A DNA stretch of 64,000 nucleotides from positions 248,001 to 312,000 of the forward strand of contig JAHCHL010000001.1 of NCBI GenBank assembly GCA_026129745.1, read 5' to 3'. Positions within the stretch are counted from its first letter, which is position 1. Each line of letters begins with the position of its first letter. Source of the DNA: Fimbriimonadales bacterium. Lineage in GTDB: Bacteria; Armatimonadota; Fimbriimonadia; Fimbriimonadales; ATM1. The notes beneath the pieces are model-generated. The model saw only the letters and a list, made by a program, of their open reading frames with translations, was not told the DNA's origin and made no database searches. This document shows, one piece after another, positions 1-64,000 of this stretch. The position numbers and the translations under genes are program-made.

Positions 1-428
1 AGAATCGCGTAAGCTCCGTTTCCATGCATCCACTCGCCAGCAACACCTGCAACACCGAGCAACACGGCAAAACACGTAACTCTCATTCTGCTTCTCGATG
101 CAATCGCTTCTGTTAGGATCAGACCGGAACCGAGCACCCAGCAGAATGGAATCGATTCCGTTAAGGATAACGCTGCGGCGGCAACCGCAACGACTTCGAT
201 CGCTCGAACCCAACCGGCAATGGCGGCGCGCTTGGGACGAGTAAGTCGGTCACTTGCGGTTAGAAAAGAGGACCCGGCAGACAAGATGAGGACACCACCA
301 TAAGCGAGCCAAACAACCCAGCTTGCCTTGCCAAGGAGGAGCAATCCACCGGCAGCGACTAAGACTGCCAGCCGGGATGCCGCCGTTAGTCGTTCTATGC
401 GTTTCCTAAAATCTGAGCGAATACTCAA
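1..428 (-). CDS. Partial integral membrane protein (N-terminal part)
   Basis: An open frame on the minus strand runs off the left edge. About 142 residues are visible. The proposed start is a TTG at 428; a TTG at 479 is also in frame, and a stop lies just above it at about 505. After a basic N-terminus (IRSDFRKRIERL) come at least four hydrophobic stretches separated by short polar loops, so it is a polytopic inner-membrane protein. This could be the membrane part of a sensor kinase or a diguanylate cyclase, but no catalytic domain lies inside the window. No strong ribosome site is seen. A tRNA-Gly gene on the same strand lies upstream. Confidence 0.5.
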   Translation of the reverse strand, partial: MSIRSDFRKRIERLTAASRLAVLVAAGGLLLLGKASWVVWLAYGGVLILSAGSSFLTASDRLTRPKRAAIAGWVRAIEVVAVAAAALSLTESIPFCWVLGSGLILTEAIASRSRMRVTCFAVLLGVAGVAGEWMHGNGAYAI

Positions 429-529
429 GTTTGGAGCACCTGTGTCGCCTGCACATGTCCAGATCCGGCTGGACCCCAAGCGTCCTGTTAGGATTGTCGG
501 CTAGCTGAGAGATTCCTTTAGGTTTTCTT

Positions 530-604
530 TGGAGCGGGCGACGGGGGTCGAACCCGCGACCCTCTGCTTGGGAAGCAGATGCTCTACCACTGAGCTACAC
601 CCGC
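530..604 (-). tRNA. tRNA-Gly (anticodon CCC)
   Basis: The reverse complement folds into a full cloverleaf. The acceptor stem GCGGGTG pairs with CGCCCGC, the D-arm is GCTC...GAGC, and the anticodon stem TCTGC/GCAGA carries loop TTCCCAA (CCC at 34-36). The T-arm has GGTTCGACC. The 3' end TCCA is encoded, so CCA is genomic. It would read GGG codons. A second tRNA-Gly (TCC) lies 3.1 kb away on the same strand, with the large gene at 763 in between. Confidence 0.96.
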
Positions 605-762
605 TCGGACAAGATCTATTCTACACCGCATTCTTCTGTTGTTCAGGCCCAAGTTTGGGATTTCGATAGGCAAAAACGCCACCGGCGGCCCACCTGCGAT
701 TTCGCTAAATACCTGGTAATCAGAGTGTCCACTTGGCCTGAATTGCATGGAACGCTCACATT

Positions 763-3687
763 ATGCGGATCAAGTGGGCATGCTTGACGCTGCTCCTGGG
801 CATGGCGGCCCCTGGGCTGGCAGCTGACTACGAGCTCGTGGTGCCAAACACCGGCTCGAACATTAAGAACAGTCCGGTACTGGTTGTTTATCCCAACGGA
901 AGCTTAGGCGAGGGGGACCGAATCGTCAGCGTACGATTCGGCGGCGGCAAGCCAGGCTCGATCCAGTGTAAGGTCGAAGGCAAGACTAAAGCCGAAGGCA
1001 AGTTGCTGGCTCCTGGACCGGAGGTCGGAGAATTCGTCGGCAAGGTGTTTCTCGGCGAAGGTTCTGCACCGAGCAAGGCCGTTGGCGCTTCGCTAGTCGA
1101 GGTGCCGCCAGGCGCGGCGAAGCAGGTGGCTGCCGCAGCCAAGGCGGCTGCCAAAGAGTCGGAAGGAGTCCCGGGTTGGGTGATTTGGGCAGGAGCAGGC
1201 GTTGGATTAGGCTTCTTGCTTCTTTTTGTTCGCTCACAGGTTTCCGGGAGGCGGACAAGTCCTACGAGTCCGATTGGACCAAGCAGGCGGAGTTCGGTTG
1301 GCGATATGTTTGCTGAATTGCAATCGAAGCTTGAACAACTCGCTGACACACAACACGAACTGGTTTCCAATCCGCCAGGAGCAAAAGAGGCCAAGAAGAA
1401 GCTTACATCAATTGAAGATCGTTTGAGCAAGTTGGAGTCCGCTACAGGCGTGGCCACCCAATCTACGAGCAAGCTGACAAGCAGCATCGCTGCGCTTGAG
1501 AGGCGACTTGTCGAGTTACACGAATCTCAGAAGTCTCTAGGCGATCAAGTCACATCAATTAGGCAACTGCATGAAGTGGCTAAATCGGACCGAGCGGCGG
1601 ACATCAAGGCTACTTCACAAGAATTGTCTGAACTGAAGAAGAGCCTGATGGATGCCATGTCGGACTCGTATGCAAGATTCGAGACCACAATTAATGCGAT
1701 ATCAAAAAGGATTGAGGAAGCGACGAACCGAATCACGGCGATCGAAGCAAAGAAATCTGCCACTCCGTCCGATCTTGCACCCCTCGCACAAGGGTTGAAA
1801 GACTTGGCAGAACAATCGAAGGCATCGCTCTCGCAACTCGACATTCGCGTCGCAGAACTTCGTTCGGTCTTTGAAACTGCAGCACAACCTAACGAGGTTA
1901 TCGTCGGCTTGGAAGAACGACTGAACGAGATTTCCGCAAAATTCGAGAACGTTGAGACAAAGATCTCAGAACTGCCTACTCATGTCGACAATAACGAGCC
2001 TTTGGTCGGCAGGCTCGATGAACTCGCAGCAAAGTTCAGTGAAATCGAATCGAAGCTCGATCGACCAGAGCCTGAGCCAATCGACTTGGAACCCCTTTCC
2101 GTGCGACTTGAGGAATTCAGTGAAAGGCTGGCTGAATTCGAAGCGCAGATCGCTGCGTCCGCCGATTCGCCGATCGAACTTGAGCCGCTTTCGCGGCGAG
2201 TCGAAGATCTCTTTGCCACAATGACTGAGGTTTCGAAGAGACTTGACGACGCACAACAGCAAAGTGGCGATCGTGAAGCGGTCGAAGCGTTGGCAATCAG
2301 GGTAGCTGAACTGCAAGAAAGGGTTGAGTCGGAGCGTAAAGAATCACCGCAGACAGAAATGCTGTCGCAAAGGATCTCTGAAATCGCGGATCAACTTCAA
2401 GCGTTGGATATTCGACTTTCAAGACAGCCGAGCGAACCACAAGTGCATGAGACTGCCTCTAAAGATGACGAAGCAGAGGTTGCGCCGACGGCCACGTTGG
2501 TCCTTGAAACGTCGAATGAAATGGATTCAGACCTCGACGATGTGGAAGAGCCTGAACTCGTCACGCCTAAGGGTTGGTCGAGCGCACTAGGCTCACCTGA
2601 AGGAAGATCGAGTGCAGAGTTTCATCGAGGCCTTAGACTAAGCGGGGATTCTAAGCCTAATCTTTTGCACCCAGTCGATTCGCCAATTGGAACGTCGCCG
2701 GTCGGCGCACCGATCGCTTATGGAAGGAGGCTGCTTTACACGCACGGACCCGCTATTCGCGGATTCTGGCCCGGAAGAGAGGATCGCGGAATTGCGTTGC
2801 CTGAGTCAGTACCGCCAGATGATTGGCGTTTGATCGCGCACGAGTCTTTGGTGTATTGCGTCGGCGAATCGTCTGTGCATGTGGGCGATCTGAACGCGTG
2901 GGCAAGGAAGACCACATTTCCAGGAACGTTCTTCGCCCAATCGCACACGGCCAACCATTGGGTTGGAGCATTCGACCGGAATGGCCATGCATACATTGAC
3001 TATCGAACGCCGAAGGGCGATCCAGTCACCGAGCCCGTAGCGCTCGAGTTGCCATCCGAAAGCCTGGTGCTTGCAAGTTCGGGCCATCGCGTGTTTGCTT
3101 ATGGCAAGGACGGCAATGTCGTACTAGCTGAAGGGGAAGCATTGCATCATGTCGGTTCATTCAGCGGAAGACCCATTAGAGTCTGCCGACACAAAGACTC
3201 AAGTCTTGCGCTCGTGGAGCGAACAGGCGGGTTCGCGATTGAATTGCTAGCTGACAACGGAAAGATTGTCTCACAAACTGAGTTGTCATTCGAGCCCGAA
3301 CCGGAAGCGTTTGTGGCGATGGGATCGCGGCTTTATCTCTTTGATCGAGAGGAACATCAGTTCATCGCTATCGATTTGAAGAAGATGGAGATTGCGCAGC
3401 AGTGGTCTTCGAGAGACGTTTCGAGGGTACGAAAACTTTCGGGAATTCAGTCGGCTCGCGCTCACTTTCTCGCTGTTGTTGGCGCATCAGGTGAGAAGAA
3501 TACAGGGCGCGCTTTCGTCGTCGACGTGAAGACAGGTAAGGAGTACAAGCTTTGCGAAGTTCTGGAACCACACGTATCGGTTATACCGGTCGACAGTCAT
3601 GTGGCGGTCGTTACTCGATGCTCCTATCAGAACATCGTTAGAGTGTTTGCGCCGTTCGACTCAGGAAATCTTGCAAAAGCTGCGTGA
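763..3687 (+). CDS. Large exported coiled-coil protein with C-terminal propeller-like region
   Basis: 974 residues, family not recognised. Residues 1-20 are a signal peptide ending GLAA. Residues 25-115 look like a small beta domain. An Ala/Lys-rich linker precedes a hydrophobic segment (about 137-157). Residues about 185-590 are long heptad-like Glu/Lys/Leu runs, a coiled coil. Residues about 660-970 show short repeats of the 'xxVxAxDxxGxV' kind, like a beta-propeller. With both a signal peptide and a TM it is probably anchored in the cytoplasmic membrane; which side the coiled coil faces is not clear. The start is an ATG with only a weak upstream GGAA. It is monocistronic between two tRNA genes on the other strand. 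Confidence 0.8.
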   Translation: MRIKWACLTLLLGMAAPGLAADYELVVPNTGSNIKNSPVLVVYPNGSLGEGDRIVSVRFGGGKPGSIQCKVEGKTKAEGKLLAPGPEVGEFVGKVFLGEGSAPSKAVGASLVEVPPGAAKQVAAAAKAAAKESEGVPGWVIWAGAGVGLGFLLLFVRSQVSGRRTSPTSPIGPSRRSSVGDMFAELQSKLEQLADTQHELVSNPPGAKEAKKKLTSIEDRLSKLESATGVATQSTSKLTSSIAALERRLVELHESQKSLGDQVTSIRQLHEVAKSDRAADIKATSQELSELKKSLMDAMSDSYARFETTINAISKRIEEATNRITAIEAKKSATPSDLAPLAQGLKDLAEQSKASLSQLDIRVAELRSVFETAAQPNEVIVGLEERLNEISAKFENVETKISELPTHVDNNEPLVGRLDELAAKFSEIESKLDRPEPEPIDLEPLSVRLEEFSERLAEFEAQIAASADSPIELEPLSRRVEDLFATMTEVSKRLDDAQQQSGDREAVEALAIRVAELQERVESERKESPQTEMLSQRISEIADQLQALDIRLSRQPSEPQVHETASKDDEAEVAPTATLVLETSNEMDSDLDDVEEPELVTPKGWSSALGSPEGRSSAEFHRGLRLSGDSKPNLLHPVDSPIGTSPVGAPIAYGRRLLYTHGPAIRGFWPGREDRGIALPESVPPDDWRLIAHESLVYCVGESSVHVGDLNAWARKTTFPGTFFAQSHTANHWVGAFDRNGHAYIDYRTPKGDPVTEPVALELPSESLVLASSGHRVFAYGKDGNVVLAEGEALHHVGSFSGRPIRVCRHKDSSLALVERTGGFAIELLADNGKIVSQTELSFEPEPEAFVAMGSRLYLFDREEHQFIAIDLKKMEIAQQWSSRDVSRVRKLSGIQSARAHFLAVVGASGEKNTGRAFVVDVKTGKEYKLCEVLEPHVSVIPVDSHVAVVTRCSYQNIVRVFAPFDSGNLAKAA

Positions 3688-3705
3688 GTTCACCCATAAA
3701 GTGCT

Positions 3706-3779
3706 TGGAGCGGCTGATGGGAATCGAACCCACGTCACCTGCTTGGAAGGCAGGGGCTTTACCATTAAGCTACAGCCGC
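3706..3779 (-). tRNA. tRNA-Gly (anticodon TCC)
   Basis: The minus strand folds as a cloverleaf. The acceptor arms GCGGCTG/CAGCCGC pair perfectly. The D-arm is GCTT...AAGC, the anticodon stem CCTGC/GCAGG has loop CTTCCAA (anticodon TCC, reads GGA and by wobble GGG), the T-arm has GGTTCGATT, and TCCA is encoded at the 3' end. It lies immediately 3' of and convergent with the 974-residue gene, with no gap for a separate terminator. Confidence 0.96.
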
Positions 3780-4114
3780 TCGTGCAGGGCAATAGTACCT
3801 CCGAAGGTTATCTGGTGTCTTGCGGCCAAATCAGGGCCCTAGGCATTGCCATGCTTCGCTCATCTTGCTCCCAAACGACACCACGCCAAGGTGTGAGCGT
3901 GCAGTATGCTGCATAAGTTCATCAAAAGCGATCTCAATTGCTGATCCAGCATGTAGCGCCAGGGAACGAAACTCGCGCTGAGTCCGTCAGTAAGTTTAAG
4001 AATTCTGACAAGCCTTGCTCGTAATTAGTCCCTCTCCTCCCAAAGAGGCCTCGGCATCCTCCCCTCCGGCCGAGGCCTCTCGCTTTCAAGTTCGGATGGT
4101 TCACATTGACCGAC
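3780..4114. other. Intergenic region with a perfect 11-bp inverted repeat
   Basis: No gene is evident in this ~335-bp stretch. It holds one strong hairpin: GAGGCCTCGGC at 4045-4055 and its exact complement at 4069-4079 with a 13-nt loop. No T-run follows on either strand, so it is not a classical intrinsic terminator. It could be an mRNA 3' stabiliser, a small RNA or a protein-binding palindrome. Confidence 0.5.
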
Positions 4115-4154
4115 AGAAAAAAGGAAGCCCCGGCACTTTGCTGAGCCGGGGCTT
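4115..4154 (-). terminator. Intrinsic terminator of the Pro-rich gene
   Basis: AAGCCCCGGC (4125-4134) and GCCGGGGCTT (4145-4154) form a perfect 10-bp stem. On the minus strand it is followed by CCTTTTTTC. It sits 19 bp beyond the stop of the gene ending at 4173. Confidence 0.9.
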
Positions 4155-4172
4155 TCTGTCGTTCAGGTGGAC

Positions 4173-5771
4173 TTAGATTCGGGGCTGCGTGCGGCTCGTT
4201 CCAGCTTCCACGATGTAGAAGTTGCCACGATACTCTTGCAGCGTGAATGTCATCCACACTGTTTGCTGGTAGTTGTTCGGATCGACGAAGTCATGACGCG
4301 CTACCACGACGAATTCACCTGTTCGCGCTTGGCGAACGCGCTCAATCTCGTAGTTTGTGGTGTACACGTTATGAATGAGGTCGGCGGTCATATCGTAGTA
4401 GTCCGCACCGCTCAACGTATAGGCGTAGTTACCATCGATATAGATGTTCACTTGGCCATCGTATGTCAAGAACTGCTCAAGTTGAGAAGGGTCCTCGAAA
4501 CGAAATGCATCGGTCAATGAACTCAAAGCTCTGTCAATCGGACGATAGCTGCTCGCATAGGTGTAACCGTAACCACCGTAGTAAGTGTTGTATGTTACGC
4601 CGTATCCGATATATCTCCAATTCACGTAGCCAGTATTGAGAATGAGTACGACAGGTGTGATGATCACAACTCGATCATATTGTACGTATGCTGGAATCGA
4701 GACGTACCAGTAGTACGGTGAGAAATAGCAGCGGTATGCCCATGGGTCGACGACGTACCACCGATATCCGAAGAACCAATCGCGCCACCATGGATAGTAG
4801 TGCGTGTATCCGTACCGACAGTGGCTACCATAGTAGTAGTTTCGATCGACGTAATACGGGTCCTTGATTTTCGGCCCAGCTGGCACAGGAAACGCCATTG
4901 GCGTTTTGTGCGCTCTCGAGTCGCCGAACGGAATATTCGAGGATCGGTCTGTCTGGAAACCGCCAGTTCGAGGATTGAAGGCTGGTCCTTGTGGGTTCTT
5001 GGGTTTGAACTGGTCAGTAATCGGGATGTCCGGATTGAAGATTCTTCCCCGATCGGAGAAACCTGGCTTCGGCCCTGGCTGGCTTATTGGGTTACCGTTC
5101 TGCCCATTCCGATCGCCGATCACGCCCGGGCCTTGGGTCCTGCTGCCGTTGTTGCCTGAGTTTCCGTTGCCGAGACCACCACCTGTTCCCGGAGGATTCT
5201 GCGTTGGAGGGTTGCCTTGACCCAGACCGCCACCATTGTTTGCGGGAGGGTTCTGCTTGGGCGGATTGTTCGCCGGCGGAGGAGTCTGCCTCGGAGGGTT
5301 GCCTTGACCCAGACCGCCACCATTGTTTGCGGGAGGGTTCTGCTTGGGCGGATTGTTCGCCGGCGGAGGAGTCTGCCTTGGAGGGTTGCCTTGACCCAGA
5401 CCGCCACCATTGTTTGCGGGAGGGTTCTGCTTGGGCGGATTGTTCGCTGGGGGCGGAGTCTGCCTTGGAGGGTTGTTTGCCGGGGGCGGTGTTTGCTTTG
5501 GTGGATTGTTCGCTGGCGGAGTCTGCCTCGGTGGGTTGTTCGCCGGCGGAGGAGTCTGCCTCGGTGGGTTGTTTGCCGGGGGCGGCGTTTGTTTCGGAGG
5601 ATTGCCTTGACCCAGCCCGCCTCCACTTCCAGGGGGACTCTGCTTTGGTGGTGGCGACGACTTAGGTGGGTCCTGCTTACCTGGCGGGTTGCCCTTTTGG
5701 ATCTGAGCTCCCGAGGGCATGAGAGCGATTACAAAACCTAAAATAGCTGTCGTTACAAAGATTCTCTTCAA
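4173..5771 (-). CDS. Exported protein with Pro/Asn/Gln tandem repeats and C-terminal Tyr-rich domain
   Basis: About 532 residues. I chose the TTG at 5771 because GGAGG lies 7 nt upstream; a longer frame opens at a TTG at 5807 with no ribosome site. The N-terminus MKRIFVTTAILGFVIAL is a signal peptide. About 190 residues of 'NNPPRQTPPPA' low complexity follow, including a 29-residue unit repeated three times. A Tyr/Trp-rich segment (HCRYGYTHYYPWWRDW) comes next. The C-terminal ~100 residues look like a small alpha+beta fold. It is likely cell-surface or periplasmic. No known family was recognised. The gene has its own terminator. Confidence 0.8.
   Translation of the reverse strand: MKRIFVTTAILGFVIALMPSGAQIQKGNPPGKQDPPKSSPPPKQSPPGSGGGLGQGNPPKQTPPPANNPPRQTPPPANNPPRQTPPANNPPKQTPPPANNPPRQTPPPANNPPKQNPPANNGGGLGQGNPPRQTPPPANNPPKQNPPANNGGGLGQGNPPRQTPPPANNPPKQNPPANNGGGLGQGNPPTQNPPGTGGGLGNGNSGNNGSRTQGPGVIGDRNGQNGNPISQPGPKPGFSDRGRIFNPDIPITDQFKPKNPQGPAFNPRTGGFQTDRSSNIPFGDSRAHKTPMAFPVPAGPKIKDPYYVDRNYYYGSHCRYGYTHYYPWWRDWFFGYRWYVVDPWAYRCYFSPYYWYVSIPAYVQYDRVVIITPVVLILNTGYVNWRYIGYGVTYNTYYGGYGYTYASSYRPIDRALSSLTDAFRFEDPSQLEQFLTYDGQVNIYIDGNYAYTLSGADYYDMTADLIHNVYTTNYEIERVRQARTGEFVVVARHDFVDPNNYQQTVWMTFTLQEYRGNFYIVEAGTSRTQPRI
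5205..5465. repeat. Three tandem copies of an 87-bp coding repeat
   Basis: A unit beginning TTGCCTTGACCCAGACCG recurs at 5213, 5299/5300 and 5386, a spacing of 86-87 bp (29 codons). Copies differ at only a few positions. It lies inside the Pro-rich gene and keeps its reading frame, so copy number can vary without breaking the protein. Confidence 0.85.
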
Positions 5772-5913
5772 TTTAGAGCCTCCGCCACCAACGAATGGTG
5801 ATGACAACTATTCTACGGCAAACGCCAGGGAATAGAGCCTACACTCTTACCGGCAACGTTGCCGGCTTTGCCTCCGTTGGCAGCAGAAGATTGACGCTCT
5901 AAGTGTAAGAACG

Positions 5914-6654
5914 TTACGGTATCGGCACGCCGATTCTCGGTCGAATACCGTTCATTCCAGTCAAATTGGCTTTTGACTGAACCCGCTCGATTTCGAATCG
6001 AACGGAAGCGCGGAAACCTTGGACCGCCCTAACTTCATCCTGTGTCAAGGCTGAAAGCGGCCTGCCCAGCGTCATCGGGCCCATGATGCGGCCGGATTGC
6101 TGTACATCCCCGAGGCCGAGCGCGTGGCCAAGCTCATGGGCGGTGATGTGAGCGATCTCTCCGGAGGACATCCACGTTCGTCCCTCTCTGAACCGAACAA
6201 TGCTGATCTGCGCCGCAAACTCAAAATAATGCACGTCTGGGCCCCACTGAATGCGGCGCCGAGCCGTGATTTCGCCTTTACAGTCAACGCCTTGGTGTGA
6301 ATGACCCTGGATCGAGTCGACAAATCGAATTGTTACTTGCGCGTCAGGCCTGTCCGTCAATGAAAAGGGCATATCGCTTCCAAGGGCGTCTCGCCACATC
6401 CTGAGCCCGCTCTGAACTCCTTGCCTGAATTCCTCTGCGACGCTTGTTGGTAAACCCGAATAGTCGACCCGAACGTTCGTCCGAGGTACAAGCAATACCT
6501 TCAACATTGCAAGTCCCTTTTGGTGGTCTCCCTCGCTAGACGCGGCCAAAGCACGCGAAAAGTAGTCTGCCGAGGCGTTGTCGACCAAATGAGAGAAATT
6601 GGCCGATGCCCCAGCAGTTCCAGTGATGAGGATTGCTAGGCCGAGTACGGTCAT
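5914..6654 (-). CDS. Matrixin/metzincin-like secreted zinc protease
   Basis: About 246 residues from an ATG at 6654 with GGAGGG 9 nt upstream; a longer frame to 6726 lacks a ribosome site. The signal peptide is MTVLGLAILITGTAGASA. The active site reads HITAHELGHALGLGD, i.e. HExxHxxGxxD, with Asp in place of the third His ligand, as in some metzincins such as snapalysins. SGRIMGPM downstream fits the Met-turn. The N-terminal part may be a propeptide. It probably cleaves extracellular proteins; the substrate is unknown. It is divergent from purS. Confidence 0.8.
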   Translation of the reverse strand: MTVLGLAILITGTAGASANFSHLVDNASADYFSRALAASSEGDHQKGLAMLKVLLVPRTNVRVDYSGLPTSVAEEFRQGVQSGLRMWRDALGSDMPFSLTDRPDAQVTIRFVDSIQGHSHQGVDCKGEITARRRIQWGPDVHYFEFAAQISIVRFREGRTWMSSGEIAHITAHELGHALGLGDVQQSGRIMGPMTLGRPLSALTQDEVRAVQGFRASVRFEIERVQSKANLTGMNGIRPRIGVPIP

Positions 6655-6779
6655 GGACTTGATCCCTCCAAAAAGGCTTCTTGTCCTTTGAGCCATTCCG
6701 CTTCCCGGCGAGACGGCGACACGCAAGTTTGGCAGGAAATCCCAGAAAAAAGACGGGATTCGCGTGCCAGAATTGCCTC

Positions 6780-7013
6780 ATGAGTCGATATCGAGTTCTT
6801 GTCACTTTGAAGCCCGCCCTACTTGACTCTGCTGGTAGAGCGGTAACGGATTCGCTTAGAGCTATGGGCTTCGAGTCTGTCGAAGACGTTAGAGTCGGCA
6901 AGCTCATCGATGTAACACTAAAAGATGGATCCAAGCAAGAAGTCGAGGATATGGCGAAGAGACTGCTTGCAAACCCCGTTATCGAAGCATTCGAGGTGGT
7001 CGAGACAACGTGA
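6780..7013 (+). CDS. purS: Phosphoribosylformylglycinamidine synthase, PurS subunit
   Basis: 77 residues from an ATG at 6780, the usual PurS length. It reads SRYRVLVTLKPALLDSAGRA and ends with the typical NPVIEAFEV strand. PurS bridges PurL and PurQ in the FGAM synthase complex, which makes formylglycinamidine ribotide in purine biosynthesis. Its stop overlaps the GTG start of purQ by 3 bp, so the two are translationally coupled. PurL is not in the window. Confidence 0.93.
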   Translation: MSRYRVLVTLKPALLDSAGRAVTDSLRAMGFESVEDVRVGKLIDVTLKDGSKQEVEDMAKRLLANPVIEAFEVVETT

Positions 7014-7684
7014 GGATCGCGATCATTCAAACTCCTGGGAGCAATTGCGATCAAGACGCATTCCATGCTCTCAATGACCGGCTCGGTTTTGCTGCAAACT
7101 ATGTTTGGCACAAAGAAACGTCGTTGCAAGGATACGATGCGGTCGTGGTGCCTGGCGGTTTCACTTATGGCGATTACTTGCGTGGCGGTGCAATAGCTTC
7201 GCGTTCGCCAATTGTCTCGGAAGTCGTACGGTTTGCAAACGAAGGCAGACCTGTCATCGGAATATGCAATGGATTCCAAATTCTTACTGAAGCTGGCGTT
7301 CTGCCCGGGGCGTTAGTACGGAATGCCGGAATGAAGTTTATCTGCAGAAAGGTTTACATCAAGCCCATCAACAAGACCTCGCTTTGGACTTCGGGGATCG
7401 ACAACGTACTGCGCGTGCCCATCGCCCACAACGAAGGCAGATACATAGCAGACGATGAGACTATCACGATGCTGCGCAACGAGGATCGCATTGCGTTCGC
7501 GTACTGCGGTTCTGACGGTCAAGTTAGCGGAGATTACAATCCGAACGGAGCGATGGAGAACATCGCAGGCATTCTCAATGAAAGGGGAAACGTACTTGGA
7601 ATGATGCCCCACCCAGAGCGCGCCTGCGCGGAGATTCTTGGTGGTATCGATGGCAAGTCGATTCTGTCGAAACTCGCTGGATGA
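7010..7684 (+). CDS. purQ: Phosphoribosylformylglycinamidine synthase, glutaminase subunit PurQ
   Basis: 224 residues, normal length, GTG start. It is a class I glutamine amidotransferase: the nucleophile elbow is GICNGFQIL and the His/Glu of the triad lie in MMPHPERA. The N-terminus AIIQTPGSNCDQD is typical. It releases ammonia from glutamine for PurL, with PurS as partner. It overlaps purS by 4 bp. Confidence 0.96.
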   Translation: MRIAIIQTPGSNCDQDAFHALNDRLGFAANYVWHKETSLQGYDAVVVPGGFTYGDYLRGGAIASRSPIVSEVVRFANEGRPVIGICNGFQILTEAGVLPGALVRNAGMKFICRKVYIKPINKTSLWTSGIDNVLRVPIAHNEGRYIADDETITMLRNEDRIAFAYCGSDGQVSGDYNPNGAMENIAGILNERGNVLGMMPHPERACAEILGGIDGKSILSKLAG

Positions 7685-7699
7685 GGCATACTTCTCGCC

Positions 7700-9124
7700 G
7701 TGCGACAGGCGAAACCCGAAATTCTGATTGTTGTCGTTGTCGCTGCTCTTGTGTCAGTTCCTGGCTTGTTCGCAGGTTTGGTTTCAGACGATTTCGCATT
7801 GATTCGGGCAATATCCGATGGTGGCCCGTTCGGGGTTTGGTCGCATTCGCCATCGGACTTCTTTAGGCCTCTCGTTTCGCTAACCGTTTGGGTCGATTAC
7901 TCAATTTGGGGATTGAATCCACTCGGTTACCATATCACCAATTCGATTGCGTATGTGTTGTGCGTGTTCTTAGTGTTTCTCATTGCAAGGGAGATCGTGC
8001 CTGGAGCGGCTTTGCTTTGCGGAATCCTCTTCGCAGCGCTTCCCATTCATGCAGAAGCGGTCTACTGGGTATCAGGGCGTACAGATCTTTTAGCCACGAT
8101 GTTTTTCGCCGCAGCGTTCTTGCTTCATCTTCGAGGTCGCCTGCTGCTCACACTTTTGTTGTTCTCGCTCGCACTGCTTTGCAAAGAAAGTGCAATCGTC
8201 TTTCCATTCGTCATTCTCGCGTACGATCTCTTCACAGGCAGAGGCAAAGGCACGTTCAGGGCCTTTTCTGGCGCTCTTAGCTTTCTAGTTCTCTATGTTC
8301 TTGCTCGATCGCTGGTTGTCGGAGAGTTGATAGGAGGATATCGCCAAGGCCACTTTGATTCTTCCCTCGGCGAAGTCATTGTAAATGCAATGGTGCAATT
8401 CTTCAAACCGTTCTTGCCTTCTCCGGTTCTTGCAGGTTCTATTCAGTTGGTATTACTGATCATCGCTGCATCGTCGATAGCAGCCCTGTTGCTTCGTTCA
8501 ACAATCCCAGCCAAGAAACTCGCTTTTTGTATTGTTGCGATGCTGCTTGCGATTCTTCCGACATTGACGCTGAGAGTTCCATTGTCAACAACCTTCAATG
8601 ATCGGTTCGTGTTTCTCGCTTCCGTATTTGCAGCCCTTATCGTTTCAGTCGCTTTCGATTCTAATCGGATATCGAATTTGGTAGTTGCAGCCTTCCTTTG
8701 CTTGACCTTCGCAGTCAATGCTATTGCGCTGTCGTTCAATTGGATTCAAGCAGGACGACAAGCAGATACCTTTCTTCGGTCGGCAATGAGCTTCGATAGA
8801 CCACTTGCGATTGTTGGTGTTCCTGACAATTACCGTGGAGCTTATGTGTTTCGAGAAGGCCTTTCAGATGCGTTGAGCCTGCATGGGTATGCCGGAGAGT
8901 CTCCTGTCGTCTTGTCCCGAATTTCCATTTCGGACTGGCCTGCTTCAATCGAATACGATGGAAGGTTTCGCACTAGTCCCGAAGCGACTTTGCTTCCAGG
9001 CGATGTCGAACCAAGCATTGCAAAGCTTGAAGGTGACAATCTCGTTGTTCTCGACTGGAGTGCACTCGAAGACAGAGCAATCGTTATGTACGTCGAAGGA
9101 AAGCTCGAAAGAGTCGAACGATGA
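7700..9124 (+). CDS. Polytopic GT-C/TMTC-like membrane glycosyltransferase
   Basis: 474 residues from a GTG 15 bp after purQ. About ten to eleven TM helices. An early loop carries VSDDFALI, the DD-type acidic pair expected near the catalytic centre of GT-C enzymes, and LPIHAEAVYWVSGRTDLL matches the conserved 'HPxHTEAVxxxxGRxxLL' segment of TMTC/DUF1736 proteins. Unlike TMTC proteins it has no TPR tail; a ~100-residue soluble C-terminus replaces it. It probably transfers sugar from a lipid carrier outside the membrane. Co-transcription with purQ may be incidental. Confidence 0.75.
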   Translation: MRQAKPEILIVVVVAALVSVPGLFAGLVSDDFALIRAISDGGPFGVWSHSPSDFFRPLVSLTVWVDYSIWGLNPLGYHITNSIAYVLCVFLVFLIAREIVPGAALLCGILFAALPIHAEAVYWVSGRTDLLATMFFAAAFLLHLRGRLLLTLLLFSLALLCKESAIVFPFVILAYDLFTGRGKGTFRAFSGALSFLVLYVLARSLVVGELIGGYRQGHFDSSLGEVIVNAMVQFFKPFLPSPVLAGSIQLVLLIIAASSIAALLLRSTIPAKKLAFCIVAMLLAILPTLTLRVPLSTTFNDRFVFLASVFAALIVSVAFDSNRISNLVVAAFLCLTFAVNAIALSFNWIQAGRQADTFLRSAMSFDRPLAIVGVPDNYRGAYVFREGLSDALSLHGYAGESPVVLSRISISDWPASIEYDGRFRTSPEATLLPGDVEPSIAKLEGDNLVVLDWSALEDRAIVMYVEGKLERVER

Positions 9125-9202
9125 CAGGAGAATAAGCAACGATAGGCGCTGTGGAGGTGAATCGATCAAGACAGATTTCCATGACTCAAGCAACATTGGC
9201 CA

Positions 9203-10198
9203 TTAGATCGGCAGCGCGTTCGGGCCGAAATCTGCCTCGTAATACGGCAAGATGTAGTCTCCTGATGGGAATATCTCGTCAATTTTTCGAATGGTTTCTT
9301 CATCCAACTTAATCTGTGTGGCAGCAATCAAGCCATCGAATTGTTCCACTTTGCGAGCGCCTGTAATAGCGGAAGTGATTCCTGGTTGATTCAACACCCA
9401 CCCAAGAGCAAGGGCCGTTAGTGAAATCCCAAGGTCATCTGCAATCGACTTCAAGCTTTTCGTCGCAGCAATCGTCTTTTCACTAACGCGGTTGTTCGGA
9501 TCAGATTTCGAGTATCTGCCATCTCTCGCATCATCGAGGTACTTGCCACTTAGCTGGCCGCCAGCAAGCGGTGACCACGGGATGACAGCATAGTTGTATG
9601 TTCTGCAGAACGGCAAGAGTTCTCTTTCGATGCGACGATCAAAGAGGTTGTAGGGAGGCTGCTCGCTGACGAAACGATTGGTCCCTAATTCGCGGGCGAT
9701 GTAGTGCGCTTCGGCGACCTGCCACGCAGCGAACGTCGATGTCCCGATGTACCTGACCTTGCCGGCTCGGATTAGGTCGTCCAGTGCGCGCAATGTTTCA
9801 TCGATCGGAATCGACGGCTGTGGGCGATGGGCTTGGTACAGATCGATCCAATCGGTTTGCAATCGCTTCAGCGACTCTTCGCATTGCATGACAATATGGC
9901 GACGAGAATTGCCCCAGTCATTCGGATCATTTCCCATCTTTCCGTGGAACTTGGTCGCTATGAAAAGTTTGTCTCGCCCGCCTTTGATAAGCTCTCCCAG
10001 AATGGTCTCGCTCGTTCCGCGGGCGTATACATTTGCCGTGTCGAAGAAATTGATGCCGACGTCGATCGCTTTCGCAAACACTCTGGCGGAATCCTCCTTC
10101 GTGCTGCCCCAATCGTCTGGCTCCCAGCCGAATGTCATCGTTCCAAAGCAGAGCGGGCTGACCATCACTCCAGTGCGGCCGAACTGGCGATACTCCAT
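9203..10198 (-). CDS. Aldo/keto reductase
   Basis: 331 residues, typical AKR length and (beta/alpha)8 pattern. The start MEYRQFGRTGVMVSPLCFGT is characteristic. The tetrad is visible: Asp and Tyr in FFDTANVYARG, Lys in FIATKFHGK, His in YQAHRPQ. The NADPH-binding end of the family is seen as AITGARKVEQ. It reduces aldehydes or ketones with NAD(P)H in the cytoplasm; the substrate cannot be read from sequence. It is followed on the same strand by the nucleotidyltransferase gene's stop 9 bp away. Confidence 0.93.
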   Translation of the reverse strand: MEYRQFGRTGVMVSPLCFGTMTFGWEPDDWGSTKEDSARVFAKAIDVGINFFDTANVYARGTSETILGELIKGGRDKLFIATKFHGKMGNDPNDWGNSRRHIVMQCEESLKRLQTDWIDLYQAHRPQPSIPIDETLRALDDLIRAGKVRYIGTSTFAAWQVAEAHYIARELGTNRFVSEQPPYNLFDRRIERELLPFCRTYNYAVIPWSPLAGGQLSGKYLDDARDGRYSKSDPNNRVSEKTIAATKSLKSIADDLGISLTALALGWVLNQPGITSAITGARKVEQFDGLIAATQIKLDEETIRKIDEIFPSGDYILPYYEADFGPNALPI

Positions 10199-10207
10199 AG
10201 TTGGAGA

Positions 10208-10969
10208 TTACCTATTGAGGAAGTCCTGGATGTAGCGCAAGTCTTCTAAATTGTCGAAGTCCATTGCTGTTTCAGGAAGCGCGTGCGGTATGAGCCTAAC
10301 CGGCGCATCAAAGGCCCTTTCGACCGCGCGCTCTGCGGTCGCGAAAGTAGCCAAACCTAGCACGTATTGCAGCAAGTTTCCAAATCCCAACTTCAAAGCC
10401 AATTTGAGTTGCGACTTACGATTAGCATTGGCTGCTTCAAGAGTCACAAGTGCCCGGTCAAATGCATCGCGAGTTGCACCGTAGATGGAAGCGGCAACAA
10501 AACGGCCTTCACGCAATCGAACGTAGCTTGCTGGCACTCCCGGATAGGCGGTCTGCAGAACTTCGGATCGAATGAGTCCGGCTGTGAATCCTTGAATGCC
10601 TTCAGAATGATGGACAAATTCCCTCACAGAAGGTGCTGTCAGCAACGGCAGGTCTGCAGCAAGGAGCAAAAGCGGACGATTCGTGCCAACCACGTCCGCG
10701 CCACTCCGAGCACTGCGAATTGCGTTATGTCCCGGTTCTGCAAACTTCACTTCATTGGATAGTGCGAGATTATCCTTTACGTCTTCGCCAGCGACAACGA
10801 CGACTTCAGGTATTCCGGCCTGCAAACAAGCTTCGATGACAATGTCGCCAGAACAACGACCTCCAAATTGGACGAGCGCCTTGTTATTCTTGCCCGTTGC
10901 GTCCCTTAGCTCGCCTCCAAGGTTGCCGCCAGCTGCGATGATGGCTGCCCAATCACTTACGCTTTGCAT
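10208..10969 (-). CDS. MobA-like NTP transferase domain protein
   Basis: 253 residues. The N-terminal AAIIAAGGNLGGEL is the nucleotide-binding loop of GT-A/MobA-type nucleotidyltransferases, degenerate relative to LAGGxSxRMG. LLLLAADLPLL gives the metal-binding Asp. It could transfer a nucleotide to a sugar phosphate or cofactor; the C-terminal 80 residues give no substrate clue. Its start overlaps the end of the DUF2752 gene by 17 bp, so they form an operon. Confidence 0.75.
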   Translation of the reverse strand: MQSVSDWAAIIAAGGNLGGELRDATGKNNKALVQFGGRCSGDIVIEACLQAGIPEVVVVAGEDVKDNLALSNEVKFAEPGHNAIRSARSGADVVGTNRPLLLLAADLPLLTAPSVREFVHHSEGIQGFTAGLIRSEVLQTAYPGVPASYVRLREGRFVAASIYGATRDAFDRALVTLEAANANRKSQLKLALKLGFGNLLQYVLGLATFATAERAVERAFDAPVRLIPHALPETAMDFDNLEDLRYIQDFLNR

Positions 10970-11384
10970 TGGCGTTCAAATCTTTTGGCGCAAGAAACGT
11001 GAAAGGTTCGAAAGGAATGTTTCTGATCAATCCAAAGCCCACAACAAGAATCACCGCTGCCGCTGTCGCCTTCGTTCCTTTTAGTTGTGGATGGCTCCAG
11101 GTGCCGGTTAGAACATAGCGGGCACCTGCAATGTAGAACCAAATGGAAAGTGGCAGTCCGATAAAAATGAAGAGCAAATTCTGACTGATCGCGCCCAAGA
11201 CGTCACCATGCAAGAGCAAGTGAACGCTCCTCGTTCCACCGCAACCTGGACAGTAAAGACCCGTCGTTTGCACCAAAAGGCACTTCGGCCAAAAGGTCTG
11301 CCCCGCCGGCGGAACGATGTAGATGAAGATTGCAAATCCAATGATCGCAATCAGTAAGCAAGAAACTGCGATTCTGCGGGACAT
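10953..11384 (-). CDS. DUF2752 membrane protein
   Basis: 143 residues with about three TM helices. The family signature is clear: TTGLYCPGCGGTRSVHLLLH, a CPxCGGTR motif followed by a Gly/Asn-rich turn (SQNLLF). The function of DUF2752 is not established. It lies between a zinc-ribbon/CD225 gene 6 bp upstream and the nucleotidyltransferase with which it overlaps. Confidence 0.9.
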   Translation of the reverse strand: MSRRIAVSCLLIAIIGFAIFIYIVPPAGQTFWPKCLLVQTTGLYCPGCGGTRSVHLLLHGDVLGAISQNLLFIFIGLPLSIWFYIAGARYVLTGTWSHPQLKGTKATAAAVILVVGFGLIRNIPFEPFTFLAPKDLNANAKRK

Positions 11385-11390
11385 ATCGAA

Positions 11391-11897
11391 TCAAAACGGC
11401 AATGACGAAGCCACAAGACCAAGATAGCAACAGGGTGCCAGAATCCCTAACACAAAGCTTATCGTTGCAAAAGTCTTTGCTTTGTTCGACGAATCTAATG
11501 CTTGCGCGTAGTTTCCTGATCGCAACTGGCTATCGACTTGCGCTGCGAAGATGATCGCGGCTACCCCAAGTGGCATGCAACAAAAGACTGTGACGAGAAT
11601 CGATTCGACGAGGTAGTTCTTCACCGCCACCGGAGCGAAGCCTGGAGCCTGCCCAAATCCTGGGCTCCTTGGCGGTTGGGACCAATTTGGGGCGTGGTGA
11701 GAGGGCGGCACGTACATTTGCGTCGGATCGGGCGGGGGCTGACCGAACGGAGTTTGTCCGCTCGGGCCATTGGGCGGCTGACTTGGTCCTGGCTGGGGCC
11801 GCGAAAAGCCCTGGAGCGTGTGCCCGCATACGGTGCAGAACACCGAATCCGATCTGACCGTTGCGCCGCACTTTGGGCAATTACCAGGTTGATTCAT
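11391..11897 (-). CDS. Zinc-ribbon plus CD225/dispanin-like membrane protein
   Basis: 168 residues. Residues 7-27 hold CPKCG...CTVCG, a zinc ribbon. A Pro/Gln-rich linker (about 30-85) follows. Then come two hydrophobic helices, NYLVESILVTVFCCMPLGVA and the final TISFVLGILAPCCYLGL, with the CD225 intracellular loop containing 'AAxVDSQLRSGNYAQAL'. Bacterial members are of unknown role. It is the first gene of a probable three-gene operon with DUF2752 and the nucleotidyltransferase. Confidence 0.88.
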   Translation of the reverse strand: MNQPGNCPKCGATVRSDSVFCTVCGHTLQGFSRPQPGPSQPPNGPSGQTPFGQPPPDPTQMYVPPSHHAPNWSQPPRSPGFGQAPGFAPVAVKNYLVESILVTVFCCMPLGVAAIIFAAQVDSQLRSGNYAQALDSSNKAKTFATISFVLGILAPCCYLGLVASSLPF

Positions 11898-11964
11898 CGA
11901 TCCCTTTCACTTCTTTACCCGACATCGAAGGCACAGGCTGCGCCGAGACGTTCAAAATGAGTCT

Positions 11965-14115
11965 ATGTTCGCCTCATTTCTCATCGGCTTTCAGCAAATA
12001 CTCGTTCCGATCCCAGAGCCGATTCTCGGCGAAATTGAGGCAGGGCGGGCGAGGATTTCAGCGACCAGGCACGATCTTGGGGACCCAAAGCATGTTTTCG
12101 ACGGAGACGAGGGATCCGTTTGGCGGACACCGTCGATCAACCCCGCTGAGATCGTCATCGAATTCGACAGCCCTCGAGAGGCAAAGGCTTTCAGAGTGAA
12201 GTTGCTCAACTCGAACGAGTATCAGATCGAAGCGGCGAACTCTCTGGTAGACCTTCGCAATCGAGCGGGAAGCTATCAAAACGTGTCCGGGTTGCAAAGA
12301 TGCGGCGAGTCCGGTGAGGGCATTATCACTCTCGACGAACCAGTCAGCGCAAGAGTATGGCGGCTCTGGATTCATCGCACAAAGGGCGATGACTATGTCC
12401 ATGTTTATGAGTGGCAATTCGCACGAATGGTGCCGGCGGAGGGAGTTAGGATCGAGATGGTTCCCGCAAGGCCCGAATGGAAACCAAGCGAAGCAATTCC
12501 AGACGGCGGAGTCGTGCGAATGCGCGCCTACGCATTCGCTGGTGACATTTCCATTGAAGCCACCCATCTCGGACGATGGGTTGCCGATGGATTCGTTGCC
12601 TGGCCGGACGGTGGAGCGAACGCCTTTCGAGCTGTAACAGACGACAAGGCGACACTGCGATTCGTTGCTGGCAACCTATCTGCCGAAAAGACATTCGAGG
12701 TTCGCGGAATCCCCAACTCGAATACGCGACCCGACATCGACCTACTGTTTATCGAAAGGCTTCCTCGCATCGATTACGATGCACCGGACCTGGGCAACGG
12801 ACCAGGATGGCCTGCAGAAGGCAGTGACGTTCGTTGGGTTGCACACATTCGATCTCGAAACAATCCACCCGCAACGATTGGATACGAATGGCGTGTCGAT
12901 GGCGAAGTCGTGGAGCGCGGCACTGTGACCATTTCAAGGCCACGTGACTACGCAATCTGGCTTGATCGCAAGTGGAAGCAAGCGGGTGAGACTATCACGC
13001 TCAACCTAAACGTACCCAGTTGGGACTCGAATTCCCATAACAACCGGCTGACACTTCGAACGAATGCTTTGACAGTCGGCTTTTGGGTCGAAGAAGGCTT
13101 GGTCAATCACTGGTACTCGAATCAACACGTACAAAACGAAAGAAACGAGAGCTTTGAGAACTGGGCGCAATTTATGATCGAACTGTGGAATGAAATGATG
13201 GAGAAAGCCATCTACCCGGTGATTTCGCCGCGAGGTCTAAGTGACAGGTTCCGATTAGATCGGGTGTGGATTGTCCCCAGCGGTTCGCTTCCATTGAATG
13301 GTGGTTTGCCCAGTAACAATCCAGACTCAAGAGACAAGACTGTTGACATCGCATGGGGTTTTAGTGTCGATCCGAACGCAACAGTAAGCGAGTATTGGCA
13401 ACGCCGTGATCACAGTGGCTCAATCTATGACAGTACGCCGGCATTTCTTGTCGATTGGGCTTTGATCCACGAGTTGCATCACGCACGATATATCGTTGAC
13501 AGTTATGGATTCGATGTGCATGCACCGTCGATTCGTATCGAATTAGACGGCAAACCCGTTATCGGAAACTTGCTTCCAGAACGCTTCGCTCGATTCAATA
13601 AGTACAAGGGGGTCATGGGTGGCGGGATCAGAGCGACGATCGACGAGTATGTTGCTGGGGCGCTGGAGAGAGTCGCGGGTAAGCGCGCTCGTGGCGGCAA
13701 CATGAATGCGCCCTCGGTGATTGGCGAGTATTTGAATGATCTCCCAGAACAAAACATCATCGAGTTCCTATTGCCGAACGGGGAGCCAGCCGCAGGTGCA
13801 AAGGTCAAAATTTGGCAAGCGCAGCCTAAGCAAGGCGACTGGTACGGAAAGATTTACGAAGGCGAACCAACGAAAACGCTTATAGCAGATGATCGCGGAA
13901 AGGTCGCACTCAGCAAGAATCCATTTTGGGAGGGCCGCATACCGCATACATACGGCCACGCTGCATCGGTGCTCTTGGTTGCCATCACCCACAACGGCTC
14001 GCACTACATTCACTTCCAAGAAGTAACCGACTTCAACATCGCCTATTGGAAAGGACAGATCCAACGCGCAGAATACAAGGTGTCGCTCAAGCCGCTTCCG
14101 GAAGTGAGCGACTAA
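11965..14115 (+). CDS. Discoidin-like protein with HELHH zincin motif
   Basis: 716 residues, family not recognised. The N-terminal ~140 residues (from VFDGDEGSVWRTPSI) look like an F5/8 type C (discoidin) carbohydrate-binding fold. The middle resembles Ig-like beta domains (for example VAHIRSRNNPPATIGYEWRV). At about 490-510 is WALIHELHHARYIVDSYG, an HExxH zinc site with an extra His. The last 100 residues include LPNGEPAAGAKVKIWQ, a CNA-B-like segment. No strong signal peptide is seen in the first 20 residues. The stop overlaps the MATE start by one base. Confidence 0.75.
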   Translation: MFASFLIGFQQILVPIPEPILGEIEAGRARISATRHDLGDPKHVFDGDEGSVWRTPSINPAEIVIEFDSPREAKAFRVKLLNSNEYQIEAANSLVDLRNRAGSYQNVSGLQRCGESGEGIITLDEPVSARVWRLWIHRTKGDDYVHVYEWQFARMVPAEGVRIEMVPARPEWKPSEAIPDGGVVRMRAYAFAGDISIEATHLGRWVADGFVAWPDGGANAFRAVTDDKATLRFVAGNLSAEKTFEVRGIPNSNTRPDIDLLFIERLPRIDYDAPDLGNGPGWPAEGSDVRWVAHIRSRNNPPATIGYEWRVDGEVVERGTVTISRPRDYAIWLDRKWKQAGETITLNLNVPSWDSNSHNNRLTLRTNALTVGFWVEEGLVNHWYSNQHVQNERNESFENWAQFMIELWNEMMEKAIYPVISPRGLSDRFRLDRVWIVPSGSLPLNGGLPSNNPDSRDKTVDIAWGFSVDPNATVSEYWQRRDHSGSIYDSTPAFLVDWALIHELHHARYIVDSYGFDVHAPSIRIELDGKPVIGNLLPERFARFNKYKGVMGGGIRATIDEYVAGALERVAGKRARGGNMNAPSVIGEYLNDLPEQNIIEFLLPNGEPAAGAKVKIWQAQPKQGDWYGKIYEGEPTKTLIADDRGKVALSKNPFWEGRIPHTYGHAASVLLVAITHNGSHYIHFQEVTDFNIAYWKGQIQRAEYKVSLKPLPEVSD

Positions 14116-15509
14116 TGGCAGAAATCATTCTTGAAAGAAATGTCGATGAAAAGTCTGCGCATCGAATAGTCTGGCACCTTGCTTGGCCCGCCATCGCACT
14201 CAACCTTCTTCAGACAATCAACAGTCTGTTGGATAGCTATTTTCTGGGCAAAGTTGGACCCGATGCAATTGCTGCGAGCGGTGCATCTTTCAACATCATG
14301 TTCCTCCTTATGGGACTTGCGTTCGCGCTCGGAACAGCAACGACAGCCCTCGTAAGCAGATTCTATGGGGCCGATGAGCATCGGAACATGATCGACGCAA
14401 GCAGACAGTCGATAACGCTCGGTCTGCTCATCGGAATCGTTTTGACGATCGCAACCGCCGCAGTGCTCAAACCACTATGCTCGATTTTTGCGGATCCGAG
14501 CGGCCCTGTTTACTCAGAACTGATTCGATATGTCACTCCTGCTCTGCTTGGTGTTCCGGCAACTTTTCTCTTTGCCATTGTTGCAGCAAGTTTGCGCGCG
14601 ATCGGCGATACGAAGCGCCCTATGTATGTCTCAGGAGCGCAAATTCTGCTTCACATTATTCTTAACTACTTGCTCATCTTTCCAACGCGAGTTGTTCAAC
14701 TTGGCGGGCTCGAACTCACCATTCCGGGCGCCAACATGGGAATTGAGGGCGCAGGTTGGTCCATTGCGATTAGCGCATGGTTTGCGGCGATCGTTTACCT
14801 ACCCGTTGCGAGTCGAACCGTGCTTGGCCCTGTGTGGAAACTGCAATGGCTGGCATTGGGATGGGTGAAAAGAGTTGTTCGCATTGCCATACCTGCAAGT
14901 TTCGCCGCTCTCATTCGAATCATCAGCATGGCAGCATTCATGTTAGTGCTCAAGCACACGGAAGAGGGCGAGCGTCTCTATGGAGCGGTTCGCGTTGGGT
15001 TTGCGATGGAGAGTATCGCGTTCATGCCCGCTTTCGGTTACATGATTGCCGCTTCTGCACTTGTTGGCCAGAGCCTCGGCATGCGTGATCCAGACCGCGC
15101 AGAGCGATTGGCATCGGCTGCTGCAAAGCAAACGTTCTATGTGATTGCCGCGCTTTCAGTTTTGTTCTTCTTGTTTGCACCCTGGTTTGCCGGCATTTTC
15201 TTGAATGATCCGCTTCAGCATCAGGCTGCGACTCTGTACTTGCGCATTATCGCTATCACGGAAGTTCTTTTCGGGTTGGGAGTGGTTTACACAGGTGCGT
15301 TGCAGGGCGCCGGCGATACGTTGAGACCAACCATCGTGACTCTTATCGTTCAGCTTGGATTGAGGGCGCCTGCTGCCTGGTTCTTCGCAGTGCACTTGGG
15401 CTACAACTCAACAGCAGCTTGGTGGGTCATGTCGGTGACCCAAGCAATCAGCGGGCTTGCCATGCTGTGGCTGTTCAAGCAAGGCCGCTGGAAGGAGAAG
15501 AAAGTTTAG
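14115..15509 (+). CDS. MATE family multidrug/cation efflux transporter
   Basis: 464 residues from the ATG at 14115 (TAATG overlap with the upstream stop). Twelve TM helices in two MatE halves. Signature pieces are WPAIALNLLQTINSLLDSYF and GAGWSIAISAW in the first half and GAVRVGFAMESIAFMPAFGY in the second. It exports organic cations or metabolites using an ion gradient. Coupling to the preceding gene suggests co-transcription; the substrate is unknown. It converges on the GH116 gene with a 4-bp overlap. Confidence 0.93.
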   Translation: MAEIILERNVDEKSAHRIVWHLAWPAIALNLLQTINSLLDSYFLGKVGPDAIAASGASFNIMFLLMGLAFALGTATTALVSRFYGADEHRNMIDASRQSITLGLLIGIVLTIATAAVLKPLCSIFADPSGPVYSELIRYVTPALLGVPATFLFAIVAASLRAIGDTKRPMYVSGAQILLHIILNYLLIFPTRVVQLGGLELTIPGANMGIEGAGWSIAISAWFAAIVYLPVASRTVLGPVWKLQWLALGWVKRVVRIAIPASFAALIRIISMAAFMLVLKHTEEGERLYGAVRVGFAMESIAFMPAFGYMIAASALVGQSLGMRDPDRAERLASAAAKQTFYVIAALSVLFFLFAPWFAGIFLNDPLQHQAATLYLRIIAITEVLFGLGVVYTGALQGAGDTLRPTIVTLIVQLGLRAPAAWFFAVHLGYNSTAAWWVMSVTQAISGLAMLWLFKQGRWKEKKV

Positions 15510-18124
15510 GTTGAAAACACCTTTATTGGCTCTCTGATTGGTCCGGCAAATCCGGAAATGGCGCATCCACGATCGGTAACCTCGACTTCAAGCGGCCGTT
15601 CGTCCGTCTCTGCTCGAAGCTTGTTCCACTTCCAACCTTTCAGCTCGAACCTGATTTGCGATACGTCGATCTCACCAGACTTGACCTCAATCGATGCTTC
15701 GAATCGATCATTGGCAGTTGAAATGTGAAGCGTTCCGTACGCTTTGCCCGCCAAAAAGAATGACTTAAGACCATCGCCCGGCCAATTGGGCGCAAAGAGC
15801 AAAGTGCCAGTTCGTCTATCGAACTGGATTCCAGTTGCTGCAAGCAACAGAGAATATGCGCTCATCGGTCTGACATAGTGGTCTCCACACTCAATCTCGT
15901 TGAATGGATTCCTCACAAAACCGGAATATCTGTCTCGCGCTGCCTTGACTAACTGCATCGCCTTATCCACCATGCCCTCATACATCATGAGACTCGCAAG
16001 CGCATATTCGACACCGGACCACACTTCATCGGAGTACAGCAGGGGCACATTGGGGCGCTGTCCTTGCTCATAGGTCGCGTTGAGTAGTCCTCTCTCGTCA
16101 TCCATCGCGTACTGACGAGGCTTTTGCTCGAAACCAGCGAAGTCCTCGCGAAAGTTCCTTCGAAAGATCGATTCGAGTGCGGCCTTCACTCTGTCCTTGG
16201 GAAGCACATAGCCGAGACCGCAAACATGAGCCCACCATTGACCGAGCAATTGGTCTGAAGCACATCCATCGCCATACTGATGGTCGTACTTGTTCATCTC
16301 AACAACTTGCCGGTAAAACTCGCCATTCCAACAAGTCTCGTCGTAAAGCCTTGAGCCGGATTCGAATCGCTTGCGACACTCTTGTGATAGTTCAGGCAGC
16401 ATCTTTTCGCAAGCAAGCAGGGCAGCAAGATACATGGTGCCGATGAAGGTGTTCGGGCCATAGAGATGAATGTCATATGTGTTGGGCTGTTCGCCCCTAA
16501 TCATCCCATCGCCTTTGTCGTCATATGTCTTCATCGCATACTCGATGGCTGATTTCACATGCGGCCTCCATTTCTCCCACATCGGATCATCTTCCGCGGC
16601 AATGCGCCATTGCTGATAGGTTTTCAAAATGCCTGCGAAGAGCCCGTCTGCAGCTGGATTTGTCGGCCCGCCGATGGGCATTTCCCATAATCGCCGAAGG
16701 TACAGCGGCAAAATTACGCGGTGCGGTAGATAACCAGTTTCGTGCTGATTGTTTAACCAGTCAATGTCTCTCATCTTGGCGTGCAGATCGGGAAACAGAT
16801 GAAAGAGCGTTTGATCGTAGTTCCAAACGTGCGTGCAGTTCATCGGGCAGCATCCGCCCGAAGCAAACACTCCACCCGCAGAAGCACCGCATCCGCCTTC
16901 ATAACCAAAGAAGTTTCCATCTGCAGTTCTTACGCAAATCGAGGTTCGCAATGTCGAAGCGTTAGCAGTTACGGCATCGATCATGTGATAGGGCAGATTG
17001 CTGTCGTAAAAAGCATCATGGAATTGCTTCGTTTGCTCAAAGAGAAGATTGGACTCAATAACTGACTTGGCGGCTTCAGCAGCAGAGGCGAAACGTTCGG
17101 CATACTCGTTTCCAAGATAGAACCTTGAGCGGTCTCTCGGGGCGATATCCGGCTTTTGGTTGAAATCTACAAAGCGGTTTGGAAACCTCCATGCGTACAC
17201 AAACCGTGTGCGCAGCGATTCCCTTGGCTCGAGTTTCGCTTTTCGGCATAGCGCACCATTCCATGTGGTCATTCTTTGACTTGGCCCGTCGCTGCCAATG
17301 TCGATGTTTCCATCTGCAAGAAAGTCTTGCCATAACGAAGCGAGATCGCTCCACTGCAAAGCGCACGAGACGTCCTTGCTATCACAGCACAGGACGAGCT
17401 CTCCAAAATGAGGATGATCAGTCGGCAATGCAACGTTCAGCATCTCGATAGCCGGCCGACCGGCTATTTCGATTTGTCGGTTCACATTTCCACCATAACC
17501 TTGATTCGAAACGCCACGAATTGGGCTTGTGCCATCCCATCCAACAAGATTCTGGAGTGAACTTAGCAAACTAACTTGAATGGTGCGATCAAATCGATTG
17601 ACGACTTCGATGTCGAACACAGCGATCGGCATTCCGCTTGCCGATGAATCGAAAGGCACCAACGGTGACCACGCGGTCAGCTCACATGAAATCGGCAAGT
17701 CTTCGAGTTCATAGTCTACTATTGCGATTGGGTACTCGCCGACGAACTTCGTGCTGTGAGCAAGTGGATAGCCTTCGAACAGGCGAATGTGTTCTTGCGG
17801 CACGAGGTGATCGGAGACAAGTGGCGCGGGTTTGAAATTAGACTGTTCGAAGAACTCGTTCGTATGCAGAATTCGCGCAACGGATTTAGACCAACTCTCT
17901 TCGACTCGAATCGCAAAGAAGCCAAACGGAACGTACGCAATGTGATGAATGTTGTTAGCAATCTGCCATTGGCGAAGACTTCCGTCTCCACAGATGCAAA
18001 GGTGACCTGTACCGAGACCTCCGAGCGGCATAGCGACACAGCGGCGATCGGAGTCGAAGTAGACCGACCGATCGCTTCCGTCCCAAATCGTCTGGAGCCA
18101 GGTTGGAGTACCCAATCGTCCCAT
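15506..18124 (-). CDS. GH116 family glycosidase (bile-acid beta-glucosidase/GBA2-like)
   Basis: About 872 residues from an ATG at 18124; a longer frame to 18190 would overlap the divergent nfo gene. The N-terminal beta-sandwich contains MPLGGLGTGHLCICGDGS. The C-terminal (alpha/alpha)6 barrel has NCTHVWNYDQTLFHLFPDL, NTYDIHLYGPN and DEVWSGVEYALASLMM, all typical of GH116/DUF608. The family hydrolyses beta-glucosides or xylosides. There is no signal peptide, so it is probably cytoplasmic. It is divergently arranged with nfo. Confidence 0.92.
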   Translation of the reverse strand: MGRLGTPTWLQTIWDGSDRSVYFDSDRRCVAMPLGGLGTGHLCICGDGSLRQWQIANNIHHIAYVPFGFFAIRVEESWSKSVARILHTNEFFEQSNFKPAPLVSDHLVPQEHIRLFEGYPLAHSTKFVGEYPIAIVDYELEDLPISCELTAWSPLVPFDSSASGMPIAVFDIEVVNRFDRTIQVSLLSSLQNLVGWDGTSPIRGVSNQGYGGNVNRQIEIAGRPAIEMLNVALPTDHPHFGELVLCCDSKDVSCALQWSDLASLWQDFLADGNIDIGSDGPSQRMTTWNGALCRKAKLEPRESLRTRFVYAWRFPNRFVDFNQKPDIAPRDRSRFYLGNEYAERFASAAEAAKSVIESNLLFEQTKQFHDAFYDSNLPYHMIDAVTANASTLRTSICVRTADGNFFGYEGGCGASAGGVFASGGCCPMNCTHVWNYDQTLFHLFPDLHAKMRDIDWLNNQHETGYLPHRVILPLYLRRLWEMPIGGPTNPAADGLFAGILKTYQQWRIAAEDDPMWEKWRPHVKSAIEYAMKTYDDKGDGMIRGEQPNTYDIHLYGPNTFIGTMYLAALLACEKMLPELSQECRKRFESGSRLYDETCWNGEFYRQVVEMNKYDHQYGDGCASDQLLGQWWAHVCGLGYVLPKDRVKAALESIFRRNFREDFAGFEQKPRQYAMDDERGLLNATYEQGQRPNVPLLYSDEVWSGVEYALASLMMYEGMVDKAMQLVKAARDRYSGFVRNPFNEIECGDHYVRPMSAYSLLLAATGIQFDRRTGTLLFAPNWPGDGLKSFFLAGKAYGTLHISTANDRFEASIEVKSGEIDVSQIRFELKGWKWNKLRAETDERPLEVEVTDRGCAISGFAGPIREPIKVFST

Positions 18125-18164
18125 CGGCAACTCAGATTCGGCGCGCGCGGGTAACTTCCCTGCT

Positions 18165-19010
18165 ATGCCAAGGCTGATCGGCGCGCACATGCCAACTTCG
18201 AAAGGACTTCATGCTGCGATTCGAAACGGAAGCGAAATCGGCTGCACTGCCGTGCAGGTTTTCACGAGCAGTCCCCAACAATGGAAGGCCAAGGAAATAA
18301 CAGATGAAATAGCGGACTCTTTTCGACTTGCAGTCAAGGAAACCAAAATGCAAGGTCTGATCTCGCACGATTCCTATCTGGTCAATCTCGCCGCGCCGGA
18401 TCGTGAAATCAGAGCGAAGAGCGAAGCTGCGCTTGTCGGCGAGATCAAGCGATGCTCGAAGCTTGGCATTCCATATGTCGTTTCGCACATGGGTTCGCAT
18501 CTGGGTCAGGGCGAAGAAGTTGGCCTTGCAATGATCAGTGAAAGCGTTGCGAGAATCCTGGATGATTCGCCCGAAGACGTTTCGATTGCGATGGAGACAA
18601 CCGCCGGCCAAGGTTCGAACCTTGGATACAAGTTCGAACACTTGCGCACGATCATCGATGCGAACCAAGGCAATGCCCGGCTCCGAGTTTGCCTCGACAC
18701 GTGCCACATATTCGCGGCGGGATACGATATTAGGGACAAGAAGAGCTACCGCCAAACCATGCTCGATTTCAACAATATCGTAGGCTTCGATCGCCTTGCT
18801 TGCATTCACGCGAACGACTCGAAGCATCCGCTCGGATCGCGAAAGGACAGGCATGAACACATTGGCGACGGCCATATCGGCCTTGAGGCATTTCGATTGC
18901 TGGTTAACGACAAGTCTATTGCCCATGCTCCTATAGTCGTCGAGACTCCTGAGGCGGAATCAATGCACGAGCACAACGTTAGATTACTTTTCTCTTTGAT
19001 GAAGAAGTAG
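18165..19010 (+). CDS. nfo: Endonuclease IV (AP endonuclease)
   Basis: 281 residues, normal length. Starts LIGAHMPTSKGLHAAI with the zinc His. Metal ligands of the TIM barrel are visible in SHDSYLVNLA, SHMGSHLGQGEE, METTAGQG, CLDTCHIFAAGYD, HANDSKHPLGSRKDRHEHIG and VETPE. It nicks 5' of abasic sites in base-excision repair. The DUF1844 gene follows 17 bp downstream. Confidence 0.97.
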   Translation: MPRLIGAHMPTSKGLHAAIRNGSEIGCTAVQVFTSSPQQWKAKEITDEIADSFRLAVKETKMQGLISHDSYLVNLAAPDREIRAKSEAALVGEIKRCSKLGIPYVVSHMGSHLGQGEEVGLAMISESVARILDDSPEDVSIAMETTAGQGSNLGYKFEHLRTIIDANQGNARLRVCLDTCHIFAAGYDIRDKKSYRQTMLDFNNIVGFDRLACIHANDSKHPLGSRKDRHEHIGDGHIGLEAFRLLVNDKSIAHAPIVVETPEAESMHEHNVRLLFSLMKK

Positions 19011-19027
19011 GTCAAAATAGGGGAGCG

Positions 19028-19318
19028 ATGTCCGACGAAGAAAAGAAAGAACCCCTTAGCGTTTACGCTTTGGTTGCGGCTAGTCTTGACCAGTTCGTTG
19101 CCGTTGCCTGGCAAAAGATGGGCTTGCATCCCGATGTCATCACTCACAAAGTTGAGAAGGACATTCAGCAGGCGAAGGTCGCAATAGACATTGCGGCGCG
19201 ACTTGCCGAGTCGCTCGACCCAGTTTTAGATGATGACGAAAGGCGGCACATTCAAAATCTGATGACAGACCTGAAGATCAATCTGGTCAGACAAACTCAA
19301 TCGGAAGACAAATCTTAG
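19028..19318 (+). CDS. DUF1844 protein
   Basis: 96 residues. LSVYALVAASLDQFVAVAWQ followed by an all-helical segment ending LMTDLKINLVRQ matches DUF1844, short cytoplasmic helical proteins of unknown function. It probably shares a transcript with nfo. Its stop overlaps the convergent gene's stop by 4 bp. Confidence 0.88.
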   Translation: MSDEEKKEPLSVYALVAASLDQFVAVAWQKMGLHPDVITHKVEKDIQQAKVAIDIAARLAESLDPVLDDDERRHIQNLMTDLKINLVRQTQSEDKS

Positions 19319-19689
19319 CGATAGAACGTCTCGATTCTCTCCACGATCTTCCGGTCGTTCCCATAGATGGTTCTAAGTTTGACAAAACCCCAGCTTCCAT
19401 GTTGATCGACCCAGATCTCTTCGAACGGTTTGCGGTCGCCGGCGGATCTCCAAAACTCGATTCGATACGGCGGAGTACCTGCAGTCACTCGATTTCTATC
19501 GATCTTGATCTCAATGAGATTGACAATCGAATCGATGTTTTCCTTGTTGGTAATCGAAATGGGATCCTTTCCTTGTTTATAGATTGTTAGCTTGGTAGCA
19601 TGCTTCAGTTTGCCTACCCGAATCGACGGATTCGCGTATCCAACAGCGAACACTCCCAGCACGATGGCGAAACAGACGACTTTGTTCAT
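19315..19689 (-). CDS. Small exported hypothetical protein
   Basis: 124 residues. Signal peptide MNKVVCFAIVLGVFAVGYA. The remainder is beta-rich and basic with no motif I recognise. Its start overlaps the end of the DUF167 gene by 4 bp (ATGA), so it belongs to the divIVA-yggU operon. Confidence 0.8.
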   Translation of the reverse strand: MNKVVCFAIVLGVFAVGYANPSIRVGKLKHATKLTIYKQGKDPISITNKENIDSIVNLIEIKIDRNRVTAGTPPYRIEFWRSAGDRKPFEEIWVDQHGSWGFVKLRTIYGNDRKIVERIETFYR

Positions 19690-19958
19690 GAGATCTTTTC
19701 CTTGATCAGATTATCCAATTGACTTTGTGTGATACCGCCAATTCTGATCGATTTGTTCCTCGAAGATACCCCAGCTGCGATGCGGATTCTTGATTTCGGC
19801 ACTCCCACCAGTTTGCTAATAGCTAACACCGCTGCCTGGTTTGCCTGACCATCGATCGCTGCCGCCGTGACATAGATTCTTACTTGGCCGGCATCGAATT
19901 CGATTCGGTTTGAGGAAGCTCTTGGCGTCACCTTTGCTTTGAGGACCGCCTCATCCAT
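19686..19958 (-). CDS. DUF167/YggU family protein
   Basis: 90 residues, normal length. KVTPRASSNRIEF, DGQANQAAVLAISKLVGV and RIAAGVSSRNKSIRI are the three DUF167 signature strands/helix. It is a small cytoplasmic protein without a firmly known function, often beside divIVA/yggT genes, as here. It overlaps DivIVA by 8 bp. Confidence 0.93.
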   Translation of the reverse strand: MDEAVLKAKVTPRASSNRIEFDAGQVRIYVTAAAIDGQANQAAVLAISKLVGVPKSRIRIAAGVSSRNKSIRIGGITQSQLDNLIKEKIS

Positions 19959-20412
19959 TGATTTCTTCTCGGTCTTCGATAAGCACGGCCGCCTGAGCAG
20001 GAGAACTCAGGCGCTCATAAAATGCATCGAGATAACTTTTGAGCTGCACGACGAAAGCATCTCGTTCAGCACGAAGCCTTTCAATTTCTGAAACGATTTT
20101 GACCCTTTCGACTTCCGCTTCCCGCAAGATAAGCTCCGCTTCCTTGCGTGCATCTTGACGTGCGCTGTCAGCTGCCGACTGTGCGACGAGCAACGTGTCC
20201 TTCACTCGATCTTCGATCTCCTTGAGCCTGTCTCTTTCCGACTCGATGCTCGATAGTTTCTCCCGCAACATCCGATTCTCACGCTCAAGCATTTCAATTT
20301 CTGCAGCGACTTTTTCCAAGAAAGCACGAACTTCGGACGCGTTGTAACCTTTGAAAGACGACGTGAACTCCTTCTGTTCGATGTCTAGTGCCGTTATCCT
20401 TGGCTTCGCCAT
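19951..20412 (-). CDS. DivIVA domain protein
   Basis: 153 residues. The N-terminal membrane-curvature/lipid-binding region is KEFTSSFKGYNASEVRAFLE, followed by a long coiled coil (residues about 30-135). DivIVA proteins gather at curved membrane such as division sites and poles and recruit partners. It precedes yggU with an 8-bp overlap, a common divIVA-cluster order. Nothing in the sequence tells which division or wall partner it binds. Confidence 0.93.
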   Translation of the reverse strand: MAKPRITALDIEQKEFTSSFKGYNASEVRAFLEKVAAEIEMLERENRMLREKLSSIESERDRLKEIEDRVKDTLLVAQSAADSARQDARKEAELILREAEVERVKIVSEIERLRAERDAFVVQLKSYLDAFYERLSSPAQAAVLIEDREEING

Positions 20413-20418
20413 CTCTGA

Positions 20419-21027
20419 CTATTCGCCTTTCAACCGTCCATTGAGGCGGTCATAATTTTGCTTGGCCGATCGATCATCGGGAAACCGCTGCATTCTTGCC
20501 TCCACCACGCGAATCGCTTCTTTGATCAAACCGATCTCTTCGTAGGATTTCATCAGCATCACAAAGGAATTGACGTGATTCGCCAAGGGAAGGACGGGTT
20601 CAAGGATCCCGGGAATCCGGTCCCAGAGCTTGTACTGCGAGTAGATGGTCGCTTCAGTCAGCGCTGCGAACTCATTCTTCTCATGGCCTTGGCGAAACTT
20701 GATCGCTTGAGTCAAGGCAAGGTCGTAACGACCCGAACTCCTGAGGTAGTACACAAGGTCGCCGCTGATTCCCGCATCGTCAGGATTGATCCCACTCCTC
20801 AGGGTGAGCAAAGAGATCACCTCCCAATACTGACCGTTGTGGAAAGCCCTGTCTGCACGATCGATAAGTTGATAGTCATACATCTCGTAGATTCGGTCAG
20901 CCCTCTCCTTGCCTGGCTGCATATTCTCCGCAGTTGGGACCCGCCGCTCTTCATCGTGATCGTGCTCAATTTGCGACTGGGCGGCGACGAATGCCCCGAC
21001 AACGATGATCATTGCCAGCCGTCTCAT
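20419..21027 (-). CDS. Exported TPR-like protein
   Basis: 202 residues. Residues 1-18 form a signal peptide ([16 protein letters not shown]). His/Glu-rich residues follow (EHDHDEERR). The rest is helical pairs with TPR character: [19 protein letters not shown] and [18 protein letters not shown]. It probably acts as a periplasmic scaffold. Its start overlaps the gatB stop by 4 bp and divIVA follows 6 bp later, so it links gatB to the divIVA operon. Confidence 0.82.
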
Positions 21028-22466
21028 CGCTCGAGTTCCTCGGTCATTACTCTGCTCACGATCTCAGGATTCGCTTTGCCTTGTGTCTTCTTCATCACTT
21101 GTCCTATTAGGAAGCCTTGGATGTTCGTCTTGCCTTCCTTATACTTTTGGACGGCGTCGGGGTTCTGATTCATCGCCTCTTTTACGGCTTTCCGAATTTC
21201 AGACTCGTCCGTTAGCTGCTCCAAGCCCTCTCTCTTGACGATGTCAGAAGGCTTTTCGCCGGTCTTGAACGACTGCTCAAAGATCTCCTTCGCTTGTTTT
21301 CCATTGATGCGGTTGGATTCGAGGAGCGCCACAAGGTCGACAATGTGCGCGGGCGAGACAGAGGACTCTCTGGCAGGCAAGCCTTCCTCGTTGAGCATTG
21401 CAAGGAAATCGCCATTCATCCAGTTGCAGATCAGCTTTGGGGAGCCGCCAAGTGAAACTGCCTCGTCGAAGTATTCCGCCCAGCCTGGATCGTCTGTAAT
21501 CAGCAGCGACGCGTCGTATGCACTGAGCCCAAGCTGTCGGATATATCGCTTTCTCCTCTGCAGCGGTAGTTCCGGCAAAGCAGCGCGGAGGCCTTCGATG
21601 TACTCTTCATCGAAAACCATCGGAGGTAGGTCCGGATCGGGGAAATATCTGTAGTCGTGCTCACGCTCCTTTTTGCGCATCGGGTAACTAATTTGTCGCC
21701 CTTCATCCCAGCCGCGCGTCTCTTGATGCAGCTCACCGCCGTTGTCGATTGTTGAGATCATCCGCTCGGCTTCATGCTGGATTCCAATAGACACGGCTTT
21801 GAAAGATCCGAGGTTCTTAAGTTCAGTCTTTGTTCCGAGCTTGTCGGATCCTTCCGGTGCGACAGAGATGTTCGGCTCGCATCGAAAGCTTCCCTGTTCC
21901 ATCTTTCCATCGGACGCGCCGAGGTGGATGAGAGTTAGCCTGAGATAGTGAAGGTATTCGCGCGCTTCGTCGGGCGTATGAATGTCGGGCGGGAACGCGG
22001 TGACTATCTCCATCAGCGGCACGCCGGCTCTATTGAAGTCGACGCCCGCTTTTCCGCCTGGCAGGTGCATCAGCTTTCCGGTGTCTTCTTCCAAATGCAC
22101 CCTTTGAATGCTGACCTTGTTTTCACCATCTTCTGAAGGTATCTCGATCCAGCCGTGATATCCGATCGGGTTCGTTTCTCCGTACTGGCTGATTTGATAG
22201 CCCTTCGGCAAATCGGGATAGAAGTAGTTCTTTCGGTGAAATACGCTCCACATCGCAATTTGGCAGTTGAGCGCGAGCGCGGTCCTGACCACATGCTCAA
22301 CCGCTTGCCGGTTGATAACCGGCAGACTCCCCGGCAGCCCCAAACACACCGGACAGACGCGCGTATTCACCTCGCCGCCAAACGCGTTCGGGCACCGGCA
22401 GAACATCTTCGTCTTGGTGAGAAGCTCCGCGTGGACCTCCATGCCCACGCTCGTCACATAGCGCAT
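21024..22466 (-). CDS. gatB: Asp-tRNA(Asn)/Glu-tRNA(Gln) amidotransferase subunit B
   Basis: About 480 residues from the ATG at 22466 ([20 protein letters not shown]), matching the family length; the frame extends 30 codons further without support. [40 protein letters not shown] and [13 protein letters not shown] are hallmark GatB blocks. The C-terminal YqeY-like tail ends [15 protein letters not shown]. With GatA and GatC it converts misacylated Glu-tRNA(Gln) or Asp-tRNA(Asn). gatA and gatC are not beside it. Confidence 0.97.
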
Positions 22467-22577
22467 CGAGGGGATTTTGGCATGGGAAGCGCAAAGAAAC
22501 TGCAAACTGCGATGGAAAGTTGGTCTAAGATTGATCGACGCGGTCATCGCGGACAACTATCGCACGGAGGTAGAACA

Positions 22578-23254
22578 ATGACTATAAGGCAATATGCCAT
22601 GTTTGGAATTGGCCTAATTCTGGTTTCAGCATCCTGGGCTCAAACTCCAGGTACCAGGACCTACTTGACCGGAGCAAACTCGCTTTTCGGACCAACTGGG
22701 CTCATTGTAATCCCAACTGCTTATACTGTTGAAAACAACACATTCGCCGTAAGTGGATCTTACGGGAAAGACATTCGCGGCCCGGCTGCCAATTTCGGAT
22801 TTCTCCAGTACATCGAAATCGGTGCCGCTTTTATGGATCGTGAAGGGGCCCCCCTAACAAAGCTATTGCTAACGGCAAGGTGACTATTCTGCCGCAGAAT
22901 TTCAAGAACTTTGAAATTGGCATCGGAGTAATCGACGCATTCGATGCGATCGAAAGGACATTGTATCTGGTCGGTAGTGCAGATTTCATTCCACCAAACA
23001 TTGCAAGTCCAGTCGAAGGCAGTCCAGCAATTGGCCTAAAGGTTCATGCAGGACTCGGTACTGGAATGTTCAGCGAAGAACTGTTTGCTGGCGGAGAACT
23101 GTTCTTTGGCAACAAGGTAAGCGTCATCGGAGAATGGGACACGAAGAATGTCAATGGCGCAATCCGATACTCTCCAAATGACCATATTCGAATCCAAGCT
23201 GGTTTCATGAAAACGAACCTCTTCTTCGGGATCACAGGAAAGTTCCGGATGTGA
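22578..23254 (+). pseudogene. Frameshifted outer-membrane/YjbH-like exported protein
   Basis: GGAGG precedes the ATG at 22578. The first frame gives a signal peptide (GIGLILVSASWAQ) and FGPTGLIVIPTAYTV, similar to the 'GLIxxPTA' region of YjbH-type outer-membrane proteins, but stops at 22883. The second half continues from the run GGGGCCCCCC (22845-22854) in the other frame and reads PNKAIANGKVTILPQNF and on to FFGITGKFRM at 23254. Adding one base in that run joins both into about 225 residues. It is either a recent 1-nt loss, slippage control or a sequencing error. A second initiation at the GTG at 22880 (GTGA overlap) is also possible. Confidence 0.7.
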
Positions 23255-23260
23255 GATGTC

Positions 23261-23286
23261 TCCTGCCGACCATTGGGTCGGCAGGA
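23261..23286 (+). terminator. Hairpin after the frameshifted gene
   Basis: TCCTGCCGACC (23261-23271) and GGTCGGCAGGA (23276-23286) form a perfect 11-bp stem with loop ATTG. It is 7 bp past the stop codon. The following T-run is poor (CCTATTCTC), so termination may be partial. Confidence 0.65.
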
Positions 23287-23395
23287 CCTATTCTCAGATA
23301 GCTCCTTTCAAAAAGATAGGGCTAAGACGAGTTCGTATTGTTCGGCTGCAGCATTGCAAACCAAGTGCTTCTTTCTGTAAAGTAACTCCCTCGCT

Positions 23396-25048
23396 ATGAC
23401 AACAGACCGACTTGAAACGCTGTTTTCGGAGGATTGGGAGTGGCGTATGCGGCAGTATCCGGAACGTGCCTCGTTTTTTGGCGACAAGCGGTACCGAGAT
23501 CGAGTCACCGACCACAGCATCGAGGCCATCGAGCGAAGATACGACGAGCTGACCGCAAGGAAGTCGGCAGCGGAAGCAATCAGCGAAAGCGGTCTATCTC
23601 AAGAAGACAGACTGAATCGACGCGTTTTTTTGCGAATGCTTTCCGATGAGATCGACGGCCGGCCCTTTCGCGATTACTTGCTCCCAATTCAAGCGAGATC
23701 TGGGCCGCAGTTCTACGGCGACATTGCTCGCAATCTAAGATTCGAGACAGACGACGACTACGAAGCGTGGCTATCGAGAATGGCGCAGTTCCCTAAGATG
23801 ATCGACCAAGTGATCGATCTGCTGCGTGAAGGAATCGCAAGCGGAATCGTTCATCCAAAAGTCGTCATGCAGCGCGTTCCAACGCAATTGAAGAAACAAT
23901 TGGAGACAGATCCAACAGAGTCTGCATTCTTCGTACCATTTGTTAACAAGACTAATTTCGCAGTTCGGGCTGAATCGTGCATTCAACAGCATATCAAACC
24001 TTCTTTCCTGAACTTGCACGACTATTTCGTCTCAGAGTACCTTCCCAATTGCTTGGATGATGTTGGTGTTTGGCAACTTCCACAAGGCGAAGAGCGCTAT
24101 GCCTATGCGATTCGAGAACAAACGACAACAAATCTCTCGGCTAAAGAGATTCATAAAATCGGTTTAGAGCAGGTTCAGCTCTTGCGAGAACGAATGGAGA
24201 ACTGCAAAGTTCGGGCACGTTTCGATGGCACACTCGACGAGTTCTTTCAGTTCTTGCGAACAGATCCACAGTTTTTTTATAAGACTGGCGAGGAGCTGCT
24301 CACAGCTTATCGTGCGATGGCAAAGGAAATCGACTTGCAGCTCGTCAAAGTGTTCTCTAAGCTGCCTCGAACACCGTATGGCGTTACGCCGATTCCCATG
24401 GAGTCCGCACCGGACACAACGACTGCCTATTACATGCCGCTCGCTGTCGACGGCTCACGTGCCGGCCAACACTTCGTGAACTTGTACAAGCCTGAAACAA
24501 GGCCCAAATGGGAGATGATGACGCTCTCTTTGCACGAAGCCGTTCCCGGACATCACTTGCAGATCGCCTACGCGACTGAACTAGGAGACATGCCTGAGTT
24601 TCGCAAGCACGGCCACTTTACTGGTTACATAGAAGGATGGGCGATGCATGCGGAGACGCTTGGCTACGACATGGGGTTCTTCGATAATCCCTACTATGAA
24701 TTCGGACATCTCACTTACATGATGTGGCGTGCAGTTCGTTTGGTCGTCGACACCGGAATCCATGCGTTCCGATGGAAACGAGAACAGGCCATCGAATACT
24801 TCATGCAGAATGCCGCAAAGCAAGAACATGACGTCATCAATGAGATAGACCGTTACATCGTTTGGCCCGCACAAGCGCTGGCATACAAGATTGGATATTT
24901 GAAAGTCAAAAAGTTGAAAGAACGGGCGCTAAAAGCCGGAAAGACAATTAAGCAGTTTCATAAATCGATACTGGATCTCGGCCCGCTTCCGTTGGACATC
25001 CTGGAGAACGAGATGAACCTTTGGATTGCAAACCCAGACCAGGCGTGA
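23396..25048 (+). CDS. DUF885 family protein (putative metal-dependent peptidase)
   Basis: 550 residues. The conserved C-terminal half contains SLHEAVPGHHLQIA (HEAxPGHH, a likely metal site), GYIEGWAMHAETLGYD and WKREQAIEYFMQNA, all DUF885 hallmarks. DUF885 proteins are thought to be peptidases with a thermolysin-like helix arrangement; few have been characterised. No signal peptide, so cytoplasmic. Monocistronic, convergent with nuoF 9 bp away. Confidence 0.9.
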   Translation: MTTDRLETLFSEDWEWRMRQYPERASFFGDKRYRDRVTDHSIEAIERRYDELTARKSAAEAISESGLSQEDRLNRRVFLRMLSDEIDGRPFRDYLLPIQARSGPQFYGDIARNLRFETDDDYEAWLSRMAQFPKMIDQVIDLLREGIASGIVHPKVVMQRVPTQLKKQLETDPTESAFFVPFVNKTNFAVRAESCIQQHIKPSFLNLHDYFVSEYLPNCLDDVGVWQLPQGEERYAYAIREQTTTNLSAKEIHKIGLEQVQLLRERMENCKVRARFDGTLDEFFQFLRTDPQFFYKTGEELLTAYRAMAKEIDLQLVKVFSKLPRTPYGVTPIPMESAPDTTTAYYMPLAVDGSRAGQHFVNLYKPETRPKWEMMTLSLHEAVPGHHLQIAYATELGDMPEFRKHGHFTGYIEGWAMHAETLGYDMGFFDNPYYEFGHLTYMMWRAVRLVVDTGIHAFRWKREQAIEYFMQNAAKQEHDVINEIDRYIVWPAQALAYKIGYLKVKKLKERALKAGKTIKQFHKSILDLGPLPLDILENEMNLWIANPDQA

Positions 25049-25057
25049 CCGGTCAGG

Positions 25058-26386
25058 TCACACCTTGGCAGGAGTCAATGGCTCCGGCGCCATTCGCCGA
25101 TATTCTGGACCATCGACAATTGAGTGCCCATGGCGGATGAAGTACTCGAACTCCTCCGGAAACACTTTGAGCGCCCCCGCAACAGGCCACGCAGCAGCAT
25201 CGCCCAAACCGCAAAAAGAGCGTCCGTCGATCTGTGAACAGATCTCTTTTAGCAATTCGATGTCTTCCATTCTTCCGCCGCCCTTTCGAATGCGATCCAG
25301 AATTTGCTCCATCCATGCGGTTCCTTCACGGCACGGCGTACATTTGCCGCACGACTCTCGAGCATAGAACAACGCCGTTCGCCAAATGAAGGTGACAATG
25401 CAGGTGTGCTCATTGAGAAACATGCATCCGCCTGAACCGACCATGCTCCCAGCATCGACCATTTCTTCGTAACCGATCACTGCATTCATCGTCTGCTCGG
25501 CATTCAAGATCGGCACCGACGATCCACCGGGCACGCAAGCTTTCAAGGTGCCTCCCTTCATTCCGCCCGCCATCTCCAAAAGCTCAGCGAGCGTCGTTCC
25601 AAACTCTATTTCATAGTTTCCCGGCCTGTTCACGTGACCTGAAACGCTGAAAATCTTCGTGCCGCGCGAATTCTTCGTCGATGCGCCAAGCGTCGCATAC
25701 CACTCACCGCCGTTGACGAGGATATACGGTGCACAGGCATACGTTTCGACGTTGTTGATGACAGTCGGACAATCCCAAAGCCCTGCGACTGTTGGCAGCG
25801 GCGCGTGCGGAAACTTGAGTCTGGGCATTCCTCTTTCGCCCATCAGGCTGCTCATAAGCGCACTCTCTTCTCCGCACTCATACGAACCTGCTCCGAGGTG
25901 CACGTACATATCGAAGTTCCAACCCGTGCCTTGTATGTTCTTGCCGAGAAATCCAGCCTCATACGCTTCGTCGATCGCTTTCTTCACCGCACGGGCACAG
26001 TCGACGAATTCACCGCGAATATAGACATAGCCGACATCGCCTTGAGTCGCCCAACCCGCGATGATCATCCCTTCGATCATCAAGTGCGGCGTGTTTTCCA
26101 TCAGCTCCTTGTCTTTGAAGGTCCCCGGCTCACCTTCGTCTGCATTGCACAGGATGTAGTGTGGCTTCGTCTTCTCCTTTTCAATGCCATTCCATTTGAT
26201 CCATGTAGGAAAGCCCGCTCCGCCTCGCCCGCGCAGGCCACTTGCTTTGATTTCGTCGATAACTGCTTGGCGATCCATGCTGAGGGCCTTTTTCAGGCCT
26301 GCATAGCCTCCCTTGTCCATGTAGCCTTGGATGGAGCGATAGGCCGCGTCGCCTGAGTGTTTGAGGAGAAGTCGGGTTTCGGGCAT
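25058..26386 (-). CDS. nuoF: NADH-quinone oxidoreductase subunit F
   Basis: About 442 residues from ATG 26386; a longer frame to 26425 would overlap the divergent gene. SGLRGRGGAGFPTWIKW and CNADEGEPGTFKD form the FMN/NADH site, and ESCGKCTPCREGT plus a later Cys bind the N3 4Fe-4S cluster. It accepts hydride from NADH and passes electrons into complex I at the cytoplasmic face. Other nuo genes are not in the window, unless nuoE/G lie elsewhere, so nuoF is isolated here. Confidence 0.97.
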   Translation of the reverse strand: MPETRLLLKHSGDAAYRSIQGYMDKGGYAGLKKALSMDRQAVIDEIKASGLRGRGGAGFPTWIKWNGIEKEKTKPHYILCNADEGEPGTFKDKELMENTPHLMIEGMIIAGWATQGDVGYVYIRGEFVDCARAVKKAIDEAYEAGFLGKNIQGTGWNFDMYVHLGAGSYECGEESALMSSLMGERGMPRLKFPHAPLPTVAGLWDCPTVINNVETYACAPYILVNGGEWYATLGASTKNSRGTKIFSVSGHVNRPGNYEIEFGTTLAELLEMAGGMKGGTLKACVPGGSSVPILNAEQTMNAVIGYEEMVDAGSMVGSGGCMFLNEHTCIVTFIWRTALFYARESCGKCTPCREGTAWMEQILDRIRKGGGRMEDIELLKEICSQIDGRSFCGLGDAAAWPVAGALKVFPEEFEYFIRHGHSIVDGPEYRRMAPEPLTPAKV

Positions 26387-26423
26387 TCGTTCGGCTATTA
26401 TACGGAAGGAAGCGGAGGTTTTC

Positions 26424-26939
26424 ATGAACTGCCCGGATTGCCGAGTCGAGTTGAAGCGAATCGAACACGCAGCCGCGCATTTGGATGCCTGCCCAATCTG
26501 CGCGGGAATTTGGTTTGAAGAGGACGAGATCCTAACAGTGCAATCCGTGCAAGATGGCCTCCGTTCGCTTGATCAAAAGGTCCAGCCGACCGGATTCGGG
26601 CGCGGTCAAGGGCCGTTCCGGCTGTGCCCAATGTGCGACTCACCTCTGATTCGATACCGTTACCTGTACACTTCGAATGTGGAGCTGGACGGTTGCGATA
26701 GCTGCGGCGGATGCTGGGTCGAGAATGGCGAGCTTTCGGCAATGCAGGAGTTCCTGTTTCGCGAAAGGACCGAAGCGAGTAGCCCAGCAGAGATGCAGAA
26801 ACTGTTGATCGGAATGCTCGGCGCAGAACGCGCGAAAAACGACGCAAAAGCGCGAGAGTTCCAACAGAGCATCAAGAGCGCACTGCGTCGCCGCCAATAC
26901 CATTGGTGGATCGGATATGGGCAGTTGAAAGATGACTGA
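26424..26939 (+). CDS. zf-TFIIB type double zinc-ribbon protein
   Basis: 171 residues from the ATG at 26424 with GGAGG 6 nt before it. Two zinc ribbons: MNCPDCRVELK...LDACPICAGIWFEEDE at the N-terminus and CPMCDSPL...ELDGCDSCGGCWVENGE at about 75-110. This matches zf-TFIIB domains found in small bacterial proteins. The basic C-terminus (RRRQYHWWIGYG) is unexplained. Divergent from nuoF with a 37-bp gap. Confidence 0.88.
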   Translation: MNCPDCRVELKRIEHAAAHLDACPICAGIWFEEDEILTVQSVQDGLRSLDQKVQPTGFGRGQGPFRLCPMCDSPLIRYRYLYTSNVELDGCDSCGGCWVENGELSAMQEFLFRERTEASSPAEMQKLLIGMLGAERAKNDAKAREFQQSIKSALRRRQYHWWIGYGQLKDD

Positions 26940-27168
26940 GGTAGAGGAAGGGGTTGATTAGGATGTGTCGAGTCCGCGTCTTTCCGAGTCACTTTGGCTA
27001 TTCCTTACTCTACGGCTTCGATGAAATCGCATCGATTGCAATCGCTTTCTCAACACCAAAGTTCCCTTGTCATGATTCCCTCGTTCATCTGCGCAATGGC
27101 CATGGACAGCCGATTGCATCTGGACTCGGAGCAAAAAACATCAACAATCCGTAAGGAAAATAAGCACA

Positions 27169-27873
27169 ATGAATGAAATCACTCGCAGAAACCTTATTCT
27201 CTCGACGGCGGCGACCATTGGTGGCGCGGCCATGGCTGGAATCCCACGAATCCCGGGGCAACAAGGCCCATATCTTGCTCTTCGCGAGGAGCCGATTCCT
27301 TCTTTGCCCGCAAAAGTCAAAAACACCGAGTCTGTCGGAATCAGCATGAAAACACACGAAGCCCACGAAAAGCTTTGGCAAGGTTATGCGCGAAAGACGA
27401 ACGAGATTCGCCAAGTGCTTGCGCAGCTTGCGCCCGATCCGTCGAAAGCGAATCAGATCTACAGCGAGCTGCGTTCGCTCAAAGTGGACTACTCGTTCGC
27501 TTATCAAGGGCTTATTAACCACAACATCTTCTTCGAAACGATCGGAGGAAGCGGTGGACCTGCGACAGGACGCATCGCAGAATTGATTCGAGCAACGTAT
27601 GGCAGTTTCGAGAACTGGGCAGCGGATTGGAAAGCGACCGGGATCGCTGGGCGCGGCTGGGTGTTTCTCGCCTACGATCACTCGAACGGCCGTGTGTTCA
27701 ACTATCTCGGCGACGCACAGAACACATTTCCCCTGTGGAATCACACGTGCGTCTTGGCGATGGACGTGTATGAACACGCCTATTTCATCGACTTCGCCGA
27801 GCGCCGTGCAGCATACATCGATGCGTACATGGAAACCATTGACTGGGAAGCGGTCAACGATCGATTGGTGTAA
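27169..27873 (+). CDS. Exported Fe/Mn superoxide dismutase (Tat signal)
   Basis: 234 residues. The N-terminus TRRNLILSTAATIGGAA is a twin-arginine signal. Metal ligands are visible: His in MKTHEAHEKLW, His in YQGLINHNIFFE, and Asp/His in AMDVYEHAYFIDF. It dismutates superoxide, here outside the cytoplasm. AAGGAAAA lies just before the start. tatC is in the same window at 55006. The normal cytoplasmic SOD start is replaced by about 50 exported residues, which is unusual for SodA/B. Confidence 0.92.
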   Translation: MNEITRRNLILSTAATIGGAAMAGIPRIPGQQGPYLALREEPIPSLPAKVKNTESVGISMKTHEAHEKLWQGYARKTNEIRQVLAQLAPDPSKANQIYSELRSLKVDYSFAYQGLINHNIFFETIGGSGGPATGRIAELIRATYGSFENWAADWKATGIAGRGWVFLAYDHSNGRVFNYLGDAQNTFPLWNHTCVLAMDVYEHAYFIDFAERRAAYIDAYMETIDWEAVNDRLV

Positions 27874-27940
27874 GCGGTAAACTAATTTGGCAACAAATAT
27901 CGTATTGACATCGTCTTACGATGAAGCAGGGAAAGAACCT

Positions 27941-28519
27941 ATGGCAGCGATCATCGAAGCGCCAGCCTCGCAAGAGTTTCGAGAAAAGATCATTGAAGCC
28001 GCATCGCGGCTATTCCTCAGCAACGGATTTCATGCGTCCGGAGTGGACACCATCGTCGCTGAGGCCGGCGTCGCCAAAATGACGCTTTACAAGCATTTCA
28101 ATTCGAAGGAAGCGCTCATCGTCGAGGTCTTGAAAAGGAAAAGCGATGAATGGATGCTTTGGCTACGCGACCGGGTCGACGCGATTGGGGACACCCCTAA
28201 GCGCAGGGCGCTCGCAGTCTTCGATGCGTTTCAAGAATGGTTCGCCAGACCCGATTTCTGCGGAGACATGTTTCAATGCGCCGCTGCCGAGTTTTCAGAA
28301 ACAGACAACCCAGTGCATTTGGCTGCAAGAGCTCACTATGACCGCTTCGAGCTCTACCTATCCGACTTGTGCTTTGCTGCGGGCTGCCGAAGGCCTGAAG
28401 TATCGGGACGAAGGCTCGCAATTATCGCAAGCGGTGCAATCGCTGCGGCGGTGGTAACGCGCAGACCGGAAGTCGCTCGCGAAGCCCGCAAAGCCGCTAA
28501 GTCGATTTTGGACGATTAG
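27941..28519 (+). CDS. TetR family transcriptional regulator
   Basis: 192 residues from ATG 27941; the frame extends to 27887 without a ribosome site. The HTH is FLSNGFHASGVDTIVAEAGV with AKMTLYKHFNSKEAL, the classical TetR_N block. The C-terminal ligand domain has FCGDMFQCAAAEF. It probably represses a nearby gene; SOD upstream and kbl 26 bp downstream are candidates. No operator palindrome was identified with confidence. Confidence 0.93.
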   Translation: MAAIIEAPASQEFREKIIEAASRLFLSNGFHASGVDTIVAEAGVAKMTLYKHFNSKEALIVEVLKRKSDEWMLWLRDRVDAIGDTPKRRALAVFDAFQEWFARPDFCGDMFQCAAAEFSETDNPVHLAARAHYDRFELYLSDLCFAAGCRRPEVSGRRLAIIASGAIAAAVVTRRPEVAREARKAAKSILDD

Positions 28520-28545
28520 GTTTCACCCGGTAGAATGCCGTTGGC

Positions 28546-29760
<1,215 letters not shown>

Positions 29761-29768
29761 GCGATAGA

Positions 29769-30437
29769 CTATTGGTTCGCTTCCTGGAGCCTCTTGATGT
29801 GGCTATGTTGCTCGTCAATGTACTCCCTCCATGTTAGAAATTTGAACTTCGCAAGCGTTCTATCTTCTGGGATTGCAACACCCTTGACTCCAGATTCCTC
29901 AAGTTCCGGCAGCATTTTCGTAAGTTCAGATGCCCAATACTCATGGCGCTGGATGCCACGCGGCTGAGGCAAATTACTTGGCCATCTCGCTGCCAGCGTC
30001 ACTTGAACAACTGGACGAACAAACGTGACAAGCTTGGGTCCGCTATCAGTATCTGCAACGGCGAAGCCAATTCCCACTTCAGCTCCTGCCTTTGAAACAT
30101 ACATTTGCGTTATGGAAGTCAAGCGTTGGCCTTCAAATTCCTCGATGACAGGTGCTCCCTGTTCCACGAAGTCTTGCCGTTCGGCTCCCCAAGTACACGC
30201 CCAGAATCGCTTCAAACTATCGCTCGTCAAACCACATAACTCGATTTCCTCTTTGCGCAGAAGTTGCAAAATTGTCTCGGCGTCACCCTCTGCGAATGCA
30301 CCGAGGGCGACTCTTGCGATTGCCTCCCGACTCGGACTTCGCAGGAGAATGAATGCAACGATCAGTACTATAAGCACTCCGACAGCAGAAAACACGATCC
30401 AATTTCGGCTCGGAAGCGTTGCTTGTTTGCTACCCAT
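29769..30437 (-). CDS. Single-pass membrane protein of unknown function
   Basis: 222 residues from the ATG at 30437; the long upstream frame is antisense to the Cys-rich gene. One TM (IVFSAVGVLIVLIVAFILL, residues about 13-32) then a soluble outer domain that starts with IARVALGAFAEGDAETILQL, like an NTF2/SnoaL-type N-terminal helix. Overlaps the Cys-rich gene by 8 bp. Last gene of a four-gene operon; role unknown. Confidence 0.75.
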   Translation of the reverse strand: MGSKQATLPSRNWIVFSAVGVLIVLIVAFILLRSPSREAIARVALGAFAEGDAETILQLLRKEEIELCGLTSDSLKRFWACTWGAERQDFVEQGAPVIEEFEGQRLTSITQMYVSKAGAEVGIGFAVADTDSGPKLVTFVRPVVQVTLAARWPSNLPQPRGIQRHEYWASELTKMLPELEESGVKGVAIPEDRTLAKFKFLTWREYIDEQHSHIKRLQEANQ

Positions 30438-30771
30438 AGCATTTATGATCGTTTCCGCAAACAGACATCCCGGTCCATTCGGCAATGCACTCAGCTTGCC
30501 ATTGATTGTTGCAGCATTCCCAGCGGCCAGTGAACTGTCTGCAATCGAACGCAGATTCATAGCAACAGTACCCATACTGCCAGCCCTTCGGGCCAGCACA
30601 TGGATTCGATTCTGCGCAGTTCGGTGAACCGCCACAGTTAGGGCCCAATGTCGGCTCCGGAAGGAATCCGCAAACTGGCGGCAACTGCCCTTCTCCGAAG
30701 GTGAAAGCCAGCATGATTGCAAACGGGAAAGAGAATAGAGTTAACTTTGCCCATCTAACTATTGGTTTCAT
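30430..30771 (-). CDS. Exported 12-cysteine peptide
   Basis: 113 residues from MKPIVRWAKLTLF at 30771. Residues 1-26 are a signal sequence. The mature part (~80 residues) has 12 Cys, rich in Gly/Asn/Glu/Trp, with CC pairs (YCCYES, WECCNN), which suggests a disulphide-knotted secreted protein. No family recognised. It sits between a pseudopilin gene and a membrane protein gene with tight spacing (16 bp, 8-bp overlap). Confidence 0.75.
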   Translation of the reverse strand: MKPIVRWAKLTLFSFPFAIMLAFTFGEGQLPPVCGFLPEPTLGPNCGGSPNCAESNPCAGPKGWQYGYCCYESAFDCRQFTGRWECCNNQWQAECIAEWTGMSVCGNDHKCYG

Positions 30772-30787
30772 ATCCTTCCTCCATATT

Positions 30788-31384
30788 TCACTCAGGGACA
30801 TCTGAATAGAAGTGCAATAGGAAAGCATTGCCCGTGCGACTTCTGTTGACTACTTCACCTGATAGAAGAATTGCAAGCGCTCGTTTAGAAACAAACGGTG
30901 CTCGCATATGAGTTCCAGGCGGATTGCAATACGGATCGATAAAGACGACTGCATTTTGGCGGTATGTCGCTAAGTATGTATGGTAATCGATGTTCGTGTG
31001 CCCATGAAGATACATCGGATCATAAAAGCCGGGACCGTAAGTTATCCAGCCAGGAATTGTAGTCGGTCCTGAATCAAAAATGGTTTTGTCAAATGGAAAC
31101 GGCGATTCCCAGGCAGACGGTCGAAGCCCAAGCAGCGTGTCCTGAAAGTGCCTACCAGGTGCCAGTCCGAGCTTATAGAAGTCATAAGTTCCATCCGATC
31201 CATCGTGTTCGAGTCGATAAACCTCCAACGCTGCGTACAGCTGCCTCATTTTTTGGATTGATGTTGAAACTTTTGCTGATCTCTTTGCAGATGATATAAT
31301 CGGCATAAGAATTGCAGCAACGACGGCAATAATCACCAACACGATCATTGCTTCAACTATAGTAAACCCAGAAGGTCTCTTCAA
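30788..31384 (-). CDS. Type II secretion/type IV pilin-like pseudopilin
   Basis: 198 residues. The N-terminus RPSGFTIVEAMIVLVIIAVV is the prepilin cleavage site (G^FTIVE, Glu+5) followed by the hydrophobic N-methylation helix. Then SAKVSTSIQKMRQLYAALEVY, typical of pseudopilins such as GspG/DUF1559-like. It would be processed by PilD and inserted in a pilus-like fibre. Overlaps the upstream gene by 4 bp (ATGA), so translation is coupled. Confidence 0.9.
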   Translation of the reverse strand: MKRPSGFTIVEAMIVLVIIAVVAAILMPIISSAKRSAKVSTSIQKMRQLYAALEVYRLEHDGSDGTYDFYKLGLAPGRHFQDTLLGLRPSAWESPFPFDKTIFDSGPTTIPGWITYGPGFYDPMYLHGHTNIDYHTYLATYRQNAVVFIDPYCNPPGTHMRAPFVSKRALAILLSGEVVNRSRTGNAFLLHFYSDVPE

Positions 31385-31965
31385 TTGAATCGTTCTCCAA
31401 GAAACTCTGCAATGGGCTCGCCAACGTCAGGCACTCGAACAATACGACCTTCGTCGTCCAACTCCGCAGCCTGCATGCTGCCTTTGAAAAGCCCAAGGGT
31501 CGCATCTCCGAAATCGCTTGCAATCACAATCCTTACGTTGTCAGTATCGTCGAGCCAAGACCGAGGCAATTCACGTTCGTCGCCGTAATACAGGACCAAG
31601 ACAGGCTTTGAGCGGGCAGCGGCGGCCGCGTGCTGGACCTCTTCGGGTCCATTGCAGGGCACGCACCGGAGGGCTACTACAAAACTGAACTGCGGTATCT
31701 CCGCTCCCTTCATGTCGGATTGAGGAATTTTGACTCGCTTGCCAATGAGGTCCCGGTTCCAAGCTGAGTCGCCACATGGTTTGATGCTCTGCGGTTTGGA
31801 AACGGGACCTTCCCACATGCTGGGCCAGGCCATCCAGAGCCCAACATATCCAAGCCCCAGAGTGAGCCATGGAACCGCTAAAGATAGGCCACTCAATAAC
31901 GCGCCTGCCTTCGTTGCAGGCTCTAACCTTAAGCTTGACCTGTCACTAATCTTCACCAATGACAA
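31381..31965 (-). CDS. Membrane-anchored protein with CxxC (thioredoxin-like candidate)
   Basis: 194 residues. One TM at about 25-48 (LSGLSLAVPWLTLGLGYVGL). The outer domain has VVALRCVPCNGPEEVQHAA, a CxxC at the start of a helix, then SKPVLVLYYGDERELPRSW and a strand/helix alternation that fits a thioredoxin-like fold; identity is uncertain. First gene of the operon with the pseudopilin and the 12-Cys peptide. A redox role in folding that peptide is an inference. Confidence 0.7.
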   Translation of the reverse strand: MSLVKISDRSSLRLEPATKAGALLSGLSLAVPWLTLGLGYVGLWMAWPSMWEGPVSKPQSIKPCGDSAWNRDLIGKRVKIPQSDMKGAEIPQFSFVVALRCVPCNGPEEVQHAAAAARSKPVLVLYYGDERELPRSWLDDTDNVRIVIASDFGDATLGLFKGSMQAAELDDEGRIVRVPDVGEPIAEFLGERFN

Positions 31966-32210
31966 TTGTAACCGAGATCAATTACACACACACACACACA
32001 GCGACATGAAACTAGTATAAATACTGGGTCAGTTTCTCATTGGGGTGTGCTCGAGGGACTCCATAGCTCCGAATCAACTCATGCTGAAACTGCATTGTTC
32101 CGACTCTGGTGCCAACTGACCGCATGACTTAGTATCCAGATACGTAAACCATGCAGGACTCTCTTCAAATCCATAGAAATTCTCTCCTACATTACGGAGT
32201 AAATTGGAAA
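31966..32210. other. Divergent intergenic region with (AC)n repeat
   Basis: About 245 bp between divergent genes. It contains a short (AC)8-type run at 31984-32000 and an AT-rich CTAGTATAAATACTGG at about 32010-32028 that may serve as a -10 element in the plus direction. No gene seen. Confidence 0.4.
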
Positions 32211-32609
32211 ATGTCAAATGCAAAACTGACTCATGAATGTATCATTTCGATGCCCAACGAGGGCGGATCGGGCGCGAAGGTGCTCGAAGCCATCGCCGGG
32301 GCGGGCGTCAACGTCGTCGGGCTGGTCGGCTATGGAGCTGGGCCAACGCAAGCGTTCATACATTTGTTGACCGACAACCCGAGCCAGTCGTGCACTGTCC
32401 TTCAAAACGCGGGCCTAAATTGTGAATGCCACGAATGTGTGACGGTCGAGCTGCCGAACAAGGTAGGCGCGATGGCAAAAGCCATGCGGAAACTCGCAGA
32501 CGCCGGCATTAGCGTCGAGCATTGCTATGGATCGGCGCTTGGCTCCGGTCCTGCTCTTTGCGTGCTGAAGACGAGCGACAACGCCAAGGCCGCGCCGTTG
32601 CTTGCATAA
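32211..32609 (+). CDS. Tandem ACT-like domain protein
   Basis: 132 residues from the ATG at 32211. Two ACT-like halves: the first (about 5-65) with NEGGSGAKVLEAIAGAGVNV and the second with VTVELPNKVGAMAKAMRKLA, DAGISVEHCYGS. The pattern beta-alpha-beta-beta-alpha-beta with Gly/Asn turns is typical of ACT domains that bind small molecules such as amino acids. No enzymatic domain is attached, so it is likely a stand-alone regulator. Monocistronic. Confidence 0.85.
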   Translation: MSNAKLTHECIISMPNEGGSGAKVLEAIAGAGVNVVGLVGYGAGPTQAFIHLLTDNPSQSCTVLQNAGLNCECHECVTVELPNKVGAMAKAMRKLADAGISVEHCYGSALGSGPALCVLKTSDNAKAAPLLA

Positions 32610-32620
32610 ACTCCGAAACG

Positions 32621-33379
32621 TTACAACTTGGACATCCGCACGAGCGGATCAACGCCCCGCAACATCATTCCCTGTCCGCGACTGTGATGGGTGTCAACAG
32701 TGGGCAAATCGTCGGCGGCGCGCATTTGCACAAGCCAGTTTCTTCTTGGTCGGTCGCTTGTATTCAGTCCGCTGCCATGAATCGTCAAATAGCTGAAAAT
32801 CAACACATCTCCCGAATTGACTTCGCACGGCAACGCATTTTCGATTGAGAACTCTTTCGGATCAAGATAGTTCGTACCGGTTATAGTGTCGAGCTTTCCA
32901 CTCTTATGGGAACCTGGAACAACGCGCAAGCACCCATTCTCAATTGTCGCATCATCGAAGTGAAACATCGCAGCGAGCATCGTGTCTTTCTCGTGTGGGA
33001 AGTAAGGATAGTCTTGATGCATAGGAAATGGTGCGCCCGATTCAGGCGGCTTCACAATAAGCTTCGTGTGATGCAGTTGGATGTTAGGACCGATCAATTC
33101 TTCAACAACATCGAGCACTTTGTCGCAACTAACAAGCAAACGAGAAAATGCTGCAGAATGAAACTGCGGATCATGAATGCCGTTTATATCGAGTTTTGCG
33201 CGTTCTTCAGGTGAAACGAAATCGCCACCCCAAAAGAAACTGGTTCCCGCCTGAACATCCTTTGCCCGCTGAACAACCGCGTCGGACTCTCGACGCATCT
33301 CCTCGATCTGCTCCCACGTCATCGCGTTTCGCACGATGACGAAACCGTCCCTCTCGTAATCTTCCCTCATTGTCGCCAT
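32621..33379 (-). CDS. Phytanoyl-CoA dioxygenase (PhyH) family protein
   Basis: 252 residues. Fe(II)/2-oxoglutarate oxygenase of the PhyH family. HQDYPYFPHE supplies the HxD pair, DVLIFSYLTIHGSGLN the distal His, and RRNWLVQM the 2OG-binding Arg region. The start has DYERDGFVIVRNAMTWEQIE. It hydroxylates a small molecule or lipid; the substrate is unknown. Length is normal. Adjacent genes give no pathway clue. Confidence 0.92.
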   Translation of the reverse strand: MATMREDYERDGFVIVRNAMTWEQIEEMRRESDAVVQRAKDVQAGTSFFWGGDFVSPEERAKLDINGIHDPQFHSAAFSRLLVSCDKVLDVVEELIGPNIQLHHTKLIVKPPESGAPFPMHQDYPYFPHEKDTMLAAMFHFDDATIENGCLRVVPGSHKSGKLDTITGTNYLDPKEFSIENALPCEVNSGDVLIFSYLTIHGSGLNTSDRPRRNWLVQMRAADDLPTVDTHHSRGQGMMLRGVDPLVRMSKL

Positions 33380-33400
33380 AACTATATTTTACACAAGGAG

Positions 33401-33430
33401 TGCGCCGGCGATTTCGCAATCGCCGGCGCA
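33401..33430 (-). terminator. Hairpin after lipoprotein gene
   Basis: TGCGCCGGCGATT (33401-33413) pairs with AATCGCCGGCGCA (33418-33430), a perfect 13-bp stem with loop TCGC. It is 20 bp beyond the lipoprotein stop. No real T-run follows, but the stem is very strong. Confidence 0.6.
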
Positions 33431-33449
33431 TTCGACCAATCAGCAAACG

Positions 33450-34391
33450 TTAGATCCGACGCATCGTAGTCCGGATGCTGCCGCTGCTTTGACCATTGGG
33501 GCCAGCTGGCATCGGCGCAGTTCCTTCCATCGCAACGAGCGTTCCGTTCCTCGGGTCGATCCACATGAACATCGTTTGCGGCCGGCCGCCCTCTTCTAAC
33601 TTGACTTCGAGCTTTAGGGACTGGACGCCGTTCTTTTGTTCCGCGGCGAGTACCTTATAAGTGCTCTTGAGAGTTTGACCTTGCACCGATTGCTCTGTTG
33701 TGTAAGAGTCGCCGATTCTTACCGGCCCCTCGGGGAAAGTCGCAGTCGCGCCGCCGAGTCCTCCAAGTGCTTGCTCAAATCCGGGAGGCCCGCCTTCGGT
33801 CTTTACAGAAACAGTCTTCCCCATTTCGTCTAACACATAAACGACTGCGATGGACTTCAACATGTCTTCGATTTGCTTCCGCTGCTCCGGTGGAGCCTGT
33901 GCGAACATCGGCATTGAGATGTCTTCGAACGTCATGCGCATGGTTGTGTTGCCATTCTTAGAGTCGACAACGGACATTCTCACCTTCGCATCCATCGCGC
34001 CCATCGCTGCCTGTTGGCCGCCGCCTTCTGGCTTGATCGCCAATTCGTACCGGAAGCTCTCGCCCTTGTTCGGCTTGAGTCGCAGCAGATAGCCACCCGT
34101 CGTTGGCGGGGCCGCTGCGTTTGAGCCCTTCGGCGGCGTGTTGTTGCTCGCTGCAGGCGGATTGGTGGCTGGTGGCTGCCCTGTCGGCGCCTTCTGTTCG
34201 GTTTCGGTCGGCTTTTCGCCCGGCTCACCAGGCCCGACTTCGGTCGTTACGCTTGGTGTCGATTCCGTACTGGCGACCGCTCCTTGGTCGTTCGTAGCGG
34301 GCTTCTCAATCGTGGTGGTCGTCGATTCACCTGCGCAGCCGACAGCAACCGCGAGAGCGGCCGCAATAATCAAAAAGTGCACATTCTTCAT
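33450..34391 (-). CDS. Lipoprotein with Pro/Thr-rich linker
   Basis: 313 residues. Signal II ends ALAVAVGCAGE (lipobox, Cys at about 19). A low-complexity region to about residue 95 (Pro/Thr/Ala/Asn) tethers a beta-rich domain from YLLRLKPNKGESFRYEL onward, with PEGPVRIGDSYTTEQSV and DPRNGTLVAMEG. This resembles DUF6263-like domains. GGAGAAACTG precedes the ATG. It is anchored in a membrane; role unknown. It borders the accessory island. Confidence 0.82.
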   Translation of the reverse strand: MKNVHFLIIAAALAVAVGCAGESTTTTIEKPATNDQGAVASTESTPSVTTEVGPGEPGEKPTETEQKAPTGQPPATNPPAASNNTPPKGSNAAAPPTTGGYLLRLKPNKGESFRYELAIKPEGGGQQAAMGAMDAKVRMSVVDSKNGNTTMRMTFEDISMPMFAQAPPEQRKQIEDMLKSIAVVYVLDEMGKTVSVKTEGGPPGFEQALGGLGGATATFPEGPVRIGDSYTTEQSVQGQTLKSTYKVLAAEQKNGVQSLKLEVKLEEGGRPQTMFMWIDPRNGTLVAMEGTAPMPAGPNGQSSGSIRTTMRRI

Positions 34392-34706
34392 CAGTTTCTC
34401 CAGCGCTCGATCCGCGCCTCGTTAGATTATGGTCTCTTTTCTAACGCTCGCCAGCATCCGAGGGTCTCACCCCGCCGGAAAGATGGGGACAACGGCCTGA
34501 CGACTCTGGTTGATTTGGCAGGAGTGGTGAAGGCTTTTGCTCGCTCGAAATCTGCCAGTTGGAGAGGTGCCCGCCTCGTGGGTGAAGTTTGCTATGGAGG
34601 TCGTCTTTGCTATTATTGATGGTCGTATAGCGGCGCCTGCTTTCGCTTCCTTGGCATTTGAGGACTGGGAGTGGGCGGAGGGTTCCTCAATTAGTAACAG
34701 TAATCA
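34392..34706. other. Left edge of the accessory island; no gene seen
   Basis: About 315 bp. The lipoprotein promoter region on the minus strand occupies the first ~50 bp (CATAAT at about 34429). The rest has an open frame on the plus strand (34537-34938) that is antisense to the QueD-like gene beyond 34707 and has no recognisable protein, so I leave it uncalled. The left end of the island is probably inside this stretch. Confidence 0.35.
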
Positions 34707-35072
34707 TCATTCCGCCGGAGTCAACGTGGCCCGGAGTGAAGGTTCCATAAACCTCCACGTGACAATGGAGTGGGAAAAGCGCTTGGTTCTGTCCCAAATC
34801 CACCTCTCTATGTTGATCGACTTCGGCCTCCACAACGGAGGTTTGTCATTGAGACCCCGACGGTCCGGTCGGTCGAGAATGGACTCGAAGCGCGCTTTGA
34901 CCTCCATGAAGTCCAAGGCCCTGCCTGATGAGGGATAAACTAACCCATCCACGTACCGGCAGACTCGAAAAGAATGCCGGTTTAGACCTCCGCACTGATG
35001 GCCTACATGACATCGAGGCAACCAGCTTGGGACTTCGAAGGTGAACTCTTTGAAGAATTCACACCGAGACAC
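34707..35072 (-). CDS. Degenerate QueD/6-carboxytetrahydropterin synthase homologue
   Basis: 121 residues, the same length as E. coli QueD, GTG start. Colinear with QueD from FFKEFTFE through GHQCGGLNRHSF, GRALDFMEVKARFESILDR, PDRRGLND and NIERWIWDRTKRF. QueD makes 6-carboxytetrahydropterin on the path to preQ0. Here key positions differ: of zinc ligands H16/H31/H33, only H33 remains (S16, N31); Cys27 and Asp70 remain but catalytic His71 is Arg. It is therefore a pseudoenzyme or a decaying gene. It is divergent from nurA, 94 bp away. Comparison with QueD is from memory. Confidence 0.75.
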   Translation of the reverse strand: MSRCEFFKEFTFEVPSWLPRCHVGHQCGGLNRHSFRVCRYVDGLVYPSSGRALDFMEVKARFESILDRPDRRGLNDKPPLWRPKSINIERWIWDRTKRFSHSIVTWRFMEPSLRATLTPAE

Positions 35073-35101
35073 GAGTTACCAGGCAATTCATTACATCGGA
35101 A

Positions 35102-35130
35102 CTGACTTTCTCGGCTACGAATTGTATAAT
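35102..35130 (+). promoter_or_regulatory. Promoter of the nurA-herA operon
   Basis: TATAAT at 35125-35130 (full -10 consensus) with CTGACT at 35102-35107 (4 of 6 to TTGACA) and a 17-bp spacer. Start of transcription would fall near 35137, leaving a ~30-nt leader with GGAGGG before the ATG at 35167. Confidence 0.8.
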
Positions 35131-35166
35131 ACTTTGGATTTGAATACACGCGTGGAGGGACGGAAT

Positions 35167-37020
35167 ATGTCAACCCTGTCCAACATCTTTGAAAGCTACT
35201 CCGGATCGCTGAAGTTTTCCCGAGGCAAGTACGACGATGCCTATCGATCCAGGGCGAAGAATGCAGCAATCTTCTATGACGACTTTCTGAATAAACTAAT
35301 TTGCCAGTTCCATCCGGCGTTTTCCAGTCAAATGGCGCGAGCCGCATTGCACAGGGATATAGAGGCGTTCTTTGGCTCGGAAAAGCTCGATTTCGTTGCT
35401 ATAGACGGCACTTGCGCGAAAGACACTTTCCAAGACTTTGTAGTCTTCTCGGCGTGTGCATATGGTGCCAAGGGCCAAGTCGCGCTTTCAGAAGATCCGC
35501 CGCAAATCCGATATCAACGGTGGACTATGGAGAAAGATGTTTCCATGGTAGCTTACATGCCGGTACCGTTTGTTGAATTTGCAGACATTGTTGATCCGAG
35601 GTATCAAGAAGAGTCGTTTTGTGCCAGCGAGAGTGAACGCGTTGACATGGCGCGAATTGAAACGCGCATGATGGAGCTAGCCGAAATTTACTTGGCGTAC
35701 AACGTTGCGACATCGTCGAGTATCGAGTCACCGAAAGTGATACTGTTAGACCGGTCATTGAGTGGTATGTTCGCTGATCTGGCCCTAAGTGCACGAGATG
35801 TTCCAATGGTCGGTTACCCTTTTGATGGTAGGGGTTTGACCTACCAGGATGCGGTCATCGCACTCGCCCATCCATTCAACGAGTCAGCCAAGATTCCAAG
35901 TCTGAAGCGGTTCAGGCGTCACACCGCGTTCATAGCTGCCGCGCACTTTCAAAAGTCACAAGAGCTCGACTTGAAGGCCTTGGCCAAAGCCCACGGAATG
36001 GCGATATCCGATTTACACGAAGCGGTCGAAAGGATTACGAAAGATGAGCCGATTGCCGTTGAGTCGGAGATCGCAACCCTGCGATTTCACACTTCTCTAA
36101 ATGCGTCATGGGACTACAGCGTTCGACTGTTTCAGTCGATTTGCAAGAAACTCTTTATGGACAAGGACCAAACGGCGCTATTGTACGAGTCGCCAGATGA
36201 AGATGGTGTTTTACGCCAACGCTGGATGTCGCCGGATGATCTGCGATTTCTCATCGGTGTGGGTTTACGGGCACTCGTGGAGGAGTGTTGGTGTCGCGGG
36301 ATAATGTTGATCGGGATTACAAAGGACTCTTCATCAGCTTACTTCAGCCGGAACTACTTGGGAGTGATGAAGGAGTTAGCTTTCCTCGCAAAAGGTGGGT
36401 ATCCAGACCTCGCAGAGTTGAGCGTTGCACCCCTGCCCTGGACTGATCGGATGTTGCTGGAATTCCTTCCTCACGCAGACTCCGAACTAAAGGCACCTTG
36501 GTCAACTGTTGAATTTGATTCGACCTTTATGACGGTGCGCGTAGTGCAAGAAGCCGACGGAAGGCGCAGGATTCGAGGAGGATATGCGGATGCTGTGGCC
36601 CAAGAGAATTTGTTTGCAAAGTCGTTGGCTCAATTCTTTTTGAGCAGATCAAAGGGTGAGCCTATGGCAGGCCACGTTGTATTTGTGGACAGATTGTTGC
36701 ATCCTATGCTCGACTCCCAGCTCATGCATAACCTGCCCATCGCGAGTCCAGCGATTGGTAACTTATTGGCCTTTTCTCAAGCCACGAATGCAGTACCCAA
36801 TAACAGTCAAAGTATGATGATGTACATTCTCGATGTGCTAACCAGAAACCTGTATCCGGAGATGATCGGTTACCCAGACCCACTCCACAAAGCAGATTGG
36901 GGTGCGAAGACAGTTGGCAGAAAGATGAAGGACATTATTGCATCGTCAACTTTCTCATTTCGCGCCAACCCGTTGGCAAAGACTGCAAGATCAATAAGAG
37001 ACGAAAGGGGTAGAAGGTAA
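35167..37020 (+). CDS. nurA: NurA-domain nuclease
   Basis: 617 residues from ATG 35167 (GGAGGG 7 nt upstream, just after the promoter); the frame extends to 35041 but overlaps the divergent gene. NurA features: LDFVAIDGTCAKD (first catalytic Asp), ILLDRSLSGM (second Asp), LIGITKDSSSAYF, and a C-terminal IGYPDPLHKADWGAK like the 'GYPxPLxxADxxA' end. NurA is a 5'-3' nuclease that works with HerA. It is larger than archaeal NurA (~350), with an added middle region. The stop overlaps herA (TAATG). Confidence 0.85.
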   Translation: MSTLSNIFESYSGSLKFSRGKYDDAYRSRAKNAAIFYDDFLNKLICQFHPAFSSQMARAALHRDIEAFFGSEKLDFVAIDGTCAKDTFQDFVVFSACAYGAKGQVALSEDPPQIRYQRWTMEKDVSMVAYMPVPFVEFADIVDPRYQEESFCASESERVDMARIETRMMELAEIYLAYNVATSSSIESPKVILLDRSLSGMFADLALSARDVPMVGYPFDGRGLTYQDAVIALAHPFNESAKIPSLKRFRRHTAFIAAAHFQKSQELDLKALAKAHGMAISDLHEAVERITKDEPIAVESEIATLRFHTSLNASWDYSVRLFQSICKKLFMDKDQTALLYESPDEDGVLRQRWMSPDDLRFLIGVGLRALVEECWCRGIMLIGITKDSSSAYFSRNYLGVMKELAFLAKGGYPDLAELSVAPLPWTDRMLLEFLPHADSELKAPWSTVEFDSTFMTVRVVQEADGRRRIRGGYADAVAQENLFAKSLAQFFLSRSKGEPMAGHVVFVDRLLHPMLDSQLMHNLPIASPAIGNLLAFSQATNAVPNNSQSMMMYILDVLTRNLYPEMIGYPDPLHKADWGAKTVGRKMKDIIASSTFSFRANPLAKTARSIRDERGRR

Positions 37021-38855
37021 TGTTTCAAAAAGGCATGAAAGGGACGTTGATGCGAATTGAGGAGGCTGCCGAAACTCGCTATAAGTACGAGATCTGGTTT
37101 GACTACACTCGTCAAGCAATGACGACGATCAGTGAAGGAGCGATGGTGGCAGTAGCGAACTTCGCCTCGACTCGCGAAGAACGACACTATTCAATTCTGG
37201 AGATTGCCAGCCTATTGCCGGTTCACTACGCGCTAGGTAATGACATCAGCGGTTACCCAGGGTTTGTTATGGAAGCCGCGAAGAGTGCAGGCCAGGACTG
37301 GGTATCGCAAGAGAGAGAGGCGACCGATGAGACGACGAAGATTAAGTGCATCGCCATACCGACTAACATCGAATGGATTGAGCGGCATGGAGTGACGGAA
37401 GTCATTCGCAAGGACTTCCAACAGGAGAGTAGTATCCCCATGGTGGGGCACGACGCGCTACCACTAGACTCTGAGGCAACGAGCATCGTCGCAAACCTTA
37501 ATATCGATGAAGCACATGATAAGGTCACTAACATTGGCACACTTGTTAGAGATGATGACGTTCCTGCTCTCCTAAAAGTTGACGAGCTGGTTCGCCTACA
37601 CTATGGGATATTTGGCTTTACTGGCGCAGGCAAATCAAATCTGCTAAGCACCTTGGTCGCAAGTGTGTTAAGTGTCGAAGAATTCCCATGCAAGGTCGTC
37701 ATCTTCGACCTGCTTGGCGAGTTTTCAACATTGCTGATTGACCAGTTGTGTTCGATGAAGGCAGCCGCAATTCTGAATCTCGGCCTGCAGACCGTGCCGG
37801 AAGCCGTTGCTGACTACTACCGTGACCCGGAACGGCCTCCTGCGAAGTTGCAGGTGGCATCGAAAGCGTATGCGCGAACATCAGTTTGCCCACGACCTCT
37901 GCTTGCACTAAATGACGAGCGAGAGGAAGCCTTTTCGAGATTACTCATTGCCAGAAAGACGAGGTTTTTGGCATTGCCCCCGCCATCTATGCGGGACATC
38001 CTCATTGAATGCAAAGAGGTTATAAAAGGCAACATGGGCAATGACGGCAGGGCAGTCGATTCGCTACTGAGGAGCTTGAAAGATAAGTATGGCCAGAAGA
38101 GTGTGGCTGACGCACTTAAGGATTGCGTTTCTGAGTGTGAGAGATTACTCGAAACGCTTACTGTTAGGACGGCGCAACAAAACATGGAACAGGTTGTCTC
38201 TAAGCTCAAGGAGTACGATCGTGCGGAACAACAAGAATTGCCAACGGATGTCTTGTTTAGTTTCGATGACGTAAAGAAAGTCCTCAACGATGAAACAAAG
38301 AGCTGCCTTCTGATCATCCAGTCCCATGACCCCGACGAGCTTAGATCCCTCAGTCTAAGACTTGTCAACTCAATGTTTGGCAATAGGCGATTGTCGGGGA
38401 GAACTGGTCCACCCGTCACATTCCTTTTCGACGAGGCAGATGAGTTTATTCCTCGGCAAGCCGATAAAGATTCAAGCCATGCCAAGTCCAGAGCAGCAGC
38501 GACCACTCTTGCCCGCAGAGGCAGGAAGTTCGGACTCGGACTGGGCATTGCAACACAACGAATCGCCCACCTTGACGCGAGCATTTTGGCTCAGCCTCAT
38601 ACATACTTCGTTTCTAAGTTGCCGCGTCAATACGATCGTCAAGCTGTCTCGGAAGCGTTTGGGTTTACAGAGGAGAACTTCCGACAAACGTTTAAATTCA
38701 AGAAAGGCGACTGGCTGCTGGCGAGCTACGATGCTGCAGGATTGGAAGCGGTCCCAATACCAATCCACTGTCCAGATGCGAACGAGCGAATAAGAAGGTT
38801 CCTATTGAGTCTCAACAAGGACACGGACAAACAATTTGAGTTGCAATCGCCTTAA
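37020..38855 (+). CDS. herA: HerA-like hexameric DNA translocase ATPase
   Basis: 611 residues. An N-terminal HAS-like barrel (about 1-170) precedes the RecA-type core. Walker A is GFTGAGKSNLLSTL (about 199-212), Walker B FLFDEADEFIPR, and an Arg-rich RRGRKFGLGLGIATQR segment typical of HerA/FtsK ATPases; a long helical insertion lies between the motifs. HerA pumps DNA through a hexameric ring and stimulates NurA. Overlaps nurA by 1 bp and the next gene by 20 bp. Confidence 0.93.
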   Translation: MFQKGMKGTLMRIEEAAETRYKYEIWFDYTRQAMTTISEGAMVAVANFASTREERHYSILEIASLLPVHYALGNDISGYPGFVMEAAKSAGQDWVSQEREATDETTKIKCIAIPTNIEWIERHGVTEVIRKDFQQESSIPMVGHDALPLDSEATSIVANLNIDEAHDKVTNIGTLVRDDDVPALLKVDELVRLHYGIFGFTGAGKSNLLSTLVASVLSVEEFPCKVVIFDLLGEFSTLLIDQLCSMKAAAILNLGLQTVPEAVADYYRDPERPPAKLQVASKAYARTSVCPRPLLALNDEREEAFSRLLIARKTRFLALPPPSMRDILIECKEVIKGNMGNDGRAVDSLLRSLKDKYGQKSVADALKDCVSECERLLETLTVRTAQQNMEQVVSKLKEYDRAEQQELPTDVLFSFDDVKKVLNDETKSCLLIIQSHDPDELRSLSLRLVNSMFGNRRLSGRTGPPVTFLFDEADEFIPRQADKDSSHAKSRAAATTLARRGRKFGLGLGIATQRIAHLDASILAQPHTYFVSKLPRQYDRQAVSEAFGFTEENFRQTFKFKKGDWLLASYDAAGLEAVPIPIHCPDANERIRRFLLSLNKDTDKQFELQSP

Positions 38856-40002
38856 ATCGACAATCCTCGGCACAAAGCGGCTGCGACTCCCTGCTTTCTT
38901 CGCGGGATACCGCTTAGGTGACTACCCTGAATCTGGTCTGAAATGCATGCCATGGGATTTCACGCGTACAGAGGCTCTTCTAATTAACGCGTATGACTTT
39001 ACCAGGCCGCGTTTTAACAAGCTGGTAATGAACGGCTGGACACCGTCAAAGTACCTCAAAACGGGAAAACGGCCTATCATCATTGATTCTGGAGCCTACT
39101 ACTTTGTTCGGAAGTCAAATATGACAGTAACGCCGAAGGAGGTATTTGATCTGCAAAGAAGGTCCAAGGCAGATTTAGCAGTAATACTTGACCATCCATT
39201 TATACCAGAAGCCAACGACAAGGACAAACGCATAAAGCGGACATTGGCTAATACTCGAGTTATGCTGAAAGAGGCTCAGTCTGCGGATAGCTCGCTCGAA
39301 TTGATGCCCGTTATTCACGGACATAATCGAAAGCAATTGAGTGATTGTTTGCAGGGTATTACTCGACAAGTTGAGAAGTATGGCAGTGGCGATCTGAGGA
39401 GAATAGGTATTGGAAGTATTGCACCGCTTGCTCAGAGGGGAAATGCCGCGATGGCCGTTGAACTGATCAACATTGTCAGGGAGCTTTGTCCGCAATCGCA
39501 TATTCATTGCTTTTCGATGGGTTCAGGGCTCCTCATGCTACTTGCGTTTTTGGCGGGCGCAGATTCCGTTGATTCGCAGAGCTGGATGGTTAGCGCAGCG
39601 TTCAAATACGCACAATTACCAGGAACTCACGTAGTTCGATTGGGCCCTCGGGACTACAAGGATGTCCACAGTTTCAAGACCGCAAAGAAAAGCTTCGCAG
39701 AGCGTATTCTGAAACTTGCAGGTGATGAAGGTTTTTTTGTCTGCGACTGGATGAGGGGCGTCAAAATGAATTGCTCACAACTTTCGGAGGCATTAGATTA
39801 CGTTGATGAGTTAGTTGATCATAAGAGCAACGAGAACGTTCACAATCGAGCCTGTCACAACCTTTGGGTATTCAACTGGGAGGCTAATCAATACCGAGAT
39901 TCAATCGCTCGCGGTGGCGAAATCACATTTGTCCAGTCGAGGATCCAAGGAACGAGGTATGAAGGCGCTCTTGAAAAGTTAAAGGGACTACTAGGTGGTT
40001 GA
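38836..40002 (+). CDS. tRNA-guanine transglycosylase-like (DpdA/TgtA5-type) base exchanger
   Basis: 388 residues, TTG start overlapping herA by 20 bp. TGT barrel features: IIIDSGAYYF with Asp84, AVILDHPFIPEAND (D119), PVIHGHNRKQL, RIGIGSIAPLAQRG and ADSVDSQSW with Asp246, which aligns with the TGT nucleophile. The TGT zinc motif CxCxxC is not visible; only C303, C313 and C340-H341 appear, with HNLWVFNWEA matching the C-terminal helix. TGTs swap guanine for a 7-deazaguanine in tRNA; DpdA relatives do so in DNA. Which nucleic acid is used here is unknown. Confidence 0.8.
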   Translation: MSCNRLKSTILGTKRLRLPAFFAGYRLGDYPESGLKCMPWDFTRTEALLINAYDFTRPRFNKLVMNGWTPSKYLKTGKRPIIIDSGAYYFVRKSNMTVTPKEVFDLQRRSKADLAVILDHPFIPEANDKDKRIKRTLANTRVMLKEAQSADSSLELMPVIHGHNRKQLSDCLQGITRQVEKYGSGDLRRIGIGSIAPLAQRGNAAMAVELINIVRELCPQSHIHCFSMGSGLLMLLAFLAGADSVDSQSWMVSAAFKYAQLPGTHVVRLGPRDYKDVHSFKTAKKSFAERILKLAGDEGFFVCDWMRGVKMNCSQLSEALDYVDELVDHKSNENVHNRACHNLWVFNWEANQYRDSIARGGEITFVQSRIQGTRYEGALEKLKGLLGG

Positions 40003-40450
40003 CAATCGCTTGCTCATTCTGAGTTGTTCTTCGAGGAAGGTCGCGGCAATTGGCGCAGTTTCAGCTTGGGAGCTCTATGACGGCGTGTTCTTTCGAGTTG
40101 CTAAAAAGACCCTTGGCTCGCGTCCGCCAATGGGTGGACTCCATATTCGCATCCTGTCCGCGAAATATGGTTTGATTGAGCCGGAATCGATGATTGAATA
40201 CTATGACGAGAAGATGTCACGTGAGTTGGCTCAAATGCACCGCGAGTATTGCATCAATCAATTGTCAAGACTCTGTAAGCGAACAAAATTTGACAGCGCA
40301 CTCGTGGTGTGCGGAAAGGCTTACGTGGCTTCTTTGTCTCCCATCTCAGAATGGGCCCCAGCAAACCTTGCAGTAGAACTTCCGCCCGGTGGAATTGGCA
40401 AGAAGCTGCAAAGGCTCAAAGGTTGGCTACAGGAACTCACAACGTCTTAG
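39995..40450 (+). CDS. DUF6884 domain protein
   Basis: 151 residues, GTG start, 8-bp overlap with the TGT-like gene. LLILSCSSRKVAA, SAWELYDGVFFRVAKK, HIRILSAKYGLIEPES and YYDEKMS are the DUF6884 (YaaA-like) blocks. DUF6884 proteins often sit beside TGT-like genes; their activity is not established. A 7-deazaguanine-handling enzyme is an inference from context. It ends the operon, followed by a terminator. Confidence 0.85.
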   Translation: MVDNRLLILSCSSRKVAAIGAVSAWELYDGVFFRVAKKTLGSRPPMGGLHIRILSAKYGLIEPESMIEYYDEKMSRELAQMHREYCINQLSRLCKRTKFDSALVVCGKAYVASLSPISEWAPANLAVELPPGGIGKKLQRLKGWLQELTTS

Positions 40451-40454
40451 AATG

Positions 40455-40484
40455 AAAAGCCCCACTCTAACGAGCGGGGCTTTT
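40455..40484. terminator. Bidirectional terminator between island and 16S rRNA
   Basis: AAAAGCCCC (40455-40463) and GGGGCTTTT (40476-40484), extended by CTC/GAG inside. Plus strand is followed by TTTTTGAG for the DUF6884 operon; minus strand reads GGGGCTTTTC after the 16S processing arm. Stops are convergent here. Confidence 0.85.
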
Positions 40485-40488
40485 TGAG

Positions 40489-40505
40489 TCCTTGAGCCGG
40501 TTGGA
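40489..40505 (-). other. 3' arm of pre-16S processing stalk
   Basis: In the 16S transcript this arm reads TCCAACCGG-C-TCAAGGA and is complementary to the 5' arm at 42182-42200 (TCCTTGA...CCGGTTGGA), about 16 pairs with a 2-3 nt bulge. It encloses the whole 16S, as RNase III-type stalks do. A further hairpin, GTTCCTGC/GCGGGAAC, sits at 40531-40552 between the arm and the 16S 3' end. Confidence 0.7.
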
Positions 40506-40575
40506 GCAGCAAATCGTTCGACCTGGGAGTGTTCCTGCGTGAGTGCGGGAACGTGTTCAGTGATGAACTCCCTTT

Positions 40576-42087
<1,512 letters not shown>

Positions 42088-42181
42088 AATCGTTTGAATG
42101 TTGGGTTCGTCTTTTCCTTAGAAAGGAAATCGACAAACCTGAAACTCTCGAAATGAGAGTCGTGGACGATATGCTGCGCTT

Positions 42182-42200
42182 TCCAACCGGTTTTCAAGGA
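42182..42200 (-). other. 5' arm of pre-16S processing stalk
   Basis: Transcript sequence TCCTTGAAAACCGGTTGGA pairs with the arm at 40489-40505 through CCTTGA and CCGGTTGGA. It lies about 95 nt upstream of the mature 16S 5' end and about 30 nt after the predicted transcription start. Confidence 0.7.
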
Positions 42201-42233
42201 GCGCGCCGTCTCGAGAACCGAGAGGCAAGGGTC

Positions 42234-42263
42234 ATTATAGGCAGGTCGCGCGCGATTTGTCAA
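42234..42263 (-). promoter_or_regulatory. Promoter of the orphan 16S rRNA gene
   Basis: Minus strand: TTGACA (42258-42263), 18-bp spacer, TATAAT (42234-42239), both full consensus. The discriminator GACCC is GC-rich, as in stringently controlled rRNA promoters. Transcription would start near 42227, giving a ~140-nt leader. Confidence 0.9.
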
Positions 42264-42300
42264 GGGGTTGGGCGTCGATTTTATGATTTTGCTTGCAAAT

Positions 42301-42332
42301 AGGGCGTTCCAGCGTAGCCGATGGAACGCCCT
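42301..42332 (-). terminator. Terminator of the secreted protein gene
   Basis: AGGGCGTTCCA (42301-42311) and TGGAACGCCCT (42322-42332) make an 11-bp stem on the minus strand, followed by ATTTGC. It separates the upstream protein gene from the 16S promoter. Confidence 0.75.
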
Positions 42333-42340
42333 AACCCTCT

Positions 42341-43663
42341 TTAGGGCCGATTGATCTTCCAGATCACCTGGTCGATCTGGGCTGTCCAGCCCGGAATAAT
42401 CAAGTTGCCTGGATCGTACCAACTCAAGCGCGCTCTCATTTGATTGTTGCTCGAGATGTAGTGTGTTGGGTTGTTCGGAATCACGATCTGTACAATCGAG
42501 TCCGAGGTTGTCGCCTGCCTCGTGTCCCAAACGACCCACTGATTCGAGTTGAAGTTGAACAGCTCGATCACTTGCGGAACGTTGTTGCCGACAGTCGGCA
42601 CTCGCGCCTCCATTTGGAACTCGAATCCCGCAACCTGACCAGGCGAGACTCCGCCTTCGATCATGACTCGCACAGACGGCAGTCCGAGCGCAATCGGGGG
42701 TGCCTCCCTGATGATGAGCCGATTATCATCGCTGAACCAAAGCGATCCCAGATTTCCGCTCTGCTGAATTCCGGTCGTGATCGTGAAAGATGTCGGCAGA
42801 ACGGTATCTTGCTGGCCGCCTGCCGTTGCAACGAGTGCAAAGTTCGCCGCTTCGTTCGGCTGGCCGCCGAAGTTGTCGATCTCGGTCTCGTCGTAAATGC
42901 CGTCGACCGGATCCCAGTCGTAGTAGAAAAGGTCTTCACTGTTGCCTATTGTCGGGAATCCGCCGCTGAAGACAGTTTGGACAAAGCCCTCTGCAAACGG
43001 ACCCTCGCCCCGCTCAGGGATCTGAGGCCATCGAAACTGCTGCACGAAGTAGCTCTGCGCCTGAGGCGTGTTGCAACCAACGCTGGCAATATTGAACGTG
43101 ACCAGATAGTTGCCTTCGATTGGAACGCTGAAGTAACCGCCAAAATCGCGGTTCGGTGCTGGTGGATGAGGAAGGAACGCTTGGACGCCAGGCCCAAGTC
43201 CGGGGCTGAACTGATAGTAGACCTTCCATCGAATCAGAAACGTCGAGGTTGTTGCAGAACTGATTCCAACGGTTAGCGTCTTCCACGCTTGGTTCACGCC
43301 GCTCGCTGCGATCCGCATATCGTCGAGCGCACTTGGAATGGGGAACTCCGCGTTAGATGTGAAGTATGTCCCATTGTCATTGCGGTAAATCTCCGGAGCG
43401 TCTTCGCCTCCAAGCATACGGATTCCGGTATCTCCAAACCGATGCCCGGGTCGCACTCCGCGAGCGGGAATGACCTGTCCATCGGCGCGAATCGGCCCGA
43501 TGTATTCAGCGACATAGGGAATCTTCGTTCCGCGAAGATCGACGTATCGCTTACCGTCCCAATACCCGCCAAATTGCAGCGTCATAGAACCTGTGAACAC
43601 CTGTTGCGCCGATGCCGCGGCGACCAGCGCAAAGATCGAAAAAAGAAATAACAGCTTACGCAT
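42341..43663 (-). CDS. Secreted protein of unknown function
   Basis: About 440 residues from ATG 43663 with AGGAGA upstream. Signal peptide MRKLLFLFSIFALVAAASAQ. The mature part is beta-rich, with Gly/Asn/Pro turns, short acidic loops (DPVDGIYDETEID) and a C-terminal WTAQIDQVIWKINRP. No PEP-CTERM or lipobox, no family recognised. It resembles other large exported beta proteins of planctomycete- or armatimonad-type genomes in composition only. Confidence 0.8.
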   Translation of the reverse strand: MRKLLFLFSIFALVAAASAQQVFTGSMTLQFGGYWDGKRYVDLRGTKIPYVAEYIGPIRADGQVIPARGVRPGHRFGDTGIRMLGGEDAPEIYRNDNGTYFTSNAEFPIPSALDDMRIAASGVNQAWKTLTVGISSATTSTFLIRWKVYYQFSPGLGPGVQAFLPHPPAPNRDFGGYFSVPIEGNYLVTFNIASVGCNTPQAQSYFVQQFRWPQIPERGEGPFAEGFVQTVFSGGFPTIGNSEDLFYYDWDPVDGIYDETEIDNFGGQPNEAANFALVATAGGQQDTVLPTSFTITTGIQQSGNLGSLWFSDDNRLIIREAPPIALGLPSVRVMIEGGVSPGQVAGFEFQMEARVPTVGNNVPQVIELFNFNSNQWVVWDTRQATTSDSIVQIVIPNNPTHYISSNNQMRARLSWYDPGNLIIPGWTAQIDQVIWKINRP

Positions 43664-43768
43664 TGCTCGTCTCCTTGCTCTCCATATTGTACAGAGAGTT
43701 CTGCCCAAACGGACACTCGATTTTTTGACCACTCAAGCGCCAGTAATGTTCACGAGAACGGAAGCGGT

Positions 43769-45118
43769 TCATGGAGCAAGCAGGGCAAGGGCGTCTTGAA
43801 CCGTCCGGAATGCGCCAAGCTTCATCCCTGGTACTCCATGCGATTGCTTGAGGTGCTTGCTAACTGCCGCTCGCGAAAAGCCGAGCCGCGCTGCTTCCTT
43901 TAGCCGCTGCTCTGCCGAGCCAGCGCTTCGTATTTCTCCGGTCAGTCCGATTTCCCCAAAAGCGACGAGGTCTGGCGGAACGGGAACATCCTTCAGACTG
44001 CTTGCGACCGCGAGCAAAACGGGCAGATCGGCCGCAGGCTCACGAATCTGAAGTCCGCCAACGGCGCTGACAAAGACGTCGTGCGCCCCAAGCCTCAAAC
44101 CGCATCTCTTTTCAAGCACACCGAGAACGAGCATGACTCGGTTGTAATCCAGGCCAACGACAGACCTTCGTGGGTTGTTCGCGTAATTTGGCGCAACGAG
44201 AGCCTGGATCTCGACTAAGACTGCACGGCTGCCCTCCATCGCTGGGAACACCGCGCTGCCAGCAGCATCGGGGTTTCGCTCTGCCAGCAACGCAGCAGAC
44301 GGATTCGGAACGTCTTCCAGCCCGCGCTCTGTCATCTCGAACACGGCGATTTCGTCGACGCTGCCAAAACGGTTCTTGACTGCCCGAACGGCGCGCATCC
44401 TACCAAAGCCTTCCCCTTCGAACGAAAGAACGGTATCGACCAAGTGTTCCAATACCTTGGGACCGGCGAGCGATCCGTCCTTTGTGACATGGCCGACCAG
44501 GACGACGGCAACTTCTTTGGACTTCGCGATTTGCTGCAGCGTCGCCGCGCACTGCCGAACTTGGCTGACACTCCCCGGAGCGCTCTCGGCATCGGATGAA
44601 TGCATCGTCTGAATGCTGTCGACGATCAGCAAGTCCGGATCGGCACCTTCTATAAAAGCCACTGCCTCAGTCAGCTCGGAGCAGTTTGCCAAATAGAATG
44701 AATCCCCGGTTGCGCCGATTCGCTCGGCTCGAAGCTTCACTTGGGCAGCAGACTCTTCGCCCGACAAATACAGAACCCTTCTTGCTTTCGATGCAAGAAG
44801 CCCTGAGACTTGCGTCAGCAACGTGCTCTTGCCAATACCGGGTTCTCCTCCGAGCAAAGTCAGCGATCCAGGAACGAATCCGCCGCCAAGAACCAAATCG
44901 AGCGATTCGATGCCTGAAGAGATTCGCTTTCCTTCGAGCGTTGAGATCTCGCGGATCGCGGCAGGCGTTTTTGCGGCGATTGCAACAATCGCCTTAGCAG
45001 GCAACGGAGCCTCTTCCGCTACCGATCCCCAGGCGCCGCACTCTGAGCATTGCCCAAGCCATTTTGGAAACTGGGCGCCGCACTCACGGCAGGCGAAGAT
45101 GGACTTAGCTTTCGGCAT
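43769..45118 (-). CDS. radA: DNA repair protein RadA/Sms
   Basis: 449 residues, usual length. N-terminal zinc finger CRECG...CSECG, Walker A GGEPGIGKSTLL, the RadA-specific KNRFG motif and a C-terminal Lon-like domain with FVSAVGGLQIREPAADL. RadA is a RecA-like branch-migration ATPase in recombination. The stop is GC-rich and a PEP-CTERM gene lies 60 bp away on the same strand. Confidence 0.97.
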   Translation of the reverse strand: MPKAKSIFACRECGAQFPKWLGQCSECGAWGSVAEEAPLPAKAIVAIAAKTPAAIREISTLEGKRISSGIESLDLVLGGGFVPGSLTLLGGEPGIGKSTLLTQVSGLLASKARRVLYLSGEESAAQVKLRAERIGATGDSFYLANCSELTEAVAFIEGADPDLLIVDSIQTMHSSDAESAPGSVSQVRQCAATLQQIAKSKEVAVVLVGHVTKDGSLAGPKVLEHLVDTVLSFEGEGFGRMRAVRAVKNRFGSVDEIAVFEMTERGLEDVPNPSAALLAERNPDAAGSAVFPAMEGSRAVLVEIQALVAPNYANNPRRSVVGLDYNRVMLVLGVLEKRCGLRLGAHDVFVSAVGGLQIREPAADLPVLLAVASSLKDVPVPPDLVAFGEIGLTGEIRSAGSAEQRLKEAARLGFSRAAVSKHLKQSHGVPGMKLGAFRTVQDALALLAP

Positions 45119-45129
45119 GGGGACAAAGA

Positions 45130-45157
45130 GGAATTCCCGGCCAAAGCCGGGAATTCC
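45130..45157 (-). terminator. Terminator after PEP-CTERM gene 1
   Basis: GGAATTCCCGGC (45130-45141) pairs with GCCGGGAATTCC (45146-45157), a 12-bp stem with a 4-nt loop. On the minus strand it is followed by TCTTTG. It lies 22 bp past the stop. Confidence 0.85.
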
Positions 45158-45179
45158 TTCGAACCAAGAAGATCCGAGA

Positions 45180-45785
45180 CTATTTGCGGCGTCGGCGAGC
45201 TGCCAGAGCGGCGAGGCCGAGTCCGACGATAGCCACCGTTGCAGGCTCAGGAACTGGTGTGTACTGCATGCTGTCGTTCATGATGAACCCGTTGAACTGG
45301 TTGTTCGCACGGATGACGATTCGAGACATGCCGCCGGCATACTCCCAGCCGTTCCAGGCCCACTGGCCTTGAGGTGCGCTCGCCGCGAGCGCGGAGCCTA
45401 TTTGATTGTTGTTGGCATCGTAGAAGGCAACTGTCGCATCAGGCGCATCTGCATTGGTCGCGAAATAGCCTCCAAATCGGAACGCGGGAACCGCGAAGTT
45501 GTATTCGTAGTTCACACCCGCTCCGCCCATGAAAACATCGCCGCTGTGCGGAAAGACCGACACAAAGAAACCCCAACCGGTCGTGATGTGGAGACCCTGT
45601 CCAGTTCCAACTTGGTCGACAGTCCCTGCTCCGCCGAAAACAACATATTGCGGCAAGAACTGGAATCTTGTCTGGGTCTCGTAACCTTCCGACGCGGCTC
45701 CGACGAAGGGACCAATCGGAACGACCTGCGAGTTTGCGGCAACGCTGAGCGCACCGACTGCCAGCGCGCCAATCCATTTGTTCAT
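45180..45785 (-). CDS. PEP-CTERM sorting-domain protein 1
   Basis: About 201 residues from MNKWIGALAVGALSVAANSQ at 45785 (GGAGAGA upstream). Signal peptide 1-19, then a beta-rich passenger and the sorting signal VPEPATVAIVGLGLAALA followed by ARRRRK. The signal is cleaved and the protein anchored by an exosortase/archaeosortase-type system. It has its own terminator; the passenger is an Ig-like fold of unknown ligand. The exosortase gene is not in this window. Confidence 0.9.
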   Translation of the reverse strand: MNKWIGALAVGALSVAANSQVVPIGPFVGAASEGYETQTRFQFLPQYVVFGGAGTVDQVGTGQGLHITTGWGFFVSVFPHSGDVFMGGAGVNYEYNFAVPAFRFGGYFATNADAPDATVAFYDANNNQIGSALAASAPQGQWAWNGWEYAGGMSRIVIRANNQFNGFIMNDSMQYTPVPEPATVAIVGLGLAALAARRRRK

Positions 45786-45897
45786 TTCTCTCTCCTTCAC
45801 CAACCGCCGAGTCTTAGTTCGGCAGGCAGGCGAAATCAGTCTATCCTATGAGTTCTGGCTTGACAAGACGCTGACCTTAAAACCCAGTAAAAAAACG

Positions 45898-45923
45898 GAA
45901 TTCCCGGCGATAGCCGGGAATTC
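45898..45923 (-). terminator. Terminator after PEP-CTERM gene 2
   Basis: GAATTCCCGGC (45898-45908) and GCCGGGAATTC (45913-45923), 11-bp stem, loop GATA. On the minus strand it is followed by CGTTTTTTTACTGGG, a textbook T-run. Confidence 0.93.
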
Positions 45924-45946
45924 GTTCGAACCGAGAGGATTCGAGA

Positions 45947-46657
45947 TTACTTGCGGCGTCGGCGCGCAGCGAGCGCAGCGAGGCCGAGTCCGACTGCAGC
46001 CAGCGTGGCCGGCTCAGGGACGACTTCGCCACGAATCGTGATTCCGAAGTCCTGGGGATCGCCGCCGATGTCGCTGACTTTCGTCCACGCTGTCGGATAG
46101 CTGTTCGTGCCGCCACCTTCAGGGCCTGTGTCGCGGAGGTGAGCTTCATTTCCAACCACGTTTTGAGCGACGACCCAGAAGAAGTTGGTCGTATCGAGCG
46201 CCATCAGCGACACCCAGTAGGTGCCCGGGCCAAGCGAAACGGTCGTGAGGTCGATCGTGAAATCGTAGGCGTTTCGGCCAACGTAGTTGCCCTGCGAACC
46301 CGATCTGGTGATAGCAGTCGAAACTTGGGTTGACAAGGCAGTGTTAGCGGGTGCGCCGCCGTTGTTGGCGTAGAAGCTGACTTCGAAGCCACCTGTCGGG
46401 TTTCTGTCGGCGCCATCGAAGAACACGCCTCGCATGACGAGCTGGTTGATGTTCCAGCCGGGCCCGCCGACAACGAAATCGTTCGCGCCTTCACGAACCA
46501 AATCGAGGCCTGAGACGTTGCCCTTGCTGATGCTCCAAGCGGGAACGGGCGACCCGGACTGGGTTGGGCCGATGGGAGCCTGCACCCAAAGGTCGATAGC
46601 GTTGGCACCTGTTCCAAGCGCGGCTACTGTGAGCGCGGCTATTGCTACTCTCTTCAT
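45947..46657 (-). CDS. PEP-CTERM sorting-domain protein 2
   Basis: 236 residues. Signal peptide MKRVAIAALTVAALGTGANA. Passenger of about 190 residues with GNYVGRNAYDFTIDLTTVSL and Asn/Gly-rich turns. C-terminus VVPEPATLAAVGLGLAALAA then RRRRK. Exosortase substrate. A -35/-10 pair sits at 46754-46782 upstream. Not co-transcribed: it has its own terminator. Confidence 0.9.
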   Translation of the reverse strand: MKRVAIAALTVAALGTGANAIDLWVQAPIGPTQSGSPVPAWSISKGNVSGLDLVREGANDFVVGGPGWNINQLVMRGVFFDGADRNPTGGFEVSFYANNGGAPANTALSTQVSTAITRSGSQGNYVGRNAYDFTIDLTTVSLGPGTYWVSLMALDTTNFFWVVAQNVVGNEAHLRDTGPEGGGTNSYPTAWTKVSDIGGDPQDFGITIRGEVVPEPATLAAVGLGLAALAARRRRK

Positions 46658-46988
46658 TTGTTTCGATTCCTCCTCTCGGAATGTTTCCCGCTATCCGGCG
46701 GGCCGGAAATGGATCTTAGGAATGGCACGTTGCGCCATCTCCGCGAATGCCACATTCTACCAAACAAATTTCGTGCCGACAAGGTCAATTTCCTTGCTCC
46801 CAGGCATTTTCCCCTGAGAATCCGGCTTTTCGGCCGCAAATCCAGCAGGATTACCTGGTGGCATCTTGTTTGAAGAAGAACGAGGCACTCTCTTAGACGG
46901 GTTGGTTGTCCGCTAAGTTCGTCGGACGCGAAGATTCCGCTGGAAAATGCGCACCCTTAACAAACGGATTCAGCCGACCCAAAGAAGT
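46658..46988. other. Upstream region of PEP-CTERM 2
   Basis: About 330 bp without a gene. It carries the promoter at 46754-46782 and a GGATTACCTGGTGGCAT sequence near 46850. The remainder has no evident feature. Confidence 0.4.
46754..46782 (-). promoter_or_regulatory. Promoter of PEP-CTERM gene 2
   Basis: Minus strand: TTGTCG (46777-46782), 17-bp spacer, TAGAAT (46754-46759). Leader about 90 nt before the ATG at 46657. Confidence 0.65.
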
Positions 46989-47020
46989 AATTCGACCCCC
47001 GAGGTCTCGGGGGTCGAATT
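46989..47020 (-). terminator. Terminator after PEP-CTERM gene 3
   Basis: AATTCGACCCCCGA (46989-47002) and TCGGGGGTCGAATT (47007-47020), a 14-bp stem with loop GGTC. On the minus strand it is followed by ACTTCTTTGGG. It lies 28 bp past the stop. Confidence 0.85.
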
Positions 47021-47047
47021 CGATGAGCAGTCTCGATCAGATCGAGA

Positions 47048-47725
47048 TTACTTGCGGCGTCGGCGAGCTGCCAAAGCAGCGAGACCGAGGCCGATGACGG
47101 CGATGGTTCCCGGCTCAGGAACGACGCCTTCAGCTTCGAGCAGCCAGTCTCCGGGGAATCCAATTGCGCTCATACGGAAGAGGCCGATGCCGCCGCCGAT
47201 GTTGTTCGGGTCGAACCCACCAGCAGTTCCGCTACCAGCAACCCACGAGTTGTTGCTCAAGGGAGCCGTCTGATCCAGCGGAGCAGGGAAGCCACCAGCT
47301 GCGTGGTTGACATCCGCGCCGATCGCGAACCAGGTGCCATTCGCGCCGACCGTTGCATTCACGGCGACCGACTGAAGAACGTCGGTGTCGATGCTGCCTG
47401 CAGCAACGGTGCCGTTCCATGAGCCAAGCAAGTTGACGCCTGCTGCCATGTCGCCCGTCGGGCTGTTCAGCGTCCAAACGTGAACGCGGAACGGAGTGCC
47501 GGCTGCCACACCCGAGCTACCCGGGAAGCTTGGCGATCCAAACGACGTTCGAATGGCCGTAATCACGTTGTTTCCGCCTGTGACCTGGAAGGCCATCATC
47601 CAAGCGATGTTGCCGCCTGCAGTCAGACCGAGTGAGTTTTCAGAAACACCGTCGTGCTCGGTGTAGGTGAAGGCGTTCGCGCCGACAGCTGCGACGAGAA
47701 GGCCAAGAAGTGCTAGCTTCTTCAT
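47048..47725 (-). CDS. PEP-CTERM sorting-domain protein 3
   Basis: 225 residues. Signal peptide MKKLALLGLLVAAVGANAFT. Passenger contains WMMAFQVTGGNNVITAIRTS and GWNGTVAAGSIDTD-like Gly/Asn loops. C-terminus VVPEPGTIAVIGLGLAALAA then RRRRK. Exosortase substrate; passenger function unknown. Single-gene transcript bounded by two terminators. Confidence 0.9.
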   Translation of the reverse strand: MKKLALLGLLVAAVGANAFTYTEHDGVSENSLGLTAGGNIAWMMAFQVTGGNNVITAIRTSFGSPSFPGSSGVAAGTPFRVHVWTLNSPTGDMAAGVNLLGSWNGTVAAGSIDTDVLQSVAVNATVGANGTWFAIGADVNHAAGGFPAPLDQTAPLSNNSWVAGSGTAGGFDPNNIGGGIGLFRMSAIGFPGDWLLEAEGVVPEPGTIAVIGLGLAALAARRRRK

Positions 47726-47944
47726 TATGATTTTCTCCTCTCTTCAGAGTGGTTTAGATTTAGGCCTGCGCCTTTCGGGCCCGGTAAGGTTCCCCCTGCA
47801 CGGTGAGCGTAGGGCAAACAAGCACCAGCATTATGACGAAGAAACCCAATGAAATGATCAACCTGATTTTAAACCGATGAAAACCCGGTAATTCCGCCTA
47901 TGCCGAACGGCAAACTCCCACGCGGAACGCTTCATCCAAAAAGC

Positions 47945-47972
47945 ATCGAGCCCCGAGAAATCGGGGCTCGAT
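47945..47972 (-). terminator. Terminator after PEP-CTERM gene 4
   Basis: ATCGAGCCCCGA (47945-47956) and TCGGGGCTCGAT (47961-47972), 12-bp stem, loop GAAA (TTTC on the minus strand), followed on the minus strand by GCTTTTTGG. Confidence 0.9.
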
Positions 47973-48000
47973 ATCGTGTGTCGGCAGGCGTGTGCCTGGC

Positions 48001-48765
48001 CTACTTGCGTCGTCGGCGCGCTGCGAGAGCGGCGAGGCCGAGGCCGATGACGGCTATGGTTCCCGGCTCAGGAACGACCGTGCCTTCGACGAGGAAGGGC
48101 ATGTCCTGTGCCGTCGCGGCGTCGAGCAATGGATTGTAGGTTCCATCGGGTCCGGTTGTAGACTGAAGGCCGTTCGCGCCAGGCTTACCGAGTTGTCCAT
48201 TCAAGGTCACGGGTGGAGCAAAGACGGCGCCCGCTGGGTTGAACGAACCATTGACTGCCCAGTTCAAGTAGTAGTTGCCGGCAGCGAGGTTCAGGCCCAA
48301 ATTGACGGTCTTGGCGTACATGATCGCTCGTGCAGTGTTGCCGACCGTTGTCTCAGTGGTTCGGTAAATGTTGGTCCAACCGGAGCTTCCAAGCCTATTC
48401 GTTGTTGTATCTCCGAATACAAGGGTTCCAGTCCCAGGAGGACCACCCTGATAGATTCGCAAGAACATTTGGCTCATTGCGGCAGTAGTAGGAGCATTGG
48501 TTTGGTAACCGTAGACGGTGATGGAGTCGACGATCCAGCCAGGGCCGCCGACCGTGAAGTCATCAGTGAGCCAAACGTTGGTTGCTGCGCCCACGCCAAA
48601 GCCAAGAATCGTCATGCCAAGCGACGTAGTCTGGAGCCGGCTTTCGTCTGCTCCGCCCGCACCACCGCCTGGATGTGTGATCTGGGGTCCGTTGTCCCAA
48701 AGGATTGCTGCCATCGAGGAACCTGCGAGGCAGGCTGCGACGGCCAGAGTTGCGAGTTTTTTCAT
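48001..48765 (-). CDS. PEP-CTERM sorting-domain protein 4
   Basis: 254 residues from MKKLATLAVAACLAG at 48765 (GAGAGGAAG upstream; a longer frame to 48810 is unsupported). Signal peptide to SSMAA. Passenger has WIVDSITVYGYQTN and PTTAAMSQMFLRIYQGGPPG. C-terminus VVPEPGTIAVIGLGLAALAA then RRRRK. A TATAAT on the minus strand at 48889-48894 may be its -10. Exosortase substrate. Confidence 0.88.
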   Translation of the reverse strand: MKKLATLAVAACLAGSSMAAILWDNGPQITHPGGGAGGADESRLQTTSLGMTILGFGVGAATNVWLTDDFTVGGPGWIVDSITVYGYQTNAPTTAAMSQMFLRIYQGGPPGTGTLVFGDTTTNRLGSSGWTNIYRTTETTVGNTARAIMYAKTVNLGLNLAAGNYYLNWAVNGSFNPAGAVFAPPVTLNGQLGKPGANGLQSTTGPDGTYNPLLDAATAQDMPFLVEGTVVPEPGTIAVIGLGLAALAARRRRK

Positions 48766-48990
48766 TTTGTTCTTCCTCTCTCCAATTGGATTTGGATTTA
48801 TCCCGGACAATTCCGGTCGGTTCCGTATTTCTACGGACGCGGCGCGTGCACTGCTCCCGCCCGAGCCCTGTTTGCCCGTTACGAGCTAATTATACGAGAA
48901 AACTGAGAGAATCCTTTAGCTTTCTGAAACTGGGCTAAAAACCTGGTAATTCGTCCTGATTTGATGCCTGCCGATCGCAATGGCCATACT

Positions 48991-51900
48991 TCATTTAAGC
49001 AACGACTGGACAGCGGCCCGGAGCATCGGGTCCTCGCCTCGCGCTCGCGCATTCGGATCGTAGGCGACTGGGATGCTGGGCTGTCTGCCATTGCCTTCGA
49101 GGTTCTCGCCGTCGACGGTGTACGCGCCTGCGAATGGGATGCGCAGGTTTCCGCCATCGAAGAGCGTCCATCCGCCCGTTCCGATGACGGCGCCAGGCGT
49201 CGCGACACCGACAACGGGTCCGATGTTGAGTTGGCGAAAACCTTCGGCCATGATCTCGGCGTTGCTCGCGCTCGATGCATTGATCATGAGCGCGCTCGGC
49301 AGCTCGACAGTATCTCCGCGGAAGATGTTTTCGCTCATCGCGACACCTTCCCATCCGCGCACCGTGCGGATGAGCCACGGCTGTTTGATCAGCAGAGACA
49401 ATGCGAGATGCGCTGTGTTTCCGCCGCCGTTGTATCGAACGTCGATGATAAGCCCTTCTTTGTTTTGCGTCAATGTTCTGATTTCGCGCATGAACTGCTC
49501 GTGATACGGCATGCTCATACCGCGGATGTGCACGTAGGCGAGTTTGCCGTTGCTGTACCGATCCGTTAGCTCGCGCATTTCGAGGACGAAGTTCTCATAT
49601 TGGAGGTCTGCAAATGCTGAAAGCGGTACGGGTTTGATCGCAACATCCCTGGTGCCGCTCGCGTTTCGCACTTGAAGCACAACTTTCCGTCCCGCTTTGT
49701 GATTCATCAGCGAATCAAACGTGTCGGATTTGGAAAGTCGAATTCCGTCGATCGCGACGACGACATCTCCGCGATACAGTTTTGAATCAGGATGATCGGC
49801 TGGGCTTCCTTTCATCACTCGTGCAATTCGATATTCGCCAGTCGATTCGAGATGGCGCCAGTCGGGCTCTGCGCCGACGATGCCAGTCGCATCGTCGCCT
49901 GTTTGCGGCTGCTGCGTAGGCCCGTTGACTCCGAGGTGGCTCGAATTGAGTTCGTTCACCATTTCGAGCATCAGGTCGTAAAACTCTGCACGATCGTAAG
50001 CATGGGGAAGCAAACTCGAATAGTAGTTTCGGATTCTTCGCCAGTCGTGTCCTTGATGCGCAGGATCGTAATACATTTGATCCATCACCCAAAAGATTTC
50101 GTCGAACAGCGCTTTTGCTTCGTCGTATTGGTCGATGTAGAACTCTGCGGTAAATGCTCTTGGCGCAGCGTTTCCGCCTGCGATTGGCAGTTGTGCGACT
50201 CTTCCTGCTTCCAGCGTGTAAAGCGCTTGTCCATTTGGTGCAAGCCATACGCCGTTTTTCGGCGCGCCCGTTGTGATTGCTGTCGATTGTCCGCCAGCCG
50301 AGGCTACTCGATGAATCTGGCCGCCTTGATTGAAAAAGAGCGCCTTCCCGTCCACACTCGATGCATAACTTGTGACTCCTCCCGTCGACGTTAGCCGCCT
50401 CATGCGCTGAAAGATGCCTTCTTCATCGATTCGGAACCCTTCTTCCTTTTTCTCTTCTTGCTTGCCGATGTTGTCAAGCGCGTCTTCTGTAAACGTTATT
50501 GGATCATGAGTCAGATCGACGACGAACAGATCGTAGTCGTTGGCGAATTCATTGGCAGCGAACACGATACGCTTGCCGTCTCGCGTGAACATCGGCGTTC
50601 CTGCAGATTTTGCGCATCGCGCAACCAGCGTCTCTTTTCGCGAATCGATTTCGACGACATAGATGTTTGTGCCTCCGCGCTCGGTCGGGCGGGCGACCGC
50701 AAGATGTTTGCTGTCCGGCGACCACGAGAATTGCGCGCTGCCGAACATCGCGCCTTGAAAGTATCCGGTGCATACGATCGTCGGCGTTCCGCCTTCGACT
50801 GGAACGACGCAGATCTCTGTGTAGTCACGATGGAATGCGACCCACTTCCGATCCGGGCTAACGACCGGCGTGGTTTCGTTGCCTGCGCCGTCGGCGAGCG
50901 GCGATTGACCACCGTCGACATCCATGACATAGATGCCGAGGCTGTTGTCGGCCATTCGCACGAACACAAATTTGTCGTTGGAAATCCAATCCACCATCAT
51001 TTCGCGACCCGGATCGTTTGCCATGCGCCGCGTTGTTCCGCCGGCTTCCGGCGTCATGAAAATGTCTCCTCGCACGGTGAGCGCCATTCGCTTCATGTCA
51101 GGAGAGACGGCAAAATCTGCGACCCCTTGTGTCAGCGTCAGCCTTGAAGTGCGATTGTATCTCTGGTCTCCAGGAACAAGTATGTCGAGCTTGCGCGTTC
51201 GACTGCTTCTTGTGTCGAGCACCCAGATGTCGCTCGCGTATTCGTAAGCGATCGCGTTTCCATTTGCGCTCAGTGCTGGGTAGCGTACGCGGTCGCCGGT
51301 GTGTTGCGTGACTTGCCTTCGGTTCTTTCCGTCCGGATCCATTCGCCAGACGTTCGGCGTGCCTCCATCGGCGACATGCCAAATCGTTCTCGCGTCGGGC
51401 GACCACATCGGCCAAAGTTGTGGGCGGTCGTCGTTCGTGACATTGATTGCATTCGAAACCGGCGATGAAAAGTCTGCGATCCAGATGTCTGCAGTGCCGC
51501 TTCCGGTCAACCCCGAGCGTCGCCAGTTTCCAGGGCCTCCGCCGTAGTTGTAAGCGATTTTCCTTCCGTCTGGCGAAATCGATGGAAAGAATTCAAGCTC
51601 CATTCCGTCGCTGGTCAGTCGGATTTCCTCGCCTCCTTCAAGCGCGACTTTCATGATTTCGAGGTTGCCCCACCGGTTGCTGTAGTAGAGGATCCACTTT
51701 GAGTCGGGAGTCCATCCCATCGCGTATTCGTTCGCGCTGGAGTAAGTGAGCCGCTTGGGTTCGCCGCCATCGCTGGACATCACGAAGATGTCCATGCTGC
51801 CGTTGCGCGTGCTTGTGAATGCGATCCACTTGCCGTCAGGGCTAAATCGAGGCATGGACTCTGCGGCGGGGTGGACGGTCAGTCTTTCTGCGCGACCGCC

Positions 51901-52053
51901 ATTCGAGGACACGACCCAAATGTCTCCTTGATAGGCAAAGGCTACTTTGCTTGCGTCAGGCGATAGGCTTGGGGTTCTTGCGCGCTTGATAGGGCCGACT
52001 TGGGCGGTTGATGAAACGAGCGTGAGTGTCGCGATGATGGTTGGGAGCAGCAC
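48991..52053 (-). CDS. Tricorn-like S41 protease with WD40-like propeller
   Basis: 1,020 residues. Signal-like start (LPTIIATLTLVSSTAQ). Residues about 30-600 are repeats of the PD40/WD40-like beta-propeller type (SPDASKVAFAYQGDIWVVSS, SPDGKWIAFTS). PDZ at about 730-810 (SPADHPDSKLYRGDVVVAI), then an S41 core with the catalytic Ser in MINASSASNAEIMAEG. It probably degrades peptides in the periplasm. Single gene, downstream of PEP-CTERM gene 5 on the same strand. Confidence 0.93.
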   Translation of the reverse strand: MLLPTIIATLTLVSSTAQVGPIKRARTPSLSPDASKVAFAYQGDIWVVSSNGGRAERLTVHPAAESMPRFSPDGKWIAFTSTRNGSMDIFVMSSDGGEPKRLTYSSANEYAMGWTPDSKWILYYSNRWGNLEIMKVALEGGEEIRLTSDGMELEFFPSISPDGRKIAYNYGGGPGNWRRSGLTGSGTADIWIADFSSPVSNAINVTNDDRPQLWPMWSPDARTIWHVADGGTPNVWRMDPDGKNRRQVTQHTGDRVRYPALSANGNAIAYEYASDIWVLDTRSSRTRKLDILVPGDQRYNRTSRLTLTQGVADFAVSPDMKRMALTVRGDIFMTPEAGGTTRRMANDPGREMMVDWISNDKFVFVRMADNSLGIYVMDVDGGQSPLADGAGNETTPVVSPDRKWVAFHRDYTEICVVPVEGGTPTIVCTGYFQGAMFGSAQFSWSPDSKHLAVARPTERGGTNIYVVEIDSRKETLVARCAKSAGTPMFTRDGKRIVFAANEFANDYDLFVVDLTHDPITFTEDALDNIGKQEEKKEEGFRIDEEGIFQRMRRLTSTGGVTSYASSVDGKALFFNQGGQIHRVASAGGQSTAITTGAPKNGVWLAPNGQALYTLEAGRVAQLPIAGGNAAPRAFTAEFYIDQYDEAKALFDEIFWVMDQMYYDPAHQGHDWRRIRNYYSSLLPHAYDRAEFYDLMLEMVNELNSSHLGVNGPTQQPQTGDDATGIVGAEPDWRHLESTGEYRIARVMKGSPADHPDSKLYRGDVVVAIDGIRLSKSDTFDSLMNHKAGRKVVLQVRNASGTRDVAIKPVPLSAFADLQYENFVLEMRELTDRYSNGKLAYVHIRGMSMPYHEQFMREIRTLTQNKEGLIIDVRYNGGGNTAHLALSLLIKQPWLIRTVRGWEGVAMSENIFRGDTVELPSALMINASSASNAEIMAEGFRQLNIGPVVGVATPGAVIGTGGWTLFDGGNLRIPFAGAYTVDGENLEGNGRQPSIPVAYDPNARARGEDPMLRAAVQSLLK

Positions 52054-52095
52054 GGTTAATCATAGCCGTACCGCCCCCTTTGTTGCCTGTCTACA

Positions 52096-52701
52096 TTAGC
52101 GAGTTCTGCGCCGAATCGCGATGGCCGCCACGCCGAAGGCAATTGCAAGAATCGAAGCTGGTTCTGGAACCATCTGCATCATGTCCATCGTGTGCCGCGT
52201 TGCGAACCATTCGGTGATGGTTCCGGTCGGCCCCGTTGTCAATTCGATTTTGTCGTCCCAGCGAATGTTCTTGGTCGGCTGGATGAACTCAAGGTCGCGC
52301 CCCCAGTTGGAGCCGTTTCGATTGAGAATTGATACGAGCTGATAGACATGGCCGTGATCCAGATCCGTAATCGTGGAAGTGAGCTTCACTTGCTGAATGG
52401 CGTTGGAATCGCCATTCCACCAACACGCTCCATCGAATGTCAAAAACTTTTGCCCGACGAACCACCAGTCGGCGTTTGCGGAGCCTTCAGTGACGATTCG
52501 GTAGGTGAGCGATTGATTGGGAACAGTAATTCTAATTGGAGGCGTTGCCTTGATTACATTCATCGTCGGCGCTGCGTACTCTGCGGTTATGGAACCAGAG
52601 TAGTCGCCTGTCGTTTCTCTAAGCGCGACATCGAATCGCGCCGCACTCAGAGAACTGAACGCTAAGAAGGCAAGCAGACAAAAGTGAGTCCGCAATTGCA
52701 T
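52096..52701 (-). CDS. PEP-CTERM-like protein 5
   Basis: 201 residues. Signal peptide (FCLLAFLAFSSLSA). Beta-rich passenger of about 150 residues. C-terminus VPEPASILAIAFGVAAIA then IRRRTR, a PEP-CTERM signal diverged from the other four (RRRRK). Exosortase substrate by homology. It lies 42 bp upstream of the tricorn-like gene on the same strand. Confidence 0.82.
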   Translation of the reverse strand: MQLRTHFCLLAFLAFSSLSAARFDVALRETTGDYSGSITAEYAAPTMNVIKATPPIRITVPNQSLTYRIVTEGSANADWWFVGQKFLTFDGACWWNGDSNAIQQVKLTSTITDLDHGHVYQLVSILNRNGSNWGRDLEFIQPTKNIRWDDKIELTTGPTGTITEWFATRHTMDMMQMVPEPASILAIAFGVAAIAIRRRTR

Positions 52702-52769
52702 GAATCTCTCCTTTCAAAAACAGAACGTCCGAAGACAGCTTTTTGAGGGCAAGATTCGTGCCAATCCGC

Positions 52770-55028
52770 TTACCGCGCAAGCGTCCGCGCTACGCTGATG
52801 GCGAAGGGTTTGCTGAGGTTTTCGTTTGAGTAGGGGCATCGCGGACTTAGAATGCATGCAGGGCAGCCCGACTCACACCTACAGGATTCGAGGCGGTCGA
52901 CAACTACACCGATCCACCGATCAAGTTCGTCATGAAGCGCTTCGGCGATGCCCGAACCGCCGGGCGCTGCGTCGTAGACAAAAATTGTCGGCCTTCCCGT
53001 TTCGGGCCAAAACGGATAGTACGCGCTCCCGAGGTCTCGAGGTTCACACTTAGCAATGATGGGAGCCATTGATAGGAGCAAGTGTTCCAATGCATGGACT
53101 CCTCCACTCCATGACTGTGCATCGTCAGTTGTCGATATGGGAATGTCGATCCTGATGCCCAGCGTACTGATGGTGTGCGGAGGCATTTCGAGTGGCTCTT
53201 CGGAAATGACGGAGTCCGTTAGCAACGAACGCCTTCTGAATCCGACCACGATGTTGGTAACGGTCAGTCCTTTGAGAAACCCCAATCCGTCACCAAATGA
53301 TTTCTCGGAAATGGACACGGTCGGCCATACAGAAGTTTCAACAAGTGATTGTGTAAAGTAATTGGCACTTGTTTCCTCGACTTCGATTCGCAGCGCGTCG
53401 ACATCGAGTTTTCGGACAATGAATTGGTCTCCACGATGTAAGTAAATGGCTCCAGGGTGTGCGTTTTGAAATGCACGCCACTCTTCCATCGTTCCAATCT
53501 GCTCGCCGCCGCTTTCGACGACATAAGTTCTGTCCGATCCGCGAATATCGACATCGGCAGCCGGACTCGCATGCGAAGGATAGAACCACATTCCGGCTCG
53601 TCTGATTAGTTCTCCGCTCGACTCAAGTTCTTCACATGCTTCGAGTGATCCATCAGGAAACTGTGACAACTCGGTGGGTGATATTGGACGCTCGAATGCG
53701 GCACACTTAATGTGAGGATGCAAAATGCGTGGATTATGCGGCCGCACTCGGACCTGTTCGGCTTCACCATTCAGGATCAATTCAGGATGTTCGGCGAGAA
53801 ACTGTTCGAGCGGATCGTCTCTTACGATCATGATTGCAAGTCCGCTCTCTTCACCTCGCCCTGCTCGTCCTGCTTGCTGTCGAACGCTGCTGATCGATCC
53901 AGGAAAGCCATTGAGAATCGCAACATCGAGGCCGCCGACATCGATTCCGAGTTCCATCGCATTCGTGCAGCTGATGCCTCGAAGTTCACCCGAGAACAGC
54001 GCCTCCTCTATGTCTCTGCGCTCTTTCACGGTGTAGCCCGCTCTGTACGCCTCGACTTTACTTCCCAACTCCTTGGATTCGAGATCGATCATTTCTCTCG
54101 AATAGGTCAGGACTAATTCAGTTGCAATACGAGAGCCAGAAAATGCAATCACTCTCATTCCGGCTAGCACGAGGGCCGAGAAGATCAAAGCTGCTTCGTA
54201 GATTGTGCTTTTGCGCGACTCTTCGTCCGTCATCGGCGGATTCCAAATAGCAAAACAACGCTTGCCCCTCGGCGCACCGTCGTTCGCAATGTGGACAGCC
54301 GTCCTTCCTGTTATCGCAAGAAACAGTTCAGCAGGATTTCTGATTGTTGCGCTCGTCGCAACGATCCTTGGATTTGCGCCACTCCATTCGCAAAGTCGAA
54401 GCAGCCTTCGAAGCACGAGTGCTACGTGCGAGCCAAACACACCCGAATAGGCGTGCATTTCGTCGATTGCTATGAACCTCAAGCTGCGTAAGAACTTCGT
54501 CCATGCACTGTGATTGGGGAGAATGCCTACGTGCAGCATGTCGGGATTCGTAAGAATTAGGTTTGCTTCTTTCCTGATTGCTGATCTCTGATGCTTCGGT
54601 GTGTCGCCATCGTAGGTTGCGACTCGAATGCCAGCGGGCACAATCGCATTTATTTTGGCAAGCTGGTCTTGCGCAAGAGCCTTCGTCGGATAAATGAACA
54701 GACCTCGCGCACTCGGTTCTTGCAGAATGCGATGCAGGGCCGGAATCTGATAACAGAGTGTCTTGCCGCTACCGGTCCCCGTCGTTACGACACAGTCCAA
54801 ATCAGCGTTCGACGTTTCAAATGTTTGCACTTGGTGCGTATAGAGCTTCTCTATTCCCATTTGTTGCAACTGAGATAGAAGCAACGGGTGGATGCTTTGA
54901 GGAATTGACGCGTAGGCGGGAGCCTTCGGCTGTTCTATCGCACAAGCGACGATCTGTCCACTATAGAATGGAGAATCTTCTAAGAGTTCGAGGGTGACCT
55001 CTGGATCAGTCAAATTTATACTCGTCAC
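52770..55028 (-). CDS. mrfA: MrfA/YprA-type DEAD/DEAH helicase with DUF1998
   Basis: About 752 residues from a GTG at 55028; the frame to 55067 would overlap tatC more deeply. Motif I GTGSGKTLCYQIPAL, motif II IAIDEMHAYSG, motif VI QQAGRAGRG, C-terminal DUF1998 with a Cys cluster (RCESGCPACILSPRCP) that may bind zinc. B. subtilis MrfA, about 750 residues, repairs mitomycin-type DNA adducts with MrfB; mrfB is not adjacent. It overlaps tatC by about 23 bp. Confidence 0.85.
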   Translation of the reverse strand: MTSINLTDPEVTLELLEDSPFYSGQIVACAIEQPKAPAYASIPQSIHPLLLSQLQQMGIEKLYTHQVQTFETSNADLDCVVTTGTGSGKTLCYQIPALHRILQEPSARGLFIYPTKALAQDQLAKINAIVPAGIRVATYDGDTPKHQRSAIRKEANLILTNPDMLHVGILPNHSAWTKFLRSLRFIAIDEMHAYSGVFGSHVALVLRRLLRLCEWSGANPRIVATSATIRNPAELFLAITGRTAVHIANDGAPRGKRCFAIWNPPMTDEESRKSTIYEAALIFSALVLAGMRVIAFSGSRIATELVLTYSREMIDLESKELGSKVEAYRAGYTVKERRDIEEALFSGELRGISCTNAMELGIDVGGLDVAILNGFPGSISSVRQQAGRAGRGEESGLAIMIVRDDPLEQFLAEHPELILNGEAEQVRVRPHNPRILHPHIKCAAFERPISPTELSQFPDGSLEACEELESSGELIRRAGMWFYPSHASPAADVDIRGSDRTYVVESGGEQIGTMEEWRAFQNAHPGAIYLHRGDQFIVRKLDVDALRIEVEETSANYFTQSLVETSVWPTVSISEKSFGDGLGFLKGLTVTNIVVGFRRRSLLTDSVISEEPLEMPPHTISTLGIRIDIPISTTDDAQSWSGGVHALEHLLLSMAPIIAKCEPRDLGSAYYPFWPETGRPTIFVYDAAPGGSGIAEALHDELDRWIGVVVDRLESCRCESGCPACILSPRCPYSNENLSKPFAISVARTLAR

Positions 55029-55830
55029 CGCGAGCTCGTCTCTTCTTTTCGCCAATTCCAATAACAATAATCGTTATGAAGTACATCAACAACAACGGAA
55101 CTCCAAGCATGACGTTGCTGAAGACGTCACCACCTGGCGTCAGCATCATAACAAACACGATGATTGCGACGAGCGCAATTCTCCATTGCTTCCAAAGAAC
55201 TTCTGAAGTTAGAAGGCCGATTCTTGCAAGGAACCAAACGATAACCGGCAACTGAAAGCCGATTCCAAATGCAAGGATCATCTTGAGTACGAACGAAGTG
55301 AACGCACCAGGTGTCTGCAGAAGACTTGCACCGGCAAAGTCGAGCAAGAATCCCATGAACCACCTCACGGCAGGTTTGAGAATAACGAATGCTCCGCAAA
55401 CACCAAAAAGAAAGAGGAACACACTAAACGGCACGACCTTTCTCAGTGCCTTTCTTTCGTTCTTCTTGAGAGCAGGCCTCACAAAGCCCCAAAGTTGCCA
55501 AATGACAAACGGACCTGCGGCTATCAGCCCAATGATAAATGAAAGTTTAAGCTTAAGAAAGAACGGCTGAGTTACGTCAGTAAAGACAAACTCAGGCGGC
55601 CTGACTCCAATTGGGACGACGGACGGATCCTTTAGTATCCCTTCGAGATACTGGAACACCGGATCTTGCACAAACCAGCCAGCGACCCATCCAGCCACCA
55701 CAATGGAAATTGAGCGCAAAATCCGCGCACGCAGCTCATCCAAATGTTCAACGAGGGTGGCCTTGTTCGTCTCCGGATCTTCCGGATCGATGAGGTCACC
55801 CTCGTCGTAGTCGTAGTTCGGTTCAGCCAT
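55006..55830 (-). CDS. tatC: Sec-independent protein translocase TatC
   Basis: 274 residues. Six TM helices with the TatC hallmarks VEHLDELRARILRSI at the N-terminus and GFQLPVIVWFLARIG, MLTPGGDVFSNVMLGVPLLL near the end. It forms the twin-arginine signal receptor of the Tat translocase. No tatA nearby. The exported SOD at 27169 is a natural substrate candidate. Confidence 0.96.
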   Translation of the reverse strand: MAEPNYDYDEGDLIDPEDPETNKATLVEHLDELRARILRSISIVVAGWVAGWFVQDPVFQYLEGILKDPSVVPIGVRPPEFVFTDVTQPFFLKLKLSFIIGLIAAGPFVIWQLWGFVRPALKKNERKALRKVVPFSVFLFLFGVCGAFVILKPAVRWFMGFLLDFAGASLLQTPGAFTSFVLKMILAFGIGFQLPVIVWFLARIGLLTSEVLWKQWRIALVAIIVFVMMLTPGGDVFSNVMLGVPLLLMYFITIIVIGIGEKKRRARGDEYKFD

Positions 55831-55848
55831 TCGGCTCCGAACGGAGCG

Positions 55849-57288
55849 TTAGTTGTCCAGCGTGATCGTAATCACCAACCGCTCGCGAACGAAAAGTGCT
55901 GCGTCTCCGCCTTGCTGGCCACCACCTTGGCCGCCTCTCTGTCCAGGCGCATTGGCTCCGCCGAAAGTCGGACCGCCTTGCCCACCAGGTCCTTGAGGAC
56001 CGCCTCGCTGGAGACCCCGGTCGACGCCTGCTTGGCCAGTTGTACCGCCTCCGCCACCGCTTGCAGTGGCGCCGGCTGCGCTCGGCCCGCCTTGTGCTCC
56101 GCCGGCTCCTGCTCCTTGAGAAGTCGTAGCAGGCTCGATTCTTCGATCACCTTCGACCGTCAAGATTCTCTTAACCATCTCTCCGCGATCGATGTCGAAC
56201 CAGAGAACTTCGGAGATGCTGAGCCTGTTGTCATTGCGGAAGTCTCGAGTTCCGACTTGAACCGTCGGGACACCACCGCGATCGGCTGCGCGCTCGGTCA
56301 CCAATCTGATCTTTGCCGTTCGCCTGCCTTGCTCCCATTCAATCGATTCCAAGGTCGCCTGGGCAGGGATCTCGATGGCCGCTCTTCCGGTCGCCTGAAT
56401 CTCGGGTATTTCACCTTCGCTGATCACGATTCTGCCGGTCCACCGGTCGCCAACTTTCTGCGGCTGCTCAGGCAAGAGCGGCATGGGGATATTGATCATC
56501 AGCATCTTGTCCATCTTCCGCTGGTTGACGCCGAAGAAGCCGTGATAGTCGGGCACGTCCGCGTATTGTTCATGACCCCGGTTTGAGATCAGCCTTACGA
56601 GCGAACCGAATTCCCACTTGTTGATGACCGCTGGGCCGGTCGCGCCCGGGCGAGTGATATACAGGTAGTCCTTGTTCTCGCCTTTATAAGGAACGAGCTG
56701 AATCCTGACGACACCCGTACCGCCAGACTTCACGTCGTCGACAGCAATCAGGTATCTGGCTTTCTCTTCGAAAATCGGCTGACGCGCTGCCCTGCCGCCC
56801 ATTCTGTTCTGGGCACCGGTCATCATCGAAACATCCTGCAAGAACGAAATCGCGTAGTAGTTCTGGGTCGCAGGCTTCCAGTTGTAGCGTAAAAGGATTC
56901 CCTCCGCAGGCACAGGAATGTCGTAGTTGGCGAGGGTGATGCGAACTTCTGACCTCTCGGTAATCATGGTCCCGTTCGGGGTTTTTCGATAAAGGGCCGC
57001 TCCAAGAGTGTGCTCGCCATCTGGCAGCCGCATGGCTTTCGTATCGAGCTTGTAGGAGAGCACTCCCCGCTGCTGGTCGACGTCAGGCACGACCGCTTCG
57101 AGAAACTTGCCGTTAAGCGAGATCCCGATGAAGGAACCTGGCTCAATGTCCCCCACACCTTTGGGGAACGTCATTTCGACAACTTCACGGAGTTTCTGCC
57201 CATCTCGAGGGGAGATGATCGTGAAGGACTGAGCGAGGGCTGCGCTGGCGACACTCGCGATGGCAAAAACCGATACTAGCCTTTTCAT
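55849..57288 (-). CDS. Exported protein with Gly/Gln-rich C-terminus
   Basis: 479 residues. Signal MKRLVSVFAIASVASAALAQ. An N-terminal beta domain starts SFTIISPRDGQKLREVVEMT (Ig-like/FN3-like). A middle beta domain has VGDRWTGRIVISEGEIPEIQ and GTRDFRNDNRLSISEVLWFD. Residues about 390-465 are Gly/Gln/Pro low complexity. No family recognised. Periplasmic or surface. Ends 18 bp before tatC's start and is probably co-transcribed with it. Confidence 0.78.
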   Translation of the reverse strand: MKRLVSVFAIASVASAALAQSFTIISPRDGQKLREVVEMTFPKGVGDIEPGSFIGISLNGKFLEAVVPDVDQQRGVLSYKLDTKAMRLPDGEHTLGAALYRKTPNGTMITERSEVRITLANYDIPVPAEGILLRYNWKPATQNYYAISFLQDVSMMTGAQNRMGGRAARQPIFEEKARYLIAVDDVKSGGTGVVRIQLVPYKGENKDYLYITRPGATGPAVINKWEFGSLVRLISNRGHEQYADVPDYHGFFGVNQRKMDKMLMINIPMPLLPEQPQKVGDRWTGRIVISEGEIPEIQATGRAAIEIPAQATLESIEWEQGRRTAKIRLVTERAADRGGVPTVQVGTRDFRNDNRLSISEVLWFDIDRGEMVKRILTVEGDRRIEPATTSQGAGAGGAQGGPSAAGATASGGGGGTTGQAGVDRGLQRGGPQGPGGQGGPTFGGANAPGQRGGQGGGQQGGDAALFVRERLVITITLDN

Positions 57289-57385
57289 TTTTGTTCGGCC
57301 AACCTCCTACGGCTGTCCGGGAATCCTACCCGAACATCCAGGTGTACTACGATTATTCAGTATGACGCGATTCCCAAGCAATCCG

Positions 57386-58045
57386 TCACACGGGAATTCG
57401 TGCTCGGCTGTCGATCCCAACCTTCAAGCTGACCGACAGTCCGTCATGGACGGGGTCAATGAAGCTCACAAGCTCAGGATGGGTCATGATCTCCCTGTTG
57501 TACTGCCGGATCGCGAACGTCTCGGGGTCGTGGACGTCCTCCGCGACCCGGCCGCTCCAAACGACGTTGTGGCAGAAGAGGAAGCCGCCCACTTTAAGTT
57601 TTGGCACGGAGACCTGTAGAGCGAGAGGGTACTGGGTTTTGTCAATGTCAATGAGAATCGCGTCGAAGTGATCGCCCTGCGCTGCCAGGAGCTCCAAGCC
57701 ATCTCCGTTTAAGAACTTCACTCGATCCAGCAGTCCTGCCTCTTCGAGGTACTCCTTGGCTCTGGCGGTGTTGTCCGGATCGAAGTCCGTGTGGACAACT
57801 TCCCCCGACGGTCCAGCGGCCGAAGCGAACCAAACTGTGGAATAGCCGTAGCCAGAGCCCATCTCGAAAACCTTTCGGCCTTGAATGGCCATCGTAAGAA
57901 TTGCCATGCGACGGCCGCACTGCGGGCCGATGATTGGAAATCCACGCACTTCTGCTTCACGTTCCATCGCCCGAAGAACTGGGCTTTGGCTTGCTTCCAG
58001 TTCCTCGAGGTACTTTGTTAGCCCAGGCTTTAGTTGACTACCCAT
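57386..58045 (-). CDS. Family 3 O-methyltransferase (CCoAOMT-like)
   Basis: 219 residues from ATG 58045; the longer frame to 58198 lies inside osmC. FEMGSGYGYSTVWFASA is the SAM-binding motif I, VHTDFDPDN motif II, FDAILIDIDK the acidic/metal block. SAM-dependent methyl transfer to a small hydroxylated acceptor, unknown. It overlaps osmC by 16 bp and forms an operon with it and the candidate selenoprotein. Confidence 0.92.
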   Translation of the reverse strand: MGSQLKPGLTKYLEELEASQSPVLRAMEREAEVRGFPIIGPQCGRRMAILTMAIQGRKVFEMGSGYGYSTVWFASAAGPSGEVVHTDFDPDNTARAKEYLEEAGLLDRVKFLNGDGLELLAAQGDHFDAILIDIDKTQYPLALQVSVPKLKVGGFLFCHNVVWSGRVAEDVHDPETFAIRQYNREIMTHPELVSFIDPVHDGLSVSLKVGIDSRARIPV

Positions 58046-58446
58046 TCGCTTCTGATCTCCGGTTGATGCTTGAGTGTGGCCATGACGCCGCAGTATTTCG
58101 TGTCGCTTAGTTCGATTGCTCGGCGAACAGCCCCCTCGTCGACTTTTTGGCCTTCCACGTAGTGCCGTATGACAATCTTTGTGAATGGCCGTGGCCAATC
58201 GCCTTCTGGCTTGCGCTCGGCGTCAATTTCGACCCTATACTTCGTGACCATCTGGCGCTTCTTTTGAAGGATTGCGAGAACATCCATAGCTGTACAAGCG
58301 GCAAGTGCCGCAATGAGAGTTTCCATCGGTTGGGATCCAGCCCCCGTGCCTCCGTGATCTGCGTGGCTGTCGAACGGGATTACAGCTCCGGACGGGACGT
58401 GCGCCTCAAATCGAAAGTCGCCGGACCAATTGAGATCAACGCGCAT
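58030..58446 (-). CDS. OsmC family peroxiredoxin-like protein
   Basis: 138 residues. GAGSQPMETLIAALAACTAMD carries the N-terminal redox Cys, and ELSDTKYCGVMATL the C-terminal redox Cys. These reduce organic hydroperoxides in OsmC/Ohr proteins. The start overlaps the tiny selenoprotein candidate by 11 bp (the frames read ATGCGCGTTGA), and the methyltransferase overlaps its end. Confidence 0.93.
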   Translation of the reverse strand: MRVDLNWSGDFRFEAHVPSGAVIPFDSHADHGGTGAGSQPMETLIAALAACTAMDVLAILQKKRQMVTKYRVEIDAERKPEGDWPRPFTKIVIRHYVEGQKVDEGAVRRAIELSDTKYCGVMATLKHQPEIRSEWVVN

Positions 58447-58633
58447 TTGGAGAGTTTGGCATCTCGCGCCCAGTCGTTAGGGCGATAACCAGAGCGGCGA
58501 CCGCAAAAATGAGAACCGGCACCGCCGGTTCGCGACAGGAGACTCAGCTGCTGCCGGATGCAGACATTAGGAGGTGCCAACCGTATCCGAGGCCGGCACC
58601 AATCAGCGTTGCCAAAACAGACCGAAGGATCAC
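58436..58633 (-). CDS. Candidate selenoprotein: two-TM peptide with in-frame TGA
   Basis: 65 codons plus stop, GTG start, with one in-frame TGA at 58544-58546 (codon 30). Read through it gives TM1 (VLATLIGAGLGYGWHLLM), then SASGSS-U-VSC, then TM2 (AVPVLIFAVAALVIAL). U-V-S-C mimics CxxC. The stop lies inside osmC (11-bp overlap), as expected for translational coupling with full reading. Shape resembles small two-TM DUF6132-type proteins, which carry Cys here; that comparison is uncertain. A nonsense mutation or sequencing error is the alternative. Confidence 0.6.
58513..58546 (-). promoter_or_regulatory. Candidate bacterial SECIS hairpin
   Basis: On the minus strand the TGA (58544-58546) is followed by 12 nt, then GAACCGGC, loop GGT, GCCGGTTC (58513-58531), an 8-bp perfect stem. 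The loop starts 20 nt after the TGA and begins with G. This fits the published description of bacterial SECIS elements (loop 16-37 nt from UGA, G near its 5' side). TCATTTTTG follows, so a terminator reading cannot be ruled out. Confidence 0.55.
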
Positions 58634-58800
58634 AAGGATCTATCTACGTCCGGATGGAGCGGCATTTGATAGTGATTTCTCCAAAAAGCCAAATGACCTA
58701 TGGCACTCGGCCTCTGGAACTTAGCCGAATGTGCCGACGTTGGAAAGTGTGCGCATGTCCTCCTTTCCCTCTCCGGGAAAGTCGGCCTAACGGCCGAGAA
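58634..58800. other. Region between PilZ-like gene and candidate selenoprotein
   Basis: Short non-coding stretch. Nothing recognisable; TTGGCT...TATCAA (about 58664-58690, minus strand) could be a weak promoter for the selenoprotein-osmC-methyltransferase operon. Confidence 0.3.
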
Positions 58801-58823
58801 GCCCTGGTCTAGCCAACCAGGGC
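58801..58823 (-). terminator. Terminator-like hairpin of the PilZ-like gene
   Basis: GCCCTGGT (58801-58808) and ACCAGGGC (58816-58823), 8-bp stem. It lies 8 bp past the stop of the gene ending at 58831; T-run poor. Confidence 0.6.
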
Positions 58824-58830
58824 ATTTAAC

Positions 58831-59490
58831 TTATGCGCTCAATTGGAACACGAACTCAATCGGCACCTCGCGATCAAAGCGAAGCCTCGCAAGGTACGCA
58901 GCGTGAGCTAACTGGGAAGGTCGGCATTCGAGCACGACTCCTTTTAAAACGGCAGGTGAGTCTGCCATACGAAGTTCGACATCCGATCCAATTGCAAGTG
59001 CTCGGACGGATGAGATTCCTGCTCCCCCTTGCCCGATGTCGTTTACGTAAATGCCCGGGCGTTCATCGACCATGGCCGGTTTGCGCACTCGAAACTTCGT
59101 TCTTACAAAGGCCCTGCGTTCGCGGACCAGTATTCTTGCAGGAGCTTCAATTCGAATATATGGTGTCTTCTTCGCCGGTTCTTCAATTAAGCGAGTCCAA
59201 AACACAGCAAGGCCGTTTTCTGTCGTGAAATCGCACAAGTACTCACTGGCAGGCTTTGTGGGCGAGACCGATGACGTGAGCACGGGCTTCGTTAGCGTCC
59301 AAGTCTTGGAATCCGCTTCAACAAGATAGCAAGTGAAGAACGCGGAGCCCTGTCGAAGCCGAATCTTTGTGTTTACTGGTGGTGGAGTGACGCTCCTTCT
59401 GAAGAGTCGACCCACTGTCAATGCCCCAAAGAACGACACTGCGAACAGAACGAGGAAAAACCCCGCAAACTTGGCAATTTCGAGCCACAT
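58831..59490 (-). CDS. Membrane-anchored PilZ-like protein
   Basis: About 219 residues from MWLEIAKFAGFF at 59490 (GGGAG upstream). One N-terminal TM (FFLVLFAVSFFGALTV), then a YcgR-N-like stretch and a C-terminal PilZ-like domain: RRAFVRTKFRV (RxxxR) and VNDIGQGGAGISS in the place of D/NxSxxG (Ser replaced by Gly). c-di-GMP binding is possible but the changed motif makes it uncertain. It lies 13 bp downstream of a TPR gene on the same strand. Confidence 0.75.
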   Translation of the reverse strand: MWLEIAKFAGFFLVLFAVSFFGALTVGRLFRRSVTPPPVNTKIRLRQGSAFFTCYLVEADSKTWTLTKPVLTSSVSPTKPASEYLCDFTTENGLAVFWTRLIEEPAKKTPYIRIEAPARILVRERRAFVRTKFRVRKPAMVDERPGIYVNDIGQGGAGISSVRALAIGSDVELRMADSPAVLKGVVLECRPSQLAHAAYLARLRFDREVPIEFVFQLSA

Positions 59491-59503
59491 CGTATTACTC
59501 CCG

Positions 59504-60979
59504 CTATTTCGATTCTTTCTCGTAAATCGATTGGCCCGCGCCAAACTCGCGCATAGCCTCGATCTGAAGCAGATTCGCCTCATCTCCGGTTTCGGTACCG
59601 CCTCGGTTAACGAAATCCTGCGTTACGAGTGCTGCCTGTACAAGCAAACTTAGTGCCAACAATCGCTGCTCATGGCTGCGAGAGTGGACATCAGGCGGGG
59701 TCAACTTCGCGACGAACTCACTGAATGAATTGACAGATCCGGCAGTCTCTCTGGCTCTTCTAGCAATGTCCGGGCCTGCAGCGACTCGCGCCTCGACGAT
59801 AATGTTGCGAACGCGAGTAGCCAACGAAACGAAAACGTTGTCGACAATCTTGATCGTTTCACGATAGCGAGCAAGCACTTTCACCGGATCGTCATCCAGC
59901 CCCAAAGACTTAGCCGACTCCATGTCCCGATTCGATGCTTGAAAGTCCTCTAAGAGCGCATAAGCTTGGGCTCGTTTGTAAAATGCTTCGGCGGTCGGTT
60001 TGATGTTAATCGATTTCGAATATGCAGACAATGCCTCATCATTGTTGAGAGTACTCAAGCAAATATCACCGTAAACAAGCCAAGCCTCGTCGCTGCTTGG
60101 ATTTGCATCGAGTACCGCGCGAACCGTCGCTCTCGCTCTCTCCGGCTGGCCGGCGGAAAGATAACAATCAGCGGCAACGACTACGAGAGATATGTCATAC
60201 GGATTCAATTCCGCTCCGCGCATTGCTTCGTCAGCGGCGAGAAATGGCTTTCCTGCTCTTCTCAGCGCTTCTATCAACCCCAATCGAGCTGCGCCGTGAG
60301 TCGGATCCGCGTCGACTGCATCGCGCAACAGGTTTAGCGCTTCGACAATTTTGCCTTCATTCAATGCTGCCATTCCGTTTTCGAAGGGTGCCTTGTCGAT
60401 GGGTAGTCTCGCAGTCGTCGTTACCGTCGAATGCGTCGCAGGCGGCGTTTGAATCGGTGTAGCCGCAGCAAATTCTTTGAGAGGCCCTGCAAACAGTTTT
60501 GTCGTAAAGGTGTTTGCAATCGAAAGTATCGATGAAGGTTTGTCGATCGCGCCTTCGATCAGTATTTGTACAGAGTTCTCGTCCTTAAATATTGAGCGAC
60601 CACCTGAACTGCGGAACAGTTCCATATCGCCCCTTACGCCGCCGCCGACAAGACGCGCTGAGCAAAAGATGACGAAGTCCGCACGAATTGCTCGCGCAAC
60701 GCGAAATACGTCTGCAGGTGCAGGATTCGCCGAATAAGATCGCAATATTCCGTCCGCGATTGCTGCAACGATGAGAGGATTCGTTTCAAACCATTCAGTC
60801 GTGGTTACCCACCCGGTTTCTTGCAAAGTGTTTGAGAACACCGGAAGCAAGTCAAGATTTGGATCACGTTCCGTGAATTCCTGCACCTGCTGCTGTACAA
60901 GCAAGACTTGTGGCTTAGCAGCCATTGAGGTTGCGAAGATCGCTATGCAAGAAACGACGACGGGCAGCTTGCCTAGCAT
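59504..60979 (-). CDS. Exported TPR protein
   Basis: 491 residues. Signal peptide (LPVVVSCIAIFATSMAAKP). A beta domain to about 200 resembles curli-CsgG-like/DUF4384 partners (FRVARAIRADFVIFCSARLV). From about 205, TPR units: NEGKIVEALNLLRDAVDADP, PYDISLVVVAADCYLSAGQP, ALSAYSKSINIKPTAEAFYK. C-terminus helical. Probably a periplasmic scaffold. Starts immediately after the stop of the zinc-ribbon gene (1 bp). Confidence 0.82.
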   Translation of the reverse strand: MLGKLPVVVSCIAIFATSMAAKPQVLLVQQQVQEFTERDPNLDLLPVFSNTLQETGWVTTTEWFETNPLIVAAIADGILRSYSANPAPADVFRVARAIRADFVIFCSARLVGGGVRGDMELFRSSGGRSIFKDENSVQILIEGAIDKPSSILSIANTFTTKLFAGPLKEFAAATPIQTPPATHSTVTTTARLPIDKAPFENGMAALNEGKIVEALNLLRDAVDADPTHGAARLGLIEALRRAGKPFLAADEAMRGAELNPYDISLVVVAADCYLSAGQPERARATVRAVLDANPSSDEAWLVYGDICLSTLNNDEALSAYSKSINIKPTAEAFYKRAQAYALLEDFQASNRDMESAKSLGLDDDPVKVLARYRETIKIVDNVFVSLATRVRNIIVEARVAAGPDIARRARETAGSVNSFSEFVAKLTPPDVHSRSHEQRLLALSLLVQAALVTQDFVNRGGTETGDEANLLQIEAMREFGAGQSIYEKESK

Positions 60980-62224
60980 TTAGCCAAGAGTCCGCAACGC
61001 CTGGCGACAAGCCTCCGCCGCGCTCGAATTGCCTGCGGCTTCGTACAGCCTTATCGCCTGTTCGTAATGATTTCGCGCGCTGCCGTTTTCACCAATCGCT
61101 TTGTAGCACTGGCCAAGAAACTGATGGATTTGCGCAGGATTGCCGCTGCCGCTCAGAGCCGCTTGGAAATCTCTGATTGCACCCCTGTAATCTCCAGCGG
61201 ACATCTTTTGCCGCGCGACACGGTAGATATTTGCGCTTTCGGCTTCTCGGTCAACTGTCGATGGTGGATTTGATTCCCCACCGCCGCTCATTCGAATCTC
61301 AATTCGATTCTGAGGCTTCGGATTCTCTCGGGTGGGAAGTATGTTGTCTTCGGGCCGCGTTGTGGTCACGGGCGGGTCCTGGCGAACTCCAGAGCCGCTA
61401 ACTTGATTCGAAGGATCTGGAAGCAACGGACCGGGATTGGAGAATCCGGTTGGTGCGCCCGACTCCCTCCACACGATGTTGTTGTCTAACGAAAGAGGTC
61501 CGGTTGAAATGGGATTTGATGGAGTGCCGCTCAATCCGGGACCCGGGTTGAAAATCGGAGCCGGAACTCTGCCGGTAGGCACTGGGCTTTCGGTCGGGAT
61601 GGATGGCATTTCCAGAGGATTCGTCAAGTCCGGACGTGGAATCGACTCGATGCCGGTCGTCGCGGGTGGGCTAATGTTAAAGCCTGTCGCCTCATTCGAG
61701 GCTACCAAACGCTCGTCGCTGGGCTTCGGCTTCGAGTTGAGTGCAAGGCCGACTCCAACGCCCGTAACCACAATCACCGCAGCGGCTGCGCTTGCGATGG
61801 CAAGCCAGTTCTTGCTCCGCACTTCCAATTCTTCCGGAGTCGGCTCAGCGGCCGCTTTCTTCACCAAGTGAGCGAGTTTGATTCGATCGAGCGTCGAATC
61901 AGGGTTGAGAGCGACGACCTGCTCGTAGCACTCGATCGCGGAAGCCAAGTCGCCATTTTTCTCGTGGATCGTGGCCTTCAAGGCGAGTGCGGACGAGTTC
62001 TCGGGGTCGATCTGCAGGATCGCGTCGACGATGAATTTGGCCTCCTCGATGTTCGACTCACTAACCAATCGATAGCCGTCGGTCAAGAGTCCATCGATCT
62101 CCTCCGGCTTAACGTGGAGAGTCGATGGCGACGTCGGCTCTAATTCGAATCCGCACATCTTGCAAAACTTGCTGTCGTCCGAATTCTGTGTGTTGCACGC
62201 TTTGCACTTTCCCATTGGGATCAC
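60980..62224 (-). CDS. Zinc-ribbon, TPR and transmembrane protein
   Basis: 414 residues. N-terminal zinc ribbon CKACNTQ...CKMCGFEL. TPR repeats to about 130 (ASAIECYEQVVALNPDSTLD), a TM (ASAAAAVIVVTGVGVGLAL, about 148-166), a Pro/Ser/Asn-rich exported linker, then a second TPR region near the C-terminus (GDYRGAIRDFQAALSG). Shape is similar to zinc-ribbon TPR adaptor proteins; partner unknown. In operon with the exported TPR protein. Confidence 0.82.
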   Translation of the reverse strand: MIPMGKCKACNTQNSDDSKFCKMCGFELEPTSPSTLHVKPEEIDGLLTDGYRLVSESNIEEAKFIVDAILQIDPENSSALALKATIHEKNGDLASAIECYEQVVALNPDSTLDRIKLAHLVKKAAAEPTPEELEVRSKNWLAIASAAAAVIVVTGVGVGLALNSKPKPSDERLVASNEATGFNISPPATTGIESIPRPDLTNPLEMPSIPTESPVPTGRVPAPIFNPGPGLSGTPSNPISTGPLSLDNNIVWRESGAPTGFSNPGPLLPDPSNQVSGSGVRQDPPVTTTRPEDNILPTRENPKPQNRIEIRMSGGGESNPPSTVDREAESANIYRVARQKMSAGDYRGAIRDFQAALSGSGNPAQIHQFLGQCYKAIGENGSARNHYEQAIRLYEAAGNSSAAEACRQALRTLG

Positions 62225-62285
62225 CTTCCGATTCGATTAGACGGGCTTAACACAGCCAATTTGCTCGATCGAACTTTCTGCAATG

Positions 62286-62864
62286 TTACCGCAGACTGGC
62301 TTTAGGACCCTCAAAGGCCGACTCCGAGATTCCCCTTCCACCAATCCAAAAGGCGCGGCAAGAGTTGCCAAGTTCTTCGGGTAGCCGTGGATAAAGTGAG
62401 CCAACGCTCGGCAATAGCAACTGGTCATTGTCGAGCAAAAAGCAGGCTCCTCCCGTGTCGCCCGGGGCGAATCCACCAACGATCGCAGGCCGCATCATGG
62501 GGTTGAGCGCAACCAGCAATCCCTCAACGTCGAGGACATCCATGCTTGAGGCGCCGTCATGAAGCGTCTGTTCGTCAGCACCGATCCAAACCACATCCGG
62601 CCCAAAACTGCGGAGGAAGTCCTCAAACTTCTCAGATTCCCTTGGCGCCTGTCGACCGAGCAAAGCAACCGTGTCGATACGATGAACTCCTACAAGCCTC
62701 TCGATATCGTCGTGAAGCTTTCGCTCCAATCCCGCATCGGGAAAGAGCGCACCCTGATCGGTTGACCAAGTGGGCTCGTTGATGCACAAAACGCCGGGGC
62801 CGAGAATGATGGCCGCGCCGGATGCATCCAGCGAAATCGATTGCTCACCCAGCTCCAGGCGCAT
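62286..62864 (-). CDS. Hypothetical protein beside holB
   Basis: 192 residues, not recognised. Alpha/beta alternation: GAAIILGPGVLCINEPTW, RIDTVALLGRQAPRESEKFE, GPDVVWIGADEQTLHDGA, RPAIVGGFAPGDTGGACFLL. The pattern of short hydrophobic strands with Gly-rich turns suggests a small hydrolase-like or beta-lactamase-like fold, without a clear active site. It starts 9 bp after holB's stop, so probably co-transcribed. Confidence 0.7.
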   Translation of the reverse strand: MRLELGEQSISLDASGAAIILGPGVLCINEPTWSTDQGALFPDAGLERKLHDDIERLVGVHRIDTVALLGRQAPRESEKFEDFLRSFGPDVVWIGADEQTLHDGASSMDVLDVEGLLVALNPMMRPAIVGGFAPGDTGGACFLLDNDQLLLPSVGSLYPRLPEELGNSCRAFWIGGRGISESAFEGPKASLR

Positions 62865-62873
62865 CTCGAAGTT

Positions 62874-63833
62874 TTACCCCGGCTGAAATGCAGTTGCAAA
62901 CATCGAATCGCAAACAAAATCAAACCGAACGTTTCCTTGCACCGAGGCATGACCTTCGACAACAAGCTCCGCCAAGCGCACAAGCCGCGACTCGCCCTTT
63001 CGCAATTCATACCCGAGCGCATTTGCGAATAGAGTCAGGAACTCTGCACGAAACGCACGATCAGCTTTGTCTTTATCTTCCGAAGTCTTCGCAAGTTCCT
63101 GATACTTTTCTGCAAACGATTGAAAGTCGGACGACAATCGCATCGCTTCGATGGCACTTCGCTTTGCAAGCGAGTGAACCCAACTCGAAAAGTCTTCGAC
63201 AAACTCTATAAATCGTTCTTCTGACAATTGTAGTACGACAGCATTCGTCCCGCCGGAAAGGGCCGCAATGCTTCGCGGCAGATTGCTTTCATCAGGTAAG
63301 TCGCAACCGATCAATAGGCAACGCGAAACAATTGTCGGCAATAACCGACTAAGGTTTCCAGTTGATAATACGAAGCGAGCGTACTCCGGTGGCTCTTCCA
63401 ACGTCTTGAGTAAAGCATTCGAAGCCGCATCGGTCATTCGCTCAGCTTCGTGAATCAACACAACTTTTAGCGGTGCAACAAGCGGCCCAACTCGCAAAAA
63501 GTCCGCAATCGGAACTCCATCGTAACTCGATCCCTCGCGCGAAGAAACCGCGCCGACAGAAATCAAATCTGACTTGCCTTCAGGCTCGACGCGCAACAAA
63601 TCTGCTGAATTGCCACGAGTATAGGCTCCGCACGTTTTGCAGACTCCGCAAGGACGTTCGTCTTCGCCCATGCACAAGTGACCGCAAGCCAAGCGCTCCG
63701 CGACTTCGTGCTGTCCACCGCCATCCAATCCATACACCAATACAGAAACCGACGCACCCGAACGCAAAACAGCGCCGACAGCATTCATCGCTTCGACGCA
63801 ACCAATTTCAGAAACGCTCAAACCGTTCGACAT
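62874..63833 (-). CDS. holB: DNA polymerase III delta' subunit
   Basis: 319 residues. AAA+ clamp-loader fold with a zinc module (CGHLCMGEDERPCGVCKTCG) and sensor-1-like IHEAERMTDAASNALLKTLEEPPEYA. Walker A is YGLDGGGQHEVAE, lacking the Lys, as typical for the delta' subunit, which does not hydrolyse ATP. It overlaps darA by 26 bp; darA-holB neighbours are also seen in Bacillus. Confidence 0.9.
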   Translation of the reverse strand: MSNGLSVSEIGCVEAMNAVGAVLRSGASVSVLVYGLDGGGQHEVAERLACGHLCMGEDERPCGVCKTCGAYTRGNSADLLRVEPEGKSDLISVGAVSSREGSSYDGVPIADFLRVGPLVAPLKVVLIHEAERMTDAASNALLKTLEEPPEYARFVLSTGNLSRLLPTIVSRCLLIGCDLPDESNLPRSIAALSGGTNAVVLQLSEERFIEFVEDFSSWVHSLAKRSAIEAMRLSSDFQSFAEKYQELAKTSEDKDKADRAFRAEFLTLFANALGYELRKGESRLVRLAELVVEGHASVQGNVRFDFVCDSMFATAFQPG

Positions 63834-64000
63834 CTAAAACAAACGTAACCGCTCCGCCAACTGGAACCTGAATCGGACTTGCGACGAAACCGCCAACGGC
63901 CGTCGCATCCGGAGGAATCACATTCACCATCTGATCGCGAGTATGGCAATCCTTTTTGATCAAATCCAAGACTGCATTCACTTCCTCGTCCTGCACACCG
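63808..64000 (-). CDS. darA: C-terminal part of c-di-AMP receptor DarA (DUF970), truncated by window edge
   Basis: About 64 residues visible, from inside the frame to the stop at 63808; the N-terminus is off the window. AVLDLIKKDCHTRDQMVN and SPIQVPVGGAVTFVLDVERF match the last third of DarA/YaaQ-type PII-like proteins, which bind cyclic di-AMP. Beside holB as in the tmk-darA-holB cluster. Function by homology only. Confidence 0.75.
   Translation of the reverse strand, partial: GVQDEEVNAVLDLIKKDCHTRDQMVNVIPPDATAVGGFVASPIQVPVGGAVTFVLDVERFERF

Follow-up and report, generated by a model that had tools for sequence, protein, structure and literature searches.

Four overlapping genes in the genome of a Fimbriimonadales bacterium encode a NurA-like nuclease, a HerA-like translocase, a TGT-like base exchange enzyme and a DUF6884 protein (Table 1). 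The TGT-DUF6884 pair is found again in distantly related microbes, next to other systems that attack DNA, and the operon therefore probably represents an undescribed form of DNA-marking defence. The specific reading that we favour, to which we give an even chance, is a Dpd-like 7-deazaguanine DNA modification-restriction cassette with HerA-NurA as effector. In this assignment we infer the DNA substrate, the identity of the base, the direction in which the mark discriminates and the role in defence.

Layout of the operon and identity of its proteins

The window, i.e., the whole stretch of 64,000 nucleotides that was analysed (G000:C1:248001-312000), belongs to a draft genome of 2.6 Mb. The ORF coordinates agree with the proposed four-gene operon: on the plus strand, nurA, herA, tgt and the DUF6884 gene follow each other with head-to-tail overlaps of 1 bp (at 37020), 20 bp (38836-38855) and 8 bp (39995-40002), and codon use is host-like in all four genes (scores 0.125-0.199). 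We place the start of nurA at the ATG at 35167, from which its homologues align; a longer ORF begins with GTG at 35041. The single terminator at the operon end is borne out by a strong RNA fold. Of the "one consensus promoter" described by a sequence-only reading of the stretch, a site with 10 of 12 matches and a perfect -10 element is present, but sites of this class are not more frequent than in shuffled sequences. No defence-island neighbours are evident around the operon, the adjacent genes having been read by eye. Downstream, the operon converges on a 16S rRNA gene (40576-42086, minus strand) that stands alone, as no other rRNA was found in 24000-52000 and no tRNA near the 16S gene.

Table 1. 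Features of the operon and its immediate surroundings in the window.
Feature	Position	Strand	Evidence
Decayed queD, neighbour, judged outside the system	34707..35072	-	Residue losses, codon score, not beside the cassette in relatives
Candidate sigma-70 promoter, CTGACT-17-TATAAT	35102..35130	+	10/12 matches; site count not above shuffles
nurA-like nuclease, 617 aa	35167..37020	+	Pfam NurA in homologues, Foldseek, conserved D80 and D195
herA-like hexameric translocase ATPase, 611 aa	37020..38855	+	PADLOC HerA 1.1e-87, DUF87 4.9e-17
TGT-like base exchange enzyme, 388 aa, new clade	38836..40002	+	PF01702 1.4e-13, Foldseek
DUF6884 (YaaA/DpdC-like), 151 aa	39995..40450	+	PF21818 5.1e-16, PADLOC PDC-M57A 6.8e-12
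Intrinsic terminator	40454..40485	+	RNA fold -20.4 kcal/mol, z -5.35

The HerA-NurA identity of the first two products holds. HerA also matches solved HerA structures, and nine further loci that were examined show NurA and HerA adjoining in this order. The window NurA on its own matches Pfam NurA weakly (0.015, below the cut-off), and all nine of its homologues match the family (best 3.4e-8). The best eight Foldseek matches of the NurA model are all NurA structures; the AlphaFold model itself is poor (pLDDT 46) and is counted as weak support only. HerA threads dsDNA into NurA with cleavage of both strands, and an antiviral role has been proposed (PMC12977600).

A TGT fold, the absence of which would have spoken against the proposed function, is predicted for the third protein by a Foldseek match to archaeosine TGT (1iq8, 9.5e-11; model pLDDT 72), and D84, D119, D246 and H341-N342 align with the canonical catalytic and metal-binding positions. 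The CxCxxC zinc motif is absent from all four aligned TGTs of this type (clade A), which keep the His; the motif is present in the DpdA proteins and in most canonical Tgts of the alignment. In the tree, the four proteins form a clade of their own (99/95) that includes neither DpdA nor canonical Tgt, and clade A reaches 27.5 bits against the DpdA model NF041059, the cut-off of which is 200 bits. The nearest compared proteins by profile score are the second TGTs of haloarchaeal islands (2e-20), and the best-scoring models are those of archaeosine tRNA TGT (TIGR00432, 66.5 bits). The latter would suit a second tRNA or RNA guanine transglycosylase with DUF6884 modifying the base and with nurA-herA adjacent by coincidence. 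We consider such an RNA substrate unlikely, since the enzyme, with its 388 residues, falls far short of the 582 residues of its archaeal tRNA counterpart, a canonical Tgt is encoded elsewhere in the host genome, and DNA helicases, nucleases or methyltransferases accompany the pair in several contexts. The canonical Tgt of the host (L041:1450-2574, G000:C2) also lacks the CxCxxC cysteines, which are kept in the Tgts of genomes G162, G184 and G292.

The fourth protein scores 59.5 bits against the DUF6884 model (cut-off 30 bits) and matches DpdC weakly (0.0026). It carries CxxxK and SAxxGL (as LSAxxG), i.e., the motifs that Pfam names for DUF6884 (PMC11701544), and both are also found in the DpdC of genome G059. 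DUF6884 has already been listed, in a published survey, among the domains that occupy DpdC positions in dpd islands (PMC11888242). TGT-linked DUF6884 proteins score low against the Pfam model and are therefore a DUF6884 subgroup. DUF6884 alone was rejected as a marker of the system, a TGT lying beside or within only 3 of the 18 DUF6884 loci of the phylum.

A QueD homologue, divergent and 94 bp away from the nurA start codon, had been counted as a fifth member. The distance and the family likeness stand (PTPS match 2.7e-7; phmmer 4.6e-23 to PDB 2oba), and the ORF resembles gamma-proteobacterial QueD. Neither a working enzyme nor co-conservation could be upheld: two zinc ligands are replaced (H16 by S, H31 by N) as is a catalytic residue (H71 by R), the C-terminal motif is gone, the codon score (-0.012) is not coding-like, and the cassette has no adjoining QueD in the relatives. 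We thus reject this ORF as a source of precursor and read it as a decayed queD that is not part of the system. The host has an intact tandem PTPS gene adjoining folE, and a clear queC, elsewhere in its genome. In this PTPS gene (L050:871-1902, G000:C6), as in its counterpart in G162 (L049), two PTPS/QueD domains are fused in tandem in one ORF.

Recurrence of the cassette and of the TGT-DUF6884 pair

The five-gene set does not recur, whereas its four-gene subset does. Among 291 genomes of the phylum, this type of nurA is present in 11 and this type of tgt in two, and the four-gene set is likewise confined to two. The second is G162 (Fimbriimonadales SKYB14), from another family of the order, where nurA-herA-tgt-DUF6884 stand in the same order at an unrelated locus adjoining groES-groEL, with identities of about 47, 44, 48 and 34%, respectively. 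The G162 herA (L023:8931-10880, minus strand) is interrupted by an in-frame stop after about 50 codons, which in this draft MAG might be an error or decay. A TGT-like candidate in G001 was rejected: it proved to be another protein, set among genes of plasmid type, and does not represent this system.

In genus g92, which belongs to a further family, nine genomes carry nurA-herA but gave no match to TGT or DUF6884 in its vicinity, and mutS is near in most of these loci. Thus, nurA-herA can occur by itself, with the TGT pair apparently added to it. Moreover, QueC and PTPS are lacking in the three g92 genomes tested, so the nuclease needs no mark there; this argues against a strict dependence on the mark. 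The main difficulty for the favoured reading is that HerA-NurA exists by itself elsewhere and thus need not kill a host whose DNA is unmarked, which a dependence of the nuclease on DNA ends could explain. QueC and PTPS were found in the hosts G000, G291 and G292, and the contrast in preQ0 genes between TGT-bearing and HerA-NurA-only genomes is consistent but confounded by phylogeny.

The proximity of mutS would also agree with DNA repair, in which HerA-NurA resects ends and damaged or abasic bases are handled by TGT together with the YaaA-like DUF6884, with no self/non-self role. Deinococcus HerA-NurA has been linked to recombination (work cited in PMC12977600), and binding to DNA lesions is reported for YfjM, a DUF6884 protein (PMC11701544). 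Nonetheless, a repair function seems improbable to us, given that the four-gene set is sporadic (2/291) and that TGT-DUF6884 pairs occur on plasmids and beside restriction genes.

Beyond the phylum, one scan of 84,980 species, which reaches close relatives only, had among its hits two Planctomycetota MAGs (L030 and L031) with a TGT 50% identical to that of the window. In L030, DUF6884-tgt lies directly upstream of the DISARM-like helicase DrmD (1e-211), followed by DrmMI (E 0); in L031, the same DUF6884-tgt precedes this helicase, whose gene is cut off by the contig end. Across 343 Planctomycetota, the TGT profile found only G291 and the NurA profile found none, the latter in a search run without a positive control. 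Neither TGT nor NurA was found in the phages, plasmids and viral contigs searched.

Pairs or fusions of DUF6884 with TGT types other than that of the window extend this pattern. Within the same order, G105 encodes a DUF6884-DpdA fusion (L070:8981-10681) on an integrative element with recombinase and integrase; the fusion gene is preceded by that of a protein with a match to PADLOC PDC-M14A. A plasmid of Deinococcus taeanensis carries a DUF6884-TGT fusion (L074:6975-8945) followed by dpdE and dpdF, with no dpdB listed. A Natronococcus plasmid (L084:395-20610) combines helicases, PLD, a DpdA-like TGT, DUF6884, a second TGT, a BrxC/D-like ATPase and a queuosine precursor transporter, and a Natrinema plasmid combines DUF6884, TGT and an ATPase. 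The last was considered as a possible HerA and rejected, being a GHKL ATPase. In the Natronococcus island, two of the helicases are giant and the two TGTs differ; second TGTs similar to its own occur on eight haloarchaeal plasmids. TGT and DUF6884 are a conserved pair that, in distant phyla, is linked to partners acting on DNA, i.e., HerA-NurA, DrmD-DrmMI, DpdE-DpdF or a set of helicase, PLD and BrxC/D-like ATPase. The pair thus resembles a portable "writer" that has been combined with varied DNA-attacking machinery.

These contexts bear on an opposite polarity, in which the cassette targets phages with 7-deazaguanine DNA, TGT and DUF6884 recognise or remove the base, and HerA-NurA degrades the DNA so exposed, in the manner of a type IV-like system. 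Base exchange is reversible, and since HerA-NurA also occurs by itself in genomes that lack preQ0 genes, sparing of a mark is not required of it. Furthermore, 7-deazaguanines protect the phages that carry them (PMC6884629). However, TGT-bearing hosts make preQ0 themselves, and the pair is also found beside DrmMI, a self-marking methyltransferase, and beside DpdE and DpdF, restriction parts that are paired with self-marking. We give an eraser little weight compared with a writer of a self mark.

Proposed function and relation to known systems

In the favoured reading, the TGT-like enzyme would swap guanine for preQ0 in DNA, with preQ0 supplied by folE, queD, queE and queC genes of the host located elsewhere. 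DUF6884, as a short DpdC-like enzyme with a YaaA fold, would act on the inserted base, probably by the reaction of DpdC, from nitrile to amide (ADG). The HerA ring translocase would thread dsDNA into a NurA dimer that degrades it, such that HerA-NurA would spare marked self DNA, or fail to engage it, and destroy incoming DNA that lacks the mark. We are somewhat less confident in the wider proposal of a compact four-gene restriction-modification system, in which the new TGT clade and DUF6884 write the mark, HerA-NurA enforces it, and the pair is swappable among effectors in bacteria and archaea. The restriction-like or self/non-self module suggested earlier thus keeps the TGT fold, the DNA-processing partners of the pair and the preQ0 genes of the host in its favour, features to be expected of a Dpd-like base-modification module, and loses QueD as a member.

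If true, 7-deazaguanine marking of DNA would extend beyond Dpd, and the writer pair would be a module that moves between HerA-NurA, DISARM-like and Dpd restriction machinery. DUF6884 would gain a testable function, the DpdC-like conversion of dPreQ0, and for bacterial HerA-NurA both a role in defence and a defined self mark would follow. With four genes, the operon is small enough for direct cloning and assay.

The closest parallels are Dpd and BRC (BREX-Related Capture); the operon is outside both by strict membership (for Dpd, the DpdA cut-off and DpdB) and works like both. In Dpd (dpdA-K), DpdA inserts preQ0 in DNA, DpdC converts it to ADG, and restriction genes enforce the mark (PMC12839542). 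A TGT-family enzyme, a YaaA-fold enzyme with CxxxK and SAxxGL, preQ0 supply and a helicase or nuclease partner are common to Dpd and the operon. The operon differs in that its TGT belongs to a separate clade without CxCxxC, its effector is HerA-NurA, and DpdB and all of DpdD-K are missing; no DpdB match was found among the five proteins of operon and QueD-like neighbour. BRC combines a HerA/FtsK translocase and a TGT in one locus, with proposed 7-deazaguanine self-marking (PMC12839542), and thus the combination is not wholly new. HerA and TGT are published together within larger BRC systems. BRC has PglZ, DUF6079, a STAND NTPase, DUF4007 and GNAT, none of which is in the four-gene operon; PglZ, DUF6079, STAND and DUF4007 gave no match among the operon proteins, and the flanking ORFs were read by eye. 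Conversely, the operon has NurA and DUF6884, whereas DpdC homologues are reported absent from BRC (PMC12839542).

The likeness to DISARM class 1 lies in the related TGT-DUF6884 pair that adjoins DrmD-DrmMI in Planctomycetota; there is no DISARM gene in the window operon, and DrmA-C were not seen on the short Planctomycetota contigs. Tdp, in which TdpC acts with TdpAB, has a similar working, pairing a HerA-like translocase and a nuclease with a DNA modifier, but its mark is a phosphorothioate and not a base. By Foldseek, the likeness to Tdp amounts to one non-significant match (8wfd). HerA-NurA of archaea and Deinococcus and the HerA-SIR2 and HerA-DUF4297 defence pairs have in common with the operon a HerA ring whose partner enzyme is encoded adjacently. 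Unlike these known pairs, the operon adds a base-modification pair, and its NurA is only distantly similar.
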